A stretch of DNA of 64,000 bases, from assembly GCF_015670745.1 (NCBI RefSeq), contig NZ_JADPCH010000001.1, positions 124,001 to 188,000 on the forward strand. Direction: 5' to 3'. The notes below the pieces were generated by a model that saw only the letters and a program-made list of their open reading frames with translations, did not search any database and had not been told where the DNA came from. The DNA is from Collinsella aerofaciens. GTDB taxonomy: Bacteria; Actinomycetota; Coriobacteriia; Coriobacteriales; Coriobacteriaceae. Shown here piece after piece: positions 1 to 64,000 of this stretch. The first letter of the stretch is position 1, and each line of letters begins with the position of its first letter. A program made the translations under genes and the position numbers.

Positions 1-74
1 CGACTGCCCTGGACGCCTGCCTGCGTCTTGGGGGCATCATCGCCCGCACCGGAGGTACGGAAGTGGTTACCCAC
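1..74 (-). CDS. Partial hypothetical protein, N-terminal fragment
   Basis: Only the first 24 or so codons are present; the gene continues past the left edge. The start is a GTG at 74-72. It is preceded by a perfect AAGGAG at 85-80 with a 5-base spacer, and an in-frame TAA lies just upstream. The visible peptide is small, polar and Gly/Asp/Gln-rich, which suggests a disordered cytoplasmic N-terminus. No family can be named. The call rests on the ribosome binding site and the GC-rich third codon positions, so it is tentative. Confidence 0.45.
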   Translation of the reverse strand, partial: MGNHFRTSGAGDDAPKTQAGVQGS

Positions 75-186
75 TGGTGCTCCTTATCGTCGTGCGTTTA
101 AACTACATGAGCGCTTTGTATTTTAGCAGCATTAGCTTTGCTGCACATAAGAAGCATGGCGTGCTTAGGGATCCCGTCGGCCGGGC
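75..186. other. Intergenic region between the partial gene and the nested hairpin
   Basis: Together with the two repeats listed next, 75-497 forms a gap of about 420 bases. Open frames here have no ribosome binding site and no resemblance to known proteins. The AT-richer stretch near 95-150 would hold the promoter of the leftward partial gene, but no clear -35/-10 pair was recognised. Confidence 0.4.
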
Positions 187-293
187 ACAGGGTTACTCTC
201 GAAATCGTCCTCGGACATGTCGGAGCCCCCGCTGCGCGCTTCGCGCGGCAGGGGCTCCTCCGTCCTGCGGAAAGATATGGAGAGTAACCCTGT
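187..293. repeat. Nested inverted repeat with GC-rich inner hairpin
   Basis: The outer arms are 14 bases each and perfectly complementary: ACAGGGTTACTCTC at 187-200 with its reverse complement at 280-293. Inside, 222-258 folds into a 17-pair stem with one mismatch and a 3-base loop. No T-run follows either side, so it does not look like an intrinsic terminator. It may be a structured RNA or a mobile palindrome; its function is unknown. Confidence 0.6.
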
Positions 294-430
294 ACGCGGC
301 CTGCGGCTACTAAGGGGCCGCCGCGTTTATCTTGGGGTGCTGCATATACAAAGTTGGAAGGGTCTGAATTGCACTTTGCCGATATATGCCCTTTTCCCTG
401 ATGGGACCGTGCTTGAGGGGCGTCTTCATA

Positions 431-496
431 AGTTGCGGTGAAATAGGGACTGTTGAGCCTTTAAGCTTGCAAAACAGTCCTTATTTCACCGCAACT
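431..496. repeat. REP-like palindrome, copy A of the AGTTGCGGTGAAATA family
   Basis: The arms begin AGTTGCGGTGAAATA and end with its reverse complement; GGGACTGTT and AACAGTCC lie toward the centre. Two further copies are at 33070-33136 and 35851-35925. This copy lies downstream of the leftward transketolase genes, right after a terminator hairpin. Confidence 0.8.
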
Positions 497-497
497 G

Positions 498-529
498 AAA
501 CAGGGGCGCTCTCCAAGGGAGCGCCCCTG
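498..529 (-). terminator. Intrinsic terminator of the transketolase pair
   Basis: Perfect 11-base arms (501-511 and 519-529, CAGGGGCGCTC and its complement) with a 7-base loop, followed on the minus strand by a short TTTC. It sits 70 bases past the tktB stop codon. The T-run is short, so termination strength is uncertain. Confidence 0.6.
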
Positions 530-599
530 CCGGGTTTCCGTAGTACTGGCGAAGCAGTTTTATAGTTCTGGCGAAGCAGTCCTTGAGATCCGCCTTGCC

Positions 600-1541
600 T
601 TATGCCAAGAACTCCTTGGTGGTCGCCACGATGTTGGCGGCGTCCAGGCCGTACCTGTGCAGGAGCTCGGCACCCGGGCCGGACTCGCCGAACGTGTCGT
701 TGACGCCGATCTTCTTGAGCGGCGTCGGGCACTGCTCGCACAGGACATCGGCAACGGCGCTGCCCAGGCCACCGATCACGGAGTGCTCCTCGACGGTCAC
801 GACGTGGCCGGTCTTGGTGGCGCTCTTGACGATCAGGTCGGAGTCGATGGGCTTAATGGTGTGCATGTTGATGACCTCGGCGTCGATACCCTCGGCAGCA
901 AGCTGCTCGGCAGCCTCGAGGGCCTCGCCGACCATCAGACCGCAGGCAATGATGGTAACGTCGGCGCCCTCGCGCATGATGATGCCCTTGCCCAGTTCAA
1001 ACTTGTAGGTCTCGGGGTCATTAATGACCGGCGAGGCTAGACGGGCGAAGCGCATGTACACAGGGCCGTCGCACTCGTAGGCGGCGCGCGTCACGGCGCG
1101 GGCCTCGACATCGTCAGCGGGAACAATCACGGTCATGCCGGGGATGACGCGCATCAGGGCGATATCCTCGCAGCACTGGTGCGTGGCGCCGTCCTCGCCC
1201 ACCGAGATACCGGCGTGCGTGGCACCGATCTTAACGTTAAGGTGCGGATAGCCGATGGAGTTGCGGACCTGCTCAAAGGCGCGGCCAGCAGCGAACATGG
1301 CAAAGCTGCTCGCGAAGGCAACGCGGCCGGTGGTCGCGATACCGGCGGCAACACCCATCAGGTTGCTCTCGGCAATGCCCACATCGAAAAAGCGGTCGGG
1401 GCGGACTGCCTTGAACTTGCCGGTCTGCGTGGCGGCGGCCAGGTCGGCGTCGAGGACCACAAAGTCATCGTGCTCGTTGGCGAGCTCGACGAGGGCCTCG
1501 CCGTAGCTTACGCGCGTGGCGATTTTCTTGACATCTGCCAT
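600..1541 (-). CDS. Transketolase, C-terminal subunit
   Basis: Pyrimidine-binding and C-terminal domains of a split transketolase, 313 residues. With the partner encoded just upstream it makes the thiamine-diphosphate enzyme of the non-oxidative pentose phosphate pathway, moving two-carbon ketol units between sugar phosphates in the cytoplasm. The IAESN motif near residues 56-60 supplies the conserved Glu58 that contacts the cofactor pyrimidine, and GATHQ near 117-122 is also typical. The start is ATG at 1541, a single base after the stop of the N-terminal subunit, so the two are almost certainly translated together. Split transketolases are common in anaerobes. The exact substrate specificity cannot be read from the sequence. 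Confidence 0.92.
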   Translation of the reverse strand: MADVKKIATRVSYGEALVELANEHDDFVVLDADLAAATQTGKFKAVRPDRFFDVGIAESNLMGVAAGIATTGRVAFASSFAMFAAGRAFEQVRNSIGYPHLNVKIGATHAGISVGEDGATHQCCEDIALMRVIPGMTVIVPADDVEARAVTRAAYECDGPVYMRFARLASPVINDPETYKFELGKGIIMREGADVTIIACGLMVGEALEAAEQLAAEGIDAEVINMHTIKPIDSDLIVKSATKTGHVVTVEEHSVIGGLGSAVADVLCEQCPTPLKKIGVNDTFGESGPGAELLHRYGLDAANIVATTKEFLA

Positions 1542-1542
1542 C

Positions 1543-2373
1543 CTAGAGCTCCTCTCCGGCGGCCGTGAGCTCTGCCATGGCCTGCTCAAACTGTTCATCG
1601 TTGGGGGCCTTACCGTGCCAACCCACCTGGTTCTCCATAAAGGAGACGCCCTTGCCCTTTGTGGTCTCGGCGATAATGGCGGTCGGCTGACCCTTGGTGG
1701 CGCGAGCCTCGGCAAAAGCGGCGCGAATCTGATCGAAGTCGTTGCCGTCGGCGAGCTCCACCACATGGAACTTAAAGGCGCGGAACTTGTCGGCGAGCGG
1801 CATGGGGTCGTTGACCTCCTCGACGGGGCCATCGATCTGCAGACCGTTGTGGTCGACGATCACGCAGAGGTTGTCGAGCTGCTGGTTGCCGGCAAACATG
1901 GCGGCCTCCCAGACCTGGCCTTCCTCGCTCTCACCATCGCCCAGCAGGGCGTACGTGCGGTAAGTATCGCCCCAGTGCTTAGCGGCAACGGCCATGCCCA
2001 CGGCGGCGGAAATGCCCTGGCCGAGCGAGCCAGTGGACATGTCGACGCCCGGGGTGTCGTTCATGTTAGGGTGACCCTGCAGGTGGCTGCCGATATGGCG
2101 CAGCGTCTCGAGGTCCTCCTTGGGGAAGAACCCGCGCTCGGCGAGCACGGCGTACAGGCCCGGAGCGCAATGACCCTTGGAAAGCACAAAGCGGTCGCGA
2201 TCGGCCTTGCGGGGATCGGCCGGGTCGACGTTCATTTCCTCAAAGTACAGATAGGTCATGATGTCGGCAGCGCCGAGCGAACCGCCCGGATGGCCGGACT
2301 TGGCAGCGTGCACGCCGGTGACGATGCCCTTCCTTACCTCGTTGGCAACCTTTTTGAGCTCTTCGTCGCTCAT
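1543..2373 (-). CDS. Transketolase, N-terminal subunit
   Basis: The 276-residue thiamine-diphosphate-binding half of a two-gene transketolase. The cofactor motif is complete: GDG at 145-147 and Asn176 about 30 residues later. His28 in SGHPGG and His68 in SKGHCA match the catalytic and phosphate-contacting histidines of the family. It ends one base before the C-terminal subunit gene, giving a tight two-gene unit read leftward. The ATG at 2373 is preceded by GGAAGG at a suitable distance. The 246-base gap upstream, to yitT, should carry the promoter. AT-rich stretches and a CATAAT hexamer near 2457-2462 are present, but no convincing -35 was found. Confidence 0.93.
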   Translation of the reverse strand: MSDEELKKVANEVRKGIVTGVHAAKSGHPGGSLGAADIMTYLYFEEMNVDPADPRKADRDRFVLSKGHCAPGLYAVLAERGFFPKEDLETLRHIGSHLQGHPNMNDTPGVDMSTGSLGQGISAAVGMAVAAKHWGDTYRTYALLGDGESEEGQVWEAAMFAGNQQLDNLCVIVDHNGLQIDGPVEEVNDPMPLADKFRAFKFHVVELADGNDFDQIRAAFAEARATKGQPTAIIAETTKGKGVSFMENQVGWHGKAPNDEQFEQAMAELTAAGEEL

Positions 2374-2619
2374 TGTGCCTTCCTTTCATCCTCATTAGGC
2401 AAAATGCGCACGGCGCCGAAGGTAATCCCAACACAGCCGCAATGCACGTACGTCATTCATTATGCTGGAAACTGATGGCTTTACCAGAGTTTTTATCATT
2501 ATTTGAACAATTTAGCAGGCAGAACCGCTGATGAAACGGTTTATCAATGTGAACGTCTTTTGGATGCGGTGTCTACCTCTCGCCCCGGCACAAAAATGAT
2601 CCGCAAACCGAAATTCAGC

Positions 2620-3510
2620 CTACGCGTTAATATCCTTGAATCCCTCACCGAAGGCTTCCGTAACGTCGGCGACCGTCACAATTGCGCGAGGATCGCGCTC
2701 GCGCACGATCGTTTTGAGGGTGTTGAGCTCTCGACGGCTAACGATCACCATGATCACCGGCTTCTCGACGCCCGAATACATACCAGTCGCCTTTAATTTG
2801 GTGCAGCCGCGTCCCAGACCATACATGATGTCGGCCGCGATATCGGGAAAATTCTCCGAGATGATGAGTACCATACGGCGCTTATTGCCGCCATCGACCA
2901 CAGCATCGATCACATAACCGCTAATGACCATCGAAAGGCCTGCATACAGCGCGTTTTCGACCGAGAATACCGGGGCCGAGAGCGCGCACACGGCAACGTC
3001 GATCGCCATGACGGTCGAGCCCACCGGCAGCGAGGTGTTACGCGAGATGATTTGGCCAATCGTGTCCGAGCCGCCGGTGTTGGCGCCGGCGCGCAACACC
3101 ATGCCGTAACCGATGCCCGTGATAATGCCGCCCCACATAGCGGGAAGCATCAGGTCTGCATGTGCCAGAGGCGCTACAAACGGGGCAAACAGATCGGTAA
3201 AGAAGCCCAGCAGCACAAAGCCCGTCGCCGTCTGCACTACATAGAACATGCCGCCCTCGCGCATAACGATCAGCAGCAGCAAGGCATTCATCACGATGGT
3301 CTGGATACCGACAGGAAGCGACACGCCTCGCGCTGCGCCGACTGCCTGGATAATCGTCGCAAGGCCCGTAACGCCACCGGCTGCAAGACCGTTGGGAATC
3401 AAAAACAGGTCGGTCGCGATGGCGGCCAAGGCACACCCCAACATGATCTGGGGTAGATCGTGAAAGAAGTTCATCGAAAGAATGCGCTTGATGTCCAGAC
3501 GATATGCCAT
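2620..3510 (-). CDS. YitT family membrane protein
   Basis: A 296-residue integral membrane protein of the YitT/DUF161 family, with a C-terminal DUF2179-like cytoplasmic domain from about residue 220. The first 200 residues show about five hydrophobic segments rich in Gly, Ala, Leu and Val, with the family-typical G-x-N-T-GGSD stretch between segments. The start chosen is the ATG at 3510, because AGGAGGC lies at 3520-3514; an upstream in-frame start would overlap a terminator hairpin. The biochemical role of this family is not established, though transporter-like function is often assumed. It stands alone between the transketolase unit and prfB. Confidence 0.82.
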   Translation of the reverse strand: MAYRLDIKRILSMNFFHDLPQIMLGCALAAIATDLFLIPNGLAAGGVTGLATIIQAVGAARGVSLPVGIQTIVMNALLLLIVMREGGMFYVVQTATGFVLLGFFTDLFAPFVAPLAHADLMLPAMWGGIITGIGYGMVLRAGANTGGSDTIGQIISRNTSLPVGSTVMAIDVAVCALSAPVFSVENALYAGLSMVISGYVIDAVVDGGNKRRMVLIISENFPDIAADIMYGLGRGCTKLKATGMYSGVEKPVIMVIVSRRELNTLKTIVRERDPRAIVTVADVTEAFGEGFKDINA

Positions 3511-3522
3511 GCTGCCTCCTTC

Positions 3523-3550
3523 AAAAAAGCGCACCCCATCGGATGCGCTT
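3523..3550 (-). terminator. Hairpin plus T-run just upstream of yitT
   Basis: Seven-base stem (AAGCGCA at 3527-3533 with 3544-3550) followed on the minus strand by six T. It ends only three bases before the yitT ribosome binding site. It can terminate transcripts coming from prfB and would also act as an attenuator in any read-through message for yitT. Confidence 0.65.
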
Positions 3551-3623
3551 TGAACTTCTTCATGTATTCGATTCTACCGATCCGCCGGACAAAAACCACC
3601 CCTGTGCAGGGTATGTTCTGGAT

Positions 3624-3650
3624 ACAAAACCGCCCTGCTCGGAGGGCTTT
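3624..3650 (-). terminator. Candidate terminator after prfB
   Basis: GCCCT/AGGGC stem at 3632-3647 followed on the minus strand by GGTTTTG. It lies 28 bases beyond the prfB stop. The stem is short; the stronger structure is the one at 3523-3550. Confidence 0.5.
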
Positions 3651-3677
3651 AATCCATTTCCACATAAACCGAGCGGT

Positions 3678-4825
3678 TTAGGCAGACGGGGCCTCCGCGT
3701 CAGCGTTGCCGGTAGCCCAACGGTGATAGCCAATCACAAACGGATCCAGGTCGCCGTCGTCAAGAACCGCCTCGACGTTGCTGGTCTCCACGCCTGTGCG
3801 CAGGTCCTTAACCATCTGGTACGGGTAGAGCACGTAGCTGCGGATCTGGTTGCCAAAACCAATTGTGGTCTTGGGTCCGCGAATCTCATCCAGGGCCTCG
3901 GCGCGCTTTTCGAGCTCAATCTCGTACAGGCGCGCCTTGAGGATCTGCATGCACGCGGCCTTGTTTTGAATCTGGCTGCGCTCGTTTTGACACGTGACCA
4001 CGATACCGCTGGGGAAATGCGTCACGCGCACGGCGGAGTCGGTGGTGTTGACGCCCTGGCCGCCCGGGCCGCTTGCATGGTACACGTCGACGCGAATGTC
4101 ATCGGGACTAATCTCGATATCGATATCGTCGGGCAGTACCGGAATGACTTCGACGCCGGCAAACGTAGTCTGGCGGCGCTTCTTGTCGTCGGTGGGGCTA
4201 ATGCGCACCAGGCGGTGAACACCGGCCTCGGCACGAAGCATGCCAAAGGCATCCTTGCCTTCGACGGTAAAGGTCGCGCGATCGATGCCGATAACCTCGG
4301 CCGCGGGGCAATCGTTGATGGTGACCTTCCAACCGCGGCGCTGGCAGTACTTCATGTACATCTTAAAGAGCATGAAGGTCCAGTCCTGGGCCTCCAAACC
4401 GCCCTGCCCGGGCTTGATGGTCACAATTGCGTCGCCGTGATCGAACTCGCCGGTAAACCAGCTCGCAAGCTCAAGCTCGTCGATGGCGCGGGAAAGCCGC
4501 TCCGCCGTGGCGGCAGCCTCCTCACGCAGCGCGGCAGCATCGGGGTCATCGCCCATTTCCTCGGCAAGCTCCAGCGCGGCGCGAGCATCGGAAAGCTCAC
4601 CGCGCGCCGTATCCACGGCGGCGATGTCCTCCTTGGCGCGTGCAATCTCCTCCATCGTGGCGCGAGCGGCATCGGCATCGTCCCAAAAGCCCGGGGCGAC
4701 GCTTTTGGCCTCGAGCTCCGCCACGCGGGCGCGCTTCTCGTCCAAATGGAGATACGACTCGACCTCGCCGAGTCGGTCCGCAAACGCGTCCAACTCGGCG
4801 GGAGTTACCTCTAGAGTCTCGGCCA

Positions 4826-4826
<1 letters not shown>
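3678..4826 (-). CDS. prfB: Peptide chain release factor 2
   Basis: 382 residues; class-I release factor that reads UGA and UAA and triggers peptide hydrolysis in the ribosome. The GGQ motif is at 255-257 within ASGPGGQGVN. The tripeptide that reads the stop codon, normally Ser-Pro-Phe in RF2, is Ser210-Pro211-Thr212 here (codons AGC CCC ACC). Length and the rest of the protein match RF2, and the motif offset to GGQ is the usual 45 residues. No internal UGA or frameshift site is needed: the frame is open from the ATG, unlike the autoregulated Escherichia coli gene. The start codon overlaps the secA stop by one base, so the gene is translationally coupled to secA, an arrangement common in Gram-positive bacteria. 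Confidence 0.95.
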
Positions 4827-7633
<2,807 letters not shown>

Positions 7634-7829
7634 GTGGTTTTCCTTTTTGGCCATCGCCCGCGGCATGAAACCTTGGACGAGTTAAACACAGATATTTGTA
7701 CTTTAGCCAAACAAGGCGTCGCCTATGCGGTCGACACGCTCGACCACGTAATAACTACGACCAACCTGCTAAAAAGAGACTGGTTTATTTTGGCAGCTTT
7801 TATCTTGGAAAACGCCGTCTCTCTGCCAT
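7634..7829. other. Intergenic region upstream of secA
   Basis: The 341-base space between secA and rpmE holds three things: this AT-richer stretch that must contain the secA promoter, a REP-like palindrome and the rpmE terminator. No open frame here has a ribosome binding site. No specific promoter pair could be assigned. Confidence 0.4.
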
Positions 7830-7896
7830 TTGGTGCAAACCAACCTGTTCCCTTCGCACCAACCTGGTGCAATGGGGACAGGTTGGTTTGCACCAA
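7830..7896. repeat. REP-like palindrome with GGGGACAGG arm
   Basis: Two 23-base arms (7830-7852 and 7874-7896) are complementary with one mismatch. They carry TTGGTGCAAACCAACCTGT and GGGGAC at the inner ends. The loop itself contains a smaller CACCA/TGGTG palindrome. It lies past the 3' end of rpmE, beyond its terminator. It resembles the other GGGAC-type palindromes in the window. Confidence 0.75.
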
Positions 7897-7937
7897 TAAA
7901 AAGATAAGGGCCGCGCACCCAAATGGATGCGCGGCCC
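7897..7937 (-). terminator. Intrinsic terminator of rpmE
   Basis: GC-rich stem GGGCCGCGCA with its complement between 7908 and 7937, followed on the minus strand by TTATCTTTTT. A textbook structure located 38 bases after the rpmE stop. Confidence 0.85.
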
Positions 7938-7974
7938 TTTTGCCATGAATGCGAGTGTTTCCGCGGCGAGCTAT

Positions 7975-8400
7975 TTACTCAGCAGCCTCGGTGGTCTCGG
8001 CCTCGGCAGCGGCCTCCTCGACGGGAGCCTCTGCGGGAGCCTCGGCGGCCTGCTTGGCAGCCTCCTCGGCAAACTTAGCAGCACGCTTGGCCTTCTCGGC
8101 AGCCTTGGCCTCAGCGGCGGCCTTGCGAGCGGCCTCGGCCTCAGCAGCCTTGGCAGCCTTGGCAGCCTTGGCCTCCTCGGCCTTCTTGAGCTGGGCGGCA
8201 GCGGCGCCACCGAACTTGTCGGCGAAGCGCTGGACGCGTCCACCGGTGTCGACGAACTTCTGCTGGCCGGTGTAGAACGGGTGGCACTCGTTGCAAAGCT
8301 CAACCTTCATCTCGGACACGGTAGCGTGCGTCTTGAAGGTGTTGCCGCAGGAGCACGTCACCGTGCACTCGACATACTGGGGATGGATACCCTGCTTCAT
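7975..8400 (-). CDS. rpmE: Large ribosomal subunit protein bL31 with long C-terminal tail
   Basis: bL31 of the zinc-binding (C+) type. Cys16, Cys18, Cys36 and Cys39 form the ribbon, and the first 70 residues cover the normal bL31 fold. A further 70 or so residues are almost pure Ala/Lys/Glu repeats that end acidic, making the protein 141 residues, about twice the usual length. The tail would form a charged helix or remain disordered; its purpose is unknown. The ATG at 8400 has AAGGAG at 8412-8407. That ribosome binding site is part of a leader hairpin, described separately, that looks like an autoregulatory element. The gene stands alone with its own promoter and terminator. Confidence 0.95.
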
Positions 8401-8403
8401 GGT

Positions 8404-8475
8404 AGGACTCCTTATTGGTCAGGCGCTGGTTACCGATCAGCGCATAAGGCGTCTTGGTTTCCGACCAAGACAACA
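8404..8475 (-). promoter_or_regulatory. Candidate bL31 leader RNA controlling rpmE
   Basis: Reading the minus strand, a hairpin GTCTTGGT-loop-ACCAAGAC (8471-8451) is followed by CCTTAT (8449-8444). CCTTAT can pair with ATAAGG (8415-8410), the bases that include the rpmE ribosome binding site. Enclosed between them is a GCGCTG/CAGCGC stem (8443-8423). Such stacked stems fit a ribosomal-protein leader in which bL31 represses its own translation. L31 leader RNAs have been described in several bacterial groups; membership in a named family was not tested here. Confidence 0.6.
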
Positions 8476-8484
8476 AACTCGGCT

Positions 8485-8513
8485 ATGGTACCACGGCGCC
8501 GCGTGTCCCACAA
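8485..8513 (-). promoter_or_regulatory. Predicted rpmE promoter
   Basis: On the minus strand TTGTGG (8513-8508) and TACCAT (8490-8485) are separated by exactly 17 bases. They lie directly upstream of the leader hairpins, so transcription would start near 8478. Both hexamers match the sigma-A consensus at four of six positions. Confidence 0.5.
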
Positions 8514-8515
8514 AA

Positions 8516-8726
8516 GGTTCACGGTCTTTGCGTTGTGCATCGCGCCCAAGGCACGGCAGACGACACGACGAATCGCGGCAAACGGGCGCCTTTGCCCCTT
8601 CTCCCATGTTGCAGACGTGTAACGCCGCAGCAAAGGTGCCCTTTTTTGCGCCAGACAGGTACAATGATGAACACTGTACCGTAGCGGAGCGTCCCCGCGC
8701 GCCGCCAACACGCGAAAGGGTTTCCC
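8516..8726. other. Divergent intergenic region before the ACT-domain gene
   Basis: This is part of the 326-base gap between the divergent rpmE and ACT genes. A TACAAT -10 hexamer at 8660-8665 could serve the rightward gene, but no good -35 stands 16-18 bases before it. AAAGGG before the ACT start provides the ribosome binding site. Nothing else was recognised. Confidence 0.4.
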
Positions 8727-9014
8727 ATGGCCGAGATCTCGTCCTCCCGCATCGTCATCACCGTCCTTGGCAAGAACCGCCCCGGTATCGTCGCCGGCGT
8801 CACCCGTGTTCTGGGCGAGGCCAACGTCGACATCCGCGACATCACGCAGTCCATTATCGAGGACATCTTCACCATGACCATGCTGGCCGACACCGCCGAG
8901 TCCAAGCTCGACTTCGCCGAGCTGCAGAAGGCCCTGGCCGAGGCCGGCGAGCTTTCGGGCGTCAACGTGTCCATTCAGCGCGAGGACGTCTTTAACTTTA
9001 TGTACCGCCTGTAG
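8727..9014 (+). CDS. ACT domain-containing protein (UPF0237 type)
   Basis: A 95-residue stand-alone ACT-domain protein. The sequence starts with the typical VITVLGKNRPGIVAGVTRVL segment and continues through the second helix and strand of one ACT fold. This matches the length of the UPF0237 family. ACT domains usually bind small ligands such as amino acids and pass the signal to partner enzymes; the ligand and partner here are unknown. The ATG at 8727 has GCGAAAGGG upstream. Citrate synthase begins 77 bases later in the same direction with its own GGAGAGGAG, so the two may share a transcript. Confidence 0.85.
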   Translation: MAEISSSRIVITVLGKNRPGIVAGVTRVLGEANVDIRDITQSIIEDIFTMTMLADTAESKLDFAELQKALAEAGELSGVNVSIQREDVFNFMYRL

Positions 9015-9091
9015 CGAACAAGCCGCTCGGGGCAGCTTGACGTCATATCGTCCAAGCGCGCGGCCCCAAAGCGGACCGGAGAGGAGCGCGC

Positions 9092-10510
9092 ATGGCCTAC
9101 GACGCCAAGAAAATCTACTACCGCTTCGACGATCACCTGAGCCGCCTGGTTCTGGATTACGAGGCGAGCCGTCAGATTTCGCCCGAAAGCGAAAACCTCT
9201 ACCACGGCCTGCCGACCGCCCCGTACGACGAGGACCTGTTCGTAGAGCACAACGTCAAGCGCGGCCTGCGCAATGCCGACGGCTCGGGCGTGGTCGCGGG
9301 TCTCACCCGTATCTCGGATGTGCATGGCTACAACAAGGTCGACGGAAAGGTCGTGCCCGATCAGGGCAAACTCACGCTTCGTGGCTACAGCATCGAGGAC
9401 CTGGTCAACAACGCCCAGGCCGAGGATCGCTATGGCTACGAAGAGGTCGCCTACCTGCTCATCACGGGCTCACTGCCCACCAAAGAGGAGCTCGACGGTT
9501 TTTGCGGACGCCTGGGTGCTTTTAGGCATCTGAGCGACGAATACGTCCGCGAGTTCCCCATGACCACGGTGTCGTCGAGCATCATGAATGTGCTTCAGCG
9601 CGCCGTGCTGCTGCTCTACGCCTTCGACGCCGAGCCCGACGCCATTACACCCGAGCACGAAATCGACGTCGCCATCTCCATGCTCGCCCGTCTCCCCCGC
9701 ATCGCCGCCTTCGCGCATATGGCCTCGGTCGCCAAGCGCCGCGGCTCCGAGGTTCATGTCCCGCACCCCACACCCGGCCTCTCCACCGCCGAGACCATCC
9801 TGCAGGTGTTGCGCGGCGGCATGGCATTCACCCGCGACGAAGCCATGCTGCTCGACGTGATGCTCATGCTGCATGCAGAGCACGGCGGCGGCAACAACTC
9901 CACGTTTGCCTGCCGCGTGCTGTCCTCCTCGGCCACCGACCCGTATTCCGCCTACGCCGCGGCCATCGGCTCGCTCAAGGGCCCGCGCCACGGCGGCGCC
10001 AACGCCAAGGTCGTGTCCATGCACGAGGACATCCGTGCGCATGTCTCCAACTGGGAGGACGAGGACGAGGTCGCAGCCTACCTGAGCAAGATTCTCGATA
10101 AGCAGGCCTTCGACGGCACGGGCCTCATCTACGGCATGGGCCACGCCGTCTACACGCTGAGCGACCCGCGCGCCGAGGTCTGCCGCCGTTACGCGCGCTC
10201 GCTTGCCGCCAAGAAGGACTTGGGCGAGGAGTTCGCGCTCATCGAGCGCATCGAGCGCCTGGCCCCGCAGGTGATGCGCGACCACGGCATGACCAAGCCC
10301 ATCTGCGCCAACATCGACCTGTACACGGGCTTTATTTACAAAATGCTCGGCGTGCCCGAGACGCTCTTTACACCGCTGTTCGCCGTCGCCCGCACGGCCG
10401 GCTGGTCGGCGCACCGCATGGAAGAGCTCTTCTGCGCGCACCGCATCATCCGTCCCGCGTATCGCCCGGTTATCGAGCCGCTGGAATACAAGCCGCTCGC
10501 CGATCGCTAG
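9092..10510 (+). CDS. Citrate synthase family protein
   Basis: 472 residues; condenses acetyl-CoA with oxaloacetate to citrate, the entry to the oxidative branch of central metabolism. Family signatures include the GPRHGGANAK stretch, the catalytic-histidine region YGMGHAVYTLSDPRA and the CoA-site region further on. The protein is about 40 residues longer than the bacterial type II enzyme, as in some actinobacterial and clostridial homologues. A 2-methylcitrate synthase function cannot be excluded on sequence alone. A GGAGAGGAG ribosome binding site fixes the ATG. No other tricarboxylic-acid-cycle genes are adjacent, and a strong terminator follows. Confidence 0.88.
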   Translation: MAYDAKKIYYRFDDHLSRLVLDYEASRQISPESENLYHGLPTAPYDEDLFVEHNVKRGLRNADGSGVVAGLTRISDVHGYNKVDGKVVPDQGKLTLRGYSIEDLVNNAQAEDRYGYEEVAYLLITGSLPTKEELDGFCGRLGAFRHLSDEYVREFPMTTVSSSIMNVLQRAVLLLYAFDAEPDAITPEHEIDVAISMLARLPRIAAFAHMASVAKRRGSEVHVPHPTPGLSTAETILQVLRGGMAFTRDEAMLLDVMLMLHAEHGGGNNSTFACRVLSSSATDPYSAYAAAIGSLKGPRHGGANAKVVSMHEDIRAHVSNWEDEDEVAAYLSKILDKQAFDGTGLIYGMGHAVYTLSDPRAEVCRRYARSLAAKKDLGEEFALIERIERLAPQVMRDHGMTKPICANIDLYTGFIYKMLGVPETLFTPLFAVARTAGWSAHRMEELFCAHRIIRPAYRPVIEPLEYKPLADR

Positions 10511-10533
10511 GACGCGGACCGTTATAGAACCCG

Positions 10534-10573
10534 AGCGTGGCCAGGGCATCACCGCCCTCGGCCACGCTTTTTA
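10534..10573 (+). terminator. Intrinsic terminator after citrate synthase
   Basis: Long stem AGCGTGGCC-AGGGC with its complement (one bulge), ending at 10568, followed by TTTTTAT. Strong by eye. Confidence 0.85.
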
Positions 10574-10597
10574 TGCCAGTAGAAAGGATCGCAGCGA

Positions 10598-11440
10598 ATG
10601 ATTGTGTTTTCCGATATGGATGGAACGCTGCTGACGAGTGATAAGCAGATGAGCGACGCCGCCTGGGCGATGCTCGACGAGCTTGCGAGACGCGGTATTG
10701 AGTTTGTGCCCTGCACGGGGCGCCCGCTGTCGGGCGTCTTTGAGCCCATCCTCGCCCACCCCGCCGTACACTACGCGGTCTGCGCCAACGGCGCCAGCGT
10801 CTGGCAGCTCGACGACGGTATGCCCACCGATACCTCACGTGCTACGCGCATTTTGAGCCGACCGCTCGACCGCGCCATCGCCCACCGTGTCCATAGCATT
10901 GCCGCCGGCCATGACGTCACCTTCGATATCTTCGCGGACGGGCAGTGCTTCCTCCCCCGCTCGCTCTACACGCGCCTAGACGAGTTCTGTGGCGGCGACC
11001 CGCACATCGCGGCTTCGCTCAAGCGCACACGAACACCGATCGACATGGATATCGACAGCAAGATCGACGAGGTCGAGACACTCGAACGCATCGCCATGTA
11101 CTGGCACGACCCGGCCGATCGCGACGCCATCGCGGCTGCGCTTGATTCGCTCGGCGGGATCGAGGTCACGCGTTCGTACGCCATGAATATCGAGGTCATG
11201 GGCGAGGGCGCTACCAAGGGAACGGCCCTCACTTGGCTATGCGAGCACCTGGGCGAGCGTCTCGCCGACGCCTGGGCCTTTGGCGACAACATCAACGACA
11301 TCCCCATGCTGCAGGCGGCGGGCCACGGCATGGCCATGATCAACGCCGAGCCCGAGGACCGCGAGGCCGCTGACGCCATCACCGAGTTCGACAACGACCA
11401 CGACGGCGTCGCCCACGCCATCATGGCTGCCCTCGCCTAG
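10598..11440 (+). CDS. Cof-type HAD-superfamily phosphatase
   Basis: 280 residues of the Cof (C2 cap) class of haloacid-dehalogenase hydrolases. The nucleophile motif is SDMDGTLL at residues 5-12, with Asp6 as nucleophile and Asp8 as general acid. The C-terminal GDNINDIPML supplies the magnesium-binding aspartates. Cof proteins dephosphorylate small metabolites such as sugar phosphates, flavin precursors or thiamine intermediates; the substrate is not deducible. The ATG is preceded by AGAAAGGA. It lies just after the citrate synthase terminator, so it should have its own promoter. It converges on a second Cof protein, and a palindrome-rich spacer separates the two 3' ends. Confidence 0.88.
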   Translation: MIVFSDMDGTLLTSDKQMSDAAWAMLDELARRGIEFVPCTGRPLSGVFEPILAHPAVHYAVCANGASVWQLDDGMPTDTSRATRILSRPLDRAIAHRVHSIAAGHDVTFDIFADGQCFLPRSLYTRLDEFCGGDPHIAASLKRTRTPIDMDIDSKIDEVETLERIAMYWHDPADRDAIAAALDSLGGIEVTRSYAMNIEVMGEGATKGTALTWLCEHLGERLADAWAFGDNINDIPMLQAAGHGMAMINAEPEDREAADAITEFDNDHDGVAHAIMAALA

Positions 11441-11456
11441 CAGCAGCAACCCGGCA

Positions 11457-11555
11457 GGGTAGCTAATTTGGGACGGGGCTATTTTAGCTACCCACGGAAA
11501 ACCGCAAGGACTGTCCCCGGCTGCCGGCAGAAAAGGAACGTCCCCAACTGCCGGA
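11457..11555. repeat. Palindrome cluster between convergent HAD genes
   Basis: GGGTAGCTA at 11457-11465 pairs with TAGCTACCC at 11485-11493 and encloses GGGACGGGG. It is followed by two TGTCCCC/CGTCCCC motifs and a CTGCCGG pair. This looks like one or two degenerate REP-type elements between converging genes. Confidence 0.6.
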
Positions 11556-12350
11556 TTAGGCGAGGCTCTCCAGCACGCGACGGAGCTCCTGTTGGACGGC
11601 ATGGTCGCGGTTACGACCCACCACGCGATCGGCAACGGCCTTGAGCGCGGGGCGCGCGTTTTCCATCGCGCAGCCCGTGCCGACAAAGCGAATGATCTCA
11701 TAGTCGTTCATCGAGTCGCCAAACGCCATGACCTCGTCGCGCCCAATGCCGTAATGCTCCGCAAGCTGCGCGATGCCCGAGGCCTTCGACACGCCGGGCT
11801 GCATGGCGTCGATCCACGCGTTTCCAGAAGGCGCAAAGGTAAAGAGCTGACCGAGCTCGCGCTGTAGCACGTAGGCACTGTCCATAACGGCACCGTCGTC
11901 GCAAAAGATGCTCGCCTTGATGATATTTACGCTGGGATCGGGCAGCTCCCAAATACGCTCGGCATTGGGAAGGTCCTTATCGACCTCACACACGAACTTG
12001 CACTCGTCATCGAGCAAAAAGGACTTGATTCGGTCAAAGAGTGCAAGATGCAGATTGGGAAACGTCGCGACGGCCTGGGCGAGCTTTCGAATCGCCAGGT
12101 GCGAATATACCTCGCGGTCTACCATTTTGCCGTCGGCGTAGACCTGGGCACCGTTAGCTGCGACAAAGTCCATCTTGTCGCGAACGGGCGCAAAGAACTC
12201 GCACAGGCGATCGTAGCGGCGACCTGACGATGCGGCAAAATGCACGCCATGCTCGTGTAGCGCCAGAATCAGTTCGTAGGTCTCGGGAGGCACCTGGCTG
12301 TTTTCGTCAAGCAACGTGCCGTCCATATCGGATGCAATCAGTTTAAACAT
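11556..12350 (-). CDS. Cof-type HAD-superfamily phosphatase
   Basis: 264 residues, Cof-type HAD hydrolase. Motif I is SDMDGTLLDE (Asp8 and Asp10). The C-terminal motif AFGDSMNDYEIIRF carries the metal-binding aspartates, and a C2 cap lies between. It is unlike the convergent HAD gene at 10598 in the cap, so the two are not a recent duplication. The substrate is unknown. The ATG at 12350 has AAGGGAG 7 bases upstream, and that ribosome binding site is buried in the 3' arm of a long hairpin, described separately. It lies downstream of adenine deaminase on the same strand, but the hairpin probably separates the two transcripts. Confidence 0.88.
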   Translation of the reverse strand: MFKLIASDMDGTLLDENSQVPPETYELILALHEHGVHFAASSGRRYDRLCEFFAPVRDKMDFVAANGAQVYADGKMVDREVYSHLAIRKLAQAVATFPNLHLALFDRIKSFLLDDECKFVCEVDKDLPNAERIWELPDPSVNIIKASIFCDDGAVMDSAYVLQRELGQLFTFAPSGNAWIDAMQPGVSKASGIAQLAEHYGIGRDEVMAFGDSMNDYEIIRFVGTGCAMENARPALKAVADRVVGRNRDHAVQQELRRVLESLA

Positions 12351-12356
12351 GGAAAA

Positions 12357-12416
12357 GCTCCCTTCGGGCTTGTTGGAATCGAACGTGTATCCAATTCCAA
12401 CGTACCCAAAGGGAGC
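12357..12416 (-). promoter_or_regulatory. Long hairpin masking the HAD ribosome binding site; terminator-like
   Basis: On the minus strand GCTCCCTT (12416-12409) pairs with AAGGGAGC (12364-12357), and GTTGGAAT pairs with ATTCCAAC inside. The structure is followed by TTTT and then the HAD ATG. It could terminate ade transcripts and also hide the HAD ribosome binding site in any message that includes both arms. Confidence 0.6.
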
Positions 12417-12476
12417 TCAAATAAGACCCCGCAGTCATAAACGTTACAACTAGTCGTTTAAGTGCATCCCCGATGA

Positions 12477-14297
12477 CTAGTCGGCATAGGTGAAGGTGGT
12501 GACGTCGAACATGCCCTCGGGGCGGATGCGGAGCGTCGGGATAACCGGCAGGGGCAGGAAGATGATGCCCATGATGGGGTCGAGCGGCGGCTCGATGCCC
12601 ATGGCGCGCGCCTTGACCATAAAGTCGTCGTGCTGCGCGGCGACATCCTCGGCCGTGCCTTCGCTCATCAGGCCGCCGAGCGCCAGCGGGATGCGCGCCA
12701 CGACCTCGCCGTTGCGCACCAGTACGTGACCGCCCTGGCCCACGGCCTCGACGGCAGCCATCATATCGGCGGCATTGTCGCCCACCACGCATACGTTGTG
12801 CGAGTCGTGACCGATCGTCGAGGCGATGGCACCGCCTGTGATGGTGAAGCCACGCACCCAGCCGCGACCGATATGCTTGCCGACAAGACCCAGGCCCGCA
12901 GGACCATCACCGTCGGCGCCCTCGGCCTGCAGCGACACGCCGCGGCCATGGCGCTCGATCAGCATAATGCGGCGCAGGCCCTCGGCACTCTCGGGGCGAA
13001 CCATACCCGTGATGGCCTTACCCGGCACCACGTCGATCACGGCCTCGCCCGGCTTAAAGGCATAGTCGAACACGTCGAGCGAAAGCTTCGGCAGCTTAAC
13101 GGAGGCGCGCAGCTCGTCGGCAAGGGCCGCAACCTCGGCCATCTCGGGTGCAATCTCGCCCACAAAGGTACCGTCCTGCGCCACCAGGGCACCGGCGGCA
13201 TATACGCGATGCGGAGCCGTGGCAAACGTCAGGTCATTGAGCACCAGCAGGTCGGCACGCTTGCCCGGGGCGATGGCGCCGCGGAGCTCGTGCGGGTCGC
13301 GGCAGCCGTGATCCAGGCCAAATGCTTCAGCCGTGGAAAGGGACGCCATGGAGATGGCGACCACCGGGTCGATGCCGGCCTCGATAGCCACGCGGCAGGC
13401 ATTGTCGATCATGCCGGTCGAAAGCGCGTCGGAAGGGGCGCGGTCGTCGGTCGCAAAGCAGCAGCGGCGGGCACGGGCGGGGTTTTCCAGCAGCATCGGC
13501 GACAGGTTGGCCAGGTCATGGCTGCACGTACCCTCGCGCAGCATCACGTACATGCCGCGAGACAGCTTGTCGAGCGCCTCCTCGGGAATCGTCGACTCAT
13601 GGTCAGCGATAATACCTGCTGCGGCATAGGCGTTGAGGTCCTTGCCGGCGACAAGTGGCGCATGGCCGTCGACTTGCTTGGACGGCGTCTGGTTAGCAGC
13701 GTCGATACGAGCGCAGGTCTCGGGATCGGCCATAAAGACGCCCGGCAGGTTCATCATCTCGCCCAGGCCAAAGACATCGCCCGGATGCTCGGCAAAAAAC
13801 GCCTGCATATCGGCGGCGGTAATGACGGCACCGGCCTGCTCATCGGGCAGCGCGGGCACGCACGAGGGCATCATGTACTTGATGGAAATGGGGGCGCGAC
13901 GGCCGTCCTCGATCATAAAGCGCAGGCCGTCCAGGCCGGAAACGTTGGCGATCTCGTGGCTGTCGGCGATGGCAGTGGTGGTGCCGCGCGTCGCCGCCAT
14001 GCGCGCATACTCGGCGGGACGGATGTTCGAGGACTCGATATGCAGATGTCCGTCGATAAAGCCGGGGGCGATATAGCGACCCTGGCAGTCGATAACCTCG
14101 GTCGCCTCGTAGGCGCCGGCGGCATCGTCGCGACCGTCGTAGAGCACGCCGACGATCACACCGTCCTTGACGGCAACGCTACCGGGCGCCACACGCTGGC
14201 CATACACGTCGACGATCTGCGCATTGGTAAACAGCGTGTCGACGGGCACGCGGCCCTCGGCGGCCTCGATCACAGTCCTCATGACCTCAACGGACAT
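12477..14297 (-). CDS. ade: Adenine deaminase
   Basis: 606 residues; amidohydrolase-superfamily enzyme that deaminates adenine to hypoxanthine with release of ammonia. Metal ligands are visible in GFIDGHLHIESS near residue 85 and in the ADSHEIANV segment. The C-terminal adenine-deaminase domain is complete. The ATG at 14297 was picked because AAAGGAG lies 6 bases upstream; a longer frame to 14510 would run through a 35-bp palindrome and is rejected. In this genome it would feed hypoxanthine into the xanthine dehydrogenase route encoded 40 kb away. A hairpin with T6 lies immediately before its ribosome binding site and suggests attenuation. Confidence 0.93.
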   Translation of the reverse strand: MSVEVMRTVIEAAEGRVPVDTLFTNAQIVDVYGQRVAPGSVAVKDGVIVGVLYDGRDDAAGAYEATEVIDCQGRYIAPGFIDGHLHIESSNIRPAEYARMAATRGTTTAIADSHEIANVSGLDGLRFMIEDGRRAPISIKYMMPSCVPALPDEQAGAVITAADMQAFFAEHPGDVFGLGEMMNLPGVFMADPETCARIDAANQTPSKQVDGHAPLVAGKDLNAYAAAGIIADHESTIPEEALDKLSRGMYVMLREGTCSHDLANLSPMLLENPARARRCCFATDDRAPSDALSTGMIDNACRVAIEAGIDPVVAISMASLSTAEAFGLDHGCRDPHELRGAIAPGKRADLLVLNDLTFATAPHRVYAAGALVAQDGTFVGEIAPEMAEVAALADELRASVKLPKLSLDVFDYAFKPGEAVIDVVPGKAITGMVRPESAEGLRRIMLIERHGRGVSLQAEGADGDGPAGLGLVGKHIGRGWVRGFTITGGAIASTIGHDSHNVCVVGDNAADMMAAVEAVGQGGHVLVRNGEVVARIPLALGGLMSEGTAEDVAAQHDDFMVKARAMGIEPPLDPIMGIIFLPLPVIPTLRIRPEGMFDVTTFTYAD

Positions 14298-14316
14298 ACA
14301 TACTCCTTTAACCGTA

Positions 14317-14371
14317 GAAAAAAGCTGCGGAGCGGACATGCCTTCACCGCAGCAAACCAATAGCCATTGTA
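14317..14371 (-). promoter_or_regulatory. Predicted ade promoter -10 and leader attenuator hairpin
   Basis: TACAAT at 14371-14366 (minus strand) is a good -10. About 20 bases downstream GCTGCGG (14353-14347) pairs with CCGCAGC (14330-14324), followed by TTTTTTCT. It ends about 12 bases before the ade ribosome binding site. No purine riboswitch aptamer fits in the short space before the hairpin. Confidence 0.5.
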
Positions 14372-14423
14372 TGCCCAAAAGGAGGCCGCCGATAACACCC
14401 CTTCCGCTTAACGGCACTGCCAA

Positions 14424-14510
14424 ATGATCCCTTGGGGACGGAGGAAAACGGATCACCGGGCCAAACCGACCCCCTCGGTGATCCGTTTTCCTCCGTCCCC
14501 AAGGGATCAT
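14424..14510. repeat. Perfect 35-bp-arm palindrome
   Basis: Arms 14424-14458 and 14476-14510 are exact reverse complements, with a 17-base spacer. Each arm contains GGGGACGGAGGAAAACGG or its complement. It lies between the tyrS terminator and the ade promoter. It resembles REP-type elements with GTCCCC cores that are moved by TnpA-REP transposases in other phyla. No such transposase is present here. Confidence 0.85.
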
Positions 14511-14547
14511 CTAAAAAGGCCGCAGTCGGGAATCCCGGCTGCGGCCC
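14511..14547 (-). terminator. Intrinsic terminator of tyrS
   Basis: Stem GGCCGCAG-CCGGG with complement between 14518 and 14546 and, on the minus strand, TTTTTAG. It lies 28 bases past the tyrS stop. Confidence 0.85.
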
Positions 14548-14575
14548 TATTGCACATGTTAGGTTGACCTACTTG

Positions 14576-15787
14576 CTAGACCAACTTAAAGCCCTTGCGC
14601 TTGCCCACGGAGAGGGTGTCGCCCAGCTTGAGGGCGCTGGGGTCGATGTTGTAGCTCTTGGGAGCCACGGCCTTGCCATTGATCTTGACGCCGCCGCCGT
14701 CGATGTCGCGACGGGCCTGGCCGGCGCTGGCCGAAAGGCCCAGGTCCTTGAGCAGACCGGCGAGGTAGATCTGGCCCTCGTCGTTAACAGTCAGCTCAAC
14801 ATGCTTCTCGGGGAAGTCGGCGAGCTGGCCCTCCTTGAACACGCGGTCGAACTCGGCCTGAGCCTCGTCGCCGGCACCGGCGCCGTGGTAGGTGTCGCAC
14901 AGGTCGCGGCCCAGAGCGCGCTTGAGCTCATAGGGATCGGCGGAGCCGTCGGCCAGGGCAGCGTCGATCTTGTCGACCTCGGCCGGGGTGAGCGAGCTCG
15001 CCAGGCGGTAGTACTTGCCGATCATCTCGTCGGGGATGGACATGGTCTTGCCGAACATATCCTTGGGCGCGTCGGTCAGGCCGATGTAGTTACCGTAGGA
15101 CTTGGACATCTTACGGACGCCATCGGTGCCCTCGAGCAACGGCATGGTGAGCGCGATCTGGGGCTCCATGCCCATCTTCTCCATGAGCTCACGGCCGGCG
15201 AGCAGGTTGAAGAGCTGATCGGTGCCGCCCATTTCCACGTCGGCCTTGATCTGCACGGAGTCGTAAGCCTGCATCACGGGATACAGGAACTCATGCAGGG
15301 CGATCGGCGTCTGGGACTGGTAGCGCTTGGTAAAGTCGTCGCGCTCGAGAATACGGGCGACGGTGAACTTGGAGCACACCTGCAGCAGGCCGGCCAGATC
15401 CATCGACAAGATCCAGTCGCCGTTGTGCACGATGGTGGTCTTCTCGGGATCCAGGATCTTCATGGCCTGGCTCACGTAGGTCTCGGCGTTGGCCTCGATC
15501 TGCTCCTGCGAAAGCTGCGGGCGGGTGGAGTTCTTGCCCGAAGGATCGCCAATCAGCGCGGTACCGTTGCCGATGATGAGGGTGACGTTGTGGCCCAGGT
15601 CCTGGAACTGACGCATCTTGCGCAGCGGCACGGCGTGGCCCAGGTGCAGGTCGGGGCTGGTGGGATCGACGCCGAGCTTGATGTTGAGGGGCTCGCCCTT
15701 CTCAAGCTTCTTGCGAAGGTCGGCCTCGGGGACGATCTGCGCGGCGCCCGAGGTGATGATACGCATTTGCTCGTCAACAGACAGCAT
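14576..15787 (-). CDS. tyrS: Tyrosyl-tRNA synthetase
   Basis: 403 residues; class I aminoacyl-tRNA synthetase charging tRNA-Tyr. The HIGH-type motif is HLGH at 48-51 and the second signature KMSKS at 226-230, followed by YGN. A C-terminal S4-like RNA-binding domain starts near residue 340. The order and the longer insert after HIGH resemble the TyrZ-type enzymes. The ATG at 15787 is preceded by AAAGGAGG. The leader is only about 95 bases. It contains a small hairpin (15807-15835), but none of the conserved T-box bases were found, so tyrosine-responsive T-box control is unlikely. A strong terminator follows. Confidence 0.95.
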   Translation of the reverse strand: MLSVDEQMRIITSGAAQIVPEADLRKKLEKGEPLNIKLGVDPTSPDLHLGHAVPLRKMRQFQDLGHNVTLIIGNGTALIGDPSGKNSTRPQLSQEQIEANAETYVSQAMKILDPEKTTIVHNGDWILSMDLAGLLQVCSKFTVARILERDDFTKRYQSQTPIALHEFLYPVMQAYDSVQIKADVEMGGTDQLFNLLAGRELMEKMGMEPQIALTMPLLEGTDGVRKMSKSYGNYIGLTDAPKDMFGKTMSIPDEMIGKYYRLASSLTPAEVDKIDAALADGSADPYELKRALGRDLCDTYHGAGAGDEAQAEFDRVFKEGQLADFPEKHVELTVNDEGQIYLAGLLKDLGLSASAGQARRDIDGGGVKINGKAVAPKSYNIDPSALKLGDTLSVGKRKGFKLV

Positions 15788-15883
15788 TGGGTATCCTCCT
15801 TTTGCTATAGCACCCTCGCCGAAAACGGCGGTGCTGGAAGTCCATAAACTCTCTTATGATAACAAACTGACGCGATGCAGCAT

Positions 15884-17860
15884 CTACGACAGGAAAATCC
15901 TCGTCCTGCCGCATGCGTCGATGGCAACTGGCAGACGCGTACCGTCACGCTCGACCAGATAGCGCACCTGCCGACGACGCAAGCAGTCGCGGCAACGGAC
16001 CTGCCCCGTCGCATCGGTGGCGCAGACGCCCTCGGCGGTCAGCAGGCAGTGCTCGCACACCATAAGCTCGGGACAGTCGGCGTCGAACGGACCCAAGACG
16101 CCGGGTTCAGCAGCCAGCTCGGCAATACGCTCCCTGTCATTGCTGAGCAACTCGGCAGGCAAGTATACCCACCTCGCGCCAAGCCCGCGCAGCCAGGCAA
16201 GCGTGGCCCGATTGGCGCAGAACACCGGCGCCGCCACGTCAAACGTCGTGCCCAGCTCGCGGGCCATCGCCACCTGCCCCAGGTTGCGGCAAACAATACG
16301 CCCGGCACGTTGCATAAGCGCTCGAGTCCGCTCGGCGTCGCCTGCGCGGCACACTTCGTCGAGCACCACCGTCGCATCGGACAGATCCCGCTCATCGCGC
16401 GGATCCAAATCCATCAGCTCCCAGGCAAAGACCATACGAGCAAAAGCCTCATGCTTTGCCGGCTCCGCCGGTCCCGCCAACTCCGTCGGCACGTCGCCAT
16501 CTGCCAGAACGCCCTCAAACGGCAGCACCTCAACGGACCGCTCAGCAGGCGCGACCGCATCTGCCTCGACCCGCATGCGCTCCAACACCGTTGCCGTCTG
16601 CCCCAGCACGCCGGCACTGCGAATCAGATAGACCTCACAGCCCGCGTCCACCTTGCGTTTGCAATGCACGACGATGCGCTCTCCCGCAGCGGCATCCACG
16701 GGGCAAGGCACCTGTGGCCAGCGCTTGGGCACATCGGGACGCGCGTCGGCACCCGGGTAAAATCGGATCTCGAGCGTATCGCCCGCCGCCACGGCGGCAT
16801 CAAGCTCAACCGTCACCTCTTCGTGACCCACCGCCACCAAGTGGCCCACGCGCACGCCCTGGTTGATCGCGCGCTCAAAGCTCATGAGCTCGGCGCCCGA
16901 ACGGCCCCGCAGATACGCATCGGTAAAGCCGCGGTTGAACGACCTTCCCAGCTCGCGCTCAAGCGCCGGCACCGCATCGGCATCCCATGTGCCGTCGCGC
17001 AGCATATCGAGCGCCCGACGCCACACCCTCACCACGTTAAAGACGTAGTCGGGATTCTTCATGCGGCCCTCGATCTTGAGCGATGCCACGCCGGCGGCAA
17101 CAAGCTCGGGCAGATGCGCGATGCCCAAATAGTCACGCGGACAAAGCAGGCGATCCCCTTCGACAGCGACAACACTCTGCCCCGCCTCGTCCACCAAGTC
17201 ATAGGATAGACGGCACGGTTGCGTGCAATCACCGCGCATCGCAGAGCGGCCACGTCGAAGGGCAGAGAACCCGCACGCACCCGAGTATCCAATGCAAATA
17301 GCGCCGTGACAGAACACCTCGATGGGCACGCCAGTAGCACAAAGCGTCTCAATCTCTGCAACGCTCAGCTCGCGCATAGTCGTCACGCGCTCAACGCCCA
17401 ACTCCTTGGCAGCCAACCGCACGGCACCCTCGCTATGAGCGCCCGCCTGAGTGGACAGGTGAATCTCGACCCCCGGAATCGCCGCACGAAGCGCACAGGC
17501 CAGCCCGGCATCGGCCACAATCAACGCATCGGCACCCAACGCGCGCGCATGCGCCCCCAACGCCACGGCGTCGGCAAACTCATCATCGAACACGAACACG
17601 TTGAGCGTCACGTACACACGCACGCCATGGGCATGGGCCACGGCACAACCGCGCGCGAACTCATCATCGTTAAAGCCATGCGCGCTCGCTCGAGCGTTGA
17701 ATCCGTCCAGTCCCGCATAGATGGCATCGGCACCCGCCGCAATCGCCGCGAGCATCTGGTCGAGTCCGCCAGCAGGCGCCAGCAGTTCGGGCAGCGCCAC
17801 TTCAGCCGCCGCCAACTCGCTTTCGCATTGCCCGCTCGATTCCATCGGCCGAATCGCCAT
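15884..17860 (-). CDS. U32 family peptidase
   Basis: 658 residues, a long U32-family protein. The signature EVFCHGAICIGYSGACGF lies near 181-198, followed by more cysteines (GDCTQPCR) that may bind an iron-sulfur cluster. The N-terminal half is a barrel-like domain starting at ELLAPAGG. U32 members known to date act in RNA hydroxylation (tRNA or 23S rRNA) or as collagenase-like proteins. The length and cysteine pattern favour an RNA-modification role, but the target is unclear. The ATG at 17860 was chosen because AAGGAG sits 7 bases before it. The gene is divergent from the penicillin-binding protein and reads toward tyrS. Confidence 0.82.
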   Translation of the reverse strand: MAIRPMESSGQCESELAAAEVALPELLAPAGGLDQMLAAIAAGADAIYAGLDGFNARASAHGFNDDEFARGCAVAHAHGVRVYVTLNVFVFDDEFADAVALGAHARALGADALIVADAGLACALRAAIPGVEIHLSTQAGAHSEGAVRLAAKELGVERVTTMRELSVAEIETLCATGVPIEVFCHGAICIGYSGACGFSALRRGRSAMRGDCTQPCRLSYDLVDEAGQSVVAVEGDRLLCPRDYLGIAHLPELVAAGVASLKIEGRMKNPDYVFNVVRVWRRALDMLRDGTWDADAVPALERELGRSFNRGFTDAYLRGRSGAELMSFERAINQGVRVGHLVAVGHEEVTVELDAAVAAGDTLEIRFYPGADARPDVPKRWPQVPCPVDAAAGERIVVHCKRKVDAGCEVYLIRSAGVLGQTATVLERMRVEADAVAPAERSVEVLPFEGVLADGDVPTELAGPAEPAKHEAFARMVFAWELMDLDPRDERDLSDATVVLDEVCRAGDAERTRALMQRAGRIVCRNLGQVAMARELGTTFDVAAPVFCANRATLAWLRGLGARWVYLPAELLSNDRERIAELAAEPGVLGPFDADCPELMVCEHCLLTAEGVCATDATGQVRCRDCLRRRQVRYLVERDGTRLPVAIDACGRTRIFLS

Positions 17861-18021
17861 CGGTAAACTCCTTGCCAAGGTGTGCTTTCACTCTGAAAAT
17901 TGCTGCCAACCAGCATACACGAGGCCCCGCATGCCCCGATTGGTTTATCGTGTAATAACTTATGTCCATCCTGCCCGGTAGCATACCTGCCGCCTGGCAC
18001 GACATACCTGGAGGTCAATAT

Positions 18022-20244
18022 ATGGGTCCTCGCCAACGACAGGGGCGCGGTCGCTCTAAGACGCATGCCCTTCCCATGATCTTGCTCTCGTTTTTGGGCT
18101 TTCTGCTTATCGCGGGCGTAGCGTTTGGCATCGGCATGATCGGCAACGTCAACCGCTGGCTGTCCGATCTGCCCGACTACACCGATGCCAACGCGTATCT
18201 GGTGAGCGAGCCCACCGACATCGTCGACTGCAACGGCAATACCATTGCGAGTTTCTACACGCAAAACCGCAAGTCCATCACCAAGGACCAAGTGTCCCCG
18301 TACGTGCTGCAGGGCACCGTCGACGTTGAGGACGAGCGCTTCTACGAGCATGGCGGCATCGACCTCTGGGGCATTGCACGCGCATCGGTGGCAACCCTCA
18401 CCGGCGGCCACGAGGGCGCATCGACCATCACCCAGCAGCTGGTTCGCAACACCATCTTGCAGGAGGAACAATTCGACTCGACCATCGAGCGTAAGGTGCG
18501 CGAGGCCTATATCGCCATCAAGATGGAGGATATGTACTCCAAAGACGAGATCCTCATGATGTACCTCAACACCATCTACTACGGCCATGGAGCATATGGC
18601 ATCGAGGCCGCCGCCGAGACCTATCTGTCCAAAACCGCCGCCGACCTCACCCTGAGCGAGGCCGCGCTGCTCATCGGCCTTCCCAACTCGCCCTCGCAGT
18701 ACGACCCCACGGTTAATCCCGACTTGGCGCTGTCCCGCCGCAATAAGGTTCTGGACAACATGCTGCGTCTGGGCCACATCACGCAGGAAGAGCACGATGC
18801 CGCACAGGCTGAGCCCATCACGCTTAACGTGACCGAGATTTCGGGCAGTGGCGTCGATGTGTATTCTCAGCCCTACTTTGTCTCCTACGTTAAGCAGCTG
18901 CTTGAGCAGGAGTTCTCCACCGACGTGCTCTTTAAGGGCGGTCTGACCGTCAAGACCACCATCGACCCCACCATGCAGCAGGTGGCCGAGGAGGCTGTGC
19001 GCTCGCAGCTCGACACGCTTTCGCTCGACGGCCTGGACATGGGCATGGTCGTCGTTGACCCCAAGACCGGCTACATCAAGTGCATGGTAGGCGGCTACGA
19101 CTACAACGCCGATGAGAATCACGTGAACCACGCTACGGCAAAGCGCCCCGTGGGCTCCACGTTTAAGGCCTTTACGCTGGCAACTGCCATCCAAAACGGT
19201 ATGAACCCCAACGTCACCCTCAACTGCAACTCGCCGCTCAAGGCCAAGGGCACCACGACCGAGGTGCAAAACTACGGCAACCAGAGCTATGGCAACATCA
19301 CGCTTAAGCAGGCAACGGCATACTCATCCAACACCGGCTACATTCAGGTGGCCGAAGCCATCGGCAACAGCAAGATCATCTCGCTCGTCAAAAAGCTCGG
19401 CATCGATCCCGCCAAGGACAACATCGAGGACGTTCCCGTCATGACGCTCGGCACCGGCTCGATCTCGCCGCTCGAGATGGCCGCCGCCTACGCGACGTTT
19501 GCCAACGGCGGCCACTATCGCCAGCCGATCGCCATCACCGAGATTGACTCTCGTACCGGTTCGGTGCTGTACCAGCACACCGACAATCCCTCACAGGTGC
19601 TTACCGAGGGCGAGGCCGCAGCGGTCACCGATGTTCTGTCCGGCGTCATGCAGGGCGGCGGTACGGGTGCTGCTGGCGCCCTGAGCGTCAACCAGCCCTA
19701 TGCCGGCAAAACGGGCACCACCGACAACACCACTAACCTGTGGTTCTGCGGCTATACCCCGCAGCTGGCGTGCGCCCTGTGGACCGGCTATTCCGCGGGC
19801 GAGATCCCCATCCAAAAATACGGCACAGACCTGCTGGGCGACAGCACCAACCTGCCTGTCTTTAAGCGGTTTATGAACACCGTTCTGACCGGTACCGAGC
19901 GCGAGGAGTTTGCGACCGGAACGGCTCCCACCTACAAGAACAACAGCGTCTGGAAGTTCTACGGCACCAACAACACCAAGAAGACGGAGAACGACGACGA
20001 GGACGAGAACGAGGACGAAGAGGAAACCACTACCACAACGACGACCACGACCACCGAGACCACGGGCGGCGACACCACCGGCGGCACCGGTACGACCGGT
20101 GGCTCGACGGGCGGATCCACTGGTGGTTCGACCGGTGGCTCGACGGGCGGATCCACTGGTGGTTCGACCGGCGGCGATGGCGGCACGCCTACGCCCACGC
20201 CCACTCCCGACCCCTCGCCCACGCCCGACGATACGGTCGGCTAG
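18022..20244 (+). CDS. Bifunctional class A penicillin-binding protein
   Basis: 740 residues; polymerises lipid II and cross-links peptidoglycan at the outer face of the membrane. One transmembrane segment lies near residues 18-44. The glycosyltransferase-51 domain carries EDERFYEH at about 104. The transpeptidase domain carries the active-site GSTFK at about 378, SSN at about 436 and KTGTT at about 563. The C-terminal 95 residues form an acidic then Thr-rich then Gly/Ser/Thr tail with two exact 36-base DNA repeats. The ATG at 18022 was chosen for its GGAGG; an earlier in-frame ATG at 17962 would add an implausible leader before the Arg-rich cytoplasmic start. Confidence 0.95.
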   Translation: MGPRQRQGRGRSKTHALPMILLSFLGFLLIAGVAFGIGMIGNVNRWLSDLPDYTDANAYLVSEPTDIVDCNGNTIASFYTQNRKSITKDQVSPYVLQGTVDVEDERFYEHGGIDLWGIARASVATLTGGHEGASTITQQLVRNTILQEEQFDSTIERKVREAYIAIKMEDMYSKDEILMMYLNTIYYGHGAYGIEAAAETYLSKTAADLTLSEAALLIGLPNSPSQYDPTVNPDLALSRRNKVLDNMLRLGHITQEEHDAAQAEPITLNVTEISGSGVDVYSQPYFVSYVKQLLEQEFSTDVLFKGGLTVKTTIDPTMQQVAEEAVRSQLDTLSLDGLDMGMVVVDPKTGYIKCMVGGYDYNADENHVNHATAKRPVGSTFKAFTLATAIQNGMNPNVTLNCNSPLKAKGTTTEVQNYGNQSYGNITLKQATAYSSNTGYIQVAEAIGNSKIISLVKKLGIDPAKDNIEDVPVMTLGTGSISPLEMAAAYATFANGGHYRQPIAITEIDSRTGSVLYQHTDNPSQVLTEGEAAAVTDVLSGVMQGGGTGAAGALSVNQPYAGKTGTTDNTTNLWFCGYTPQLACALWTGYSAGEIPIQKYGTDLLGDSTNLPVFKRFMNTVLTGTEREEFATGTAPTYKNNSVWKFYGTNNTKKTENDDEDENEDEEETTTTTTTTTTETTGGDTTGGTGTTGGSTGGSTGGSTGGSTGGSTGGSTGGDGGTPTPTPTPDPSPTPDDTVG
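20098..20169 (+). repeat. Two exact 36-bp tandem repeats in the PBP tail
   Basis: Units 20098-20133 and 20134-20169 are identical and encode GGSTGGSTGGST. The repeat number may vary between strains and change tail length without shifting the frame. Confidence 0.85.
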
Positions 20245-20266
20245 AAATCATCCGGCCATAAGCAAC

Positions 20267-20308
20267 AAGGCCCCCGAGCAGCTTATTGAACTGCTCGGGG
20301 GCCTTTTA
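20267..20308 (+). terminator. Intrinsic terminator of the PBP gene
   Basis: AAGGCCCCCGAGCAG (20267-20281) pairs with CTGCTCGGGGGCCTT (20291-20305), followed by TTTT. It is a strong, symmetric stem that may also work on the other strand. Confidence 0.9.
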
Positions 20309-20344
20309 GTTTGAAGCGACCTGGTGGGCGGTCTTTATACCGGC

Positions 20345-20381
20345 AAACAAAAAGGGGGTACCGACCAACGTCGATACCCCT
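20345..20381 (-). terminator. Intrinsic terminator of argR
   Basis: GGGGTA-CGAC with complement between 20354 and 20381, followed on the minus strand by TTTTTGTTT. It lies about 50 bases past the argR stop. Confidence 0.8.
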
Positions 20382-20431
20382 TACAAGCCACGATGTCAGC
20401 GCGCACAGTGCCGAGCGCACGACCCGCACGC

Positions 20432-20869
20432 CTACTTGCGAGAATTGCTCAGCTTATTGATCAGCGCCTCAAGACGCTCGCCGTCCTCGGCCGTCTGGGC
20501 AATAACCAAAATCGTATCGTTGCCGGCAAGCGAGCCAAGCACATCGGGCAACTCCGCCGCATCAACGGCGGCGGCGATGCCGGAAGCCGTGCCAGGCTGA
20601 GCCTTGATCATAACCAGATTATCGGTACGCAGAACGCCCGTTACGAGCTCGGAAACCATACGCTGCAGGTGCAGGTCCTCTGCCAGAACATAGATGCCCT
20701 CAGGGAGCTTACGCAGCCCCATATCGGCAATATCGCGAGAGACAGTCGCCTGCGTGCAATCAAAGCCCATAGCGCGGAGCTCATCGACCAGCACGCGCTG
20801 CGTGCGGACGTCCTTATTGCGCACAATATCTCTAATGGCATCCTGGCGCCCATTGCGTTTTTTAGCCAT
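20432..20869 (-). CDS. argR: Arginine repressor ArgR
   Basis: 145 residues; hexameric DNA-binding regulator of arginine metabolism with arginine as co-effector. The N-terminal winged helix holds the signature TQATVSRDIADMGL near residues 39-52. The C-terminal oligomerisation domain has GTASGIAAAVDAAELPDVLG and the GNDTILVI strand, including the Gly-Asn-Asp stretch near the ligand site. The ATG at 20869 was preferred over a TTG at 20902, which would add residues not seen in the family. No arginine biosynthesis genes are next to it here. Its targets may include arginine genes elsewhere. Confidence 0.93.
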   Translation of the reverse strand: MAKKRNGRQDAIRDIVRNKDVRTQRVLVDELRAMGFDCTQATVSRDIADMGLRKLPEGIYVLAEDLHLQRMVSELVTGVLRTDNLVMIKAQPGTASGIAAAVDAAELPDVLGSLAGNDTILVIAQTAEDGERLEALINKLSNSRK

Positions 20870-20957
20870 ACAAACCCTCTCTCCAAAAGATGGCGGAGAC
20901 AATCAATCAGTGATTGAATAGTTTAACGCTATTTGAAGGCTTTTGTGTATAAGAACG

Positions 20958-20995
20958 CATTTCGAAACAATTCTATGCAAATATGTTTCGAAATG
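20958..20995. promoter_or_regulatory. 12-bp-arm inverted repeat, candidate operator
   Basis: CATTTCGAAACA (20958-20969) and TGTTTCGAAATG (20984-20995) are exact reverse complements with 14 bases between them. It lies 90-125 bases upstream of argR and just past the glycosyltransferase stop. There is no T-run. Each arm contains the self-complementary TTCGAA. The binding protein is unknown. Confidence 0.5.
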
Positions 20996-21001
20996 AGCCG
21001 T

Positions 21002-22042
21002 TTAGGCGGTTTTTGCGCCCGTCCGGTTAAGAAAAGCTGCCAGATGCGTACACATCACGCAGCGCGCGGGCTTGGCGCTGGCGATCGGCCCAAACAACAA
21101 ACCGAGTCCCCGATGGTTATCCTTGAGCGCGGCGACCATCTGACGGGTTCGAGGCGCCTCGAGCATATCACGCATGCGGGCGGAACGCTCGATTGACGAC
21201 ACTCCATGCGGGCTAAGACACAAATTCTCGATGCAGGCGACCAGTCCGGCAAAGTAGAACTTTTGGCTTGCCAGCTTGAGCCGACCACCGCTATCTGCTT
21301 CCGAGAGTGAGTCCGCAAGCTCGTCGAGCGCTCGAGTGTCATCGGATATCCTGGCATACATGGTGGGATCAAAGGCATCTGTAAGCTTAGGTGCCACCGC
21401 GTGGAAACAAGCGTCGCCGCAGCCGGACACGAATCGTGCCTGCGAGAGCGCATAAGCCATAAACTCAACCGTACGGTACGCCTTGCCGCGCGACAGGCAT
21501 GCCTCAAACAGCGGACGGCTATACATCACGCCAGAGGTCTGAGCGACTAGGCCGCCCAAAATCAACTGGGGCAGCCCAGTCACCATAGAAGACTCGTCTT
21601 CTATGGCAATAGAGGCAGCATCCAAGACGCGCGAATGGCGTTCTCGATGTGCATCATAGCGGTCGAGCGACACCGTGGGGAACACTATGTCTGCCGCAGT
21701 ATCGCACGCGATATCGACCATCTTGGAAAGGGACTGCGGAGCAAACCACTCATCGGCGTTCATAGCGATGATTTGAGAGCCGCGCGAGACAGCAAAACCG
21801 GCACGAAGGCAAGCGCCGCGCTTCGCGTCCTCGACGTCAATCAAATCAATATGGATGTCCCTGTCGGCAGCAACTTGAAGCGAATGGCGCACACCGGGCG
21901 CAGCATCGCGGCAAACAACGACAATCTGCAAATCGTAGAGGTCTTGGTTCTGGATACTCTCGAGCGCACGCATCGCATAGCTGGGCGAACCTTCTACCAC
22001 AAGGATCACCGAAAGTCGCGGATGCGAGCCACGTCGAACCAA
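21002..22042 (-). CDS. Glycosyltransferase family 2-like protein
   Basis: 346 residues. The N-terminus (SVILVVEGSPSYAMRALESI and the following strand) and the MNADEW segment near residue 95 match the GT-A nucleotide-sugar-binding fold of family 2. The DxD-like motif is DAD/ADEW rather than classical. The C-terminal 150 residues are not recognisable. It may add sugar to a surface polymer. It lacks neighbouring glycan genes, so acceptor and donor are unknown. The start is probably TTG at 22042, about 8 bases after AGAGGA; no ATG fits the fold, so the start is uncertain. Confidence 0.7.
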   Translation of the reverse strand: MVRRGSHPRLSVILVVEGSPSYAMRALESIQNQDLYDLQIVVVCRDAAPGVRHSLQVAADRDIHIDLIDVEDAKRGACLRAGFAVSRGSQIIAMNADEWFAPQSLSKMVDIACDTAADIVFPTVSLDRYDAHRERHSRVLDAASIAIEDESSMVTGLPQLILGGLVAQTSGVMYSRPLFEACLSRGKAYRTVEFMAYALSQARFVSGCGDACFHAVAPKLTDAFDPTMYARISDDTRALDELADSLSEADSGGRLKLASQKFYFAGLVACIENLCLSPHGVSSIERSARMRDMLEAPRTRQMVAALKDNHRGLGLLFGPIASAKPARCVMCTHLAAFLNRTGAKTA

Positions 22043-22203
22043 GTTATCCGTCCTCTCGACAGCAATGAATCAAACCGTGGTTCATGGTACACCCCGGCAA
22101 TAAAAGCAATGAGACACCGGTTGTATTGCACGCCAAGAACAGATGTTGCACACGCGCAGCCCACAGATAATGGGTGTCGACGCACGACGCGTCGAGCCCT
22201 CCC

Positions 22204-23028
22204 CTAGTCGAGCACGACGAGCTCGGCGGGATCGTAATCCACGCCCATAAACGTAAGGCCGCAGGCAGGAGCCGTGGGGCCCGCAGCGGTACGGTCGCAA
22301 GCATCGATGACCTCGCGCATCCACTCGGGTTCACGGCGATGCATGCCAATCGCGACAAGCGTGCCAACGATCGTACGGACCATCGAATGCAGAAACGCAT
22401 TGCCCTCGATGGTAAACGTCAGGATGTCCTCGCCAAACGCAACCTCATGGCCAAACTCGGCGCGCATTACGCAGCGGTGCGTAGGTTTGCCCACGGCAGA
22501 AGCAACCTTGCAAAAGCTTTTAAAGTCCTGTTCGCCCAGCAGCGCGGGGCAGGCAGCAGACATAGCCTCAACATCCAAGGGATAGCGATGCCACCACACG
22601 GCACCGCGGGACAGCACGGGGCGCGCATCTCGATCGGCAATACGGTACGTATACGTACGGGAACGCGCGTCAAAGCGCGCAGAAAAGCCCTTACGAGCCT
22701 TGTAGACCTCGTTGATGGCGATATCTTTGGGCAGCAGGGCATCCATAGCCCGCAGCCACCTACGGCGCGTAAGGGCGAGCTCAGCGTTCGTTACGGGCAC
22801 GCTGATGTACTGAGCCACGGCATGCACGCCGGCATCGGTACGACCTGCGCACGTCAGATCGATCGGACGGCGAAGCAGCGTCTCGATGGCTCGACGCAGC
22901 TCACCCGCAACCGTCGTCTGTCCCGGCTGCTCGGCAAATCCGCTATACGACGAGCCATCATAGGCCACGCGAAATACGAGCGTGGCGTCAAGCTCGGAAA
23001 TCGAATTGAAATCAGACGGCGCAGTCAT
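22204..23028 (-). CDS. truA: tRNA pseudouridine(38-40) synthase TruA
   Basis: 274 residues; isomerises uridines 38-40 in the anticodon stem-loop of tRNAs. The catalytic aspartate is in CAGRTDAGVHA, and RTYTYRI and HSMVRTIVG are further family motifs. The ATG at 23028 follows GGGAG with a 6-base gap; an upstream TTG at 23043 lacks one. It is transcribed in the same direction as rplQ and follows it, a position truA often has at the end of the alpha ribosomal cluster. Here a strong terminator separates them. A 160-base spacer with no recognised gene separates truA from the glycosyltransferase. Confidence 0.95.
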   Translation of the reverse strand: MTAPSDFNSISELDATLVFRVAYDGSSYSGFAEQPGQTTVAGELRRAIETLLRRPIDLTCAGRTDAGVHAVAQYISVPVTNAELALTRRRWLRAMDALLPKDIAINEVYKARKGFSARFDARSRTYTYRIADRDARPVLSRGAVWWHRYPLDVEAMSAACPALLGEQDFKSFCKVASAVGKPTHRCVMRAEFGHEVAFGEDILTFTIEGNAFLHSMVRTIVGTLVAIGMHRREPEWMREVIDACDRTAAGPTAPACGLTFMGVDYDPAELVVLD

Positions 23029-23062
23029 GGGCGCTCCCAACAAACAAGTAACGGTATCGCGA

Positions 23063-23094
23063 CAAAAAAAGAGGGGTACGCGAACGTACCCCTC
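23063..23094 (-). terminator. Terminator closing the ribosomal cluster after rplQ
   Basis: GAGGGGTACG (23071-23080) pairs with CGTACCCCTC (23085-23094) around a 4-base loop, followed on the minus strand by seven T. Strong. It separates rplQ from truA. Confidence 0.9.
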
Positions 23095-23120
23095 GAATAT
23101 AGCCTATGCAGACGGAATGT

Positions 23121-23588
23121 CTACTCAGCGGTCTCCTCAGCAGGAGCCTCCTCGACAGCCTCGACCTTCTTGGGAGCAGCGGCCTTCTTGGGGGCCGGAG
23201 CAGCCTTCTTGGCCTTAGGCGTGCAAGGCTCGGTGACGAGCTCCATGATAACGATAGGAGCGTTATCGCCCTTACGGTTACCGAGCTTCATGATGCGGGT
23301 GTAACCGCCGTTGCGGTCCTGCCACATGCCCTGAGCAGCCTTGTCGAAAATCTCGGCAACGAGCTGCTTATCGCCGAGCTTGGCGATAGCCAGACGACGA
23401 GAGTGCAGGTCGCCCTTCTTGGCCCAGGTGATGATCGGGTCGACGACCGAACGCAGCGCCTTAGCGCGGGTCTCGGTAGTCTTGATGCGGTCGTTCTCGA
23501 AGAGGGCCTTAGCAAGGCTCTTCTTCATGGCCTTGGTGTGGCTCGCATCGGTGCCGAGCTTCAGGCCCTTCTTAACGTTGTGACGCAT
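23121..23588 (-). CDS. rplQ: Large ribosomal subunit protein bL17 with C-terminal tail
   Basis: 155 residues. Residues 1-117 are a normal bL17, which lines the polypeptide exit tunnel surface. The remaining 38 are a Pro/Ala/Lys then Glu-rich tail similar in composition to the bL31 tail in this window. It is the last gene of the alpha cluster, 30 bases after rpoA, and is followed by a terminator. Confidence 0.95.
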   Translation of the reverse strand: MRHNVKKGLKLGTDASHTKAMKKSLAKALFENDRIKTTETRAKALRSVVDPIITWAKKGDLHSRRLAIAKLGDKQLVAEIFDKAAQGMWQDRNGGYTRIMKLGNRKGDNAPIVIMELVTEPCTPKAKKAAPAPKKAAAPKKVEAVEEAPAEETAE

Positions 23589-23618
23589 GGTCTAGTTTCT
23601 CCTCAAATATGCGAAGCA

Positions 23619-24560
23619 TTAAGCCTTCAGGCTCAGGCCCATGGACTCAAGCTTGTCCTTCACTTCCTCGATCGACTTAACACCGAAGTTACGGATGTTG
23701 AGCAGATCGTTCTCCGAGAACTCAACGAGCTGACGGACCGAGTGAATGCTGGCGCGCTTAAGGCAGTTGTAGGAACGGACGGAAAGGTCCAGATCCTCGA
23801 TCTGCTTGTCCAGCTCGGCGTTGTCGTTGGTGACCTCGGGAGCGAAGATCGAAGCCTCCTCCTCGACCTCGGGGGTCTCGGCAAGGTTCATAAAGGCGGC
23901 CATATGCTGGTTGATGATATTGGCAGCCTGGACCACGGCGTCGCGCGGGGCGATGGAACCGTTGGTCTCGATCTCGAGGACAAGGCGGTCGTAGTCGGTA
24001 TGCTGACCGACACGGCAAGCCTCAACGAGCTTGGCGCAACGGGACACCGGCGAGTACAGCGAGTCGACGTTGATCACACCGATGGGATCGTTGTCACGCT
24101 TGTTAGCCTCGCCAGAGACATAGCCGCGGCCATAGCCGATGCGCATGCTCATGGTGAGATGGCCACCCTCGGTGAGCGTAGCAATGTGCTGCTCGGGGTT
24201 GACCAGCTCAAACTCGGACGGAATAAAGAAGTCCGCACCGGTGACCTCGCAGGGGCCGTCAACCGAGATGGTGGCGGTCGCCTCGTCGGTCGTGCCGAGA
24301 GCCCTGAAGACAAGACCCTTGACATTCAGGACGATGTCGGTGACATCCTCGACCATGTTAGGGATGGTCATGAACTCGTGCTGCGCACCATCGATCTGAA
24401 TGGCCTCAACGGCGGCACCCTCGAGCGAGGACAGAAGAACACGACGAAGCGAGTTACCCAGCGTATCGCCGTAGCCACGCTCGAGCGGCTCGACGGAGAC
24501 ACGAGCAGAGGTCTCGTTGATCTCTTCGACCTGAACCTGAGGCCTAATGAATTCTGACAT
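23619..24560 (-). CDS. rpoA: DNA-directed RNA polymerase alpha subunit
   Basis: 313 residues; scaffold for RNA polymerase assembly. The N-terminal domain has GNSLRRVLLSSLEGAAV near residues 35-51. The C-terminal domain, which contacts UP elements and activators, includes LSVRSYNCLKRASIHSVRQL near 258-277. An acidic linker (EVEEEASIFAPE) joins the two. It lies between rpsD and rplQ, as in most bacteria. Confidence 0.97.
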   Translation of the reverse strand: MSEFIRPQVQVEEINETSARVSVEPLERGYGDTLGNSLRRVLLSSLEGAAVEAIQIDGAQHEFMTIPNMVEDVTDIVLNVKGLVFRALGTTDEATATISVDGPCEVTGADFFIPSEFELVNPEQHIATLTEGGHLTMSMRIGYGRGYVSGEANKRDNDPIGVINVDSLYSPVSRCAKLVEACRVGQHTDYDRLVLEIETNGSIAPRDAVVQAANIINQHMAAFMNLAETPEVEEEASIFAPEVTNDNAELDKQIEDLDLSVRSYNCLKRASIHSVRQLVEFSENDLLNIRNFGVKSIEEVKDKLESMGLSLKA

Positions 24561-24592
24561 GTATTACCTCCAGCCTCAGCAGCCCGGATGGA

Positions 24593-25189
24593 CTACTTAG
24601 AGTAGAGCTCGACGATGAGCTGCTCGTTGATATCACCGCTGATCTGCTCACGCGTCGGCAGAGCGAGCACGTTACCAGACAGCTTCTCGATATCGACCTC
24701 GAGCCAGCCAGGGACCTCAAAGCGCTCGGAGGAAATCAGGGCCTCCTTGATGGGGAGGAGGTCACGGAACTTCTCGCCGACAGCGACGACGTCGCCGGCC
24801 TTGACGCGGTAGGACGGGATGTCCACGCGCTTGCCGTTCACGGTGAAGTGACCGTGACGGACGGACTGACGAGCCTCTTTGCGGGTGCGGGCGAAGCCAA
24901 GACGGAAGACGACGTTGTCGAGGCGAGACTCAAGGATGATCATGAGGTTCTCACCGGTGACGCCGTTCATCTTACGGGCCTTGTTGAAGTAGCCGTGGAA
25001 CTGCTTCTCCAGAACGCCATAGATGAACTTGACCTTCTGCTTCTCACGCAGCTGCATGCCGTACTCAGATTCCTTGCGACGGCGCTTGGGCTGACGGATA
25101 GATTCCTTCTTGCTGCTGTAACCGAGCTCAGCGGGATCGATCCCGAGCTGACGGCAGCGCTTAAGAACAGGAGTCCTGTCGATTGCCAT
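24593..25189 (-). CDS. rpsD: Small ribosomal subunit protein uS4
   Basis: 198 residues; primary 16S rRNA-binding protein that nucleates 30S assembly. The S4 RNA-binding segment (ESRLDNVVFRLGFARTRKEA) lies near residues 88-107. In many bacteria S4 also regulates this cluster post-transcriptionally; no pseudoknot could be confirmed here. The ATG at 25189 follows GAAAGGA. Confidence 0.97.
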   Translation of the reverse strand: MAIDRTPVLKRCRQLGIDPAELGYSSKKESIRQPKRRRKESEYGMQLREKQKVKFIYGVLEKQFHGYFNKARKMNGVTGENLMIILESRLDNVVFRLGFARTRKEARQSVRHGHFTVNGKRVDIPSYRVKAGDVVAVGEKFRDLLPIKEALISSERFEVPGWLEVDIEKLSGNVLALPTREQISGDINEQLIVELYSK

Positions 25190-25208
25190 ATTGATACGAT
25201 CCTTTCAG

Positions 25209-25613
25209 TTACACGCGACGACGCTTCTTGGGGCGGCAGCCGTTGTGCGGAATGGGGGTCTTGTCCTGGATGCTCGAGACCTCGAGGCCAGCAGCCTGGA
25301 GGGAGCGGATGGCGGTCTCACGACCGGAGCCGGGGCCCTTGACGAAGACGGAAACCTTCTTCATACCGTGCTCCATGGCCTGCTTGGCAGCAGCCTCGGC
25401 AGCCATCTGGGCAGCGAACGGCGTGGACTTACGGGAGCCCTTGAAGCCCACCTGGCCAGCCGACTTCCAGGAAATGACGTTGCCCTGGGGATCGGTGATC
25501 GAAACGATCGTGTTGTTGAACGTAGAACGAATGTGAGCCTGGCCCACGGAAATGTTCTTACGGTCCGCGCGCTTCAGACGGGCAGCGCGAACGTTCTTCT
25601 TAGCAGTAGCCAT
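25209..25613 (-). CDS. rpsK: Small ribosomal subunit protein uS11
   Basis: 134 residues; 30S platform protein near the E site. The family core [20 protein letters not shown] and the basic C-terminus [10 protein letters not shown] are present. It lies 14 bases after rpsM and 19 before rpsD, so it is part of one transcript. Confidence 0.97.
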
Positions 25614-25627
25614 CTATCTAGCGCTCC

Positions 25628-26002
25628 TTATTTCTTCTTCTTAGCACCGATCTGACGCTTCGGGCCCTTGCGGGTACGAGCGTTAGTGTGGGTGCGCTGG
25701 CCGCGGACCGGGAGGCCCTTGCGGTGACGAAGGCCGCGGTTGCAGCCGATGTCCATAAGGCGCTTGACGTTCTGGTTGCGCTCACGGCGGAGGTCGCCCT
25801 CAACCATGATCTGATTCTTATCGATATAATCGCGGATGGCGTTAACCTCATCCTCGGTGAGGTCCTTAACGCGCGTATCCACGTTAACATTGCACTCGAC
25901 GCAGATCTTCGTCGCAGTGGTGCGGCCGATGCCGTAAATGTAGGTCAGACCGATCTCAACGCGCTTCTCACGCGGGAGGTCGACACCATTAATACGGGCC
26001 AA
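25628..26002 (-). CDS. rpsM: Small ribosomal subunit protein uS13
   Basis: 124 residues; 30S head protein contacting P-site tRNA and the 50S subunit. The sequence [20 protein letters not shown] and the Arg/Lys-rich tail are typical. The start is a TTG at 26002, with GAGAGGAG upstream. The gene follows rpmJ by 14 bases. Confidence 0.96.
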
Positions 26003-26016
26003 CGTAGTCTCCTCTC

Positions 26017-26130
26017 TTAACCCTGACGCTGCTTATGACGGGGGTTCTCGCAAATGACGAGGACCTTGCCATGGCGCCTAATGATTTTGCACTTATCGCA
26101 CATCTTCTTGACCGAAGGACGTACCTTCAT
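26017..26130 (-). CDS. rpmJ: Large ribosomal subunit protein bL36
   Basis: A 37-residue zinc-ribbon ribosomal protein beginning [20 protein letters not shown]. The zinc ligands Cys11, Cys14 and Cys27 plus the following His match the C+ form. The start ATG is at 26130, with GAAAGGAAG just upstream. It lies between infA and rpsM, the standard place. Confidence 0.95.
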
Positions 26131-26277
26131 CGTTCTTCCTTTCGGTAGCGCTCAAACTACTTCCCTACTATCTACTCGCCCAGCCGCAGGCGTTTAAAAC
26201 TATGGCTGGTCTTCACACGCAAACCGACCGTAGGTTGAGCTAAGCCTGCAGTCGGAAAAGAGCGTGTATGCGTGTCG
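26131..26277. other. Spacer between infA and rpmJ
   Basis: 147 bases. On the minus strand CCGAC (26254-26250) pairs with GTCGG near 26223, with AGG and CCT between, giving a modest hairpin. It may separate infA from the rpmJ-rpsM-rpsK-rpsD-rpoA-rplQ transcript or mark an internal promoter. No clear promoter hexamers were found. Confidence 0.35.
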
Positions 26278-26496
26278 CTATTTATAGCGATAGGTGATGC
26301 GACCGCGGGTCAGGTCGTACGGGGAAAGCTCCACGACAACCCTGTCACCGGGGAGAATGCGGATGTAATTCATTCGGATCTTGCCAGAAATATTGCACAG
26401 AACCGAATGACCGTTCTCGAGCTCGACCTTAAACATGGCGTTGGGCAGCGGTTCCTTTACCGTACCCTCGAGCTCAATTGCGTCTTCCTTCTTCAC
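26278..26496 (-). CDS. infA: Translation initiation factor IF-1
   Basis: 72 residues; OB-fold factor that occupies the ribosomal A site during initiation. Typical segments are [20 protein letters not shown] and the C-terminal [15 protein letters not shown]. The GTG at 26496 is chosen over a TTG at 26502 because it gives the usual 72-residue length and leaves about 9 bases to AAAGA. It lies between map and rpmJ. Confidence 0.95.
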
Positions 26497-26600
26497 AAGC
26501 AATCATCTTTCTCTAGAAAACGACAGCGATTGAGTATTCTACAATACGCATGCACGTATCGTAATATCTTCGTAATGGCTCCACATCTAAGTGGAACTTG

Positions 26601-27389
26601 TTACATTTCTCCGCCTTGGAGGGAGCACCAAGCACCTTGGGCATCCGTGGTAAGAATCACCGGACCATCATTGGTAATGGCGACGGTGTTCTCATAGTGC
26701 GCGGCGGGCAGGTGATCGTTGGTCGTAACGATCCAACCATCGGAGCCTGTACTCACATGATTGGAACCCATCGTAACCATCGGCTCGATGGCAATGACCA
26801 TGCCGGCCTGGAGGCGAACGCCCCTCCCCTTCTTTCCATAGTTAGGAACGTTGGGGTCCTCGTGCATCACGCGGCCAATGCCATGGCCCACATAATCACG
26901 AAGCACGCCGTAACCGTGAGACTCGGCGAGGGACTGAACGGCATAACCGACGTCCCCGATATGGTTACCGGGAACAGCCTGCTCGATGGCAGCCTTAAGG
27001 CAATCGCGCGTGACCTCGCACAAAGCCTTGGCTTCGGGCGTGGGGGTGCCGACGAAAAACGTCCAAGCGTTATCGCCGACCCAACCGTCAACGACAGCTC
27101 CCGTATCAATGGAGATGATATCGCCATCGCGCAGGATCATGTCGGGGTTGGGAATACCGTGAACCACGGCATCGTTGATCGATGCGCAGATGGTTCCCGG
27201 GAACCCGCCGTAGCCCTTAAAGGCCGGGGTGCCGCCATGCATGCGGATAATCTGCTCCGCGAGCTGATCGAGCTCAAAAGTCGAAACGCCGGGGCGCACC
27301 ATGGCTCCAACGTGGCGGAGCGCCATCTTAGATAGCGCTCCTGCCTTCATCATCTGCTCGATTTGCGTTGCAGACTTAATCTTGATCAT
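26601..27389 (-). CDS. map: Methionine aminopeptidase, type I
   Basis: 262 residues; removes the N-terminal methionine from nascent proteins. The pita-bread fold signature is present. The metal ligands are the aspartates in SIDTGAVVDGWVGD, the histidine in GHGIGRVMHEDP and the glutamates in IEPMV. Its ATG overlaps the adk stop (ATGA), so translation is coupled. It lies within the ribosomal cluster in the usual order adk-map-infA. Confidence 0.96.
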   Translation of the reverse strand: MIKIKSATQIEQMMKAGALSKMALRHVGAMVRPGVSTFELDQLAEQIIRMHGGTPAFKGYGGFPGTICASINDAVVHGIPNPDMILRDGDIISIDTGAVVDGWVGDNAWTFFVGTPTPEAKALCEVTRDCLKAAIEQAVPGNHIGDVGYAVQSLAESHGYGVLRDYVGHGIGRVMHEDPNVPNYGKKGRGVRLQAGMVIAIEPMVTMGSNHVSTGSDGWIVTTNDHLPAAHYENTVAITNDGPVILTTDAQGAWCSLQGGEM

Positions 27390-28012
27390 AGACCGAGAGC
27401 CTCTTTGACATCCCCGTACACGGTCTCGCGAGCCTGGTCACCGTTGACCGACTTGAGCAGACCCTGGCCACGATAGTAGTCAACGAGCGGGCTCGTGGAC
27501 TTCTCGTAGACGTCGAGACGGTTCTTGATGGTCTCGGGTTTGTCGTCGTCGCGCTGATACATCTCGCCACCGCACTTGGGGCAGGTGGCATCGGCAGCGG
27601 TGCCGGTGTAACCGCAGGCGCGGCAGGTGCGACGCGAAGACAGACGATCGATAATGACCTCGGGGGCCACATCGACCAGAAGGGCGCAATCGATCTCGCG
27701 ACCCATGGCGGAGAGCTCGGAATCGAGCGTCACAGCCTGGGCGGTGTTGCGCGGGAAGCCGTCGAGGATGAAGCCCTGCTGGGCGTCATCGGCGGCAAGG
27801 CGCTCCTTGACAAGGTCGATCACGAGCTGGTCGGGAACGAGCTCGCCAGCGTCCATGTACTTCTTAGCCTGAATACCAAGCTCGGTGCCACCCTTGACGG
27901 CAGCACGCAGCAGGTCGCCCGTGGAAATATGGGCGACGCCAAACTCGGCGACGAGCTCCTGTGCGACGGTGCCCTTACCGGCACCCGGAGCTCCGAGCAA
28001 TACGAGGTTCAT
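27386..28012 (-). CDS. adk: Adenylate kinase with zinc-type lid
   Basis: 208 residues; interconverts ATP plus AMP and two ADP. The P-loop GAPGAGKGT is at 7-15. The lid carries CRACG and CPKCGG near residues 130-150, the four-cysteine zinc finger seen in Gram-positive enzymes. The ATG at 28012 is 8 bases after AGAGGAG, better than the TTG at 28018. It ends in TGA, the only UGA stop seen in the ribosomal cluster, overlapping the map start codon. Confidence 0.96.
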   Translation of the reverse strand: MNLVLLGAPGAGKGTVAQELVAEFGVAHISTGDLLRAAVKGGTELGIQAKKYMDAGELVPDQLVIDLVKERLAADDAQQGFILDGFPRNTAQAVTLDSELSAMGREIDCALLVDVAPEVIIDRLSSRRTCRACGYTGTAADATCPKCGGEMYQRDDDKPETIKNRLDVYEKSTSPLVDYYRGQGLLKSVNGDQARETVYGDVKEALGL

Positions 28013-28030
28013 GAGCAATCCTCCTCTAGC

Positions 28031-29317
28031 CTATTTAAAGAATCCATCGTAATCATACATCTTGATCTGGCCTTCGAGCTTATCGACCGTGTCGAGCACG
28101 ACGCCGACCATGATGAGGATGGACGTGCCGCCAAATGCCTGGATCAGATGGTTACCCGTGAAGGAGAAGATGATCGAAGGCACGATGGCGATGAGCGCCA
28201 AAAAGACAGCGCTGGGAAGCGTGATCTTGTTGAGCGCGTTCTTGATGTAGGCCGCGGTAGCCCTACCCGGACGGACGCCCGGAATAAAGCCGCCCTGCTT
28301 CTTAAGGTTATCGGCCGTGTCATCGGGGTTGAACACCATGGAGGTGTAGAAGTACGCGAAGAACACGATGAGGACAACGTTAAGCACCCAGTTGAGCCAA
28401 CCGGTCGAAAGCGCGGAGGCAACTGCCTGAATCCAGCCGATGCCGGGGAAGAACACGGCAATCTGAGCCGGGAAGTACAGCAGCGCCGAAGCGAAGATGA
28501 TCGGCACGACACCCGCGGTGTTGACCTTGATGGGCAGGTAGGTGGTCTGGCCACCCATCATGCGACGGCCCACGACGCGCTTAGCGTAGGAGACCGGGAT
28601 GCGGCGCTGGCCGCGCTCAAGGAAAACAATCAGCGGGATAACCAGCAGGATGATGGCGCAGATGATCACCATGGTGATGATGCCACCGGCATTGCCCTCG
28701 GTGCTGGAGAAGATAGCCTGCGGCAGACCGGCCATGATGTTCGCAAAGATGATCAGCGACATGCCATTGCCGATACCGCGCTGGGTGATGAGCTCACCAA
28801 TCCACATGATCAGCATGGCGCCCGCGGTGAGCGTACCGACGATCATGAGGTCGAAGATGATCTCGGGAGCACCGGCGCCATTAAAGCTGATGCCGAAGCT
28901 CTTAAAGAGGAAGAGGTAGCCCACGGAGTTGAGGATTGCCAGAGCCAGGGTGAGGTAACGCGAATACTGCGTAATCTTGGTCTGACCGACCTCGCCCTCG
29001 CGGGCAAGCTCATGCAGGGAAGGCACGACGGCCTGGAGCATCTGGAGGATGATCGAGCTGGTGATGTAAGGCATGATGCCCAGCGAAAACACCGACACAT
29101 AGCTCAACGCACCGCCAGAGAAAAGATTCAGGAGGGCCATAGCACCTGCGGCGACCGAATTGTTATCGGTCGAGAAAAGGCCCAGCATCCCCTGGAAGGG
29201 AATGCCGGGCACAGGAACGTGCGCACCAATGCGGTACACGACGAGCATAGCTATGGTAAAAAGAATCTTTTCGCGCAATTCTTTGATGCGGAAAGCATTC
29301 TTAAGACCATTTAGCAC
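28031..29317 (-). CDS. secY: Preprotein translocase subunit SecY
   Basis: 428 residues with about ten transmembrane segments; the channel through which SecA pushes preproteins. Family signatures include the N-terminal [10 protein letters not shown] plug region and the [14 protein letters not shown] cytoplasmic loop. The start is a GTG at 29317 that overlaps the rplO stop by 7 bases. The ribosome binding site GGAAAGG lies inside rplO. Its 3' end is 18 bases before adk. Together with secA at 5-7.6 kb, two parts of the Sec machinery lie in this window. Confidence 0.96.
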
Positions 29318-29760
29318 GGCAGCTCGACCTTTCCGCCGGCGGCCTCGATCTTGGCCTGCGCAGAAGCGCTGACCTTGTCGACCTTGACCGTGAACTTCTT
29401 GGTGAGCTCACCATTGCCGAGCACCTTGACGGGCTCGAACTCGCTCTTGGTGATGCGAGCGGCCTTAAGAGCGGCACCGTCGATCACAGCGCCGTCCTCG
29501 AACTTACGCTCGAGACGCTCAACATTAACAGCGGTGTACTCGATACGACGGGGGTTGCGGAAGCCCGGAAGCTTGGGCAGGCGCATAGCCAGCGGAGTCT
29601 GGCCACCCTCGAAGCCGGCACCCTTGGTGCCACCAGAGCGGGAACCCTGGCCCTTCTGGCCGCGGCCAGAAGTGGTGCCGTGACCCGAAGAATTGCCACG
29701 GCCGACGCGCTTGCGGTTCTTGGTGGAACCGGGCGCGGGAGTAAGATCGTGAAGCTGCAT
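29311..29760 (-). CDS. rplO: Large ribosomal subunit protein uL15
   Basis: 149 residues; late-assembly 50S protein. The Gly/Lys/Arg-rich N-terminus ([20 protein letters not shown]) is diagnostic. Its stop overlaps the secY GTG start, and it follows rpmD with a 3-base gap. Confidence 0.96.
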
Positions 29761-29763
29761 TTG

Positions 29764-29946
29764 CTACTCCTCTACAATCTCGACAAGGTGCTTGACCTTG
29801 AAGATCATGCCGCGGACGGACTCGTTGTCAGCAATCTCGCGAACCTCGCGGATCCTGTGGAGACCGAGGGCACGGACAGTACGGACCTGGTCCTGCTTGC
29901 AACCGTTGGTGCTGCGGACCTGCTTGATCTTGATGGTGTCAGCCAT
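29764..29946 (-). CDS. rpmD: Large ribosomal subunit protein uL30
   Basis: 60 residues, the normal bacterial length for uL30. The pattern IKQVRSTNGCKQDQVRTVRALG is typical in all but detail. It is packed between rpsE (2-base gap) and rplO (3-base gap). Confidence 0.94.
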   Translation of the reverse strand: MADTIKIKQVRSTNGCKQDQVRTVRALGLHRIREVREIADNESVRGMIFKVKHLVEIVEE

Positions 29947-29948
29947 GC

Positions 29949-30473
29949 TTAGTTCTCCTTACCGACGAACATCTCGGAGACCGTCAGGCCACGGCGAGCC
30001 GCGACGTCCTCAGGGCTGGAGAGCTCCTTGAGGCCCTCGACGGCAGCCTTGATGATGTTGAGGCCGTTGTCGGTACCGAGGGACTTGGACAGGACGTTCT
30101 TGATGCCAGCAAGCTCAAAGAGGGGACGCACAGCGCCGCCGGCGATAACGCCGGTACCCTCGACAGCGGGCTTGATGATGATGCGGCCGGCACCAAAGTG
30201 GCCGAGAACCTCGTGCGGGATGGTGCCCTGCTCGGTCACCGGCACGTGGAACATGTTCTTCTTGGCATCGAGAGATGCCTTGGAGATGGCCATTGGCACC
30301 TCAGCGGACTTGCCCATGCCAACGCCGACGTTGCCCTTGCCGTCGCCAACGACGACGAGAGCGACGAGGCTCATGCGACGACCACCCTTGACGGTCTTCG
30401 ACACGCGGTTGATGTAAACGACGCGCTCCTCGAACTCGGAGGCCTCGCGCTGCTGCTTCTGATTACGAGCCAT
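29949..30473 (-). CDS. rpsE: Small ribosomal subunit protein uS5
   Basis: 174 residues; helps set decoding accuracy with uS4. The signature stretch [20 protein letters not shown] lies near residues 18-37. The double-stranded RNA-binding fold continues with [15 protein letters not shown]. Start ATG at 30473, GGAGG upstream. It follows rplR by 14 bases. Confidence 0.96.
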
Positions 30474-30487
30474 GTGCTACATACCTC

Positions 30488-30856
30488 CTAGAACTCGAGA
30501 CCGGCGGCACGAGCACCGTCGGCGAGGGCCTTGACGCGGCCATGGTAGATACGGCCACCGCGATCGAAGGCGACCTTGGTGATGCCGGCCTCGATGGCAC
30601 GCTTGCCAACGAGCTGACCGACCTTCTCCGCAGCCTCCTTGTTCGAGGTGTGGGTGCCCTTGAACTCGGCCTCGAGGGTCGAGGCGGAGACGAGCGTCAG
30701 GCTGGAGCCCTTGCTGTCGTCGATGATCTGGGCATAGATGTTGGCGTTAGTACGGGTCACGCGAAGACGCGGACGCTCGGAGGTACCCGAGACCTTGCCG
30801 CGAACACGACGCTGACGACGCTTGAGGCCTTCCAGCTTCGCCTTATGCTTGTTCAT
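30488..30856 (-). CDS. rplR: Large ribosomal subunit protein uL18
   Basis: 122 residues; binds 5S rRNA in the central protuberance. The stretch [20 protein letters not shown] and the C-terminal [20 protein letters not shown] are typical. It is separated from rplF by 75 bases, with no terminator seen. Confidence 0.96.
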
Positions 30857-30931
30857 ACGTAAACTCCTAAAAAGGTTGATCTTGCCAGCACCTGACGGGG
30901 TGCTGGTCTTATGCGAGTGAGTCGGTTACGA

Positions 30932-31468
30932 CTACTTGGCGGCCTTACCCAGCTTGCGGCGGATGTGCTCGCCAACGTAGTGGATACCCTTGCCCTTGTA
31001 AGGCTCGGGAGGACGATGGCCGCGGATCTCAGCGGCGATCTGACCGACCTGCTGCTTGTTGATACCCTTGACGTTCACGTGGGTGTTGTCGGGAACCTCG
31101 AAGGTGATGCCCTCGGGAGCCTCGACGATCACGGGGTGCGAGAAGCCCAGGGAGAACTCGAGGTTCTTGCCCTTCTGCTGGACGCGGTAACCGACGCCGG
31201 CGAGCTCGAGCTTCTTCTCGAAGCCCTCGGAAACGCCAACAACCATGTTGTGGATGAGGGCGCGGGTGAGGCCGTGGCGGGCACGGGTCTCACGCTCGTC
31301 GTCGGGACGGGAAACGGTGAGGACGTTGTCCTCGACGTTGATAGCGAGCTTCTCAAAGACATTGAGCTCGAGCTGGCCCTTGGGGCCCTTGACGACAACG
31401 TTGTTGCCGTTGACTGCCACTTCGACTCCGGCGGGAATCTGGACAGGCTTATTACCGATACGAGACAC
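30932..31468 (-). CDS. rplF: Large ribosomal subunit protein uL6
   Basis: 178 residues; two related RNA-binding repeats near the base of the L12 stalk. The sequence begins [16 protein letters not shown] and ends with the family segment RRPPEP-like [16 protein letters not shown]. The start codon is GTG at 31468, after AAAGGAG. Confidence 0.96.
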
Positions 31469-31501
31469 GGTGATCTCCTTTCCTTCTACCTACCGAGCGA
31501 A

Positions 31502-31900
31502 TTACCAGACGTAAGCGATGATCTCGCCGCCGACGTTGTGCTTGCGAGCATCGCGGTCGGTCATGACGCCATGGCTGGTGGAAATAATGGCGGTACCAAG
31601 GCCACCGCGGACGCGGGGCATGTCGGCAACGCCGGTGTACTTACGCAGGCCCGGCTTGGAAATGCGACGGATGCCGTTGATGACCTTAGCCTTCTTGGGA
31701 CCATACTTAAGCGTGATGTGCAGAGTCTTCTGGGGAACGGTGTCCTCGACATCGTAGCCCTCGATGTAGCCCTCCTCGTGCAGAACACGAGCGATCTCGA
31801 CGAGCTTCTTGCTGCTCGGCATGGAGACCGTGGCCTTGTTCACAGAGTTAGCGTTACGGATGCGCGTAAGCATATCTGCGATCGGGTCTGTAAGGTTCAT
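31502..31900 (-). CDS. rpsH: Small ribosomal subunit protein uS8
   Basis: 132 residues; central-domain 16S rRNA binder, and in many bacteria also the translational repressor of the spc operon. N-terminal [16 protein letters not shown] and C-terminal [20 protein letters not shown] are characteristic. In Escherichia coli the S8 target site is at the start of rplE; no such site was verified here. Gap of 119 bases to rpsN without a gene. Confidence 0.96.
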
Positions 31901-32019
31901 ACAGATTCTCCTTCGTTCTTGATGAACACGTGCTCTTGGTTCTTCGCCGCCCTTAACGGCAAAGCCTTTTTAGCGCGTTTTCCCTGTTCCAAACTGATGC
32001 TTGAAACGCTGGTAGTGAC

Positions 32020-32205
32020 TTACCAGCTGGCCTTCTTAACGCCGGGAAGCTCGCCCTTGAGTGCAAGCTCGCGGAAGCAGACACGGCACAGGCCGAACTT
32101 GCGGTACACAGAGTGCGGACGGCCGCAGCGCTGGCAGCGCGTGTACTCACGAGTAGAGAACTTCTGCTTGCGATTGCACTTGACGATCATCGATGTCTTA
32201 GCCAC
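32020..32205 (-). CDS. rpsN: Small ribosomal subunit protein uS14, zinc type
   Basis: 61 residues, the short zinc-binding form. Cys24, Cys27, Cys40 and Cys43 (RCQRCGRP and LCRVCFRE) form the finger. The start codon is GTG at 32205, with GAGGAGG upstream. This form is typical of Gram-positive and actinobacterial lineages. Confidence 0.95.
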
Positions 32206-32284
32206 TTATATCCTCCTCACATAGAGTATTGTTCGCCCCAAGCGCCGCCCCCTTGTGGGAACGGCGCTTATAGGGCAGGTGAAC

Positions 32285-32842
32285 CTATTTCTTGAACGGG
32301 AAACCGAAGGCGTCCAGAAGGGCCTTGGCCTCCTCATCGGTATTGGCGGTGGTCACGAAAGTGATGTCCATACCGCGCTGGTGATCGACGGAATCGAAGT
32401 CGATCTCGGGGAAGATGAGCTGCTCGGTGACGCCCATGGAGAAGTTACCACGGCCGTCGAAGCTCTTGGCGGAAATGCCGCGGAAGTCGCGGATACGGGG
32501 GATCGCGACGGAGGTCAGACGATCGAAGAACTCCCACATACGGTCGCCACGCAGGGTAACCTTGCAGCCGATCGGCATACCAGCGCGCAGGCGGAAGGTA
32601 GCGATGGACTTACGGGCACGGGTGATCATCGGCTGCTGTCCGGTGATGGCGCGCAGGTCGCGCACGGCACCGTCGATGGCCTTGGAATCGGTAGCGGCCT
32701 CGCCGACACCCATGTTCACGACGATCTTCTCAAACTTGGGGATCATCATGACGTTCTCGTACTGGAACTTGTCCTGAAGCTGCTGCTTGACCTCGTTGTT
32801 GTACTTGGTCTTCAGACGCGGCACATACTTCTCTTCTGCCAT
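32285..32842 (-). CDS. rplE: Large ribosomal subunit protein uL5
   Basis: 185 residues; binds 5S rRNA and contacts the P-site tRNA. Typical segments are [20 protein letters not shown] and FPEIDFDSV. The ATG is preceded by AGAAGGAG. This is the first gene of the cluster in this window. The usual upstream neighbours rplX and rplN are absent, so it must be read from a promoter of its own or from an upstream non-ribosomal transcript. Confidence 0.96.
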
Positions 32843-33069
32843 TGTTCACTCCTTCTTGGGGTTTTAAGCACGGGGCGTGGCCACGATGGGTTGTCCTCGT
32901 GCCTCCTGGCTGCATCCGCGCCGCTCATGGCATTTTGCGGTTTGGACTCGACGCAGCAGGAGCCGACAAAACAATCGGTACTATACGCGCATCGGGAGCG
33001 TATTTCCAGAAAAACCTCGTCTGCCTGCACAACTCCACAACTCCCCCGCACAAATGGGTCCCAAAAAGC
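32843..33069. other. Leader region upstream of rplE, break of the spc cluster
   Basis: Together with the next repeat this makes a 311-base gap. No remnant of rplX was found in any frame. TATAGT near 32979-32984 (minus strand) is a plausible -10, which would give a leader of about 130 bases. Its -35 is poor. A GGGGCGTGGCC-rich hairpin lies close to the gene. The region may hold an autoregulatory site for uL5, but this is not shown. Confidence 0.4.
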
Positions 33070-33136
33070 AGTTGCGGTGAAATAGGGACTGTTGGGCGAC
33101 CTAACAGGCTTAAACAATCCGTATTTCACCGCAACT
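33070..33136. repeat. REP-like palindrome, copy B of the AGTTGCGGTGAAATA family
   Basis: Arms begin AGTTGCGGTGAAATA and end with its complement; the centre is diverged compared with copies A and C. It lies past the 3' end of xdhC, at the point where the ribosomal cluster is interrupted. Confidence 0.8.
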
Positions 33137-33153
33137 TATTGGTGGGGATGCGA

Positions 33154-34197
33154 TTAGCGCTTGCGGGGGACGAGCTTGGTGCGGCGCAGGTTGATCATCT
33201 CGGCGGCAATGGAGATAGCGATCTCTTCGGGATCCTCGGCCTCGATGGCAACGCCGATCGGCAGGTGCAGCTCGTCGATCTGGTCCTGCGTAAAGCCCTC
33301 CTGCTCCAGGCGGGCGCGCACAAAGGCCGTCTTGCGACGCGAGCCCAGGCAGCCCAGATAGGCGGGTTTGGCACGCATGGCCTGAATCACCACGTCGATA
33401 TCGGACTTGTGACCCGCCGTGGCGACGACCACCAGGTCGCGCGGGCCGATGGGGCACTGCTTGCTCAGGCTCTTGTAGTCGACCAGACGACGGTCGTAGA
33501 CACCGGGCACCCAATCGGGGGTCAGCGTGCCGGGGCGGTCGTCGCAAGCCACGACGGCAAAGCCCGCCGCCGTGAGCACCCGCGCCGTCGCGGCGCCCAC
33601 GTGGCCGCAGCCGAAGATATAGGTCAGGCCCTCGGGGCAGAGCGTCTCGATGTGCGCCGCGGGAATCTCGGAGGCTGCGTTGGTGTAGGTGACCTTACTC
33701 CCCTCCTCCACCAGCGAAAGCCCGGGGCAGCCCGCAATGGTGCGGCGCGATTCCTCGCCATGATACTCGGCAACATCGCCTTCGAGCGCGTTTGCGATAA
33801 ACGGTTCAAAGTCGATGACGAAGTCGCCGATACGTCGATACGTCAAGACGTCGGCAATTTCCTGGAACAACGGTGCCTGGATCGCATCCAGATGCAGATA
33901 GCACAGGCAGATGGCTCCGCCGCAGATCATACCGGTATCGGAGTTCTCGCCGCCCATGGTGTAGCGGACCAGACGCGATTGCCCCGCGGCCAGCAGCTCT
34001 CGCGCCTCGTCCAGCGCAAAAAGCTCGATCTTGCCGCCGCCGATGGTGCCCGCCTGGCTACCGTCGGCAAAGACGGCCATCCAGGCGCCCACGCCGCGCG
34101 GCGACGACCCCGCCGTGCCGGCCACGACCACGAGCTCGCACGTCTCGCCAGCACGCAGGGCGACAAGCGCCGCATTCACAGCATCGAGCTTTTCCAT
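33154..34197 (-). CDS. XdhC-family molybdenum hydroxylase maturation protein
   Basis: 347 residues. An XdhC/CoxI N-terminal domain (GTAGSSPRGVGAWM near 28-41, GTIGGGKIE near 51-59) is followed by a Rossmann domain starting at YIFGCGHVGAATARVL near 190. XdhC proteins bind the molybdenum cofactor, protect it, and assist insertion of the terminal sulfur, or in selenium-dependent enzymes the selenium, ligand. Its neighbour yqeB is the partner found with selenium-dependent hydroxylases. The main substrate enzyme is probably the xanthine dehydrogenase at 54.5 kb. It follows yqeB by 9 bases and ends before palindrome copy B. Confidence 0.88.
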   Translation of the reverse strand: MEKLDAVNAALVALRAGETCELVVVAGTAGSSPRGVGAWMAVFADGSQAGTIGGGKIELFALDEARELLAAGQSRLVRYTMGGENSDTGMICGGAICLCYLHLDAIQAPLFQEIADVLTYRRIGDFVIDFEPFIANALEGDVAEYHGEESRRTIAGCPGLSLVEEGSKVTYTNAASEIPAAHIETLCPEGLTYIFGCGHVGAATARVLTAAGFAVVACDDRPGTLTPDWVPGVYDRRLVDYKSLSKQCPIGPRDLVVVATAGHKSDIDVVIQAMRAKPAYLGCLGSRRKTAFVRARLEQEGFTQDQIDELHLPIGVAIEAEDPEEIAISIAAEMINLRRTKLVPRKR

Positions 34198-34206
34198 TGC
34201 CGCCTT

Positions 34207-35001
34207 CTATCCTCTAAAGATATCGGTAAGCATAGCGAGTGCCTCGAGCACGCCGCCGCCGACCGACGTCGCCTTGTCCGAAATGTAGTTGATATAGCTG
34301 GCATCGCCGCGCGGATCGACATCGGCGCATTTAAAGCCCTCAGTCACCTGCACGCCGTTCGCCAAAAGCCCGCGCAGACAGCCATCGATCTGCGTGCACA
34401 TGGGCGAATCGCCCGCGTAGCCAATCACGTCTCCGGCGCTCACGATGTCGCCGATCGCGCGGTCGGACCGAAACACGCCGGCGGCGGGGCTGTGGATAAC
34501 GCGCTCTCTGCCATAGCCAGCGATAATGCCCGGCACGCCCGTGTTGGGTTGGGGCGAACCCTGGGTAATGACACGGCCCAGGAAATGCCCGCGCATGGTC
34601 TCGACCACGGCGTCGCAATCGACCGGCGCGGTAAAGCCCGGCCCCACGGCGATGACGGTAGGCGCCATGTCGCGCGTGGTGCCCAGGTTGCGCTTGGCCA
34701 GAATCGCGTCGACCACAGCCGCGGGTTTAAGCTCATCGAGCATCTTGGCCTGAGGGTCCACCACGACGGCAACATCCCCCGCTTGGGTAATCTCGAGCGC
34801 CTCTGCCGGCGTCTGCGCCAAGCGAGCGCGAATGCCCTCGACCTGGACCTCGCCCAGGCGAATAGCCTCGCAAAAACTGATTGTGCGGCGGATGCACGTG
34901 GGAACCGCGATATCGGCCATAACGACCGACACGCCGGCGCGCACCAAGCGAGCGGCGACACCCGTGGCGATATCGCCGGCGCCGCGAACATAAACGAGCA
35001 T
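34207..35001 (-). CDS. yqeB: Selenium-dependent molybdenum hydroxylase system protein YqeB
   Basis: 264 residues of the EF2563/YqeB family, found almost only next to selenium-dependent molybdenum hydroxylases. The N-terminus RGAGDIATGVAARLVRAGVS is a nucleotide-binding-like Gly-rich loop; the rest is family-specific (TQGSPQPNTGVPGIIAGYG). It is thought to help make or install the labile selenium of the cofactor; the reaction is not known. Start ATG at 35001. It sits back to back with yqeC (102 bases apart), so the space between must hold divergent promoters. Confidence 0.9.
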   Translation of the reverse strand: MLVYVRGAGDIATGVAARLVRAGVSVVMADIAVPTCIRRTISFCEAIRLGEVQVEGIRARLAQTPAEALEITQAGDVAVVVDPQAKMLDELKPAAVVDAILAKRNLGTTRDMAPTVIAVGPGFTAPVDCDAVVETMRGHFLGRVITQGSPQPNTGVPGIIAGYGRERVIHSPAAGVFRSDRAIGDIVSAGDVIGYAGDSPMCTQIDGCLRGLLANGVQVTEGFKCADVDPRGDASYINYISDKATSVGGGVLEALAMLTDIFRG

Positions 35002-35103
35002 TCCCGGGGCACCTCCCTGTGCTACGGTTTGAGCAGAGCAAAAGCGGTTCGACCGCTACTCTGATGATTATTTATTATCACAGTATTATACGGCGGTGAA
35101 CAG

Positions 35104-35838
35104 ATGGAAACGGTTAGCGGCAATCTTGCCTCGGCGCTCAGGATCGAGCCGGGCATTACCGCGATTATCGGCAGCGGCGGCAAGTCGACGTTGCTCAAAA
35201 CGCTGGGTCTTGAGCTCATGCGCGCTGGCGGCCGCGTGCTCCTCTGCACCACCACGCATATGCTTCCCGTTGCCGGCGTGCCATGGGACGGGTCGAATCG
35301 TCGCCTGGACGCCGCGCCTTGGAAGCCAGGTGCCCCACACGCCCCAGGCTGCACCTGCGAGGCCTGCGCGGGGCTTGCACGCGGAGGCATCTGCCAGGCA
35401 GGCATCTTGGACCCGGAGACAGGCAAGCTCTCCGCCCCCGCCGAGCCACTCGGCGAGCTGGCACAGCGCTTTGACTATGTGTTGGCCGAGGCAGACGGTA
35501 GCAAGCGACTCCCGCTCAAGGCGCATGCCGCCTGGGAGCCGGTAATTCCCGCCGCCACGGCAAACGTTGTCTGGGTCGTCGGCGCCTCGGGACTGGGCAA
35601 ACCCGTCGCCGAGGTTGTCCACCGCCCCGAGCTCTTTTGCGAGCGTTGCGGCTGCGAGCTCACCGACACTGCCACCCCAGAGCGCGTCGCCCAGGTGCTC
35701 AATGCCGAGCTGCGGATGCTGAACCTCAACAATGCCCGCATCATGCTCAACCAAGTCGACACGCTCAGCGACCCCACGATGGCCGACCGCTTCGAGGCAG
35801 CTCTCGACCACCCCGTCGTCGCCAGCAGCCTCAAGTAG
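35104..35838 (+). CDS. yqeC: Selenium cofactor biosynthesis protein YqeC
   Basis: 244 residues with an N-terminal P-loop GSGGKST at 23-29 and TTTHM shortly after, the pattern of the YqeC family. An insert with four cysteines (PGCTCEACAG and GGICQAG, residues about 83-103) could bind metal. YqeC co-occurs with YqeB and selenium-dependent molybdenum hydroxylases and is assumed to act in cofactor selenation as an ATPase or kinase. It is the only rightward gene of the left purine half and converges on the hydantoinase gene. Palindrome copy C lies in the 109-base space between them. Confidence 0.88.
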   Translation: METVSGNLASALRIEPGITAIIGSGGKSTLLKTLGLELMRAGGRVLLCTTTHMLPVAGVPWDGSNRRLDAAPWKPGAPHAPGCTCEACAGLARGGICQAGILDPETGKLSAPAEPLGELAQRFDYVLAEADGSKRLPLKAHAAWEPVIPAATANVVWVVGASGLGKPVAEVVHRPELFCERCGCELTDTATPERVAQVLNAELRMLNLNNARIMLNQVDTLSDPTMADRFEAALDHPVVASSLK

Positions 35839-35850
35839 CCGGCCCCATCT

Positions 35851-35925
35851 CCTCAGTTGCGGTGAAATACGGACTGTTTGGCCGCCCGACGGCCGCAAAC
35901 AGTCCGTATTTCACCGCAACTGAGG
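35851..35925. repeat. REP-like palindrome, copy C, nearly perfect
   Basis: CCTCAGTTGCGGTGAAATAC and the following GGACTGTTTG are matched on the right by GCAAACAGTCCGTATTTCAC and CGCAACTGAGG. Arms exceed 30 bases. It lies between convergent yqeC and the hydantoinase gene and could terminate both. Confidence 0.85.
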
Positions 35926-35947
35926 AGGGGACACGGCATCTTTGCTG

Positions 35948-37315
35948 CTAGCGGGGGACGTAGCGGCCGGGTTGGGCTCCGGTGGGCTCGCCGTCGCGTG
36001 CCACCAGCACGCCGTTCACAAACACGACCTTGGCGCGGCCATGTGCCCCAAAACCCTCGAGCGGCGTGTAGTCCACAGCTTGATGCTGTGTCGCGGCACT
36101 GATTGTCCAGCGCGCTTTGGGATCCCACACGCACACATCGGCATCGGCGCCCTCGGCAAGACAGCCCTTGCGCGGGTACATGCCAAACACGCGCGCCGGG
36201 TTCTCGCTCATCAAGCGGCACAGATCCTCGGGTCCCAGCTGTCCCTCAAAGCTCGTGGCAATCGCGACGGGACGATGCTCCACGCCGGGCCCGCCGTTGG
36301 GAATCGCGCGGAAATCGTCGCGCCCGCGGTCCTTTTGCCCGTGCAGGTTAAAGCTGCAATGATCGGTCGCAATCGTATCGATCTCGCCGGCCACAAGCGC
36401 CTCGCGCAGCGCGGCACGGTCGCCGGCATGGCGCAGCGGCGGGCTCATCACGTACTTGGCGCCCGCAAAGCCGTCCTCGCCCTGCTCCAGATAGCAGGTG
36501 TCGTCGAGCATCAGATACTGAGGGCAGGTCTCGACATAGATATTCTTCTGCCCGCGCGCCTTGGCCGCACGAATGGCCTCGAGCCCCAACTTGGTCGAAA
36601 GGTGCACCACGTTGACTGGGGCGTCGCCGGCCAGGTGCGCCAGATACAGCAGGCGGCTCACGGCTTCGGCCTCACACACGTCCGGGCGGCTGAGCGCATG
36701 CCCCTCGGGCCCATGAATCCCCTGCTCGTACACGCGCTTCTGCAGCTCATTCACCAGCGTACCGTTCTCGCAATGCACGCACAGTATGCCGCCAATACGC
36801 TTGAGCTCCTCGAGCACCTCGAGCGTCTCGGCATCGTCCAGGCGCAAATGATCGTAGGCAAAGTAGGTCTTAAACGACGATACGCCCGCCTCGCGCATAG
36901 CCGAAAGATCGGCGCGGTTGCGTTCATTCCACTCGGCGAGTGCCATATGAAAGGCGTAGTTGGCCGTGCAGGTTCCGTCGGCACGGCGATGCCACTCGGC
37001 CAAGGCATCGGGCATGGTCACGCCGCGATCAGCCGTCGCGTAGTCCACGATGGTCGTCGTACCGCCGCAGGCAGCCGCACGCGTGCCGGTCTCAAAGCTA
37101 TCGGCCGTCCAGTCCATGCCGGTCCAGCACTGCATGTGCGTGTGCCCATCGATAAAGCCCGGGAACACCCAACAGTCCGTGGCGTCCTGGACGGTATCGT
37201 CCTCACCCGGCTCAATCGCCGCGGCAATCCGCACAATCTTGTCGCCCTCCATGGCAAGATCGGCGCGGCGAAGCCCCTGGGGCGTCACGAGCGCGCCGTT
37301 TTTGATGATGATCAT
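35948..37315 (-). CDS. Dihydropyrimidinase / D-hydantoinase-like amidohydrolase
   Basis: 455 residues; cyclic-amide hydrolase of the dihydropyrimidinase family. Zinc ligands His58 and His60 are in GHTH, the bridging carbamylated lysine is Lys149 in SFKTYFAYD, further histidines are in VHCENGTL and VVHLST, and the aspartate is in IATDHCSF. In the anaerobic purine locus the corresponding gene is Escherichia coli hyuA (ygeZ). It is expected to open a hydantoin- or imide-type ring formed on the way from urate. It follows the MocA-like gene by 8 bases. Exact substrate is an inference from context. Confidence 0.9.
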   Translation of the reverse strand: MIIIKNGALVTPQGLRRADLAMEGDKIVRIAAAIEPGEDDTVQDATDCWVFPGFIDGHTHMQCWTGMDWTADSFETGTRAAACGGTTTIVDYATADRGVTMPDALAEWHRRADGTCTANYAFHMALAEWNERNRADLSAMREAGVSSFKTYFAYDHLRLDDAETLEVLEELKRIGGILCVHCENGTLVNELQKRVYEQGIHGPEGHALSRPDVCEAEAVSRLLYLAHLAGDAPVNVVHLSTKLGLEAIRAAKARGQKNIYVETCPQYLMLDDTCYLEQGEDGFAGAKYVMSPPLRHAGDRAALREALVAGEIDTIATDHCSFNLHGQKDRGRDDFRAIPNGGPGVEHRPVAIATSFEGQLGPEDLCRLMSENPARVFGMYPRKGCLAEGADADVCVWDPKARWTISAATQHQAVDYTPLEGFGAHGRAKVVFVNGVLVARDGEPTGAQPGRYVPR

Positions 37316-37323
37316 GTTGCTCC

Positions 37324-37938
37324 TTATTGATTAATACAGTTGGCCACGCGATCAAAATACGAGCAGGCGGCGATATGCTCCGTTATGCGTTGCTGCCCCT
37401 TGGCGGTATCGACGTCCCACAGCTCGTAGGCACGCGCCTCGACCAGCACCACATCGGTACGGTCCTTGAGGATCGAACCGCCGCCGTCCTTGCCCTCGAG
37501 ACGTATGAGCGCATCGAACAATTCCGCCGGAAAGAGCACCGGACTCGAAGGCTCACCGTTGCACGCAAGACGCACCGGATGCTTGCGGCCACGCTCGTCA
37601 AATGTACGAACCATAGCCTCAAAAGAATCCGAACTCACGCGCGGCTGGTCGCCCGGCAAATAGAGGCAACCTTTCCAGTTGCGTTCGACTCCCCACGAAA
37701 GGCCCGCACGGACGCTTTCGCTGCGCAGCTCGCCATCGTGCAGCACACACGGGCAATGCTTGTCCTCGCAAATCTGGGCGACCTCGGGCCAACGCGTCGA
37801 AACCACGACGTCAAAGCCCCGGGGAACCGAATCGATAGTCCAGGCAATCAGCGGCTTGCCATAGATATCGGCAAGCATCTTGTTGGAGCCAAACCGCTTG
37901 CCCTCGCCCGAGGCCATAATGACGCATCCAAGTTTCAT
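37324..37938 (-). CDS. MocA/YgfJ-like molybdopterin nucleotidyltransferase
   Basis: 204 residues of the nucleotidyltransferase fold. The N-terminus MKLGCVIMASGEGKRFGSNK is the nucleotide-binding signature, and YLPGDQPRVSSDSF provides the metal-binding aspartate. MocA attaches CMP to molybdopterin to make the cytosine dinucleotide cofactor used by xanthine dehydrogenase-family enzymes. The ATG at 37938 has GGGGAGGT upstream; an earlier start would add an odd leader. It is the first gene of a two-gene unit with the hydantoinase and lies after the ygeW terminator. Confidence 0.85.
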   Translation of the reverse strand: MKLGCVIMASGEGKRFGSNKMLADIYGKPLIAWTIDSVPRGFDVVVSTRWPEVAQICEDKHCPCVLHDGELRSESVRAGLSWGVERNWKGCLYLPGDQPRVSSDSFEAMVRTFDERGRKHPVRLACNGEPSSPVLFPAELFDALIRLEGKDGGGSILKDRTDVVLVEARAYELWDVDTAKGQQRITEHIAACSYFDRVANCINQ

Positions 37939-38022
37939 GGTGATACCTCCCCTGAAACCATCGTACCCATAACTCGCGCCGCGGGCATCCACATCGAAAG
38001 CGCTTATCCCGCACGCCCGCGA

Positions 38023-38065
38023 TGCAAAAAAGGGGCACCCCGCCGGTTGGCAGAGCGCCCCCTTT
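38023..38065 (-). terminator. Intrinsic terminator of ygeW
   Basis: GGGGGCGCTCTGCC pairs imperfectly with GGCGGGGTGCCCC, followed on the minus strand by TTTTTTGC. It lies 24 bases past the ygeW stop, so mocA needs its own promoter or read-through. Confidence 0.8.
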
Positions 38066-38088
38066 ACATGGCTTACCTCAACCCGGCT

Positions 38089-39291
38089 TTAGGCCTGGAA
38101 CCAACGGGCGGTATTGCGCTCGTCGAGGGCCTTGAGGGTAGCGGCGGGATCGGCAACCTTCTGCAGGAACATCATGGCTGCGATGGCGTACGGCTTGTAG
38201 CTGGCCTCCTTGTACATGCCCACACGGTGCATGTCGAAGACGTCGGCGTTAACCTCGCCGTGCTCGCAGGAGACACCGGAGATGTCGGCGGGCAGCGGGT
38301 GCATAAAGATGGTGTCCTGGCCGTTGGCGGTCTTCTCCATGAGCTCGGTCGTGGAGCACCAGTCCTGATGGGTGGCGTTCTGGGCGAGCAGCTCCTTCTC
38401 GAGCGCTGCGATGCCGGCGTCGTCGCCCTCGGCGTACAGGTTGGTGCGCTTCTCCATGGCGGCAAACGGAGCCCAGCTCTTGGGGATCACGATGTCGGCG
38501 CCCTCGAAGGCCTCGGCCATGGTGTTGACCTGCTTAAAGGTGGTGCCGGACTCGGCGGCATAGCTCTTGGCGCGCTCGACGACCTCGGGCATGAGGTCGT
38601 AGCCCTCGGGGTGAGCCAGGGTGACGTCCATGCCAAAGCGGGGCAGCAGGCTGATCAGCGACTGCGGGCAGGACAGCGGCTTGCCGTAAGAGGGCGAATA
38701 GGCCCAGGTGACGGCAACCTTCTTGCCCTTAAGGTTCTCGAGGCCGCCAAACTCGTTGATGAGGTAGAGCATGTCGGCAGAGGACTGCGTGGGGTGGTCG
38801 GAATCGGACTGCAGAGAGATGAGCGTGGGACGGTGATCCAGAACGCCATCCTCGTAGGCCTGCTGCACGGACTCGGAGACCTCGGCCATGTAGGCATCGC
38901 CCTTGCCGATGTACATGTCATCGCGGATGCCGATGACGTCGGCCATGAAGGAGATCATGGTAGCGGTCTCGCGGACGGTCTCGCCGTGGGCGATCTGGGA
39001 CTTCTTCTCGTCCAGGTCCTGCAGCTCAAGGCCGAGCAGGTTGGCGGCCTTAGAGAAAGAGAAACGCGTACGGGTGGAGTTGTCGCGGAACAGGGAGACG
39101 GCCAGGCCCGAGTCGAAGATCTTGGACGAAACGTTGTTCTCACGCAGCTCGCGCAGGGCGTCGGCGACGATGTAGAGAGCCTTGAGCTCATCGGTGGTCT
39201 TGTCCCAGGTGTGCAGGAAGTCGCTGCCGTACATACCCTTAAAATCGAGGCCGTTCAGCTGCTCGACGAGCTCGGTAAACTTAGCGTCCAT
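38089..39291 (-). CDS. ygeW: Knotted carbamoyltransferase YgeW
   Basis: 400 residues of the aspartate/ornithine carbamoyltransferase superfamily. The carbamoyl-phosphate motif is FRDNSTRTRFSF near residues 68-79, and the second-domain HPLPADISGVSCEHGEV matches the YgeW clade. YgeW is a knotted transcarbamylase whose natural acceptor has been unclear; in the purine locus it is thought to release carbamoyl phosphate from a ureido intermediate, allowing ATP recovery. The ATG at 39291 follows AAAGGA; the longer frame to 39477 is rejected for lack of a ribosome binding site. It lies between ygeY and mocA on one strand. Confidence 0.93.
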   Translation of the reverse strand: MDAKFTELVEQLNGLDFKGMYGSDFLHTWDKTTDELKALYIVADALRELRENNVSSKIFDSGLAVSLFRDNSTRTRFSFSKAANLLGLELQDLDEKKSQIAHGETVRETATMISFMADVIGIRDDMYIGKGDAYMAEVSESVQQAYEDGVLDHRPTLISLQSDSDHPTQSSADMLYLINEFGGLENLKGKKVAVTWAYSPSYGKPLSCPQSLISLLPRFGMDVTLAHPEGYDLMPEVVERAKSYAAESGTTFKQVNTMAEAFEGADIVIPKSWAPFAAMEKRTNLYAEGDDAGIAALEKELLAQNATHQDWCSTTELMEKTANGQDTIFMHPLPADISGVSCEHGEVNADVFDMHRVGMYKEASYKPYAIAAMMFLQKVADPAATLKALDERNTARWFQA

Positions 39292-39445
39292 GGAAATGTC
39301 CTTTCTAAAGATGAAACGATCGCAGTGAGTAGATGTGCTCCGGCATGCGCGTGTGGCTAGAACATGCAGAGCACCATGACGAGGACCCGCCACCGTTGAG
39401 GAAGCATGGGAGATAACGACCGCGGGCCCCAAGTCAACAGGAGGC

Positions 39446-39470
39446 GCCGGGGGCATAAACTGTCCCCGGC
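39446..39470. repeat. Short GC palindrome after ygeY
   Basis: GCCGGGG (39446-39452) pairs with CCCCGGC (39464-39470) and contains TGTCCCC. It lies 23 bases past the ygeY stop and may be a weak terminator or a remnant of the GTCCC-type palindromes. Confidence 0.5.
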
Positions 39471-39492
39471 TCAACAAAATCGAGGAATGGGA

Positions 39493-40878
39493 CTAGTCGA
39501 TCTTGTTGTTGGTCAGACCGGCGCGGAACACGGTGGCGTCGCCATCGGCCTGGCTCGGATCGTAGAGGTTCAGGGCAGCCACATACATGGCGGCAGCGGT
39601 GACCAGGTCGTCCTTGTAGGTGACCTCGTTGGGAGCGTGAGCCTGAGACTCGGCACCCGGGCCAAAGCCCACGCAGGGGATGCCGTAGCGGCCCTGGATG
39701 GAGACGCAGTTCGTGGAGAAGGTCCACTTGTCGCACAGCGGGCGACCGGTGCGCTTGTCCATGCTGGGCTCGCAGCCGATGCGCTCGTCACCAAACATGG
39801 CCTTGTGGGCGTCGACGAGGGCCTTGACGTGCGGAGCGGTCTCCTTGTTGATCCACGTGGGGAAGTAAGCCTCGGTCTCGTAGACCTCGCCGGTCCAGGA
39901 CGGACGATCGTACATGTACATGGAGACCTTCACGTCGTCGCCGTACTTCTTGGCGGCCGGCAGGTTGCGGATCTCGTCCAGGCAGGACTCCCAGGTCTCG
40001 CCGGCGGTCATGCGACGGTCGATGGAGATGGCGCAGGAATCGGCCACGGCGCAGCGGCTGGGGCTGGTGTAGAAGATCTGGCTGACGGTGCAGGTGCCGC
40101 GGCCCAGGAAGCGGGCATCCTCGAAGTGCTCGGGGTTGTACTTGGGGTCGAGCATCTTGACGAGGCCCTTGATGTCGGTCGACTCGTCGCAGCCGTTGTT
40201 GTTGAGGGCGCGGACGTCGGCGATGATGTCGGCCATCTTGTAGATGGCGTTGTCGCCGCGGTCGGGAGCGGAGCCGTGGCAGGAGGTACCGTGAACGTCG
40301 ACGCGGATCTCCATGCGGCCGCGGTGACCGCGGTAGATGCCGCCGTCGGTGGGCTCGGTGGAAATGACGAACTCGGGCTTAATGCCGTCCTTGTTGTAGA
40401 TGTACTGCCAGCACATGCCGTCGCAGTCCTCTTCCTGGACGGTGCCGACGACCATGATCTTGTAGCCCTCGGGGATGAGGCCCATGTCCTTCATCATCTT
40501 GGCAGCGTAGGTAGCAGAAGCCATGCCGCCCTCCTGGTCGGAGCCGCCGCGGCCGTAGATGATCTCGTCGGTCTCGTAGCCCTCATAGGGATCGGCATCC
40601 CAGTTCTCGATGTTGCCGATGCCGACGGTGTCGATGTGGGAGTCGATGGCGATGATCTTGTCGCCCTCGCCCATAAAGCCCATGACGTTGCCCAGACCGT
40701 CGACCTTGACCTCGTCATAGCCAAGGCTCTCCATCTCGGCCTTGATGCAGGCGACAACCTCACCCTCCTCGCAGGACTCAGAGGGATGGGAAATCATAGC
40801 GCGCAGGAAACGAGTCATATCAGCACGATGAGACTCAGCAGCAGCCTTGATAGCGTCGAAATCGAGTTCTTTAGCCAT
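39493..40878 (-). CDS. ygeY: YgeY family selenium metabolism-linked hydrolase
   Basis: 461 residues of the M20 metallopeptidase family. The first zinc ligands are in [10 protein letters not shown] (His81, Asp83), and the catalytic base and bridging residues are in TVQEED (Glu149, Glu150). Further ligands are in STEPTDG. M20 enzymes split amide bonds of amino acid derivatives. In this locus YgeY is thought to hydrolyse a carbamoylated or acylated diaminopropionate intermediate. It sits between ygeX and ygeW, in the order typical of the purine locus. The ATG at 40878 lies only about 5 bases after GAAAGG. Confidence 0.93.
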
Positions 40879-40952
40879 TGTTCATAACCTTTCAAACGAA
40901 GGAATCTACCTGTGAGGTGGCGGAGCGATACCTATTTACTCCGCCCCAACGA

Positions 40953-42167
40953 TTAGCAAGTGGGATATTCGCCTTCCCAAACAATGCGGCGATACTGGTC
41001 GGGATCGGTGTCGCCCTCGGTGGAGAAGCAGAGCACGGAGCTCGTCTTGTCCAGGCCGATGAGTTCCTTGAGCTCGGCGTACTCGGGATCGAGCATGAGG
41101 GTCTCGACCAGGCCGGTGGTCACAGCGCCGGACTCGCCGGAGATGACGCGCGGGTCGCCCTTCTCGGGAGCGCCCAGGGTGCGCATGCCGCGAGCGGTGA
41201 CCCAGTCGGGGCAGGACACGAAGGCGGTGACGTGGTTGCGCAGGATATCCCAGCCCAGAATGTTGGGCTCGCCGCAGCACAGACCGGCCATGATGGAGGG
41301 CATGTCGCCGTCCACGATGCGCGGATCGCCGTCGCCGGCGGCAGCGCCCTTGTACAGACAGGCGGCAGGCGCGCACTCAGCCACGACGAAGGTGGGCGGG
41401 TTATCGGGATACAGGTTGGTGAAGTAGCCCACCACGGCGCCGGCGAGCGAACCCACGCCAGCCTGGACAAACACGTGCGTCGGGCGGTTGATGGCCATCT
41501 CGCGCAGCTGCTCGGCAGCCTCGGAAGCCATGGTGCCGTAACCCTCCATGATCCAGGACGGGATCTTCTCGTAGCCCTCCCAGGCGGTGTCCTGAACGAT
41601 GACGCCGCGCTCGCAGGCGTCGGCCTCGGCAGCGGCCATGCGCACGCACTCGTCGTAGTTGACCTCTTCGATGGTCACCGTTGCGCCCTCGGCGGCGATG
41701 TTATCGAAGCGGGGCTTAGTGGAACCCTTGGGCATGTGAACGACGGCCTTCTGACCCAGCTTGTTGGCAGCCCATGCCACGCCGCGGCCATGGTTGCCGT
41801 CGGTGGCGGTAAAGAAGGTGGCCTGGCCAAAGTCCTCGGCCAGCTGATCGGAGGTCAGGTAATCGAAGGTGCAGTCGGCAACGTCCTTGCCGGTCTCATC
41901 GGCAATATAGTTGGCCATGGCAAACGAGCCGCCCAGGACCTTAAAGGCGTTGAGGCCAAAGCGATAGCTCTCGTCCTTAACGCACAGGTTGGACAGGCCC
42001 AGGCGCGCAGCCTGACCGTCCAGACGGGCAAGCGGAGTGACGGTGTACTGGGGGAACGACTGGTGGAAGGCACGGGCCTTCTTCACGTGGTCGAGACTCA
42101 TGATTCCCAAGTGCTTGTCATCGCTCTTGGGCATCGTGTTGCTCGCCCACTGGATCTTATCGGCCAT
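40953..42167 (-). CDS. ygeX: 2,3-Diaminopropionate ammonia-lyase
   Basis: 404 residues; pyridoxal-phosphate fold-type II enzyme that converts 2,3-diaminopropionate to pyruvate and two ammonia. Lys76 in RFGLNAFKVLGG is the Schiff-base lysine, and the phosphate-binding loop and NHGRGVAWAA segment (TDGNHGRG near 118-125) are clear. In the anaerobic purine route it completes breakdown by yielding pyruvate. It is the first gene of the leftward ygeX-ygeY-ygeW series and is divergent from the YheO-type regulator. Two operator-like repeats lie between them. Confidence 0.94.
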   Translation of the reverse strand: MADKIQWASNTMPKSDDKHLGIMSLDHVKKARAFHQSFPQYTVTPLARLDGQAARLGLSNLCVKDESYRFGLNAFKVLGGSFAMANYIADETGKDVADCTFDYLTSDQLAEDFGQATFFTATDGNHGRGVAWAANKLGQKAVVHMPKGSTKPRFDNIAAEGATVTIEEVNYDECVRMAAAEADACERGVIVQDTAWEGYEKIPSWIMEGYGTMASEAAEQLREMAINRPTHVFVQAGVGSLAGAVVGYFTNLYPDNPPTFVVAECAPAACLYKGAAAGDGDPRIVDGDMPSIMAGLCCGEPNILGWDILRNHVTAFVSCPDWVTARGMRTLGAPEKGDPRVISGESGAVTTGLVETLMLDPEYAELKELIGLDKTSSVLCFSTEGDTDPDQYRRIVWEGEYPTC

Positions 42168-42259
42168 ACGGTGAACTCCTTAAGTCCTCTCTTGCCGGCC
42201 CCCGCATACGCGTTTCAGCCCGATCCCATTCACACGGCTGAACTTTTATGTGGATGCCA

Positions 42260-42325
42260 AACAAAAAGTTTGTTAGTAATGTTCTATCACACTTTTTGAT
42301 TGGCATACCTAACGAATTGTTTGTT
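42260..42325. promoter_or_regulatory. Two matching operator-like palindromes in the ygeX/yheO-type intergenic region
   Basis: AACAAAAAGTTTGTT (42260-42274) and AACGAATTGTTTGTT (42311-42325) share 12 of 15 bases and both fit AACRAA-N3-TTTGTT. Their starts are 51 bases apart, about five helical turns, so a regulator could bind both on the same DNA face. They lie between ygeX (left) and the regulator gene (right), the expected place for its binding sites. Confidence 0.6.
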
Positions 42326-42444
42326 GCCGTAATCGGTACTTTTTCGCCGCCGAACGGTCATGAATTGCCTTGTTGATGGATTTGTTTGCGGTCAAGTGTG
42401 GTTTATGGCAAAGTGTGCCCAAACTAATTTTTAGGAAGGCACCC

Positions 42445-43098
42445 ATGACCCCCGCACAGATTGAGTTTTACAAGCGCCTAGCACACGGCCTGGCGCTCCA
42501 ATTTGGCCCCAACTGCGAAGTCGTCGTCCACGATCTGGAGACCGAGGACGTGGACCACTCCATCGTAGTGATCGAAAACGGCCACGTCAGCGGGCGCAAA
42601 CTGGGTGACGGCCCCAGCCATATTGTGTTTGAGTCCATGCACGAGGGCACCACCGACGTGCACGACCGCGAGCCATACCTCACCAAAACCACCGATGGCA
42701 AGCTGCTCAAGTCCTCTACCATCTTTATCCGCAACGACGAGGGCAAGCCCGTCGGCATTTTGGGCATCAACTTTGACATTACGCTTATGAAGGCTTTTGA
42801 GCGTTCGCTCGACGCCTTTACCGGCACCGGCGGCACGGGCTATACCGAGCCCGAGCCCATTACCAAGAACATCGGCGACCTACTCGAGGACCTGCTGCAC
42901 GAGTGCGAGCAGTTTGTGGGCAAGCCCGCGGCACTCATGACCAAAGACGAGCGCATTCGTGCCATTGGCTACCTCGACCGTCGCGGTGCCTTCCTCATTT
43001 CCAAGTCGAGCGAGCGCGCCTGCGAGTTCTTTGGCATCTCCAAGTACAGCTTCTATAGCTACCTCAATGAGGCCAAGGCGGCGGCCGGCGACAAGTAG
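42445..43098 (+). CDS. YheO/DauR-type transcriptional regulator
   Basis: 217 residues. The N-terminal YheO-like PAS domain (FGPNCEVVVHDLE near residue 20 and ILGINFDITLMK near 109) is followed by a C-terminal helix-turn-helix ending FFGISKYSFYSYLNEAK. Proteins of this family sense small molecules and control catabolic genes, for example D-arginine use in Pseudomonas. The divergent position next to ygeX suggests control of the purine operon; the ligand is unknown. The ATG at 42445 follows AGGAAGG. A longer frame starting at 42370 would include the promoter region and is rejected. Confidence 0.85.
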   Translation: MTPAQIEFYKRLAHGLALQFGPNCEVVVHDLETEDVDHSIVVIENGHVSGRKLGDGPSHIVFESMHEGTTDVHDREPYLTKTTDGKLLKSSTIFIRNDEGKPVGILGINFDITLMKAFERSLDAFTGTGGTGYTEPEPITKNIGDLLEDLLHECEQFVGKPAALMTKDERIRAIGYLDRRGAFLISKSSERACEFFGISKYSFYSYLNEAKAAAGDK

Positions 43099-43221
43099 GC
43101 ACTCGCCTGGATTGCCCCTCCCCTTTTGGGCGCGAGTTCTGGAAAGCACGAAACCAAGACCGAGCCGCTTGGGAAGTTCCATATAATCGATGTCATTAGT
43201 ATTTCGAAAGGATGGGACAGA

Positions 43222-44208
43222 ATGGCGTTGAGCAAGGCATCATGCACCGGTCGCGGATTGATTCCGGCAATTGGTGGACATGTGCACCGCATGTTCGATG
43301 AGGGTGAAGACGACCTGTTTTCGCTGAGCCTTGACGACGTGATGGATGATCGCCCGTGGACCGCCGACGAACTCATGGGCGGCGGGGCTCGCCCGTCAAA
43401 CCCCAATCCCGCACTTGCGCCTAAGCCCGCATCTGCGCCGACTCCTGCGCAGTCGCCTGTTTCGGCGCCCGCGCCTACGCCCGCACCCACTTCGGCGCCC
43501 ACGCCCGTTCCCCGCCCCGCAAGCGACCCGTCCGAGACGGCGGCATTTCTCGCTGCAGCGACGCAGGGCAAATCGGCCGACAGCACTGTTATGTACAGCG
43601 CCCAGCAGTTGCCTGTTCCTGCGGCACGCAAGCCTCCGGTCGCAAGGCTCGATGAGCCCGTTGCCCATCAAGTTGCCTACGATTCCTGGGCTGCAGCCGA
43701 TCTGGATGAGACCTCTACCGGCATGCCGGCGCTCGATGTTCCAGTTAACCCGCTGTTTGCCGCCAACACGAGCGCTGCGGACTATGGGGGCGGTGCGGCA
43801 TATTCCGATTATTCCGATGACTATGCTGGCAACGGTCGCATCGAGACAGAGGATTATGGCACCGCATCGAGCGATTATCCCAACGATCCGTACGCTGCCA
43901 CGCCTGCACCGGAATATGACCCGGAGGCCGCGTCCGCGCCGGCGTATACCAAAAGCACGGGCGAAGAGCGCTTCGCCGATTATTACGCCGAGGAAAAGGC
44001 GCTGCGTTTCTCGGAATTTCCGCAGGCTGTCAAGGTTGCCTTTATCGCCATTATCATTGCCCTGCTCGGCGTCATTGCGTTTGAGGGATTCCAGCTGTTC
44101 CGCGGCCCCACCCAAGCGGAGTCGGAGACCCAGCAAAAAGAGGACGATAACCAGTACCTGGACATCAACACCCTCAAGGGCGACCCCAACGACGGAGACG
44201 ACGAATAA
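43222..44208 (+). CDS. Single-pass membrane protein of unknown function
   Basis: 328 residues. The first 50 are polar and acidic, followed by a Pro/Ala-rich stretch (about 55-100), a long disordered Tyr/Asp/Ala-rich region, and one transmembrane helix near 275-297 (VAFIAIIIALLGVIAFEGFQ). A short acidic C-terminus follows. There is no signal peptide, so the long N-terminal part is probably cytoplasmic. No family was recognised. A TATAAT hexamer at 43182-43187 may be its -10, and AAAGGATGGG precedes the ATG. It is the first gene past the left purine half and may belong to the accessory island or to the core. Confidence 0.7.
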   Translation: MALSKASCTGRGLIPAIGGHVHRMFDEGEDDLFSLSLDDVMDDRPWTADELMGGGARPSNPNPALAPKPASAPTPAQSPVSAPAPTPAPTSAPTPVPRPASDPSETAAFLAAATQGKSADSTVMYSAQQLPVPAARKPPVARLDEPVAHQVAYDSWAAADLDETSTGMPALDVPVNPLFAANTSAADYGGGAAYSDYSDDYAGNGRIETEDYGTASSDYPNDPYAATPAPEYDPEAASAPAYTKSTGEERFADYYAEEKALRFSEFPQAVKVAFIAIIIALLGVIAFEGFQLFRGPTQAESETQQKEDDNQYLDINTLKGDPNDGDDE

Positions 44209-44238
44209 CAAATGCCAAAAATTGAGGGTCGTAGACCA

Positions 44239-44277
44239 GATCAACCCCGTGCGCTCATTGCCGCACGGGGTTGATCT
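44239..44277 (+). terminator. Intrinsic terminator after the membrane protein
   Basis: GATCAACCCCGTGCG (44239-44253) pairs with CGCACGGGGTTGATC (44262-44276), followed by TTTG. A 15-base perfect stem. Confidence 0.8.
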
Positions 44278-44425
44278 TTGTCCGCGCGTGCTGATAGACT
44301 CCATCGTGCCCGCAAGCAGCGGGCGCGTTTTATCCAGAGTCGGGGTAGAGAGTTGGCTCCACGATCCCGACGCCAACCGGCCAAGAGGCACGGTGGCCCT
44401 GCCAACATCGATGAAAGGAGTCCGT

Positions 44426-45178
44426 ATGGACAATTTCTCTGTGCGCAGTGAGCGCAACTTCCACAACCTAGCCGCCAAGCCAAAACGAATGCATCTTCTG
44501 GACAAGCCGAACGGCTATGCCTCGGCCATGGTCAAGAGCAGTCTCCCCCACCAGATGCGCTTTACCGTGCAGGCGCTCGAGAAAGAGCTCTACACCGCCG
44601 GCGACCCGCACGTACTGCAGATCAAGCTGCTTGGAGACGACTCGCGCGAGCTGTCTAGCTGGAAGCTGTTTGCCGACGGCACGTGCGTCGCAAGCGGTTC
44701 GGGTGACTTTGCCCGCGAGTGCTTCTGCGAGGGAGCTGAGGTGTTTCTGGACCTGTGTCGCGACGCCGTCGAGACTGCCGAGCTGTGCCAGTGGAGCGAG
44801 AGGGAGTACGCGCTGTTGGGTGCCGCGCGCGGGATTGCGGGGGGGTGTAGGAACAGAAGCCTCATGACGGTGGCCTCAGCTGGAATGACGTATCGCTCGA
44901 TAAATGATCTCAACAACGTAGCCGATGCGCCGCATTTCACCTCAAAGGCATTGAGCGATCAGGAGGCGTCCAGCATTTCTTTGATATCCCCAATTGATTG
45001 TTCCGAGAAAGTCTCTTCATGTCCTTATAATCGCCCTTACGAGAAACGTGGACGAGACAGGCGTCCATATGCCGTCTCTAAACTAACGAGCCGTTCGCGG
45101 AAAGAACATCTGGCTAGCATGGGCCAAAGATATACTGGTATCGCTGCAACAATTATGGAAGATCGGCACCACCAATGA
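44426..45178 (+). CDS. Unknown protein, probably extended by a frameshift at a G7 tract
   Basis: AAAGGAG at 44414-44420 and the ATG at 44426 give a good start. The first 138 residues look like a real folded protein with normal codon usage (PHQMRFTVQALEKELYTAGD, SSWKLFADGTCVASGSGDFA). At 44839-44845 there is a run of seven G. With eight G the frame would stop at TAG 44848-44850, giving a protein of about 140 residues. As written it runs on for another 110 residues of unusual composition and ends at 45178, overlapping the next gene by 4 bases. The short form is probably ancestral. The family is unknown. Confidence 0.55.
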   Translation: MDNFSVRSERNFHNLAAKPKRMHLLDKPNGYASAMVKSSLPHQMRFTVQALEKELYTAGDPHVLQIKLLGDDSRELSSWKLFADGTCVASGSGDFARECFCEGAEVFLDLCRDAVETAELCQWSEREYALLGAARGIAGGCRNRSLMTVASAGMTYRSINDLNNVADAPHFTSKALSDQEASSISLISPIDCSEKVSSCPYNRPYEKRGRDRRPYAVSKLTSRSRKEHLASMGQRYTGIAATIMEDRHHQ

Positions 45179-46989
45179 CCTCCTTGAAATTCTCCAGGCG
45201 CTTCGCGCTTAGCCTGCTCGCCTCGCTGTCCGCCACCGTAGCGCTTGCTTTGCCCTCAACCGCCCTAGCCGCGTCGGACCCGAACCCGCCCAGCATCTCC
45301 AACGTGACGATATCCGCGACGACAGTCACGGCCGGCTCCACGCTGCATGTCGGCTATAGCGTCGATGACCCTGACGGGGTACGGTCCGTCACGCCCATAG
45401 TCGAAGTCCTTGTCGAAAACGATACCGGAGACCATGGAATCAGTTCCCGTCTCGCCTTCTCGTCGACCGGCAACACGACCGCGGGCTTCGATATCTCCAC
45501 CTCCCCGAGCGACCGGCCCTGCAGGTACCGGATCATCGGCCTCGGCGTGACCGATAGTCTTGGATGGGTTACCGATGTCTACGACACGACGTATGCCGAG
45601 GAGAAGGGGCTCGACTGTCCGACCTTCACCACCGACCCCCTCGAGTATGAGGTGACCGAGGGACCCGAGGACCAAAACCCGCCGACCGTGTCCTCCGTGT
45701 CGCTCTCGAGCAGGGAGGTCGCAACCGGTGCCGACTTCCACATCTCTTGGACCGTCTCCGATGCCGACGGCGTTCGCTCCGTTTCCCCCATACTGCGGCA
45801 GGGCTGGGAGAATTCGGACGACGGCTGCTCTGTTTCGTCAGCCTATTATCACGGAGGCTCGTCTATCGACGGGTTTGACCTCACATTCGACAGCAATAGG
45901 ATCGGAAGGCACAGGCTGATCGGCCTTTCGGTCACCGATGGCCTAGGGTTCGAGACCGATGTGTACGAGAGTTCCTACGCCAGGGCCAACGGCATTTCGG
46001 GCGCGACTTTCTCGGTTGGCGACCCGAGCGAGCTGTGCTTCGAGGTGACCGGCAGCGCGATCGACCGGAACCCGCCCACGGTCTCGAACGTTTCCATCTC
46101 CGCGAAGAGGGTCCCCGTCGGCGGGATCCTCCGTATCTATTGCAATGTAGGCGACGCGGACGGCGTAAGGTCTGTCTCCCCGATCCTCGGCGACCCCGGC
46201 TATGTCGAGGACCCGAACTCTTTAAAGACCCGCAAAACGTTGAGCTGCAGCTACGATGCGGCAAGGGGCTATATCGAAATCGAGTTCCCCACGTCGCTCT
46301 CGATGGGCTCGTTTGAAATCCAAGCCCTCGCGGTCCTCGACAAGACGGGCCACGAGACCTTCGTCTACAGCTCCGCCTACGCCGAGCGTAACGGCAAGAC
46401 CGGCGTTCAGACCTTTGATGTCGACGACGCGGGGGACGTCACCTTCGACGTGACCGCTCCGCTGTATGCCGCCACCAAGGGCGACGGGCAGGCGTATGCA
46501 AAGGACGGCGAGGCCGGTCTGACCTTCCGCTTCAGCGGTCCTCTCGATGAGTTCACGCGTCTCCTCGTGGACGGAACTGAGGTCTCCGCCGAGAACTACA
46601 CCGCAACCAGGGGCAGCACGATTATCGAGCTCAGGCCGTCCTACCTGGACACGCTCGCCGGCGGCGGACACACCGTCACGGCCGTCTGGAAGGACGGGAC
46701 GGCGACCGATGCGTCCTTCACCGTGGAGGGGAAGGCCCAAGGGGAGCAGGCGGGCGGAAAGACCGACGTAGATTCACCCGGCGACAACAAAAGTGATCCT
46801 GCCACTCCTGAAAAGGACGCCGACGAGGCGGCTACAAAAAAGTCGGGACGCACGACAGCCGATGAACCAAAGCTCGCTGCAACCGGCGACTCCACTTGGA
46901 TGGCCAGCATCGCATTGGCCATGGCGGCCACGGCCTGCTTCACGGCAGCGAGAAGGCTTGAGCCCAAGCAGCATAGGCACGAACAGTAG
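45175..46989 (+). CDS. Sortase-type surface protein with three Ig-like repeats
   Basis: 604 residues. A signal peptide occupies residues 1-33 (hydrophobic core ALSLLASLSATVALALP, cleavage after ALA). Three repeats of exactly 131 residues start at Asn37, Asn168 and Asn299, each opening NPPxxSxV and containing DGVRSVxPI. A fourth, different beta-rich domain lies near 480-540, then a Gly/Asp/Lys spacer. The cell-wall sorting signal is LAATGD at 567-572, followed by a hydrophobic helix and Arg-Arg. LAxTG is the form recognised by class E sortases of Actinobacteria; no sortase gene is in the window. It probably acts in adhesion or ligand binding. The ribosome binding site is weak. Confidence 0.8.
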   Translation: MTSLKFSRRFALSLLASLSATVALALPSTALAASDPNPPSISNVTISATTVTAGSTLHVGYSVDDPDGVRSVTPIVEVLVENDTGDHGISSRLAFSSTGNTTAGFDISTSPSDRPCRYRIIGLGVTDSLGWVTDVYDTTYAEEKGLDCPTFTTDPLEYEVTEGPEDQNPPTVSSVSLSSREVATGADFHISWTVSDADGVRSVSPILRQGWENSDDGCSVSSAYYHGGSSIDGFDLTFDSNRIGRHRLIGLSVTDGLGFETDVYESSYARANGISGATFSVGDPSELCFEVTGSAIDRNPPTVSNVSISAKRVPVGGILRIYCNVGDADGVRSVSPILGDPGYVEDPNSLKTRKTLSCSYDAARGYIEIEFPTSLSMGSFEIQALAVLDKTGHETFVYSSAYAERNGKTGVQTFDVDDAGDVTFDVTAPLYAATKGDGQAYAKDGEAGLTFRFSGPLDEFTRLLVDGTEVSAENYTATRGSTIIELRPSYLDTLAGGGHTVTAVWKDGTATDASFTVEGKAQGEQAGGKTDVDSPGDNKSDPATPEKDADEAATKKSGRTTADEPKLAATGDSTWMASIALAMAATACFTAARRLEPKQHRHEQ

Positions 46990-47171
46990 CTCAAAGCGAA
47001 CTCAACTGGGAAGGGCAGATGGATAGCCGTCCTTCTCTTATAATCAACCCAATCCGCTGAAATGCAATCAGTTAACGAGTTTCGCCAGACGCTCGGCCTC
47101 TACCCCGCTCTAGCAAGCCACCAGGCGATGAGATAATGCCCACGACTATCAACGTAAGCAAGGAGCGCGCT

Positions 47172-48407
47172 ATGGCAGACAACGAGACCAAACCCTCGGC
47201 GAACGACGGCCGAGAGGAGCTCGTGGCAAAACAGCTCGCATCGACCAAAATCCACCTCGCGCTCACTCAGAAGCGGGTGGACGTCTCCGGCGCCATCAAG
47301 CTACCGCTCGAGCGAATTCCCCAACTCGGCGTGGCGTTCGCCTCGCTCCGCTCGATGTTTCGCACCGTCACCAACACGGTGAGTGTGCCCACGCTGCTCC
47401 AGGCGACTGACAAATATGGTAGCCCGCTCGATCCGTCGAAACTCAACACGTTCAAGGACGGCAGCGGTCTCACAGGGGGCTACCGCGACGCCGCCAAGGG
47501 CCTTGGGCAGGCGCGCTTCCACGTAGTCGAGGGCGACATCGCCACGAGCGTCACGCAGGTGCCTTACGATCCAACATCGCTATTCATGGCAGCCGCAATC
47601 GCGCAGATAAACCAAAAGCTCGACTCCATCCAGGAGTCCGTCGACGAAATGTTCGAGTACATGCGTCAGCGCGACAAGGCCAACATGCGTGGCAACCTCA
47701 AGACGCTCGCAGACATCCTCAACGGTTACGGCCTCAACTACGGCAACGCCACCTACATGGCAAACGCCCATATGAAGGTGCTCGACATCAAGCAGTCGTC
47801 CGCGCAGGACATGGAACTCTTCCGCTCGCAGGCACAGGCGGATCTGAAAAAGAAAGGGTTCATCGAGGTGCGAGACGGCTTGGGCAGACGCCTCGACAAG
47901 GTGCTCGACTACCTCAAAGACTGCCAGCTCGCCACCTACATCCACGCGTTCTCGCTGTTCCTCGAACCCATGCTCGCCCAGAACTTCGAGCCCGCAAAGC
48001 TCGCGGACGCCACTGCGAAGATCGAGGCTGATTCGATCGCGTACCGCGAGCTCTACACCGACTGCTACAACGCACTCGAAGCGGGGGCTGTCGACACCGT
48101 CGATGCGGCACTGCTGGGCGGTATCGCGTCCGCGGGCAAATTGCTCGGTCACGCCATCGCAAAGACCCCCGTGGGCGACCATACACTCATCGACGAGGCG
48201 CTCGAAGGCGCAGGAGAGAGCATCGGAAAGTTCAACGACAAGCAATCCGAGAAACTCCTCGAAAAGCTCCATCAGGCAAAGACGCCCGACGTCACGCCGT
48301 TCAAGCAGAGCGTAAAGGAGATCGACACCCTCTACAACCGCCCCGCGCAGATCGCCGTGGACGCCGAGAACGTCTACATCTTGCCTGCCAAGCAGCAGGA
48401 AGAGTAA
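47172..48407 (+). CDS. Unknown helical cytoplasmic protein
   Basis: 411 residues, no signal peptide and no convincing membrane span. The segment IAQINQKLDSIQESVDEMFE near residue 150 looks like a coiled coil, and most of the rest is predicted helical by composition. The start is fixed by AAGGAG six bases before ATG 47172. No catalytic motif or family was recognised. It lies between the surface protein and an exonuclease in the accessory region. A role in phage or plasmid defence is possible from context only. Confidence 0.7.
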   Translation: MADNETKPSANDGREELVAKQLASTKIHLALTQKRVDVSGAIKLPLERIPQLGVAFASLRSMFRTVTNTVSVPTLLQATDKYGSPLDPSKLNTFKDGSGLTGGYRDAAKGLGQARFHVVEGDIATSVTQVPYDPTSLFMAAAIAQINQKLDSIQESVDEMFEYMRQRDKANMRGNLKTLADILNGYGLNYGNATYMANAHMKVLDIKQSSAQDMELFRSQAQADLKKKGFIEVRDGLGRRLDKVLDYLKDCQLATYIHAFSLFLEPMLAQNFEPAKLADATAKIEADSIAYRELYTDCYNALEAGAVDTVDAALLGGIASAGKLLGHAIAKTPVGDHTLIDEALEGAGESIGKFNDKQSEKLLEKLHQAKTPDVTPFKQSVKEIDTLYNRPAQIAVDAENVYILPAKQQEE

Positions 48408-48448
48408 CGATACGCGACAGGCACGCGCCATGCAGACAGCTAACGCCC

Positions 48449-49183
48449 CTACCTTCCCGCCGCCTTCAGCTTCAGCAGCAGGTCACCCAGCTCGGGGCAC
48501 TTGCTGGAAAGGCGCGTCTGGACTCGCTCGCCCATCCCCCACCGCTGGCGGACTTCCTGGGCGCGCGGGCTCACGCGGTATTCCCCGTCCATCATCTGCT
48601 TGAACAGCTTGGCGGTCACGCGCGCATCGGCCAGGGCACTATGGGCGTGGCCCGTCGACTCGTCGAACTCGATGCCAAACCACGTCGCCGCGTCACTCAA
48701 AGAGACGCACCCGTGGCTGCCCACGTCCATGATCGAGGTGTAAAACGCCTGCAGGTCGGCCCAGTCCGTAGGAAAAGCGGAGAGGTCGATGTGCTTTGCC
48801 TGGCACTCGGTCAAAAGCTGTCGCCGGTCCGCCCCGCTCCAGCAAACCACCTGGGCGGAGTAGCGACCGATCCAATCGCTTAGCCTTTTAATCACCATGT
48901 AGAGCGGATCGGCCATCGCGGTGTCCACGGCCGATATCCCCGTGAGCTCGCGGACGGGATACGCAACGCCTTCGGTAAATTCCGTCTGCACAAACTGCGA
49001 GAACTCGCCCATAACGTTGCCGTGGTAATCGAGCTTGACGGCGCCTACCTCAATAATCTCGTTGCGCAGTCCACGGCGTTGGCGCTGCTTTGGCACCGGC
49101 GCAAACTCAAAGTCCAGCACAATCTGGCGCGCAAAGTTCGTCGTATCGATAGCCGAGATACACGGCGTCTTTTCAGCTGACAC
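48449..49183 (-). CDS. DEDD-type 3'-5' exonuclease
   Basis: 244 residues of the DnaQ/RNase T exonuclease superfamily. Motif I is VLDFEFAP near residues 23-30 (DxE). Motif II has a conserved aspartate in the middle, and motif III is HSALADARVTAKLF near 196-209 (HxAxxD, DEDDh type). It would degrade DNA or RNA from the 3' end. The start is taken as GTG at 49183, after GGAG and AAAGG. Upstream in-frame ATG codons run into low-similarity sequence. It converges with the 47172 gene, and 41 bases separate the stops. Confidence 0.82.
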   Translation of the reverse strand: MSAEKTPCISAIDTTNFARQIVLDFEFAPVPKQRQRRGLRNEIIEVGAVKLDYHGNVMGEFSQFVQTEFTEGVAYPVRELTGISAVDTAMADPLYMVIKRLSDWIGRYSAQVVCWSGADRRQLLTECQAKHIDLSAFPTDWADLQAFYTSIMDVGSHGCVSLSDAATWFGIEFDESTGHAHSALADARVTAKLFKQMMDGEYRVSPRAQEVRQRWGMGERVQTRLSSKCPELGDLLLKLKAAGR

Positions 49184-49347
49184 GGTTAGGGCCTTTCTCC
49201 GTTGCCTGCCGCTCGCTACATAGGCGGCTACATTGCCGTAAGGATAGGCGCCCGTGCGGACATGAAAGCGGGGCGCAATGCCACGCGCGCCAGGCACACG
49301 CCATGCAGTCGACCCCAAGAGCGCCGCCCACTCTATTCAAATGGATG
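49184..49347. other. Intergenic region upstream of the exonuclease gene
   Basis: Part of the 459-base gap between the exonuclease and DUF4143 genes. No convincing gene was found. It must contain the exonuclease promoter; no clear hexamer pair was seen. Confidence 0.35.
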
Positions 49348-49393
49348 AAAAAGATTGAGGCCCGGTGACTTGAATCAGCGGTCATCCCGGGCC
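49348..49393 (-). terminator. Intrinsic terminator for the DUF4143 ATPase gene or a short transcript
   Basis: GGCCCGG (49359-49365) pairs with CCGGGCC (49387-49393), with inner GAC/GTC, followed on the minus strand by TCAATCTTTTT. It lies about 250 bases past the DUF4143 stop, so a small RNA or peptide could be encoded between. Confidence 0.65.
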
Positions 49394-49642
49394 CATCAGA
49401 GCTCGTAGAGCTCTTGGTTGCTTTGATCTCGCTCTTCACGGCGCTTATCGAACTTTCCGAGGCACTCAAGCAGCATTCGAAGCATAACAAGTCGCTGCCA
49501 TTAAGGCACTGACCTCTTGACCAAGCAACGGCGCTGCCCAGCTCTCCAGAACTTGGGCTGCCGCCAACTTTATTCTATCCGCGAGCATCTGGTTTACCAA
49601 ATGGATTTTCGGTAAAGGAAGCACGGCACGTCCGCAAAACCA
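49394..49642. other. Spacer between the DUF4143 ATPase gene and its distal terminator
   Basis: A 28-codon leftward frame (about 49484-49398, beginning MLRMLLECLGKF) precedes the terminator. On the opposite strand, 49414-49512 reads as a hydrophobic helix with a charged tail. Neither has a good ribosome binding site. Nothing else was recognised. Confidence 0.3.
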
Positions 49643-50938
49643 CTACGCCCCAAGTGCCGCCATGGGGATCACCGCCACGCCGTCGTCGCGTGTGTAGGCA
49701 ATGCTCCCCTTTCCAACCACGACCGCCAAAAACGCCGGCGCGGCATTCTGGGCGGCAGGATTGGAGAGCACTTTCCTCTCCAGCGCCTTGAGATTTCTCG
49801 CTCCATCGTCTGCTTTCGCATCACTCAGCTTGACCTCGATGGCTCCCCAGCGCCCGTCGTGCTCAACGATCAGATCGACCTCAAGGCCCTTCTCATCTCG
49901 GAAATAATGGACACTGTTGTCGACACCGCCGTAGGTGGAAAGGAACACGCGCACGTCGCGCAGGACGAGATTCTCAAAGAGCATCCCCAGCGTTTGCATA
50001 TCGCCAAGCAGCCGCTCAGGGGTAGCCCCCAGCAACGCCGCCGCAAGTGACGGGTCACAGAAGTAGCGCTTGGGGCGCACGCGAACGCGGGCCTTCGAGC
50101 GCATGGGCGGCTCCCATCCGCACAGGTCCTCGGTCAGCTTGAGCCTGTTGAAGAGGTCCAAGTACGCAGCGATGGTCCTCTCGTCGGGGCCCGCCTCACC
50201 GTACGAGGCGTCCTTTACGAGCGTCTTGTACGTGACAGCCTGGCTCTCGTTCATGGCAAGAGCTCGCAAAAGGCCGTGTGCAAGCTCGGGCGACATGCCC
50301 TCGTCCAGCACGTTGACGTCGAGCACCGAGTGCACGTACTGGCTTGCCGTCTCTCGCGCAAGATCTTCCGAAAGCCCAAGATTTGCAGGCCAACCGCCCC
50401 TGCAGCACCAGCGGGCGACGTCATCCACCGTGCTCTCGCGACGCTGAGGGGCAAAATCCTCGCCCTTAAAGAGGCTTGCCAGTGACACGAGCGGCTCGCC
50501 GTCGCCCGACTCACACAGGGCCATGGGGCGCATTGACAGACGGGCGATCCTACCCGTGCCGGAATGACGAACATGGCTGCGCTCCTCGCTTTTGAGCGCG
50601 GTCGAGCCCGTGAGCAAAAGTGTCCCCCGTTCGTTGCCGCTCGCGTCCACGAAACGCCGGGCGGCATCCCAAACCTCGGGCACCTCCTGCCATTCATCGA
50701 CCAGGTGTGGCGCATCGCCGATGAGCGCCAGGCTTGGGTCGACCTCTGCCGCCGCACGCTGCGCAGGCTCATCGAGCCTGGAGACGCTCGCCGAGCGAGA
50801 GAGCGCCGTCCAGGTCTTGCCGCACCATTTGGGGCCGTTGATCTCCACACAGCCAAACGCCCGCATAAGGGTGTCGAGGCGCTCCTCTATGAGCCGGGGC
50901 CTATATCCCTTTTGGGTCAATCTCTTTGGTGCATCCAT
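49643..50938 (-). CDS. AAA ATPase with DUF4143 nuclease-like C-terminus
   Basis: 431 residues. The N-terminal AAA_14-type ATPase has Walker A GPKWCGKT at 35-42 and Walker B-like HLVDEWQEV near 78-86. The C-terminal DUF4143 domain ends with a PD-(D/E)xK-like core: DEKGLEVDLIVE near 350 followed by GAIEVKLSD. Such ATPases are widespread in gut bacteria and archaea, often in many copies, and their function is unknown; links to mobile elements or defence have been proposed. The ATG at 50938 is preceded by GAGAGGG and, 38 bases further up, by four 23-bp iterons. Confidence 0.85.
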   Translation of the reverse strand: MDAPKRLTQKGYRPRLIEERLDTLMRAFGCVEINGPKWCGKTWTALSRSASVSRLDEPAQRAAAEVDPSLALIGDAPHLVDEWQEVPEVWDAARRFVDASGNERGTLLLTGSTALKSEERSHVRHSGTGRIARLSMRPMALCESGDGEPLVSLASLFKGEDFAPQRRESTVDDVARWCCRGGWPANLGLSEDLARETASQYVHSVLDVNVLDEGMSPELAHGLLRALAMNESQAVTYKTLVKDASYGEAGPDERTIAAYLDLFNRLKLTEDLCGWEPPMRSKARVRVRPKRYFCDPSLAAALLGATPERLLGDMQTLGMLFENLVLRDVRVFLSTYGGVDNSVHYFRDEKGLEVDLIVEHDGRWGAIEVKLSDAKADDGARNLKALERKVLSNPAAQNAAPAFLAVVVGKGSIAYTRDDGVAVIPMAALGA

Positions 50939-50976
50939 AGACGGCCGTCCCTCTCTATCACGCGATATGCGAAATT

Positions 50977-51068
50977 ACGCCATTCTCAATGCTGATTTTA
51001 CGCTACTTTCAATGTAGTTTTTACGCCATGACAGATGTAGTTTTTACGCCATTTTCATTGAAGGTTTC
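50977..51068. repeat. Four 23-bp direct repeats (iterons) upstream of the DUF4143 ATPase
   Basis: Units 50977-50999, 51000-51022, 51023-51045 and 51046-51068 are each exactly 23 bases. They start ACGCYA and mostly end TGTAGTTTTT or similar; a partial fifth ACGCT follows at 51069. They lie just upstream of the ATPase start, and a TAAAAT hexamer on the minus strand falls within them. Autoregulatory binding sites are likely. Confidence 0.8.
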
Positions 51069-51123
51069 ACGCTTGGCATCCTTAGCGCGACCCATTCCGA
51101 GCATCACATCAGAGCGCGCTTGG

Positions 51124-52515
51124 TTATCTCCGCTCGCACATCTCGGCAAACGAAATCAGCTTGGTATCCCCCCTGTTCGCCGCAGCTTCCTGACATCCTT
51201 GCGTAAAGCCGCGCTTCGAGAAGATCACGTAGCTTTTATGCTGCCGTCTAAAGAGCTCGCTTCGGTGCACGAGCTTTCGCAGCACGTCTTCGCCCACCGG
51301 CTCATTGCGCCATTTGCACTCCGCAAACAGCGCAGTGCCCTCGCCATCGTCAACAATCAAGTCGATTTCTTCCTGCGTATGCGTGCGATTATCCGTCCCC
51401 CACCAGCGCCCGACGCTCGCCGGAACCACATCGAGCTGGCCCGCGCGCGCGAGTTCGTACACGTATTGTCTGCATATAAGCTCAAAGACCGTACCCATGT
51501 AATCCGATACGTGCGGCTCAATGCGCTTATATGCCATCTCGGCCATATCGTTTTGAATCAGCCCGATGTTCTGCGGCACAAACTTGTACCAGAACCTAAA
51601 CATCTGGTCGCTCAGCAGATACACGGCTCGCTTATTGCTCGTCTCGTTTAGGGGCAGCTCGCGCTCGACAATCCCAAGCGACGCCAGCTTATCCACATAG
51701 CTCTTTACGTTGCTCGCAGGGATCCCCGTAGAGCTCGCAATCTCCGAGATCTTCGAGCGCCCCTGGGCAATTGCTTGCACGATCGCATCATATTGCTCGG
51801 GATTGCGGCACTCTTGCAACAGCAGGTTACTCGGCTCCTCAAAGAGATAGCCCGTAGGAGTAAGAAAAAGACGTTTGACGTTGTCCTTGAGCGGCGCAGC
51901 AGGATCGACTTTCTCGATATATGCAGGAATGCCGCCCGTCATGCCATAGCAAACCGCAGCGTCTTCGCGACCCATGCTCTGCCACAGGCCGAGGGTCGTC
52001 GTAAAATCGAGCGGCATGATCTTAAACTGGGCCGTTCGCCTACCGTATAGTGGGCTCTCGTAGCCCAGCACCTGCTCTTCCATGAACGAAAGCGACGACC
52101 CGCACAGGATAAGCATGAGCTTGGTCTCTTTGTACAAGTGATCGATCTTGTCTTGCAGCAACGAGCTGATCTCGGGATTCGATTGGGCGAGATAGGGATA
52201 CTCGTCAATCACGACAATCAAACGTTCCGTGCGAGCCATGGTGGCCAATGCATCGAACGCCTCGTCAAAACTACGAAACGACACACCTGCAGCACCAACC
52301 GAACCCGCAAGTATCGCCTGGCTAAAGCCGTGCAGGTTTGCCTCCGCATTGGTACGACGAGCTTGAAAGTAAATAGCCTTCTTGCCTTGGATGAACTCTG
52401 TGATAAGGCGCGTTTTGCCCACACGACGACGGCCGTAAATCACAGGCATCTCAAAGGAGTCCGTGCCATACAGTCGATTGAGCTCGGACATTTCCGCCGT
52501 TCTTCCGATAAACAT
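51124..52515 (-). CDS. Archaeal-type ATPase with DUF234 nuclease-like C-terminus
   Basis: 463 residues. Walker A is GRRRVGKT at 28-35 and Walker B LIVVIDEYPYL near 105-115. A central winged-helix region (SKISEIASSTGIPASNVKSY) follows. The C-terminal DUF234-like domain has EEIDLIVDDGEG and LFAECKWRNE near 377-400, a PD-(D/E)xK-type core. Its function is unknown; homologues occur in archaea and gut bacteria. The ATG at 52515 follows AAGGAAGG. A perfect 25-bp-arm inverted repeat lies directly before the ribosome binding site and includes a TATAAT hexamer. It shares direction with the DUF4143 ATPase but has its own control region. Confidence 0.85.
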   Translation of the reverse strand: MFIGRTAEMSELNRLYGTDSFEMPVIYGRRRVGKTRLITEFIQGKKAIYFQARRTNAEANLHGFSQAILAGSVGAAGVSFRSFDEAFDALATMARTERLIVVIDEYPYLAQSNPEISSLLQDKIDHLYKETKLMLILCGSSLSFMEEQVLGYESPLYGRRTAQFKIMPLDFTTTLGLWQSMGREDAAVCYGMTGGIPAYIEKVDPAAPLKDNVKRLFLTPTGYLFEEPSNLLLQECRNPEQYDAIVQAIAQGRSKISEIASSTGIPASNVKSYVDKLASLGIVERELPLNETSNKRAVYLLSDQMFRFWYKFVPQNIGLIQNDMAEMAYKRIEPHVSDYMGTVFELICRQYVYELARAGQLDVVPASVGRWWGTDNRTHTQEEIDLIVDDGEGTALFAECKWRNEPVGEDVLRKLVHRSELFRRQHKSYVIFSKRGFTQGCQEAAANRGDTKLISFAEMCERR

Positions 52516-52530
52516 AGGGCCATCCTTCCT

Positions 52531-52586
52531 TTACGTTATAGCTAGCTATATTATACCTTCCTATAATATAGCTAGCTATAACGTAA
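52531..52586. promoter_or_regulatory. Perfect 25-bp-arm inverted repeat over the ATPase promoter
   Basis: Arms 52531-52555 and 52562-52586 are exact reverse complements around a 6-base spacer. Each arm contains the self-complementary TATAGCTAGCTATA. On the minus strand TATAAT (52555-52550) falls at the inner edge of an arm, so a protein bound here would cover the promoter. The element is AT-rich in a GC-rich genome. Confidence 0.8.
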
Positions 52587-52641
52587 TTCGACAAGCGGCG
52601 CACGCAAAAGGGTCGGTACACCACCGCACGTGGACCGTTCC
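52587..52641. other. Spacer between the ATPase operator and hairpin repeats
   Basis: The whole gap 52516-53045 is 530 bases. It holds the inverted repeat, two 46-bp hairpin units, an AT-rich stretch and an 11-bp direct repeat before the AbiEi-like gene. No gene was recognised in it. Confidence 0.4.
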
Positions 52642-52749
52642 GGAAAATGTATCCCGTTCTGGAGCCAAAAACTGGGCCGTAGTTTCCGCCAAACATGCCA
52701 TCCGGAAAGCGCGTCCCGTTCCGAGCGGCAATTCCGGGTCACGGTTTCC
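52642..52749. repeat. Two units of the 46-bp hairpin / 62-bp period family
   Basis: Units 52642-52687 and 52704-52749 are each 46 bases, start GGAAA and end TTTCC, with (G/A)TCCC and GGG toward the centre. Their starts are 62 bases apart. The same unit length and period occur in the larger array at 54055-54409, beyond the AbiEi-like gene. Confidence 0.8.
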
Positions 52750-52968
52750 TCAGGTACAAGACGACGATCCGCAGCCCTTATCACATGCCTTCAAATATGC
52801 GATCCAGAAACACAAAACAGCAGATAGAATGCTCTTTTTCAAAAAGTACACGTCCCGAAACTTACCAAGACTTCATATCCAGCTACCGTTCACGGTCGCC
52901 GATTACCGCCCACCGATTCAAACAAGAAATATGTCGCCAAAAGCAGGTCATCTACCTGCATGGTTAGA
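52750..52968. other. AT-richer spacer upstream of the AbiEi-like gene
   Basis: About 220 bases with no recognised gene or repeat. The base composition is lower in GC than in the surroundings. It includes a small CAGGT/ACCTG palindrome near 52944-52958. Confidence 0.35.
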
Positions 52969-52990
52969 TTTTGGTCAGCTTTTGGTCAGC
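52969..52990. repeat. 11-bp tandem direct repeat
   Basis: TTTTGGTCAGC occurs twice in a row (52969-52979 and 52980-52990), 55 bases before the AbiEi-like start. It is a possible regulator binding site. Confidence 0.6.
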
Positions 52991-53045
52991 TGAGCGGCAA
53001 GTTCCAGCTGATACGTTTTTGCTACCCAAAAGGAGGCGGTAGCTC

Positions 53046-54044
53046 ATGACCCATTGTAATGACCAGCTCATCGACCAACTGCTCACTCAAGCCGAACAAG
53101 AGGGGCGCTGTCTGATTCCCCCGAGCACGGCGATCCGAAAAGCGCTCCTTCGGCGCACCGGCGGCACGGTTGTCTCGCCCATGCCGGGGTTGTTTGCGCG
53201 AAAAACACGCTGGGATGAACTCAACCGAGCGCAACGCCATTGCGAGATTATCCGCGCCCTTGCGATCATCCATCCCGATTGGACGTTCTGCTCGTTTTCG
53301 GCAGCTTGCCTGCTGGGGCTCGAGGTCTCGTGGCGACACCTGAACGTCGTGCATGTTTGCAGCTCGACAAAGCCGTCGGCTCGTCCGGGCGCACATATTC
53401 AGCGACACCAGATTGAGCCGGCCGGAGCAATACGCAGGGCCGGCATATCGGTAACGTCGCCCATCCAAACGGCCACAGATTGCCTGCTGCAAACTGGTTT
53501 TGCCGACGGCATGCCCATTGCCGATTCGGCGATCTCAAAGCTCGACGTTGCGCCGGAACAGCTGATGGAGGCCGTCGAGCAACGAGTGACCGCCCGCAAT
53601 GATCGCGCGATTCGCACCGCCCTCACAACGCTTCGATATGCCGACGCCCGCGCCGAGAGCGGCGGGGAATCGGTCGCCCGAGCCGTCATGATCGAGACGG
53701 GCTTTGCACCCGACTGGCTTCAATACGAGCTGACGGACCCCTTCGATTCGGCCAAGCCCATACGAACGGACTTTGCCTGGGAGCGCCAGGCGCGGGAACT
53801 CACGCTGGGCGAGCTCGACGGGCTCATCAAATATACCGACCAGACCATGCTGGCCGGACGCACCACCGCCGAGGCGCTCGTTGCCGAACGACAGCGCGAG
53901 GCGCACCTATCGCTCTACGGTCACCCTCTGCTGCGCTTTACCATGAACGAGGTCCGCTCGACAGGAATGCTCGCCAAAAAGCTGCAGACGGCAGGCATCC
54001 GGCAGACCGCGCTGCCGACATGGCTCAACGAGGTAGACCTGTAG
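53046..54044 (+). CDS. AbiEi-like protein with a restriction-endonuclease-fold C-terminus
   Basis: 332 residues. The N-terminal 80 residues resemble the AbiEi-type winged helix (LIDQLLTQAEQEGR, GGTVVSPMPGLFARK). The middle matches actinobacterial AbiEi-like or DUF559-type proteins. The C-terminal segment, with GGESVARAVMIE (about 202), RTDFAWE (about 239) and LGELDGLIKYTD (about 254), fits an E-D-ExD/K nuclease core. AbiEi proteins are usually antitoxins of type IV toxin-antitoxin pairs, but no AbiEii nucleotidyltransferase is next to it. It may be a lone defence-type nuclease or regulator. AAGGAGG eight bases before the ATG fixes the start. Hairpin repeats flank it on both sides. Confidence 0.72.
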   Translation: MTHCNDQLIDQLLTQAEQEGRCLIPPSTAIRKALLRRTGGTVVSPMPGLFARKTRWDELNRAQRHCEIIRALAIIHPDWTFCSFSAACLLGLEVSWRHLNVVHVCSSTKPSARPGAHIQRHQIEPAGAIRRAGISVTSPIQTATDCLLQTGFADGMPIADSAISKLDVAPEQLMEAVEQRVTARNDRAIRTALTTLRYADARAESGGESVARAVMIETGFAPDWLQYELTDPFDSAKPIRTDFAWERQARELTLGELDGLIKYTDQTMLAGRTTAEALVAERQREAHLSLYGHPLLRFTMNEVRSTGMLAKKLQTAGIRQTALPTWLNEVDL

Positions 54045-54054
54045 GAGCTGCTAA

Positions 54055-54409
54055 GCCACGCATCGCCAGATCGCATCCCCCTATCTGGGCCGCGTTTTCC
54101 CAACGACCACGCCAACGGAAAGCGCGTCCTAGCCTGGACGCTCAAAACGGGATGCACTTTCCGGATGGCGGGCCTAGCGGAAAGCGTGTCCCGGAATCAG
54201 GTCTCGGAACGGGTCGTGCTTTCCGGTTGAGTCCTTCAGCGGAAACCGCATCCCGGAATAAACGCTCAAACTGGGATGCACTTTCCAAACGGCCGGCCAG
54301 CGGAAAACGAATCCCATTCTGAGCGTCGAATCCGGGATACAGTTTCCGTTTGAAGCCCCGTCTGGAAAGTACGTCCCATTCTGGAGCCGAAATCTGGGAC
54401 GCAGCTTCC
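54055..54409. repeat. Tandem array of 46-bp hairpins, 62-bp period
   Basis: Five clear units, 54117-54162, 54179-54224, 54241-54286, 54302-54347 and 54364-54409, are all 46 bases. A degenerate sixth lies at 54055-54100. Start-to-start distances are 62, 62, 62, 61 and 62. Units begin GGAAA, end TTCC, and carry a TCCC and GGG inner pair, so each can fold. The interior resembles TTCTGAGCG-N2-AA. The array fills most of the space between the AbiEi-like and xanthine dehydrogenase genes. Confidence 0.85.
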
Positions 54410-54531
54410 GCATGCGAAGGCGCTCCAAACAAAAGGCCTCGGCTCGCGATGGAGCCGGGGCCAAAGGCGCAGCGTATGTAGTTGATGTTGAGCGCGAACG
54501 GCCCGTCAACAATGGCCGTCCACGCTCTACC
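54410..54531. other. Spacer past the xanthine dehydrogenase 3' end
   Basis: 122 bases between the hairpin array and the xanthine dehydrogenase stop. No gene was recognised and no strong terminator was seen. Confidence 0.35.
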
Positions 54532-57309
54532 CTACCCGCGGCGACGGGCGCGGCTGTACGGCGTATCCACCATGGGCAGATCCGGACGCAGCTTGCCGTC
54601 GAATGCGCGATAGGCGTTCTGCACGGCGGGCGCCGTGGGGATCGTTGCGATCTCGCCAATGCCCTTGCCGCCATATGCCACGGGCAGCAGCTCGTCCTTC
54701 TCCACGTAAATGGCGTGGATATCCGGAATCTCGGGCGCACGGAACAGCCCGAGCGTACCGTACCTTGCCTGGGGTACGCAGTCCTTGAGCGGCCAGTCCT
54801 CGGTAAGCGCATAGCCCATACCCATGAGCACGCCACCTTCGATCTGACCTTGGATGGAGATGGGGTTGACCACCTTGCCGGAATCGTGCGCGGCATAAAC
54901 CTCGCTCACGCGACCGTCATCATCCAAAATGACCACATGTGTGGCAAAGCCGTAGCAGATGTGGCTCTTGGGATTGGGAACGTCGGCGCCCAGCTTGTCG
55001 GTCGGCTCCAGGTACACGTAGCCAAACTCGCATCCCTCGAGCGCCTTGATGGCGGCCGCGGGATCCTGAGGATGCATACCCTGGCCGGCGACGAGCTCCT
55101 GCGTGTGCAGCTGATAGGCGCGACCGTCGTCGTACTCGATCTTGACGCCGTCGCCATGCGCATTCACGGGAGCGGCGGGCGCAGACTTGCCGGCCTCGAT
55201 ATCAAGCATGGCATCGCGCAGCAGGAAGGCGGCACCGCGCACGGCCTCGCCGGTCACGACCGTCTGACGCGAACCAGACGTGGTGCCGGAGTCGGGAGCG
55301 TTCTCGGTGGAGCACTCGCCGTTGGCGATGCAGCGAAGCGGCAGGCCGCATGCCTCGGCAACGTCTTGCAAAAAGACGGTGTTACAGCCCTGGCCAATGT
55401 CGGACGTGGCGGCATAGACCACGGCCGCGCCGTTCTCGATGCGAATCTTGCAGCGGCCGGCATCGGGCAGGCCCACGCCCACGCCGGCGTTCTTCATGGC
55501 GCAGGCAATGCCGGCGTGTCCGGGATGCGCATAGTAGGCATCCTTGACCTCGAGCAGTGTCTCCTTCAGCGCCGTGGAGCAGTCGGCAATCTGACCGTTG
55601 GGCAAAACCTCGCCCGGCTCGATGGCGTTGCGGTAGCGAATCTCCCACGGATCCAGGCCGACCTTCTCGGCCAGCAGGTCGATTAGGCTCTCGAGCGCAA
55701 ACTCGGACTGGCAGACGCCAAAGCCACGGTACGCGCCGGCGGGCGGGTTGTTGGTGTAGTAGCCATAACCGCGAATGTCGGTGTTCTGGTACTTGTAGGG
55801 GCCGACAGCATGCGTGCAAGCGCGCTCGAGCACCGGGCCGCACAGCGACGCGTAGGCGCCGGTATCAAAGTTGATCTCGCAGTCCAGGCCGGTAAAGTTG
55901 CCCTCGGCGTCGCAGCCCAGTGTAAAGGTGCCGTCCATGGCGTGGCGCTTGGGATGAAACGCGAGCGACTCGGCGCGCGTGAGCTTGCACTTCACAGGAC
56001 GCTGGAACTTATATGCGGCGAGCGCGGCCAGGTGTTGGATGGACACATCCTCCTTGCCGCCAAAGCCGCCACCCACGAGCATGGTCTCGACGACCACGCG
56101 CTCGGGCTCGTTGTCCCAGCCAAACATGTGGGCACACTCTTTGCGCGTATCGTAGGCACCCTGGTCGGTCGACTGCACCTTGACGCCGTTCTTGTACGGG
56201 AAGGCAACGGCGCACTCGGGCTCCAAGAAGGCATGCTCGGTAAAGGGCGTGGTAAAGCGCTGCGTCACGGTAAACGCGCTCTCTGCCAGCGCCTTGGCGG
56301 CGTCGCCGCGCGTCACGTGACGGCTCTGGCACACGTTGTCCTTGAGCTCCACCGTGTTGCCAAAGGCAAAGAAACTGTCATGCAGGCGCGGCGCGTCGGC
56401 GGCCTTGGCCTCGGCGATGTTGCGCACGGGCTCCAGAGGCTCGTAATCGATCTTTACGAGCTTCTTGGCCTTCTCGAGCGTCGCCTCGTCCTCGGCGACT
56501 ACCAAAACGATGGCGTCGCCCACGCAGCGGGTGATATCGCCCTGGGCGATCATGACGTCCCAGTCCTGGATAAGGTGGCCGACCTGGTTGACCGGCACGT
56601 CCTCGGCTCGCAGGATGCCCACCACACCGGGCAGGGCCTCGGCCTTGGAGGTGTCGATGGAGAGCACGCGGGCGCGCGGATACTTGGAGCGAACGGCGCT
56701 GGCATAGGTCAGGCCCGGCTGATCGAGCTCGTCGATGTCGTCGGGATACTTGCCCTCGCCGAGCACCTTCCTGCGCACGTCGATACGGAAGGCGCGCTTG
56801 CCCACGCCGTAGTCATCGCCGCGCTCCAGATCCTCGTCGATCTGCTTTTCGCCACGGAGCACCGCAGCTGCCAGCGAGATGCCCTCGATAATCTTCTTGT
56901 AGCCGGTGCAACGGCAGACATTGCCGCGGATGGCGTACTTGATCTGCTCCTCGGTGGGCTCGGGGTCCTCGGCGATGAGCGCTGCACCCGCCATGACCAT
57001 GCCGGGGATGCAAAAGCCGCACTGCACGGCGCCCACGGCGCCAAAGGCGTACACGAAGGCCTCGCGCACGTCCTCGGGCAGGCCCTCGACGGTCACGATG
57101 TTGCGGCCGGCGGCAAGCGCGGTGGTCAGTACGCACGCCTTGACGGCCGCACCGTCCACATGGATGGTGCAGGTGCCGCAGGCGCCCTCGGAGCAGCCGT
57201 CCTTGGCGGAGTGAATGTGCAGGTCGTCGCGCAGATAGCGCAGCAGTGGTTTATTCTCCGTCGTCGTGTGCTCGACACCGTTAACGGTAAAAGTGAATTC
57301 CTGTGCCAT
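54532..57309 (-). CDS. Selenium-dependent xanthine dehydrogenase, fused [2Fe-2S] and molybdenum subunits
   Basis: 925 residues; oxidises hypoxanthine/xanthine using a molybdenum cofactor. The N-terminus is a two-cluster [2Fe-2S] domain: Cys39, Cys44, Cys47, Cys59 (plant-type) and Cys97, Cys100, Cys132, Cys134. The molybdenum domain has GGGFGGKE near 415, NPPAGAYRGFG near 520 and the catalytic glutamate in GGKGIGE near 882. There is no FAD domain, and no separate FAD subunit is encoded nearby; electrons probably pass to the ferredoxin and YgfK genes just upstream. Maturation genes xdhC, yqeB and yqeC lie at 33-36 kb, which supports a selenium-containing cofactor. No in-frame UGA is involved. 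Confidence 0.93.
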   Translation of the reverse strand: MAQEFTFTVNGVEHTTTENKPLLRYLRDDLHIHSAKDGCSEGACGTCTIHVDGAAVKACVLTTALAAGRNIVTVEGLPEDVREAFVYAFGAVGAVQCGFCIPGMVMAGAALIAEDPEPTEEQIKYAIRGNVCRCTGYKKIIEGISLAAAVLRGEKQIDEDLERGDDYGVGKRAFRIDVRRKVLGEGKYPDDIDELDQPGLTYASAVRSKYPRARVLSIDTSKAEALPGVVGILRAEDVPVNQVGHLIQDWDVMIAQGDITRCVGDAIVLVVAEDEATLEKAKKLVKIDYEPLEPVRNIAEAKAADAPRLHDSFFAFGNTVELKDNVCQSRHVTRGDAAKALAESAFTVTQRFTTPFTEHAFLEPECAVAFPYKNGVKVQSTDQGAYDTRKECAHMFGWDNEPERVVVETMLVGGGFGGKEDVSIQHLAALAAYKFQRPVKCKLTRAESLAFHPKRHAMDGTFTLGCDAEGNFTGLDCEINFDTGAYASLCGPVLERACTHAVGPYKYQNTDIRGYGYYTNNPPAGAYRGFGVCQSEFALESLIDLLAEKVGLDPWEIRYRNAIEPGEVLPNGQIADCSTALKETLLEVKDAYYAHPGHAGIACAMKNAGVGVGLPDAGRCKIRIENGAAVVYAATSDIGQGCNTVFLQDVAEACGLPLRCIANGECSTENAPDSGTTSGSRQTVVTGEAVRGAAFLLRDAMLDIEAGKSAPAAPVNAHGDGVKIEYDDGRAYQLHTQELVAGQGMHPQDPAAAIKALEGCEFGYVYLEPTDKLGADVPNPKSHICYGFATHVVILDDDGRVSEVYAAHDSGKVVNPISIQGQIEGGVLMGMGYALTEDWPLKDCVPQARYGTLGLFRAPEIPDIHAIYVEKDELLPVAYGGKGIGEIATIPTAPAVQNAYRAFDGKLRPDLPMVDTPYSRARRRG

Positions 57310-57321
57310 GGTGATTCCCTT

Positions 57322-57801
57322 CTACACGCCGGCGGCGATGCCGGTGCGGTCGTGGATGGCGCCATGAGGGCAGACGACGGCGCACATGCCGCACGACAGG
57401 CAGTCCACGCCGTCGATATGGGCGCAGTTGTCCTCGATGCGGATAGCGCCGGCAGGGCACTTTTTGGCGCACATACCGCAACCGATGCAGCTCGTGTCGC
57501 AGATCTTGCGCGCAATGGCGCCCTTATCGGTGTTGTTGCAGCGCACCAGAATGTTCTGGTAGCCGGGAACGAAGGCAATCACGCGCTGCGGGCACGCCAT
57601 GCCGCACAGGCCACAGCCCGTGCACTTGGAGCGATCCACGCGGGCGATGCCATCGACCAGCGCAATGGCGCCGTGGGGGCAGGCCGCGACGCAAGCGCCA
57701 CAGCCAATGCAGCCTTCGCTGCAGCGGGCGTCGCCGCCTGCGGAGGCGCAACCGCTTCCGCAGGCAACGTAGGCCACGTTATGTTGAATGGATTTGGCCA
57801 T
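57322..57801 (-). CDS. Polyferredoxin with four 4Fe-4S motifs
   Basis: 159 residues with four CxxCxxCxxxC motifs starting at Cys31, Cys60, Cys105 and Cys134. Three more cysteines near the N-terminus (Cys14, Cys18, Cys27) are unpaired with any motif. It would carry electrons between xanthine dehydrogenase and YgfK. The spacing of 11-12 bases to both neighbours makes one operon. Similar proteins accompany ygfK and xdhD in other genomes. Confidence 0.9.
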   Translation of the reverse strand: MAKSIQHNVAYVACGSGCASAGGDARCSEGCIGCGACVAACPHGAIALVDGIARVDRSKCTGCGLCGMACPQRVIAFVPGYQNILVRCNNTDKGAIARKICDTSCIGCGMCAKKCPAGAIRIEDNCAHIDGVDCLSCGMCAVVCPHGAIHDRTGIAAGV

Positions 57802-57812
57802 AAGAGACTCGC

Positions 57813-60812
57813 CTATTTCTTAAGAAGGTACGAATAGTTGTCGCGCACAGCCCTGATGGTCAGGCGGACGGCCTCGGGAAGACCGGTGTTGACGGCATCG
57901 ACCGAGACGGTGCGGACCGTGCCGGCCACGCGGACCTTAAAGTGGTCCTCGTCCACCGCCAGGAAGCCCTCGTTCTCGGAGTTCTCCATGTCCTGCTCGC
58001 TCCAGAACAGGGTGAGCTTGTCCTTGCAGGGACGACCCTCCTGGTAGGGACAGAACACGGCGCAGTTGCCGCACTCGTTGCACATGCCGTCGACATGGAC
58101 GACCTGATGCTTGGCCAGGCCCGGCACCTTAATGGCAACGTTGGCGCGGTTGGGGCACACGTCGCAGCAGACCTCGCACACCGAGCCGCAGCCCAGGCAG
58201 CGGGTCTTGGTGCAGTTGCGCTTGTCGCGGCACAGCGACCCCTTGCGCTCGTAGCAGGTGTCCTCGCGGCCGGCCTGCTCGTTACAGTCGGCGTACTTGT
58301 TAAAGTCCACGCCGGCGATGGCACGAGCGACCTCGGCGGCATCGGCGATGGCCTCGACCACGGTGGCAGGACCGCGGCGGCAGTCGCCCGCAGCCCAGAC
58401 GCCCTCGACGCCGGTGGAGGTGGCGGCAAGGCGGCCGCGACGGTCGTGCTCGACGCCCGCGGCATCGTACAGGCTGGCATCGATGCCCTCGCCCACGGCG
58501 CAGATCACCGTGGTGGCGGGAAGCTCGATGGTCTCGCCCGTGGCGGCGGGGCTGCGACGGCCGCTTGCATCCGGCTCGCCAAGCTCCATAACGTCGCAGG
58601 TCAGCACGGCGCCGTTGAGCGCCTTAGGTGCCAGCAGCTCGCAGAACTCAACGCCGTCGGCAAGAGCAAGATCGAGCTCTTCCTCGTCGGCGGGCATCTG
58701 CTTCTTGGTGCGGCGATACACCAGGCGCACGTTCTTCACGCCGGCCAGGCGCTTGGCCACGCGGGCCGCGTCCATGGCGGTGTTGCCGGCGCCAATGACC
58801 ACGACGTCCTCGCCCAGCTCGAGCTTCTCGCCCTTCTTGGCGGCCTCGAGGAACTCCAGCACATCGAGCTCGGCGCCCTCGCCCAGGCCCGCAGAGCCGG
58901 GCATCCAGGCACCGGTGGCCACGACCACGTCGGTAAAGCCTTGAGCCTTGAGTTCGTCGATGGAATCCACGCGAGCGTTGAGCTGCACCTTGGCGCCAAA
59001 GGCTAGGCAGAGCTCGGCATCGTGGGAGATATCGTCGCTCGCGATGCGGAACTCGGGAATCACGTGACGGACCACGCCACCGAGCGAATCGCGGGCCTCA
59101 AAGATGGTGACGGGCACGCCGGCACGCGTCAGGAAGAACGCCGTCGCCAGGCCGGCCGGGCCGCCGCCGATAACGGCAACGTTGCGCTCGCCGTCGTTTG
59201 CGATGGCCTGGGCACGCAGCTTGGGCAGCACGGCGGTCATGGCCTCGCGGGCGGCCTTGAGCTTACTGGCGCGAATCTGGGCGCCCTCGGGCTCGTAGAA
59301 CGCACGCTCGCAGGCACAGCCGCAGGGATGCGGGCAGATGGTGCCGGTAATGAACGGCAGAGCGTTGCGCTCGATGATGATGTTGAGCGCGTCCTCGTAG
59401 CGGCCCTCGTCAACAGCCGCCAGATAGGCGGGAATATCCTGCTGGATGGGGCAGCTCGTGCGGCACGGCGTGGTAAAGCAATCGGAAAGCGGGCTCTTGC
59501 CGGCGACCTTGCGGTCGGGCAGCGGGCGCAGCGGCTTCTTGTAGAGCGGATTGGCGAGCGAGTCGGTCTGGATCGCAGTCACGGCCTCGAGAGAGACGCC
59601 CGCGAACGGCTTGCCGTCCAGGTCGGTAAACTCGCCGGCCATCTGGCTAAAGCGCTCGTAGCCACCAGGCTTGAGCACGTCGGTCGCCAGGGTGACGGGC
59701 CAAATGCCGGCATCGTACAGGGCGCGGATGTTGTAGACCGTGGCACCGCCGGAGTAGCTGATGCGCAGTTTGCCATCAAACTGCTCGGTAATGCGGCGGG
59801 CAGCCTCGATGGTCAGCGAGAACAGCGAACGGCCGGACATGTACATCTCGGTGGAGGGTAGCTCGTTCCTCGTCACGTCGACGGGGAACGTGTTGGTCAG
59901 CTTGACGCCAAACTCCAGGCCGCGCTCGGCGCACAGGGCAATCAGGCGCTCGAACATAGGCACGGCATCGGCCCACTGCAGGTCCTCGCGGAAGTGCGTG
60001 TCATCGAAGACGATGTAGTCAAAGCCCAGCTCGTTGAGGCGCTGGCGAGCAAACTCATAGCCCAGCAGCGTGGGGTTGCACTTGATGTAGGTGTTGAGAC
60101 CCTTCTCGGTAATCAGATAGGTCGCGATGCGCTCGATCTCCGCCGGCGGGCAGCCATGCAGGGTAGACTCGGTAATGGAGTTGGAGACGCGCGCCGGGAT
60201 GGACTCGACAAACGCGGCATCGACATGCTCAAACTTGTCCAGGTTAGCGAGCGCCCACGTGCGGCACTCGTTCCAAACCTCGGAGCCGCTGGCGTCCTTC
60301 ATGCCCTCAATGTACGCATCGACCTTGGGGCTCTTGATGCCCTCGAGGTCATAACCCACGGACATGTTGAAGACAAAGCCGTCCGGACTGCCCAGGCCGT
60401 ACTCGCGAGCGATCAGGTGGCAGGCAAACCATGCCTTCACGTACTCGGCAAAGGCCTGCGGAACCTCGAGCTCGGTCGACCACTCGCAGTTGTAGCACTC
60501 GTCCTGCGCCACGATGCAGGGCTTGTTCACACACTTGGAGAGCTCCTCGCCGTCCATAACCTGAACGGTCTTAAGCTCAAAGAAGCGGGAACCGGCCACA
60601 TAAGAGGCCACGATGTTCTGGGCAAGCTGCGTGTTGGGACCGGCGGCCGGGCCAAACGGAGTCTCGATGCGCTCGTCAAAAATGGGAAGCGCGCCCTCCT
60701 GGTTGGTCGTGACCATCTTGCGCACGCCAAAGACGGCGCCCTGAGTCTTGTGCTCCTCGATGATCCAGTTCATCAGCTGCGAAAACGGGATCGGCCTCAT
60801 GATGTCGCTCAT
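57813..60812 (-). CDS. ygfK: YgfK-type flavin/iron-sulfur oxidoreductase
   Basis: 999 residues. The N-terminal 430 residues form a dihydroorotate-dehydrogenase-like barrel. A GltD-like part follows, with cysteines in CFTTPCRTSC near 446, the FAD loop GGGPAG near 547 and the NAD(P) loop GAGNTAMD near 672. Two iron-sulfur regions lie near 860-875 and 917 (CNECGNCAVFC). YgfK is often annotated as a putative selenate reductase subunit, but in this locus it most likely links purine oxidation or reduction to NAD(P)H. The ATG at 60812 follows GAGAGGAG; a longer frame upstream is rejected. Confidence 0.92.
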   Translation of the reverse strand: MSDIMRPIPFSQLMNWIIEEHKTQGAVFGVRKMVTTNQEGALPIFDERIETPFGPAAGPNTQLAQNIVASYVAGSRFFELKTVQVMDGEELSKCVNKPCIVAQDECYNCEWSTELEVPQAFAEYVKAWFACHLIAREYGLGSPDGFVFNMSVGYDLEGIKSPKVDAYIEGMKDASGSEVWNECRTWALANLDKFEHVDAAFVESIPARVSNSITESTLHGCPPAEIERIATYLITEKGLNTYIKCNPTLLGYEFARQRLNELGFDYIVFDDTHFREDLQWADAVPMFERLIALCAERGLEFGVKLTNTFPVDVTRNELPSTEMYMSGRSLFSLTIEAARRITEQFDGKLRISYSGGATVYNIRALYDAGIWPVTLATDVLKPGGYERFSQMAGEFTDLDGKPFAGVSLEAVTAIQTDSLANPLYKKPLRPLPDRKVAGKSPLSDCFTTPCRTSCPIQQDIPAYLAAVDEGRYEDALNIIIERNALPFITGTICPHPCGCACERAFYEPEGAQIRASKLKAAREAMTAVLPKLRAQAIANDGERNVAVIGGGPAGLATAFFLTRAGVPVTIFEARDSLGGVVRHVIPEFRIASDDISHDAELCLAFGAKVQLNARVDSIDELKAQGFTDVVVATGAWMPGSAGLGEGAELDVLEFLEAAKKGEKLELGEDVVVIGAGNTAMDAARVAKRLAGVKNVRLVYRRTKKQMPADEEELDLALADGVEFCELLAPKALNGAVLTCDVMELGEPDASGRRSPAATGETIELPATTVICAVGEGIDASLYDAAGVEHDRRGRLAATSTGVEGVWAAGDCRRGPATVVEAIADAAEVARAIAGVDFNKYADCNEQAGREDTCYERKGSLCRDKRNCTKTRCLGCGSVCEVCCDVCPNRANVAIKVPGLAKHQVVHVDGMCNECGNCAVFCPYQEGRPCKDKLTLFWSEQDMENSENEGFLAVDEDHFKVRVAGTVRTVSVDAVNTGLPEAVRLTIRAVRDNYSYLLKK

Positions 60813-60910
60813 GGTGAGCTCCTCTCTGTAACGCCCGGCGAGACCGCGCGGCGGGCGCAAATACGGTGTAGCGCTAGCACAGCGCCGGCGACCCCGCGGA
60901 GGCCGCCTAT

Positions 60911-60946
60911 GCGCGCGCCGGATGTGGCGAAACATCCGACGCGCGC
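60911..60946 (-). terminator. Stem-loop between ssnA and ygfK
   Basis: GCGCGCG-CCGGATGT pairs with ACATCCG-CGCGCGC around a short loop. No T-run follows, so it may be an mRNA-stabilising or partial-termination element between two operon genes. Confidence 0.5.
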
Positions 60947-60961
60947 GAATCTACTTGTGAA

Positions 60962-62317
60962 TTAGTAGGTGCGATCGTTGAGCGTGCTCCAGAGCTTCTT
61001 GGACTCGGCCGTGGTCCACGCGTTGATCTTGTCCTCATCAATGCCAACGAACTCGCGATCCTTGTACAGGACGCGGCCGTTGATGATGGTGGTGCGGCAG
61101 TTTTTGCCCATCATGCCAAAGAGCATGTGGCCGTCGATATTCTCCTCGCTCAGCGGCGTAAAGGGCTTGTAGTCCATAACGATAACGTCGGCGGCAGCGC
61201 CGGCCTCTAGCACACCGAGCTTGCGATCGAAGTACTTGCTCGCCATCTTGGCGTTGTTCTCGAACAGCATCGTCATGGCCTCGCACCAGCCCACGTTGGG
61301 CATGGCGGCGTTGTGGCGCTGAATAATCAGGAAGACCTTAAGGCTCTCGAGCATATCGTGGGTGTAGGCGTCGGTGCCCATGCACACGGGGATGCCGCGG
61401 CGGAAGAACTCGAGCACGGGGGCGCAGCCCACGGCGTTGCCCATATTGGATTCGGGGTTGTTGACCAGCCAAGTGCCGGACTCCTTGACGATGTCCATCT
61501 CGGCAGGCGTCACGTGGATGCAGTGGCCCAGCATGGTGTCGGGACCCAGCAGGTTGTGCTGCAGCAGGCGCTCGACGGGGCTGATGCCACCGCGGTTGAG
61601 GCGGGAGTCCCACACGTCGTTCATGCCCTCGCACACATGGATGTGGAAGCCGGTCAGGCCGTTGTTGGCCTCGGCCATCTTATCCATGGTCTCGTCCGAA
61701 AGCGTAAAGGTAGCATGTCCGCCAAACATGGCGGCGATCATGTGGTTGTCGTTATCGCGACGCTCCTTGGCGGCCCACTGGGCAAATTCGGCGTTCTCGG
61801 CAATGGCCTGGTCGCACTTTTCCTGGCCGCGGCGATCGGAGACCTCGTAGCACAGGCACGAACGCATGCCCAGCTCCTGAGCTGCATCCTTAATGGTAAA
61901 GAGGCTTCCCGGAATCTCGCAGAAGCTCGCATGGTGATCGAAGATCGTGGTGACGCCATCGCGGATGGAGTCCAAAATCGTAGCATAGGCGCTGGCCTTG
62001 GTGCCGTCGAGCGTCAGGTTGTCGTCGATCTTCCACCACTGCTGCTCGAGATTCTCCAAGAAGTTGGTGGGGTTGCAGCCCTTAATGGCAAGGCCGCGGG
62101 CCAGACCCGAGTAGATGTGGGTGTGGCAGTTGATGAGTCCGGGCATGATGAGGTTGCCCTGGGCATCGACGTACTCGGCATCCGGGTACTTGGCCTTGAG
62201 CTCGCGCTCGGGGCCCACTTCGACGATCGTATCTCCGTCAATGGCGACCGCACCGTTTGGAATAAACGGGGTCTGAGCGTTGCGGGTAAAGACGGAACCG
62301 TTAGCGACCAGAAGCAT
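60962..62317 (-). CDS. ssnA: Aminohydrolase SsnA
   Basis: 451 residues of the amidohydrolase superfamily. Zinc ligands are His65 and His67 in NCHTHIYSG, with further histidines in HIHVCEG and HCIHVTP and the aspartate in GTDAYTHDM. SsnA accompanies selenium-dependent xanthine dehydrogenase and is close to guanine deaminase and chlorohydrolases; it probably deaminates or opens a purine-derived ring. The ATG at 62317 follows AAGGGAG. It is read leftward into ygfK with a 149-base gap. Confidence 0.9.
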   Translation of the reverse strand: MLLVANGSVFTRNAQTPFIPNGAVAIDGDTIVEVGPERELKAKYPDAEYVDAQGNLIMPGLINCHTHIYSGLARGLAIKGCNPTNFLENLEQQWWKIDDNLTLDGTKASAYATILDSIRDGVTTIFDHHASFCEIPGSLFTIKDAAQELGMRSCLCYEVSDRRGQEKCDQAIAENAEFAQWAAKERRDNDNHMIAAMFGGHATFTLSDETMDKMAEANNGLTGFHIHVCEGMNDVWDSRLNRGGISPVERLLQHNLLGPDTMLGHCIHVTPAEMDIVKESGTWLVNNPESNMGNAVGCAPVLEFFRRGIPVCMGTDAYTHDMLESLKVFLIIQRHNAAMPNVGWCEAMTMLFENNAKMASKYFDRKLGVLEAGAAADVIVMDYKPFTPLSEENIDGHMLFGMMGKNCRTTIINGRVLYKDREFVGIDEDKINAWTTAESKKLWSTLNDRTY

Positions 62318-62464
62318 GGATGCTCCCTTCAACATCAGAGGCGGGGTTTGACACCTCTGACATGGCGGAGTGCGAAGCGCCGGCCTACACCGGAAACGGG
62401 CCCTCTCCCGTCAACGCTTCACCAAAGGGACAAACCCTTTGAAGTGCGGCTTGGTGCCGCATGG

Positions 62465-62496
62465 CGTCGGCGGACGAGGCGATGCGTCCGCCGACG
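62465..62496 (-). terminator. Stem-loop after the purine permease gene
   Basis: CGTCGGCGGACG (62465-62476) pairs with CGTCCGCCGACG (62485-62496). A 12-base perfect stem, 17 bases past the permease stop, with no T-run. It may slow or partly terminate transcription before ssnA. Confidence 0.55.
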
Positions 62497-62512
62497 AATA
62501 GCACCGAATTGG

Positions 62513-63907
62513 TTACTTCTTGCTCTCGGGCAAGACCAGATCCACGGCAGCGTCCTTGGCAGCATCGATGTGCTGAGCCACGACCGGCGTCTGCGGAAGG
62601 ATCAGGTTAAGGACAATGGCCATGATGGCGGTGGGGGTTACGGCATTGGAGCCGATGACGGTGGACACCCAGGCGGGCATACCCTCGCCGGCAAGGCAAC
62701 CGCTGGCCATCCAGATACCCAGGCCAAAGACGACGGAGGTGCCGACGATGGTGGTAGTGCGCTGCGTGAGGCCCTCGCGGGTGAACATGCGCACGCCGTT
62801 CATGGTGATGGTGCCAAAGACGCCGACGGTCGCGCCGCCGATGACGGGCTGCGGGATAGCGGAAAGGACGGCAGAGAGCTGCGGGAACAGACCGGCGATG
62901 GCAAAGACGGCCGCAATGATCACAAAGACCCACTTGTTGACGACCTTGTTGGAGCAGATGATGCCCACGTTCTGGCCAAGGGCGCTGGTGGGAAGACCGC
63001 CCAGCAGACCGCCGACCATAGAGGTGAGGCCCTGGGACACGATAGCGCCGGAGAGCTCGCGCTCGGTGGGCATACGGTCGATGGAGCCCAGGCAGGCGGC
63101 GGAGACGTCACCGATAACCTGGATGGCAACCATGGGGAACACGACGGCGAGGGTAATGCAGACCTCGGGATCAAACTCGAGCGCGTAGGGCATGAGCTTG
63201 GGAAGAGCGAAGACCTGAGCGGTGGCGACGCTGGAGAAGTCGATCATGCCAAAGGGGATGGAGACGATCATGCCAACGATCATGCCAAAGAACACGGATC
63301 CCAGCTTGAGCGTGCCCTTGCCAAAGTTGGCGAGCGCAAAGACCACGGCGAAGGTGATAAGAGCGACGCACCAGGCCTGCGGGGTGCCCCACAGCGGCGT
63401 ACCCATACCGCCGGCCATATACTTGACGGCCGTGGGATACAGCGAAACGCCGATGGAGAAGATGACCGTACCGGTCACGACGGGCGGGAACAGCCACTTG
63501 ATCTTGCTGTAGGCCAGACCAAAGAGGACCGCGACGGCGCCGCCGACGATCTCGCCACCCAGCAGCGCACCAAAGCTAAAGCCCGAGGCACCCATGGCCT
63601 GCAGGGCCGGCAGGAACGCGAACGAAACGCCCATGACGATGGGCAGGCCGCCGCCGATGCGACGGAAGGGAGCGAAGGCCTGAAGGGCCGTGTCGATCGC
63701 CGAAAGAATGAGCGCGACCTGGATGATGTCGGTACTCTGCTGGCTATTAAAGCCGTAGACGCCGGCCATGATGACCGCCGGGGTAATGATGCCGGCAAAC
63801 GATGCCAGTACGTGCTGAAGGGCACACGGGATCATTTCCTTAACGGGAGGCATGCCTTCGCGAGTGAACAGGGCTTCAGTGCCGTTCGTAACCGTCTCCT
63901 GGGTCAT
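62513..63907 (-). CDS. NCS2-family purine permease
   Basis: 464 residues with about 14 hydrophobic segments; nucleobase-cation symporter of the xanthine/uric acid type. The first helix has ALQHVLASF, the conserved QH pair of purine-specific members. The substrate-site motif ALGQNVG near 298-304 is also present. It would import xanthine, urate or hypoxanthine for the catabolic genes downstream. The ATG at 63907 follows AGGATTGGTGG. It is the first gene of the right purine half on this strand. Confidence 0.9.
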   Translation of the reverse strand: MTQETVTNGTEALFTREGMPPVKEMIPCALQHVLASFAGIITPAVIMAGVYGFNSQQSTDIIQVALILSAIDTALQAFAPFRRIGGGLPIVMGVSFAFLPALQAMGASGFSFGALLGGEIVGGAVAVLFGLAYSKIKWLFPPVVTGTVIFSIGVSLYPTAVKYMAGGMGTPLWGTPQAWCVALITFAVVFALANFGKGTLKLGSVFFGMIVGMIVSIPFGMIDFSSVATAQVFALPKLMPYALEFDPEVCITLAVVFPMVAIQVIGDVSAACLGSIDRMPTERELSGAIVSQGLTSMVGGLLGGLPTSALGQNVGIICSNKVVNKWVFVIIAAVFAIAGLFPQLSAVLSAIPQPVIGGATVGVFGTITMNGVRMFTREGLTQRTTTIVGTSVVFGLGIWMASGCLAGEGMPAWVSTVIGSNAVTPTAIMAIVLNLILPQTPVVAQHIDAAKDAAVDLVLPESKK

Positions 63908-64000
63908 TTGACCACCAATCCTCGAAGTAGTTGTTTTCGCATCTGACGCTCTATTGTGACGCAGTGCGGGGTTGAGGTTGTGCCTTCATTGCATATCGTA
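63908..64000. other. Upstream region of the permease, cut by the window edge
   Basis: Only 93 bases are visible. No AACRAA-N3-TTTGTT site like that before ygeX was seen. A CACAAT hexamer on the minus strand near 63952-63957 is a weak -10 candidate. Confidence 0.3.

Follow-up and report, generated by a model that had tools for sequence, protein, structure and literature searches.

The array of 46-bp units beside an AbiEi-like gene of Collinsella aerofaciens raises the question of whether such units act as folded RNA, as part of a defence-type locus, or as DNA sites recognised by a protein. A first-pass annotation had read them as hairpins whose arms change jointly so that pairing is retained. 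The units were followed in a window of 64,000 nucleotides (the whole stretch of DNA analysed, contig NZ_JADPCH010000001.1, to which all positions below refer unless a locus is named), in the rest of this genome, and across the genus and its order.

Array at the Focal Locus

The five clear units of the first-pass annotation are all present, as are the two copies that it placed on the far side of the AbiEi-like gene (Table 1). Of the spacings that it gave (62, 62, 62, 61, and 62 bp), those of 62, 62, 61, and 62 bp hold among the five full units, but the sixth, degenerate unit, assigned to 54055–54100, is only half kept, its right half being retained and its left half gone. A terminal half-unit is also present at the orthologous array of other species. 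The unit pattern matches the window 18 times against 5.1 expected matches, and none of 100 shuffles of the window reaches 18.

Table 1. Units of the array and neighbouring genes, with positions within the window.
Feature	Position	Strand	Remarks
Upstream unit a	52642–52687		GGAAAATGTATCCC...; same unit found in several species
Upstream unit b	52704–52749
Lone right half-site GGGCCGCGTTTTCC	54087–54100		Terminal half-unit of the array; left half absent beside the AbiEi-like stop codon
Main array unit 1	54117–54162
Main array unit 2	54179–54224
Main array unit 3	54241–54286
Main array unit 4	54302–54347
Main array unit 5	54364–54409		Right arm is a CTTCC variant
ATPase_2/DUF234 gene (PADLOC PDC-S27-like)	51124–52515	-	Divergent from the AbiEi-like gene; neighbour only
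AbiEi-like gene	53046–54044	+	Between both arrays; neighbour, not partner
Xanthine dehydrogenase-like gene (MoCoBD, Fer2)	54532–57309	-	Convergent with the AbiEi-like gene; anchor of the orthologous locus

Other repeats lie close by. An inverted repeat whose two 25-bp arms match perfectly (TTACGTTATAGCTAGCTATATTATA), together with three 15-bp tandem copies, occupies 52531–52586 immediately upstream of the ATPase_2/DUF234 gene and looks like an operator, and a tandem repeat of 23 bp in 4.3 copies is found at 50975–51072, upstream of an AAA_14/DUF4143 gene. At the focal locus of three genomes, at least one unit is reverse-complemented within the array (unit B in G000, the genome studied here, and unit F in G006 and G019), which suggests that inversions occur inside arrays.

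Distribution and Gene Context

The genome as a whole gave 49 forward and 50 reverse pattern matches, compared with 1 and 2 for a reversed control. These correspond to about 13 intergenic clusters with 45–49 units in total; 45 units, 1 to 7 per cluster, were retrieved. Among 44 other Collinsella species, 23 carry 18–54 units each and 21 carry none, so the copy count across the genus proposed in the first-pass annotation yields many copies in arrays in this genome and in 23 other species. Outside Collinsella, only four of the 299 genomes surveyed across the order have matches, all isolated, and IMG/VR returned five contigs with a single unit each. The units match no Rfam family, and no earlier description of these Collinsella repeats was found in the open-access literature. 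The view of a regular, conserved, many-copy Collinsella element that has no Rfam match and is not CRISPR-like was thus sound. One strong half-site (GGAAACCGAATCCCATTAG) stands alone on the minus strand of contig C39 of this genome (L138:15020), remote from any array and at the edge of the stretch examined.

All 13 clusters of this genome are intergenic according to a home-made gene caller, and none of 113 sampled arrays falls inside a called gene. Gaps between convergent genes are enriched: 11 of 24 distinct arrays lie in one, whereas 67 of the 415 gaps taken as background are of this kind (p = 0.001).

Conserved Core and Helical Phasing

The conserved core of the unit reads GGAAA-N5-TCCC / GGGA-N5-TTTCC and is 8 times less variable than the linkers: among orthologous units in 82 clusters, core positions vary in 1.9% of clusters and linkers in 15.6%, a comparison biased by the retrieval of units through their core, though up to four mismatches were allowed. 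Outside the core, likeness is 0.56 within one array and 0.53 between arrays; units of the same array are thus no more alike there than units of different arrays, which indicates that the units are old. The period is equally strict. Of 279 spacings, 277 measure 61 or 62 bp (236 of 62 bp, 41 of 61 bp, and 2 of other lengths), which is about six helical turns. The half-sites are 32 bp apart inside the unit (328 of ~335 cases) and 30 or 29 bp apart across the linker; at 10.3–10.5 bp per turn, each step would cover about three helical turns, so that every site faces one way. Since arrays may start or stop with a half-unit, the elementary part is the half-site. Both the conserved sequence and this geometry fit duplex sites occupied along a single helix face and not a folded RNA; we are highly confident that the arrays consist of double-stranded DNA sites that are both conserved and phased.

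RAYT-C, a Candidate Partner

The alternation of inverted intergenic sites led us to consider REP/RAYT systems. A Y1_Tnp search returned RAYT relatives in most Collinsella, among them a single-copy RAYT of the TIRYT subclass with a Y1 domain and a C-terminal helix-turn-helix (HTH), here named RAYT-C (G000:C33:20129-20938). Its orthologues (76–100% identity) occur in 23 of the 24 array carriers and in none of the 21 non-carriers, where nothing exceeds 42%, and none was found in other genera of the family. This distribution coincides with a single clade; the co-occurrence therefore counts as one evolutionary contrast and not as 23 independent ones, and other clade-specific genes would show the same distribution. 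The sole carrier without RAYT-C, G032, also lacks both genes that flank it, which is compatible with an assembly gap or a larger deletion.

The predicted fold of RAYT-C has its best match in 4ER8, a RAYT in complex with a REP hairpin, at a Foldseek E of 1e-6 and with a Z of 15.3 and an rmsd of 2.5 over 146. The protein scores 40 bits against PF01797 (Y1_Tnp; cut-off 23) and 47 bits against NF047646, below the cut-off of 80; matches of the C-terminal HTH are mostly under their cut-offs, and phmmer found no match among PDB sequences. As modelled, the architecture, a Y1 RAYT fold with a C-terminal HTH, is that of subclass 2.1, the TIRYTs. The catalytic residues are largely lost. In the class 2 Y---NP motif, the catalytic Tyr117 is replaced by Ser in 19 of 23 orthologues, including that of this genome, and Asn121 is mostly Asp. 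The HUH motif reads HVR in six orthologues and (Y/C/H)VD in five others; the RAYT-C of this genome retains HVH but has S117 and D121, and all catalytic motifs (HUH and Y...NP) are intact only in G002, G003, G013, and G036. In other RAYTs, mutation of this tyrosine abolishes cleavage (PMC8266576). Median dN/dS is 0.30 in the 19 orthologues that lost the tyrosine (0.20 in the Y1 core) and 0.10 in the four that kept it; RAYT-C persists under purifying selection despite the loss.

Units are absent within 1.5 kb of RAYT-C in every genome examined, so the arrays lack a defining feature of a TIR family, the presence of the repeat beside its transposase gene. A conserved half-site-like motif in the RAYT-C leader (GGCAAGCAGATCCC), considered as an autoregulatory site, was rejected because its score does not exceed the background (108 of 296,000 positions are as good or better).

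Inverted repeats with GGGACAG or GGGGACG, the TIR type of the literature, flank several further RAYTs of Collinsella. In three genomes without the present arrays (G043, G042, and G038), a separate family of the form GGGGACGTGTTC...CAACCC, or closely similar to it, has 23–101 dispersed copies with a GGGTTG/CAACCC stem, often as inverted pairs or in 36-bp tandem steps (seen also at L218), and it flanks the TIRYT in G043, as GGGGACGTGTTCC...CAACCC, and in G042. TIRYT-linked repeat families thus exist in Collinsella. The repeat core of the G043 family, GGGACGTGTTCC, resembles the array half-site GGGAYGYRSTTTCC. The second RAYT of the genome studied here (L175, G000:C25:4042-4770) is broken by an in-frame TAG and has intact relatives of 282 aa in other species; GGGGACAGACTTA repeats flank both this gene and its relative at L186.

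The arrays may instead be phased sites of an unrelated clade-specific DNA-binding protein, a regulator or nucleoid protein, with which RAYT-C shares only its clade. The DNA-level evidence names no protein and the RAYT-C locus is without units, both of which suit such a reading; yet no candidate was found, and the intergenic, convergent, alternating-inverted layout and the TIR precedent within the genus fit RAYT/TIRYT repeats. We regard an unrelated binder as a serious possibility but lean against it.

A mobile family of REP/BIME or MITE-like type that survives only as neutral, functionless relics would account for the loss of the transposase tyrosine in most species and for the varying array beside the xanthine dehydrogenase-like gene, which in the carriers examined has 1 to 8 units, with or without the AbiEi-like gene. 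Neutral decay would not, however, leave the core and the 61/62-bp period in place after the rest had diverged, and functionless remains are very improbable. Decayed transposon ends, the outcome named in the first-pass annotation as fatal to its reading, describe the units only in part: a likeness to the repeat families of RAYT/TIRYT transposases exists, but the sites show conservation, not decay.

Pairing between the Arms

For the 45 units of this genome, Watson–Crick pairs were counted at variable positions and compared with the expectation from column composition. Pairing is close to chance at positions 6/41 (14 pairs seen, 14.3 expected), 8/39 (27 and 26.3), 9/38 (27 and 27.2), 10/37 (26 and 22.5), and 15/32 (19 and 22.4), and it falls below expectation at 17/30 (12 against 21.9) and 18/29 (5 against 14.3). 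Only two excesses were seen. That at 7/40 (28 against 21.3, p = 0.017) failed to recur in the 37-cluster set; the other concerns 23/24, neighbouring bases in the middle of the unit that could not form a pair within a hairpin. The anti-pairing at 17/30 and 18/29 arises because each unit joins two unlike halves, one carrying TCCCRGAAT and the other TCCCRNTYTGAG; the oriented consensus reads GGAAASYGCRTCCCGGAATNNNGCSCTCARAMYGGGATGCASTTTCC. In a shifted register, a CTCA/TGAG stem around the half-site, of the kind seen in the repeats beside other Collinsella RAYTs, gave a signal that is weak and unremarkable.

Joint arm changes, which the first-pass annotation had reported, are thus not seen; the covariation check that it proposed lends no support, and its reading of a structure maintained by covariation was mistaken. 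On this test an RNA hairpin with covarying arms is rejected. More broadly, units transcribed as hairpins (terminator, stabiliser, or toxin-binding RNA) would agree with the near-palindromic form of every unit and with the preference of arrays for the 3' ends of convergent genes, but the anti-covariation, the lack of a convincing covarying stem in the shifted register, and the missing Rfam match make a structured RNA very improbable.

A CRISPR-like, integron-like, or toxin–antitoxin RNA array tied to the AbiEi-like gene, the link drawn in the first-pass annotation from arrays that do flank it in this genome, is barely credible and is refuted as a general explanation, with the gene ruled out as partner, because its orthologue is found in just 11 of 24 array-bearing genomes, about 12 other loci have arrays, and the focal array also stands where the gene is missing.

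Comparison with Known Systems

Plasmid centromere arrays such as sopC are tandem inverted-repeat sites with fixed spacing. The Collinsella arrays share this arrangement but are dispersed over ~13 chromosomal loci. CRISPR arrays have near-identical direct repeats and unique spacers, whereas the present units form inverted pairs and vary freely beyond the core. Further parallels are among RAYT-associated repeats. TIR families associated with TIRYTs (RAYT subclass 2.1; PMC3733652, PMC6006769) go with a RAYT that has Y1 and a C-terminal HTH, are dispersed and mainly intergenic, like the arrays described here, and occur as dimers or clusters beside TIRYT genes (PMC3733652). GGGA at the core start is the sole part of the core in common. 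The differences are that the half-site YGGGAYGYRSTTTCC has neither the GGGGWSAS consensus nor a GTAG-type (REP) tag, that RAYT-C is not flanked by the repeat and in most species is without its catalytic tyrosine, and that the arrays have a rigid 62-bp phase and no conserved stem. The absence of pairing constraint argues against binding and cutting of these sites in a folded, single-stranded form.

REP/BIME and REPIN-RAYT systems of Proteobacteria likewise combine alternating inverted intergenic sites with a single-copy RAYT, but the Collinsella arrays are without the GTAG tag and without hairpin conservation, their copies are highly diverged outside the core, and their helical spacing is rigid. 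BIMEs (PMC2817692) are intergenic inverted-repeat clusters able to serve as binding sites for host proteins; compared with the platforms described there, the candidate binder here is the RAYT relative itself.

A Proposed Role for the Arrays

In the explanation that we favour, each 46-bp unit would consist of two inverted double-stranded recognition sites of roughly 14–19 bp each. Because successive half-sites point in opposite directions and are set alternately 32 and 30 bp apart, each step being about three turns, all of them would share a single helix face, and this layout could let DNA-bound proteins load in a row, cooperatively. The arrays would most likely have descended from a dispersed repeat family of RAYT-C; that descent, taken together with RAYT-C as the candidate binder, we hold at about even chances. 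RAYT-C, which lost the catalytic tyrosine in most species and the HUH histidines in some and yet is retained under selection, would now bind the sites through its HTH without cutting them. The arrays may thereby have a role at intergenic, often convergent, gene ends, where the protein could be a regulator or an organiser of DNA. The fullest form of this proposal, in which an exapted RAYT no longer cuts but, as an HTH protein, loads cooperatively onto helically phased arrays at roughly a dozen chromosomal positions and forms a transposase-derived insulator, gene-end, or chromosome-organising system, is speculative and, as a whole, rather unlikely.

The long persistence of single-copy RAYTs and their dispersed sites in genomes is a standing question. 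In a lineage with apparent loss of catalysis in most species, in which protein and sites are still selected, it becomes possible to test directly whether they serve something other than transposition. A common gut genus offers for this a dense set of phased natural arrays of putative binding sites, for which we found no prior description. If the proposal is true, an apparatus of transposition would have been turned into a DNA-binding system in gut Collinsella.
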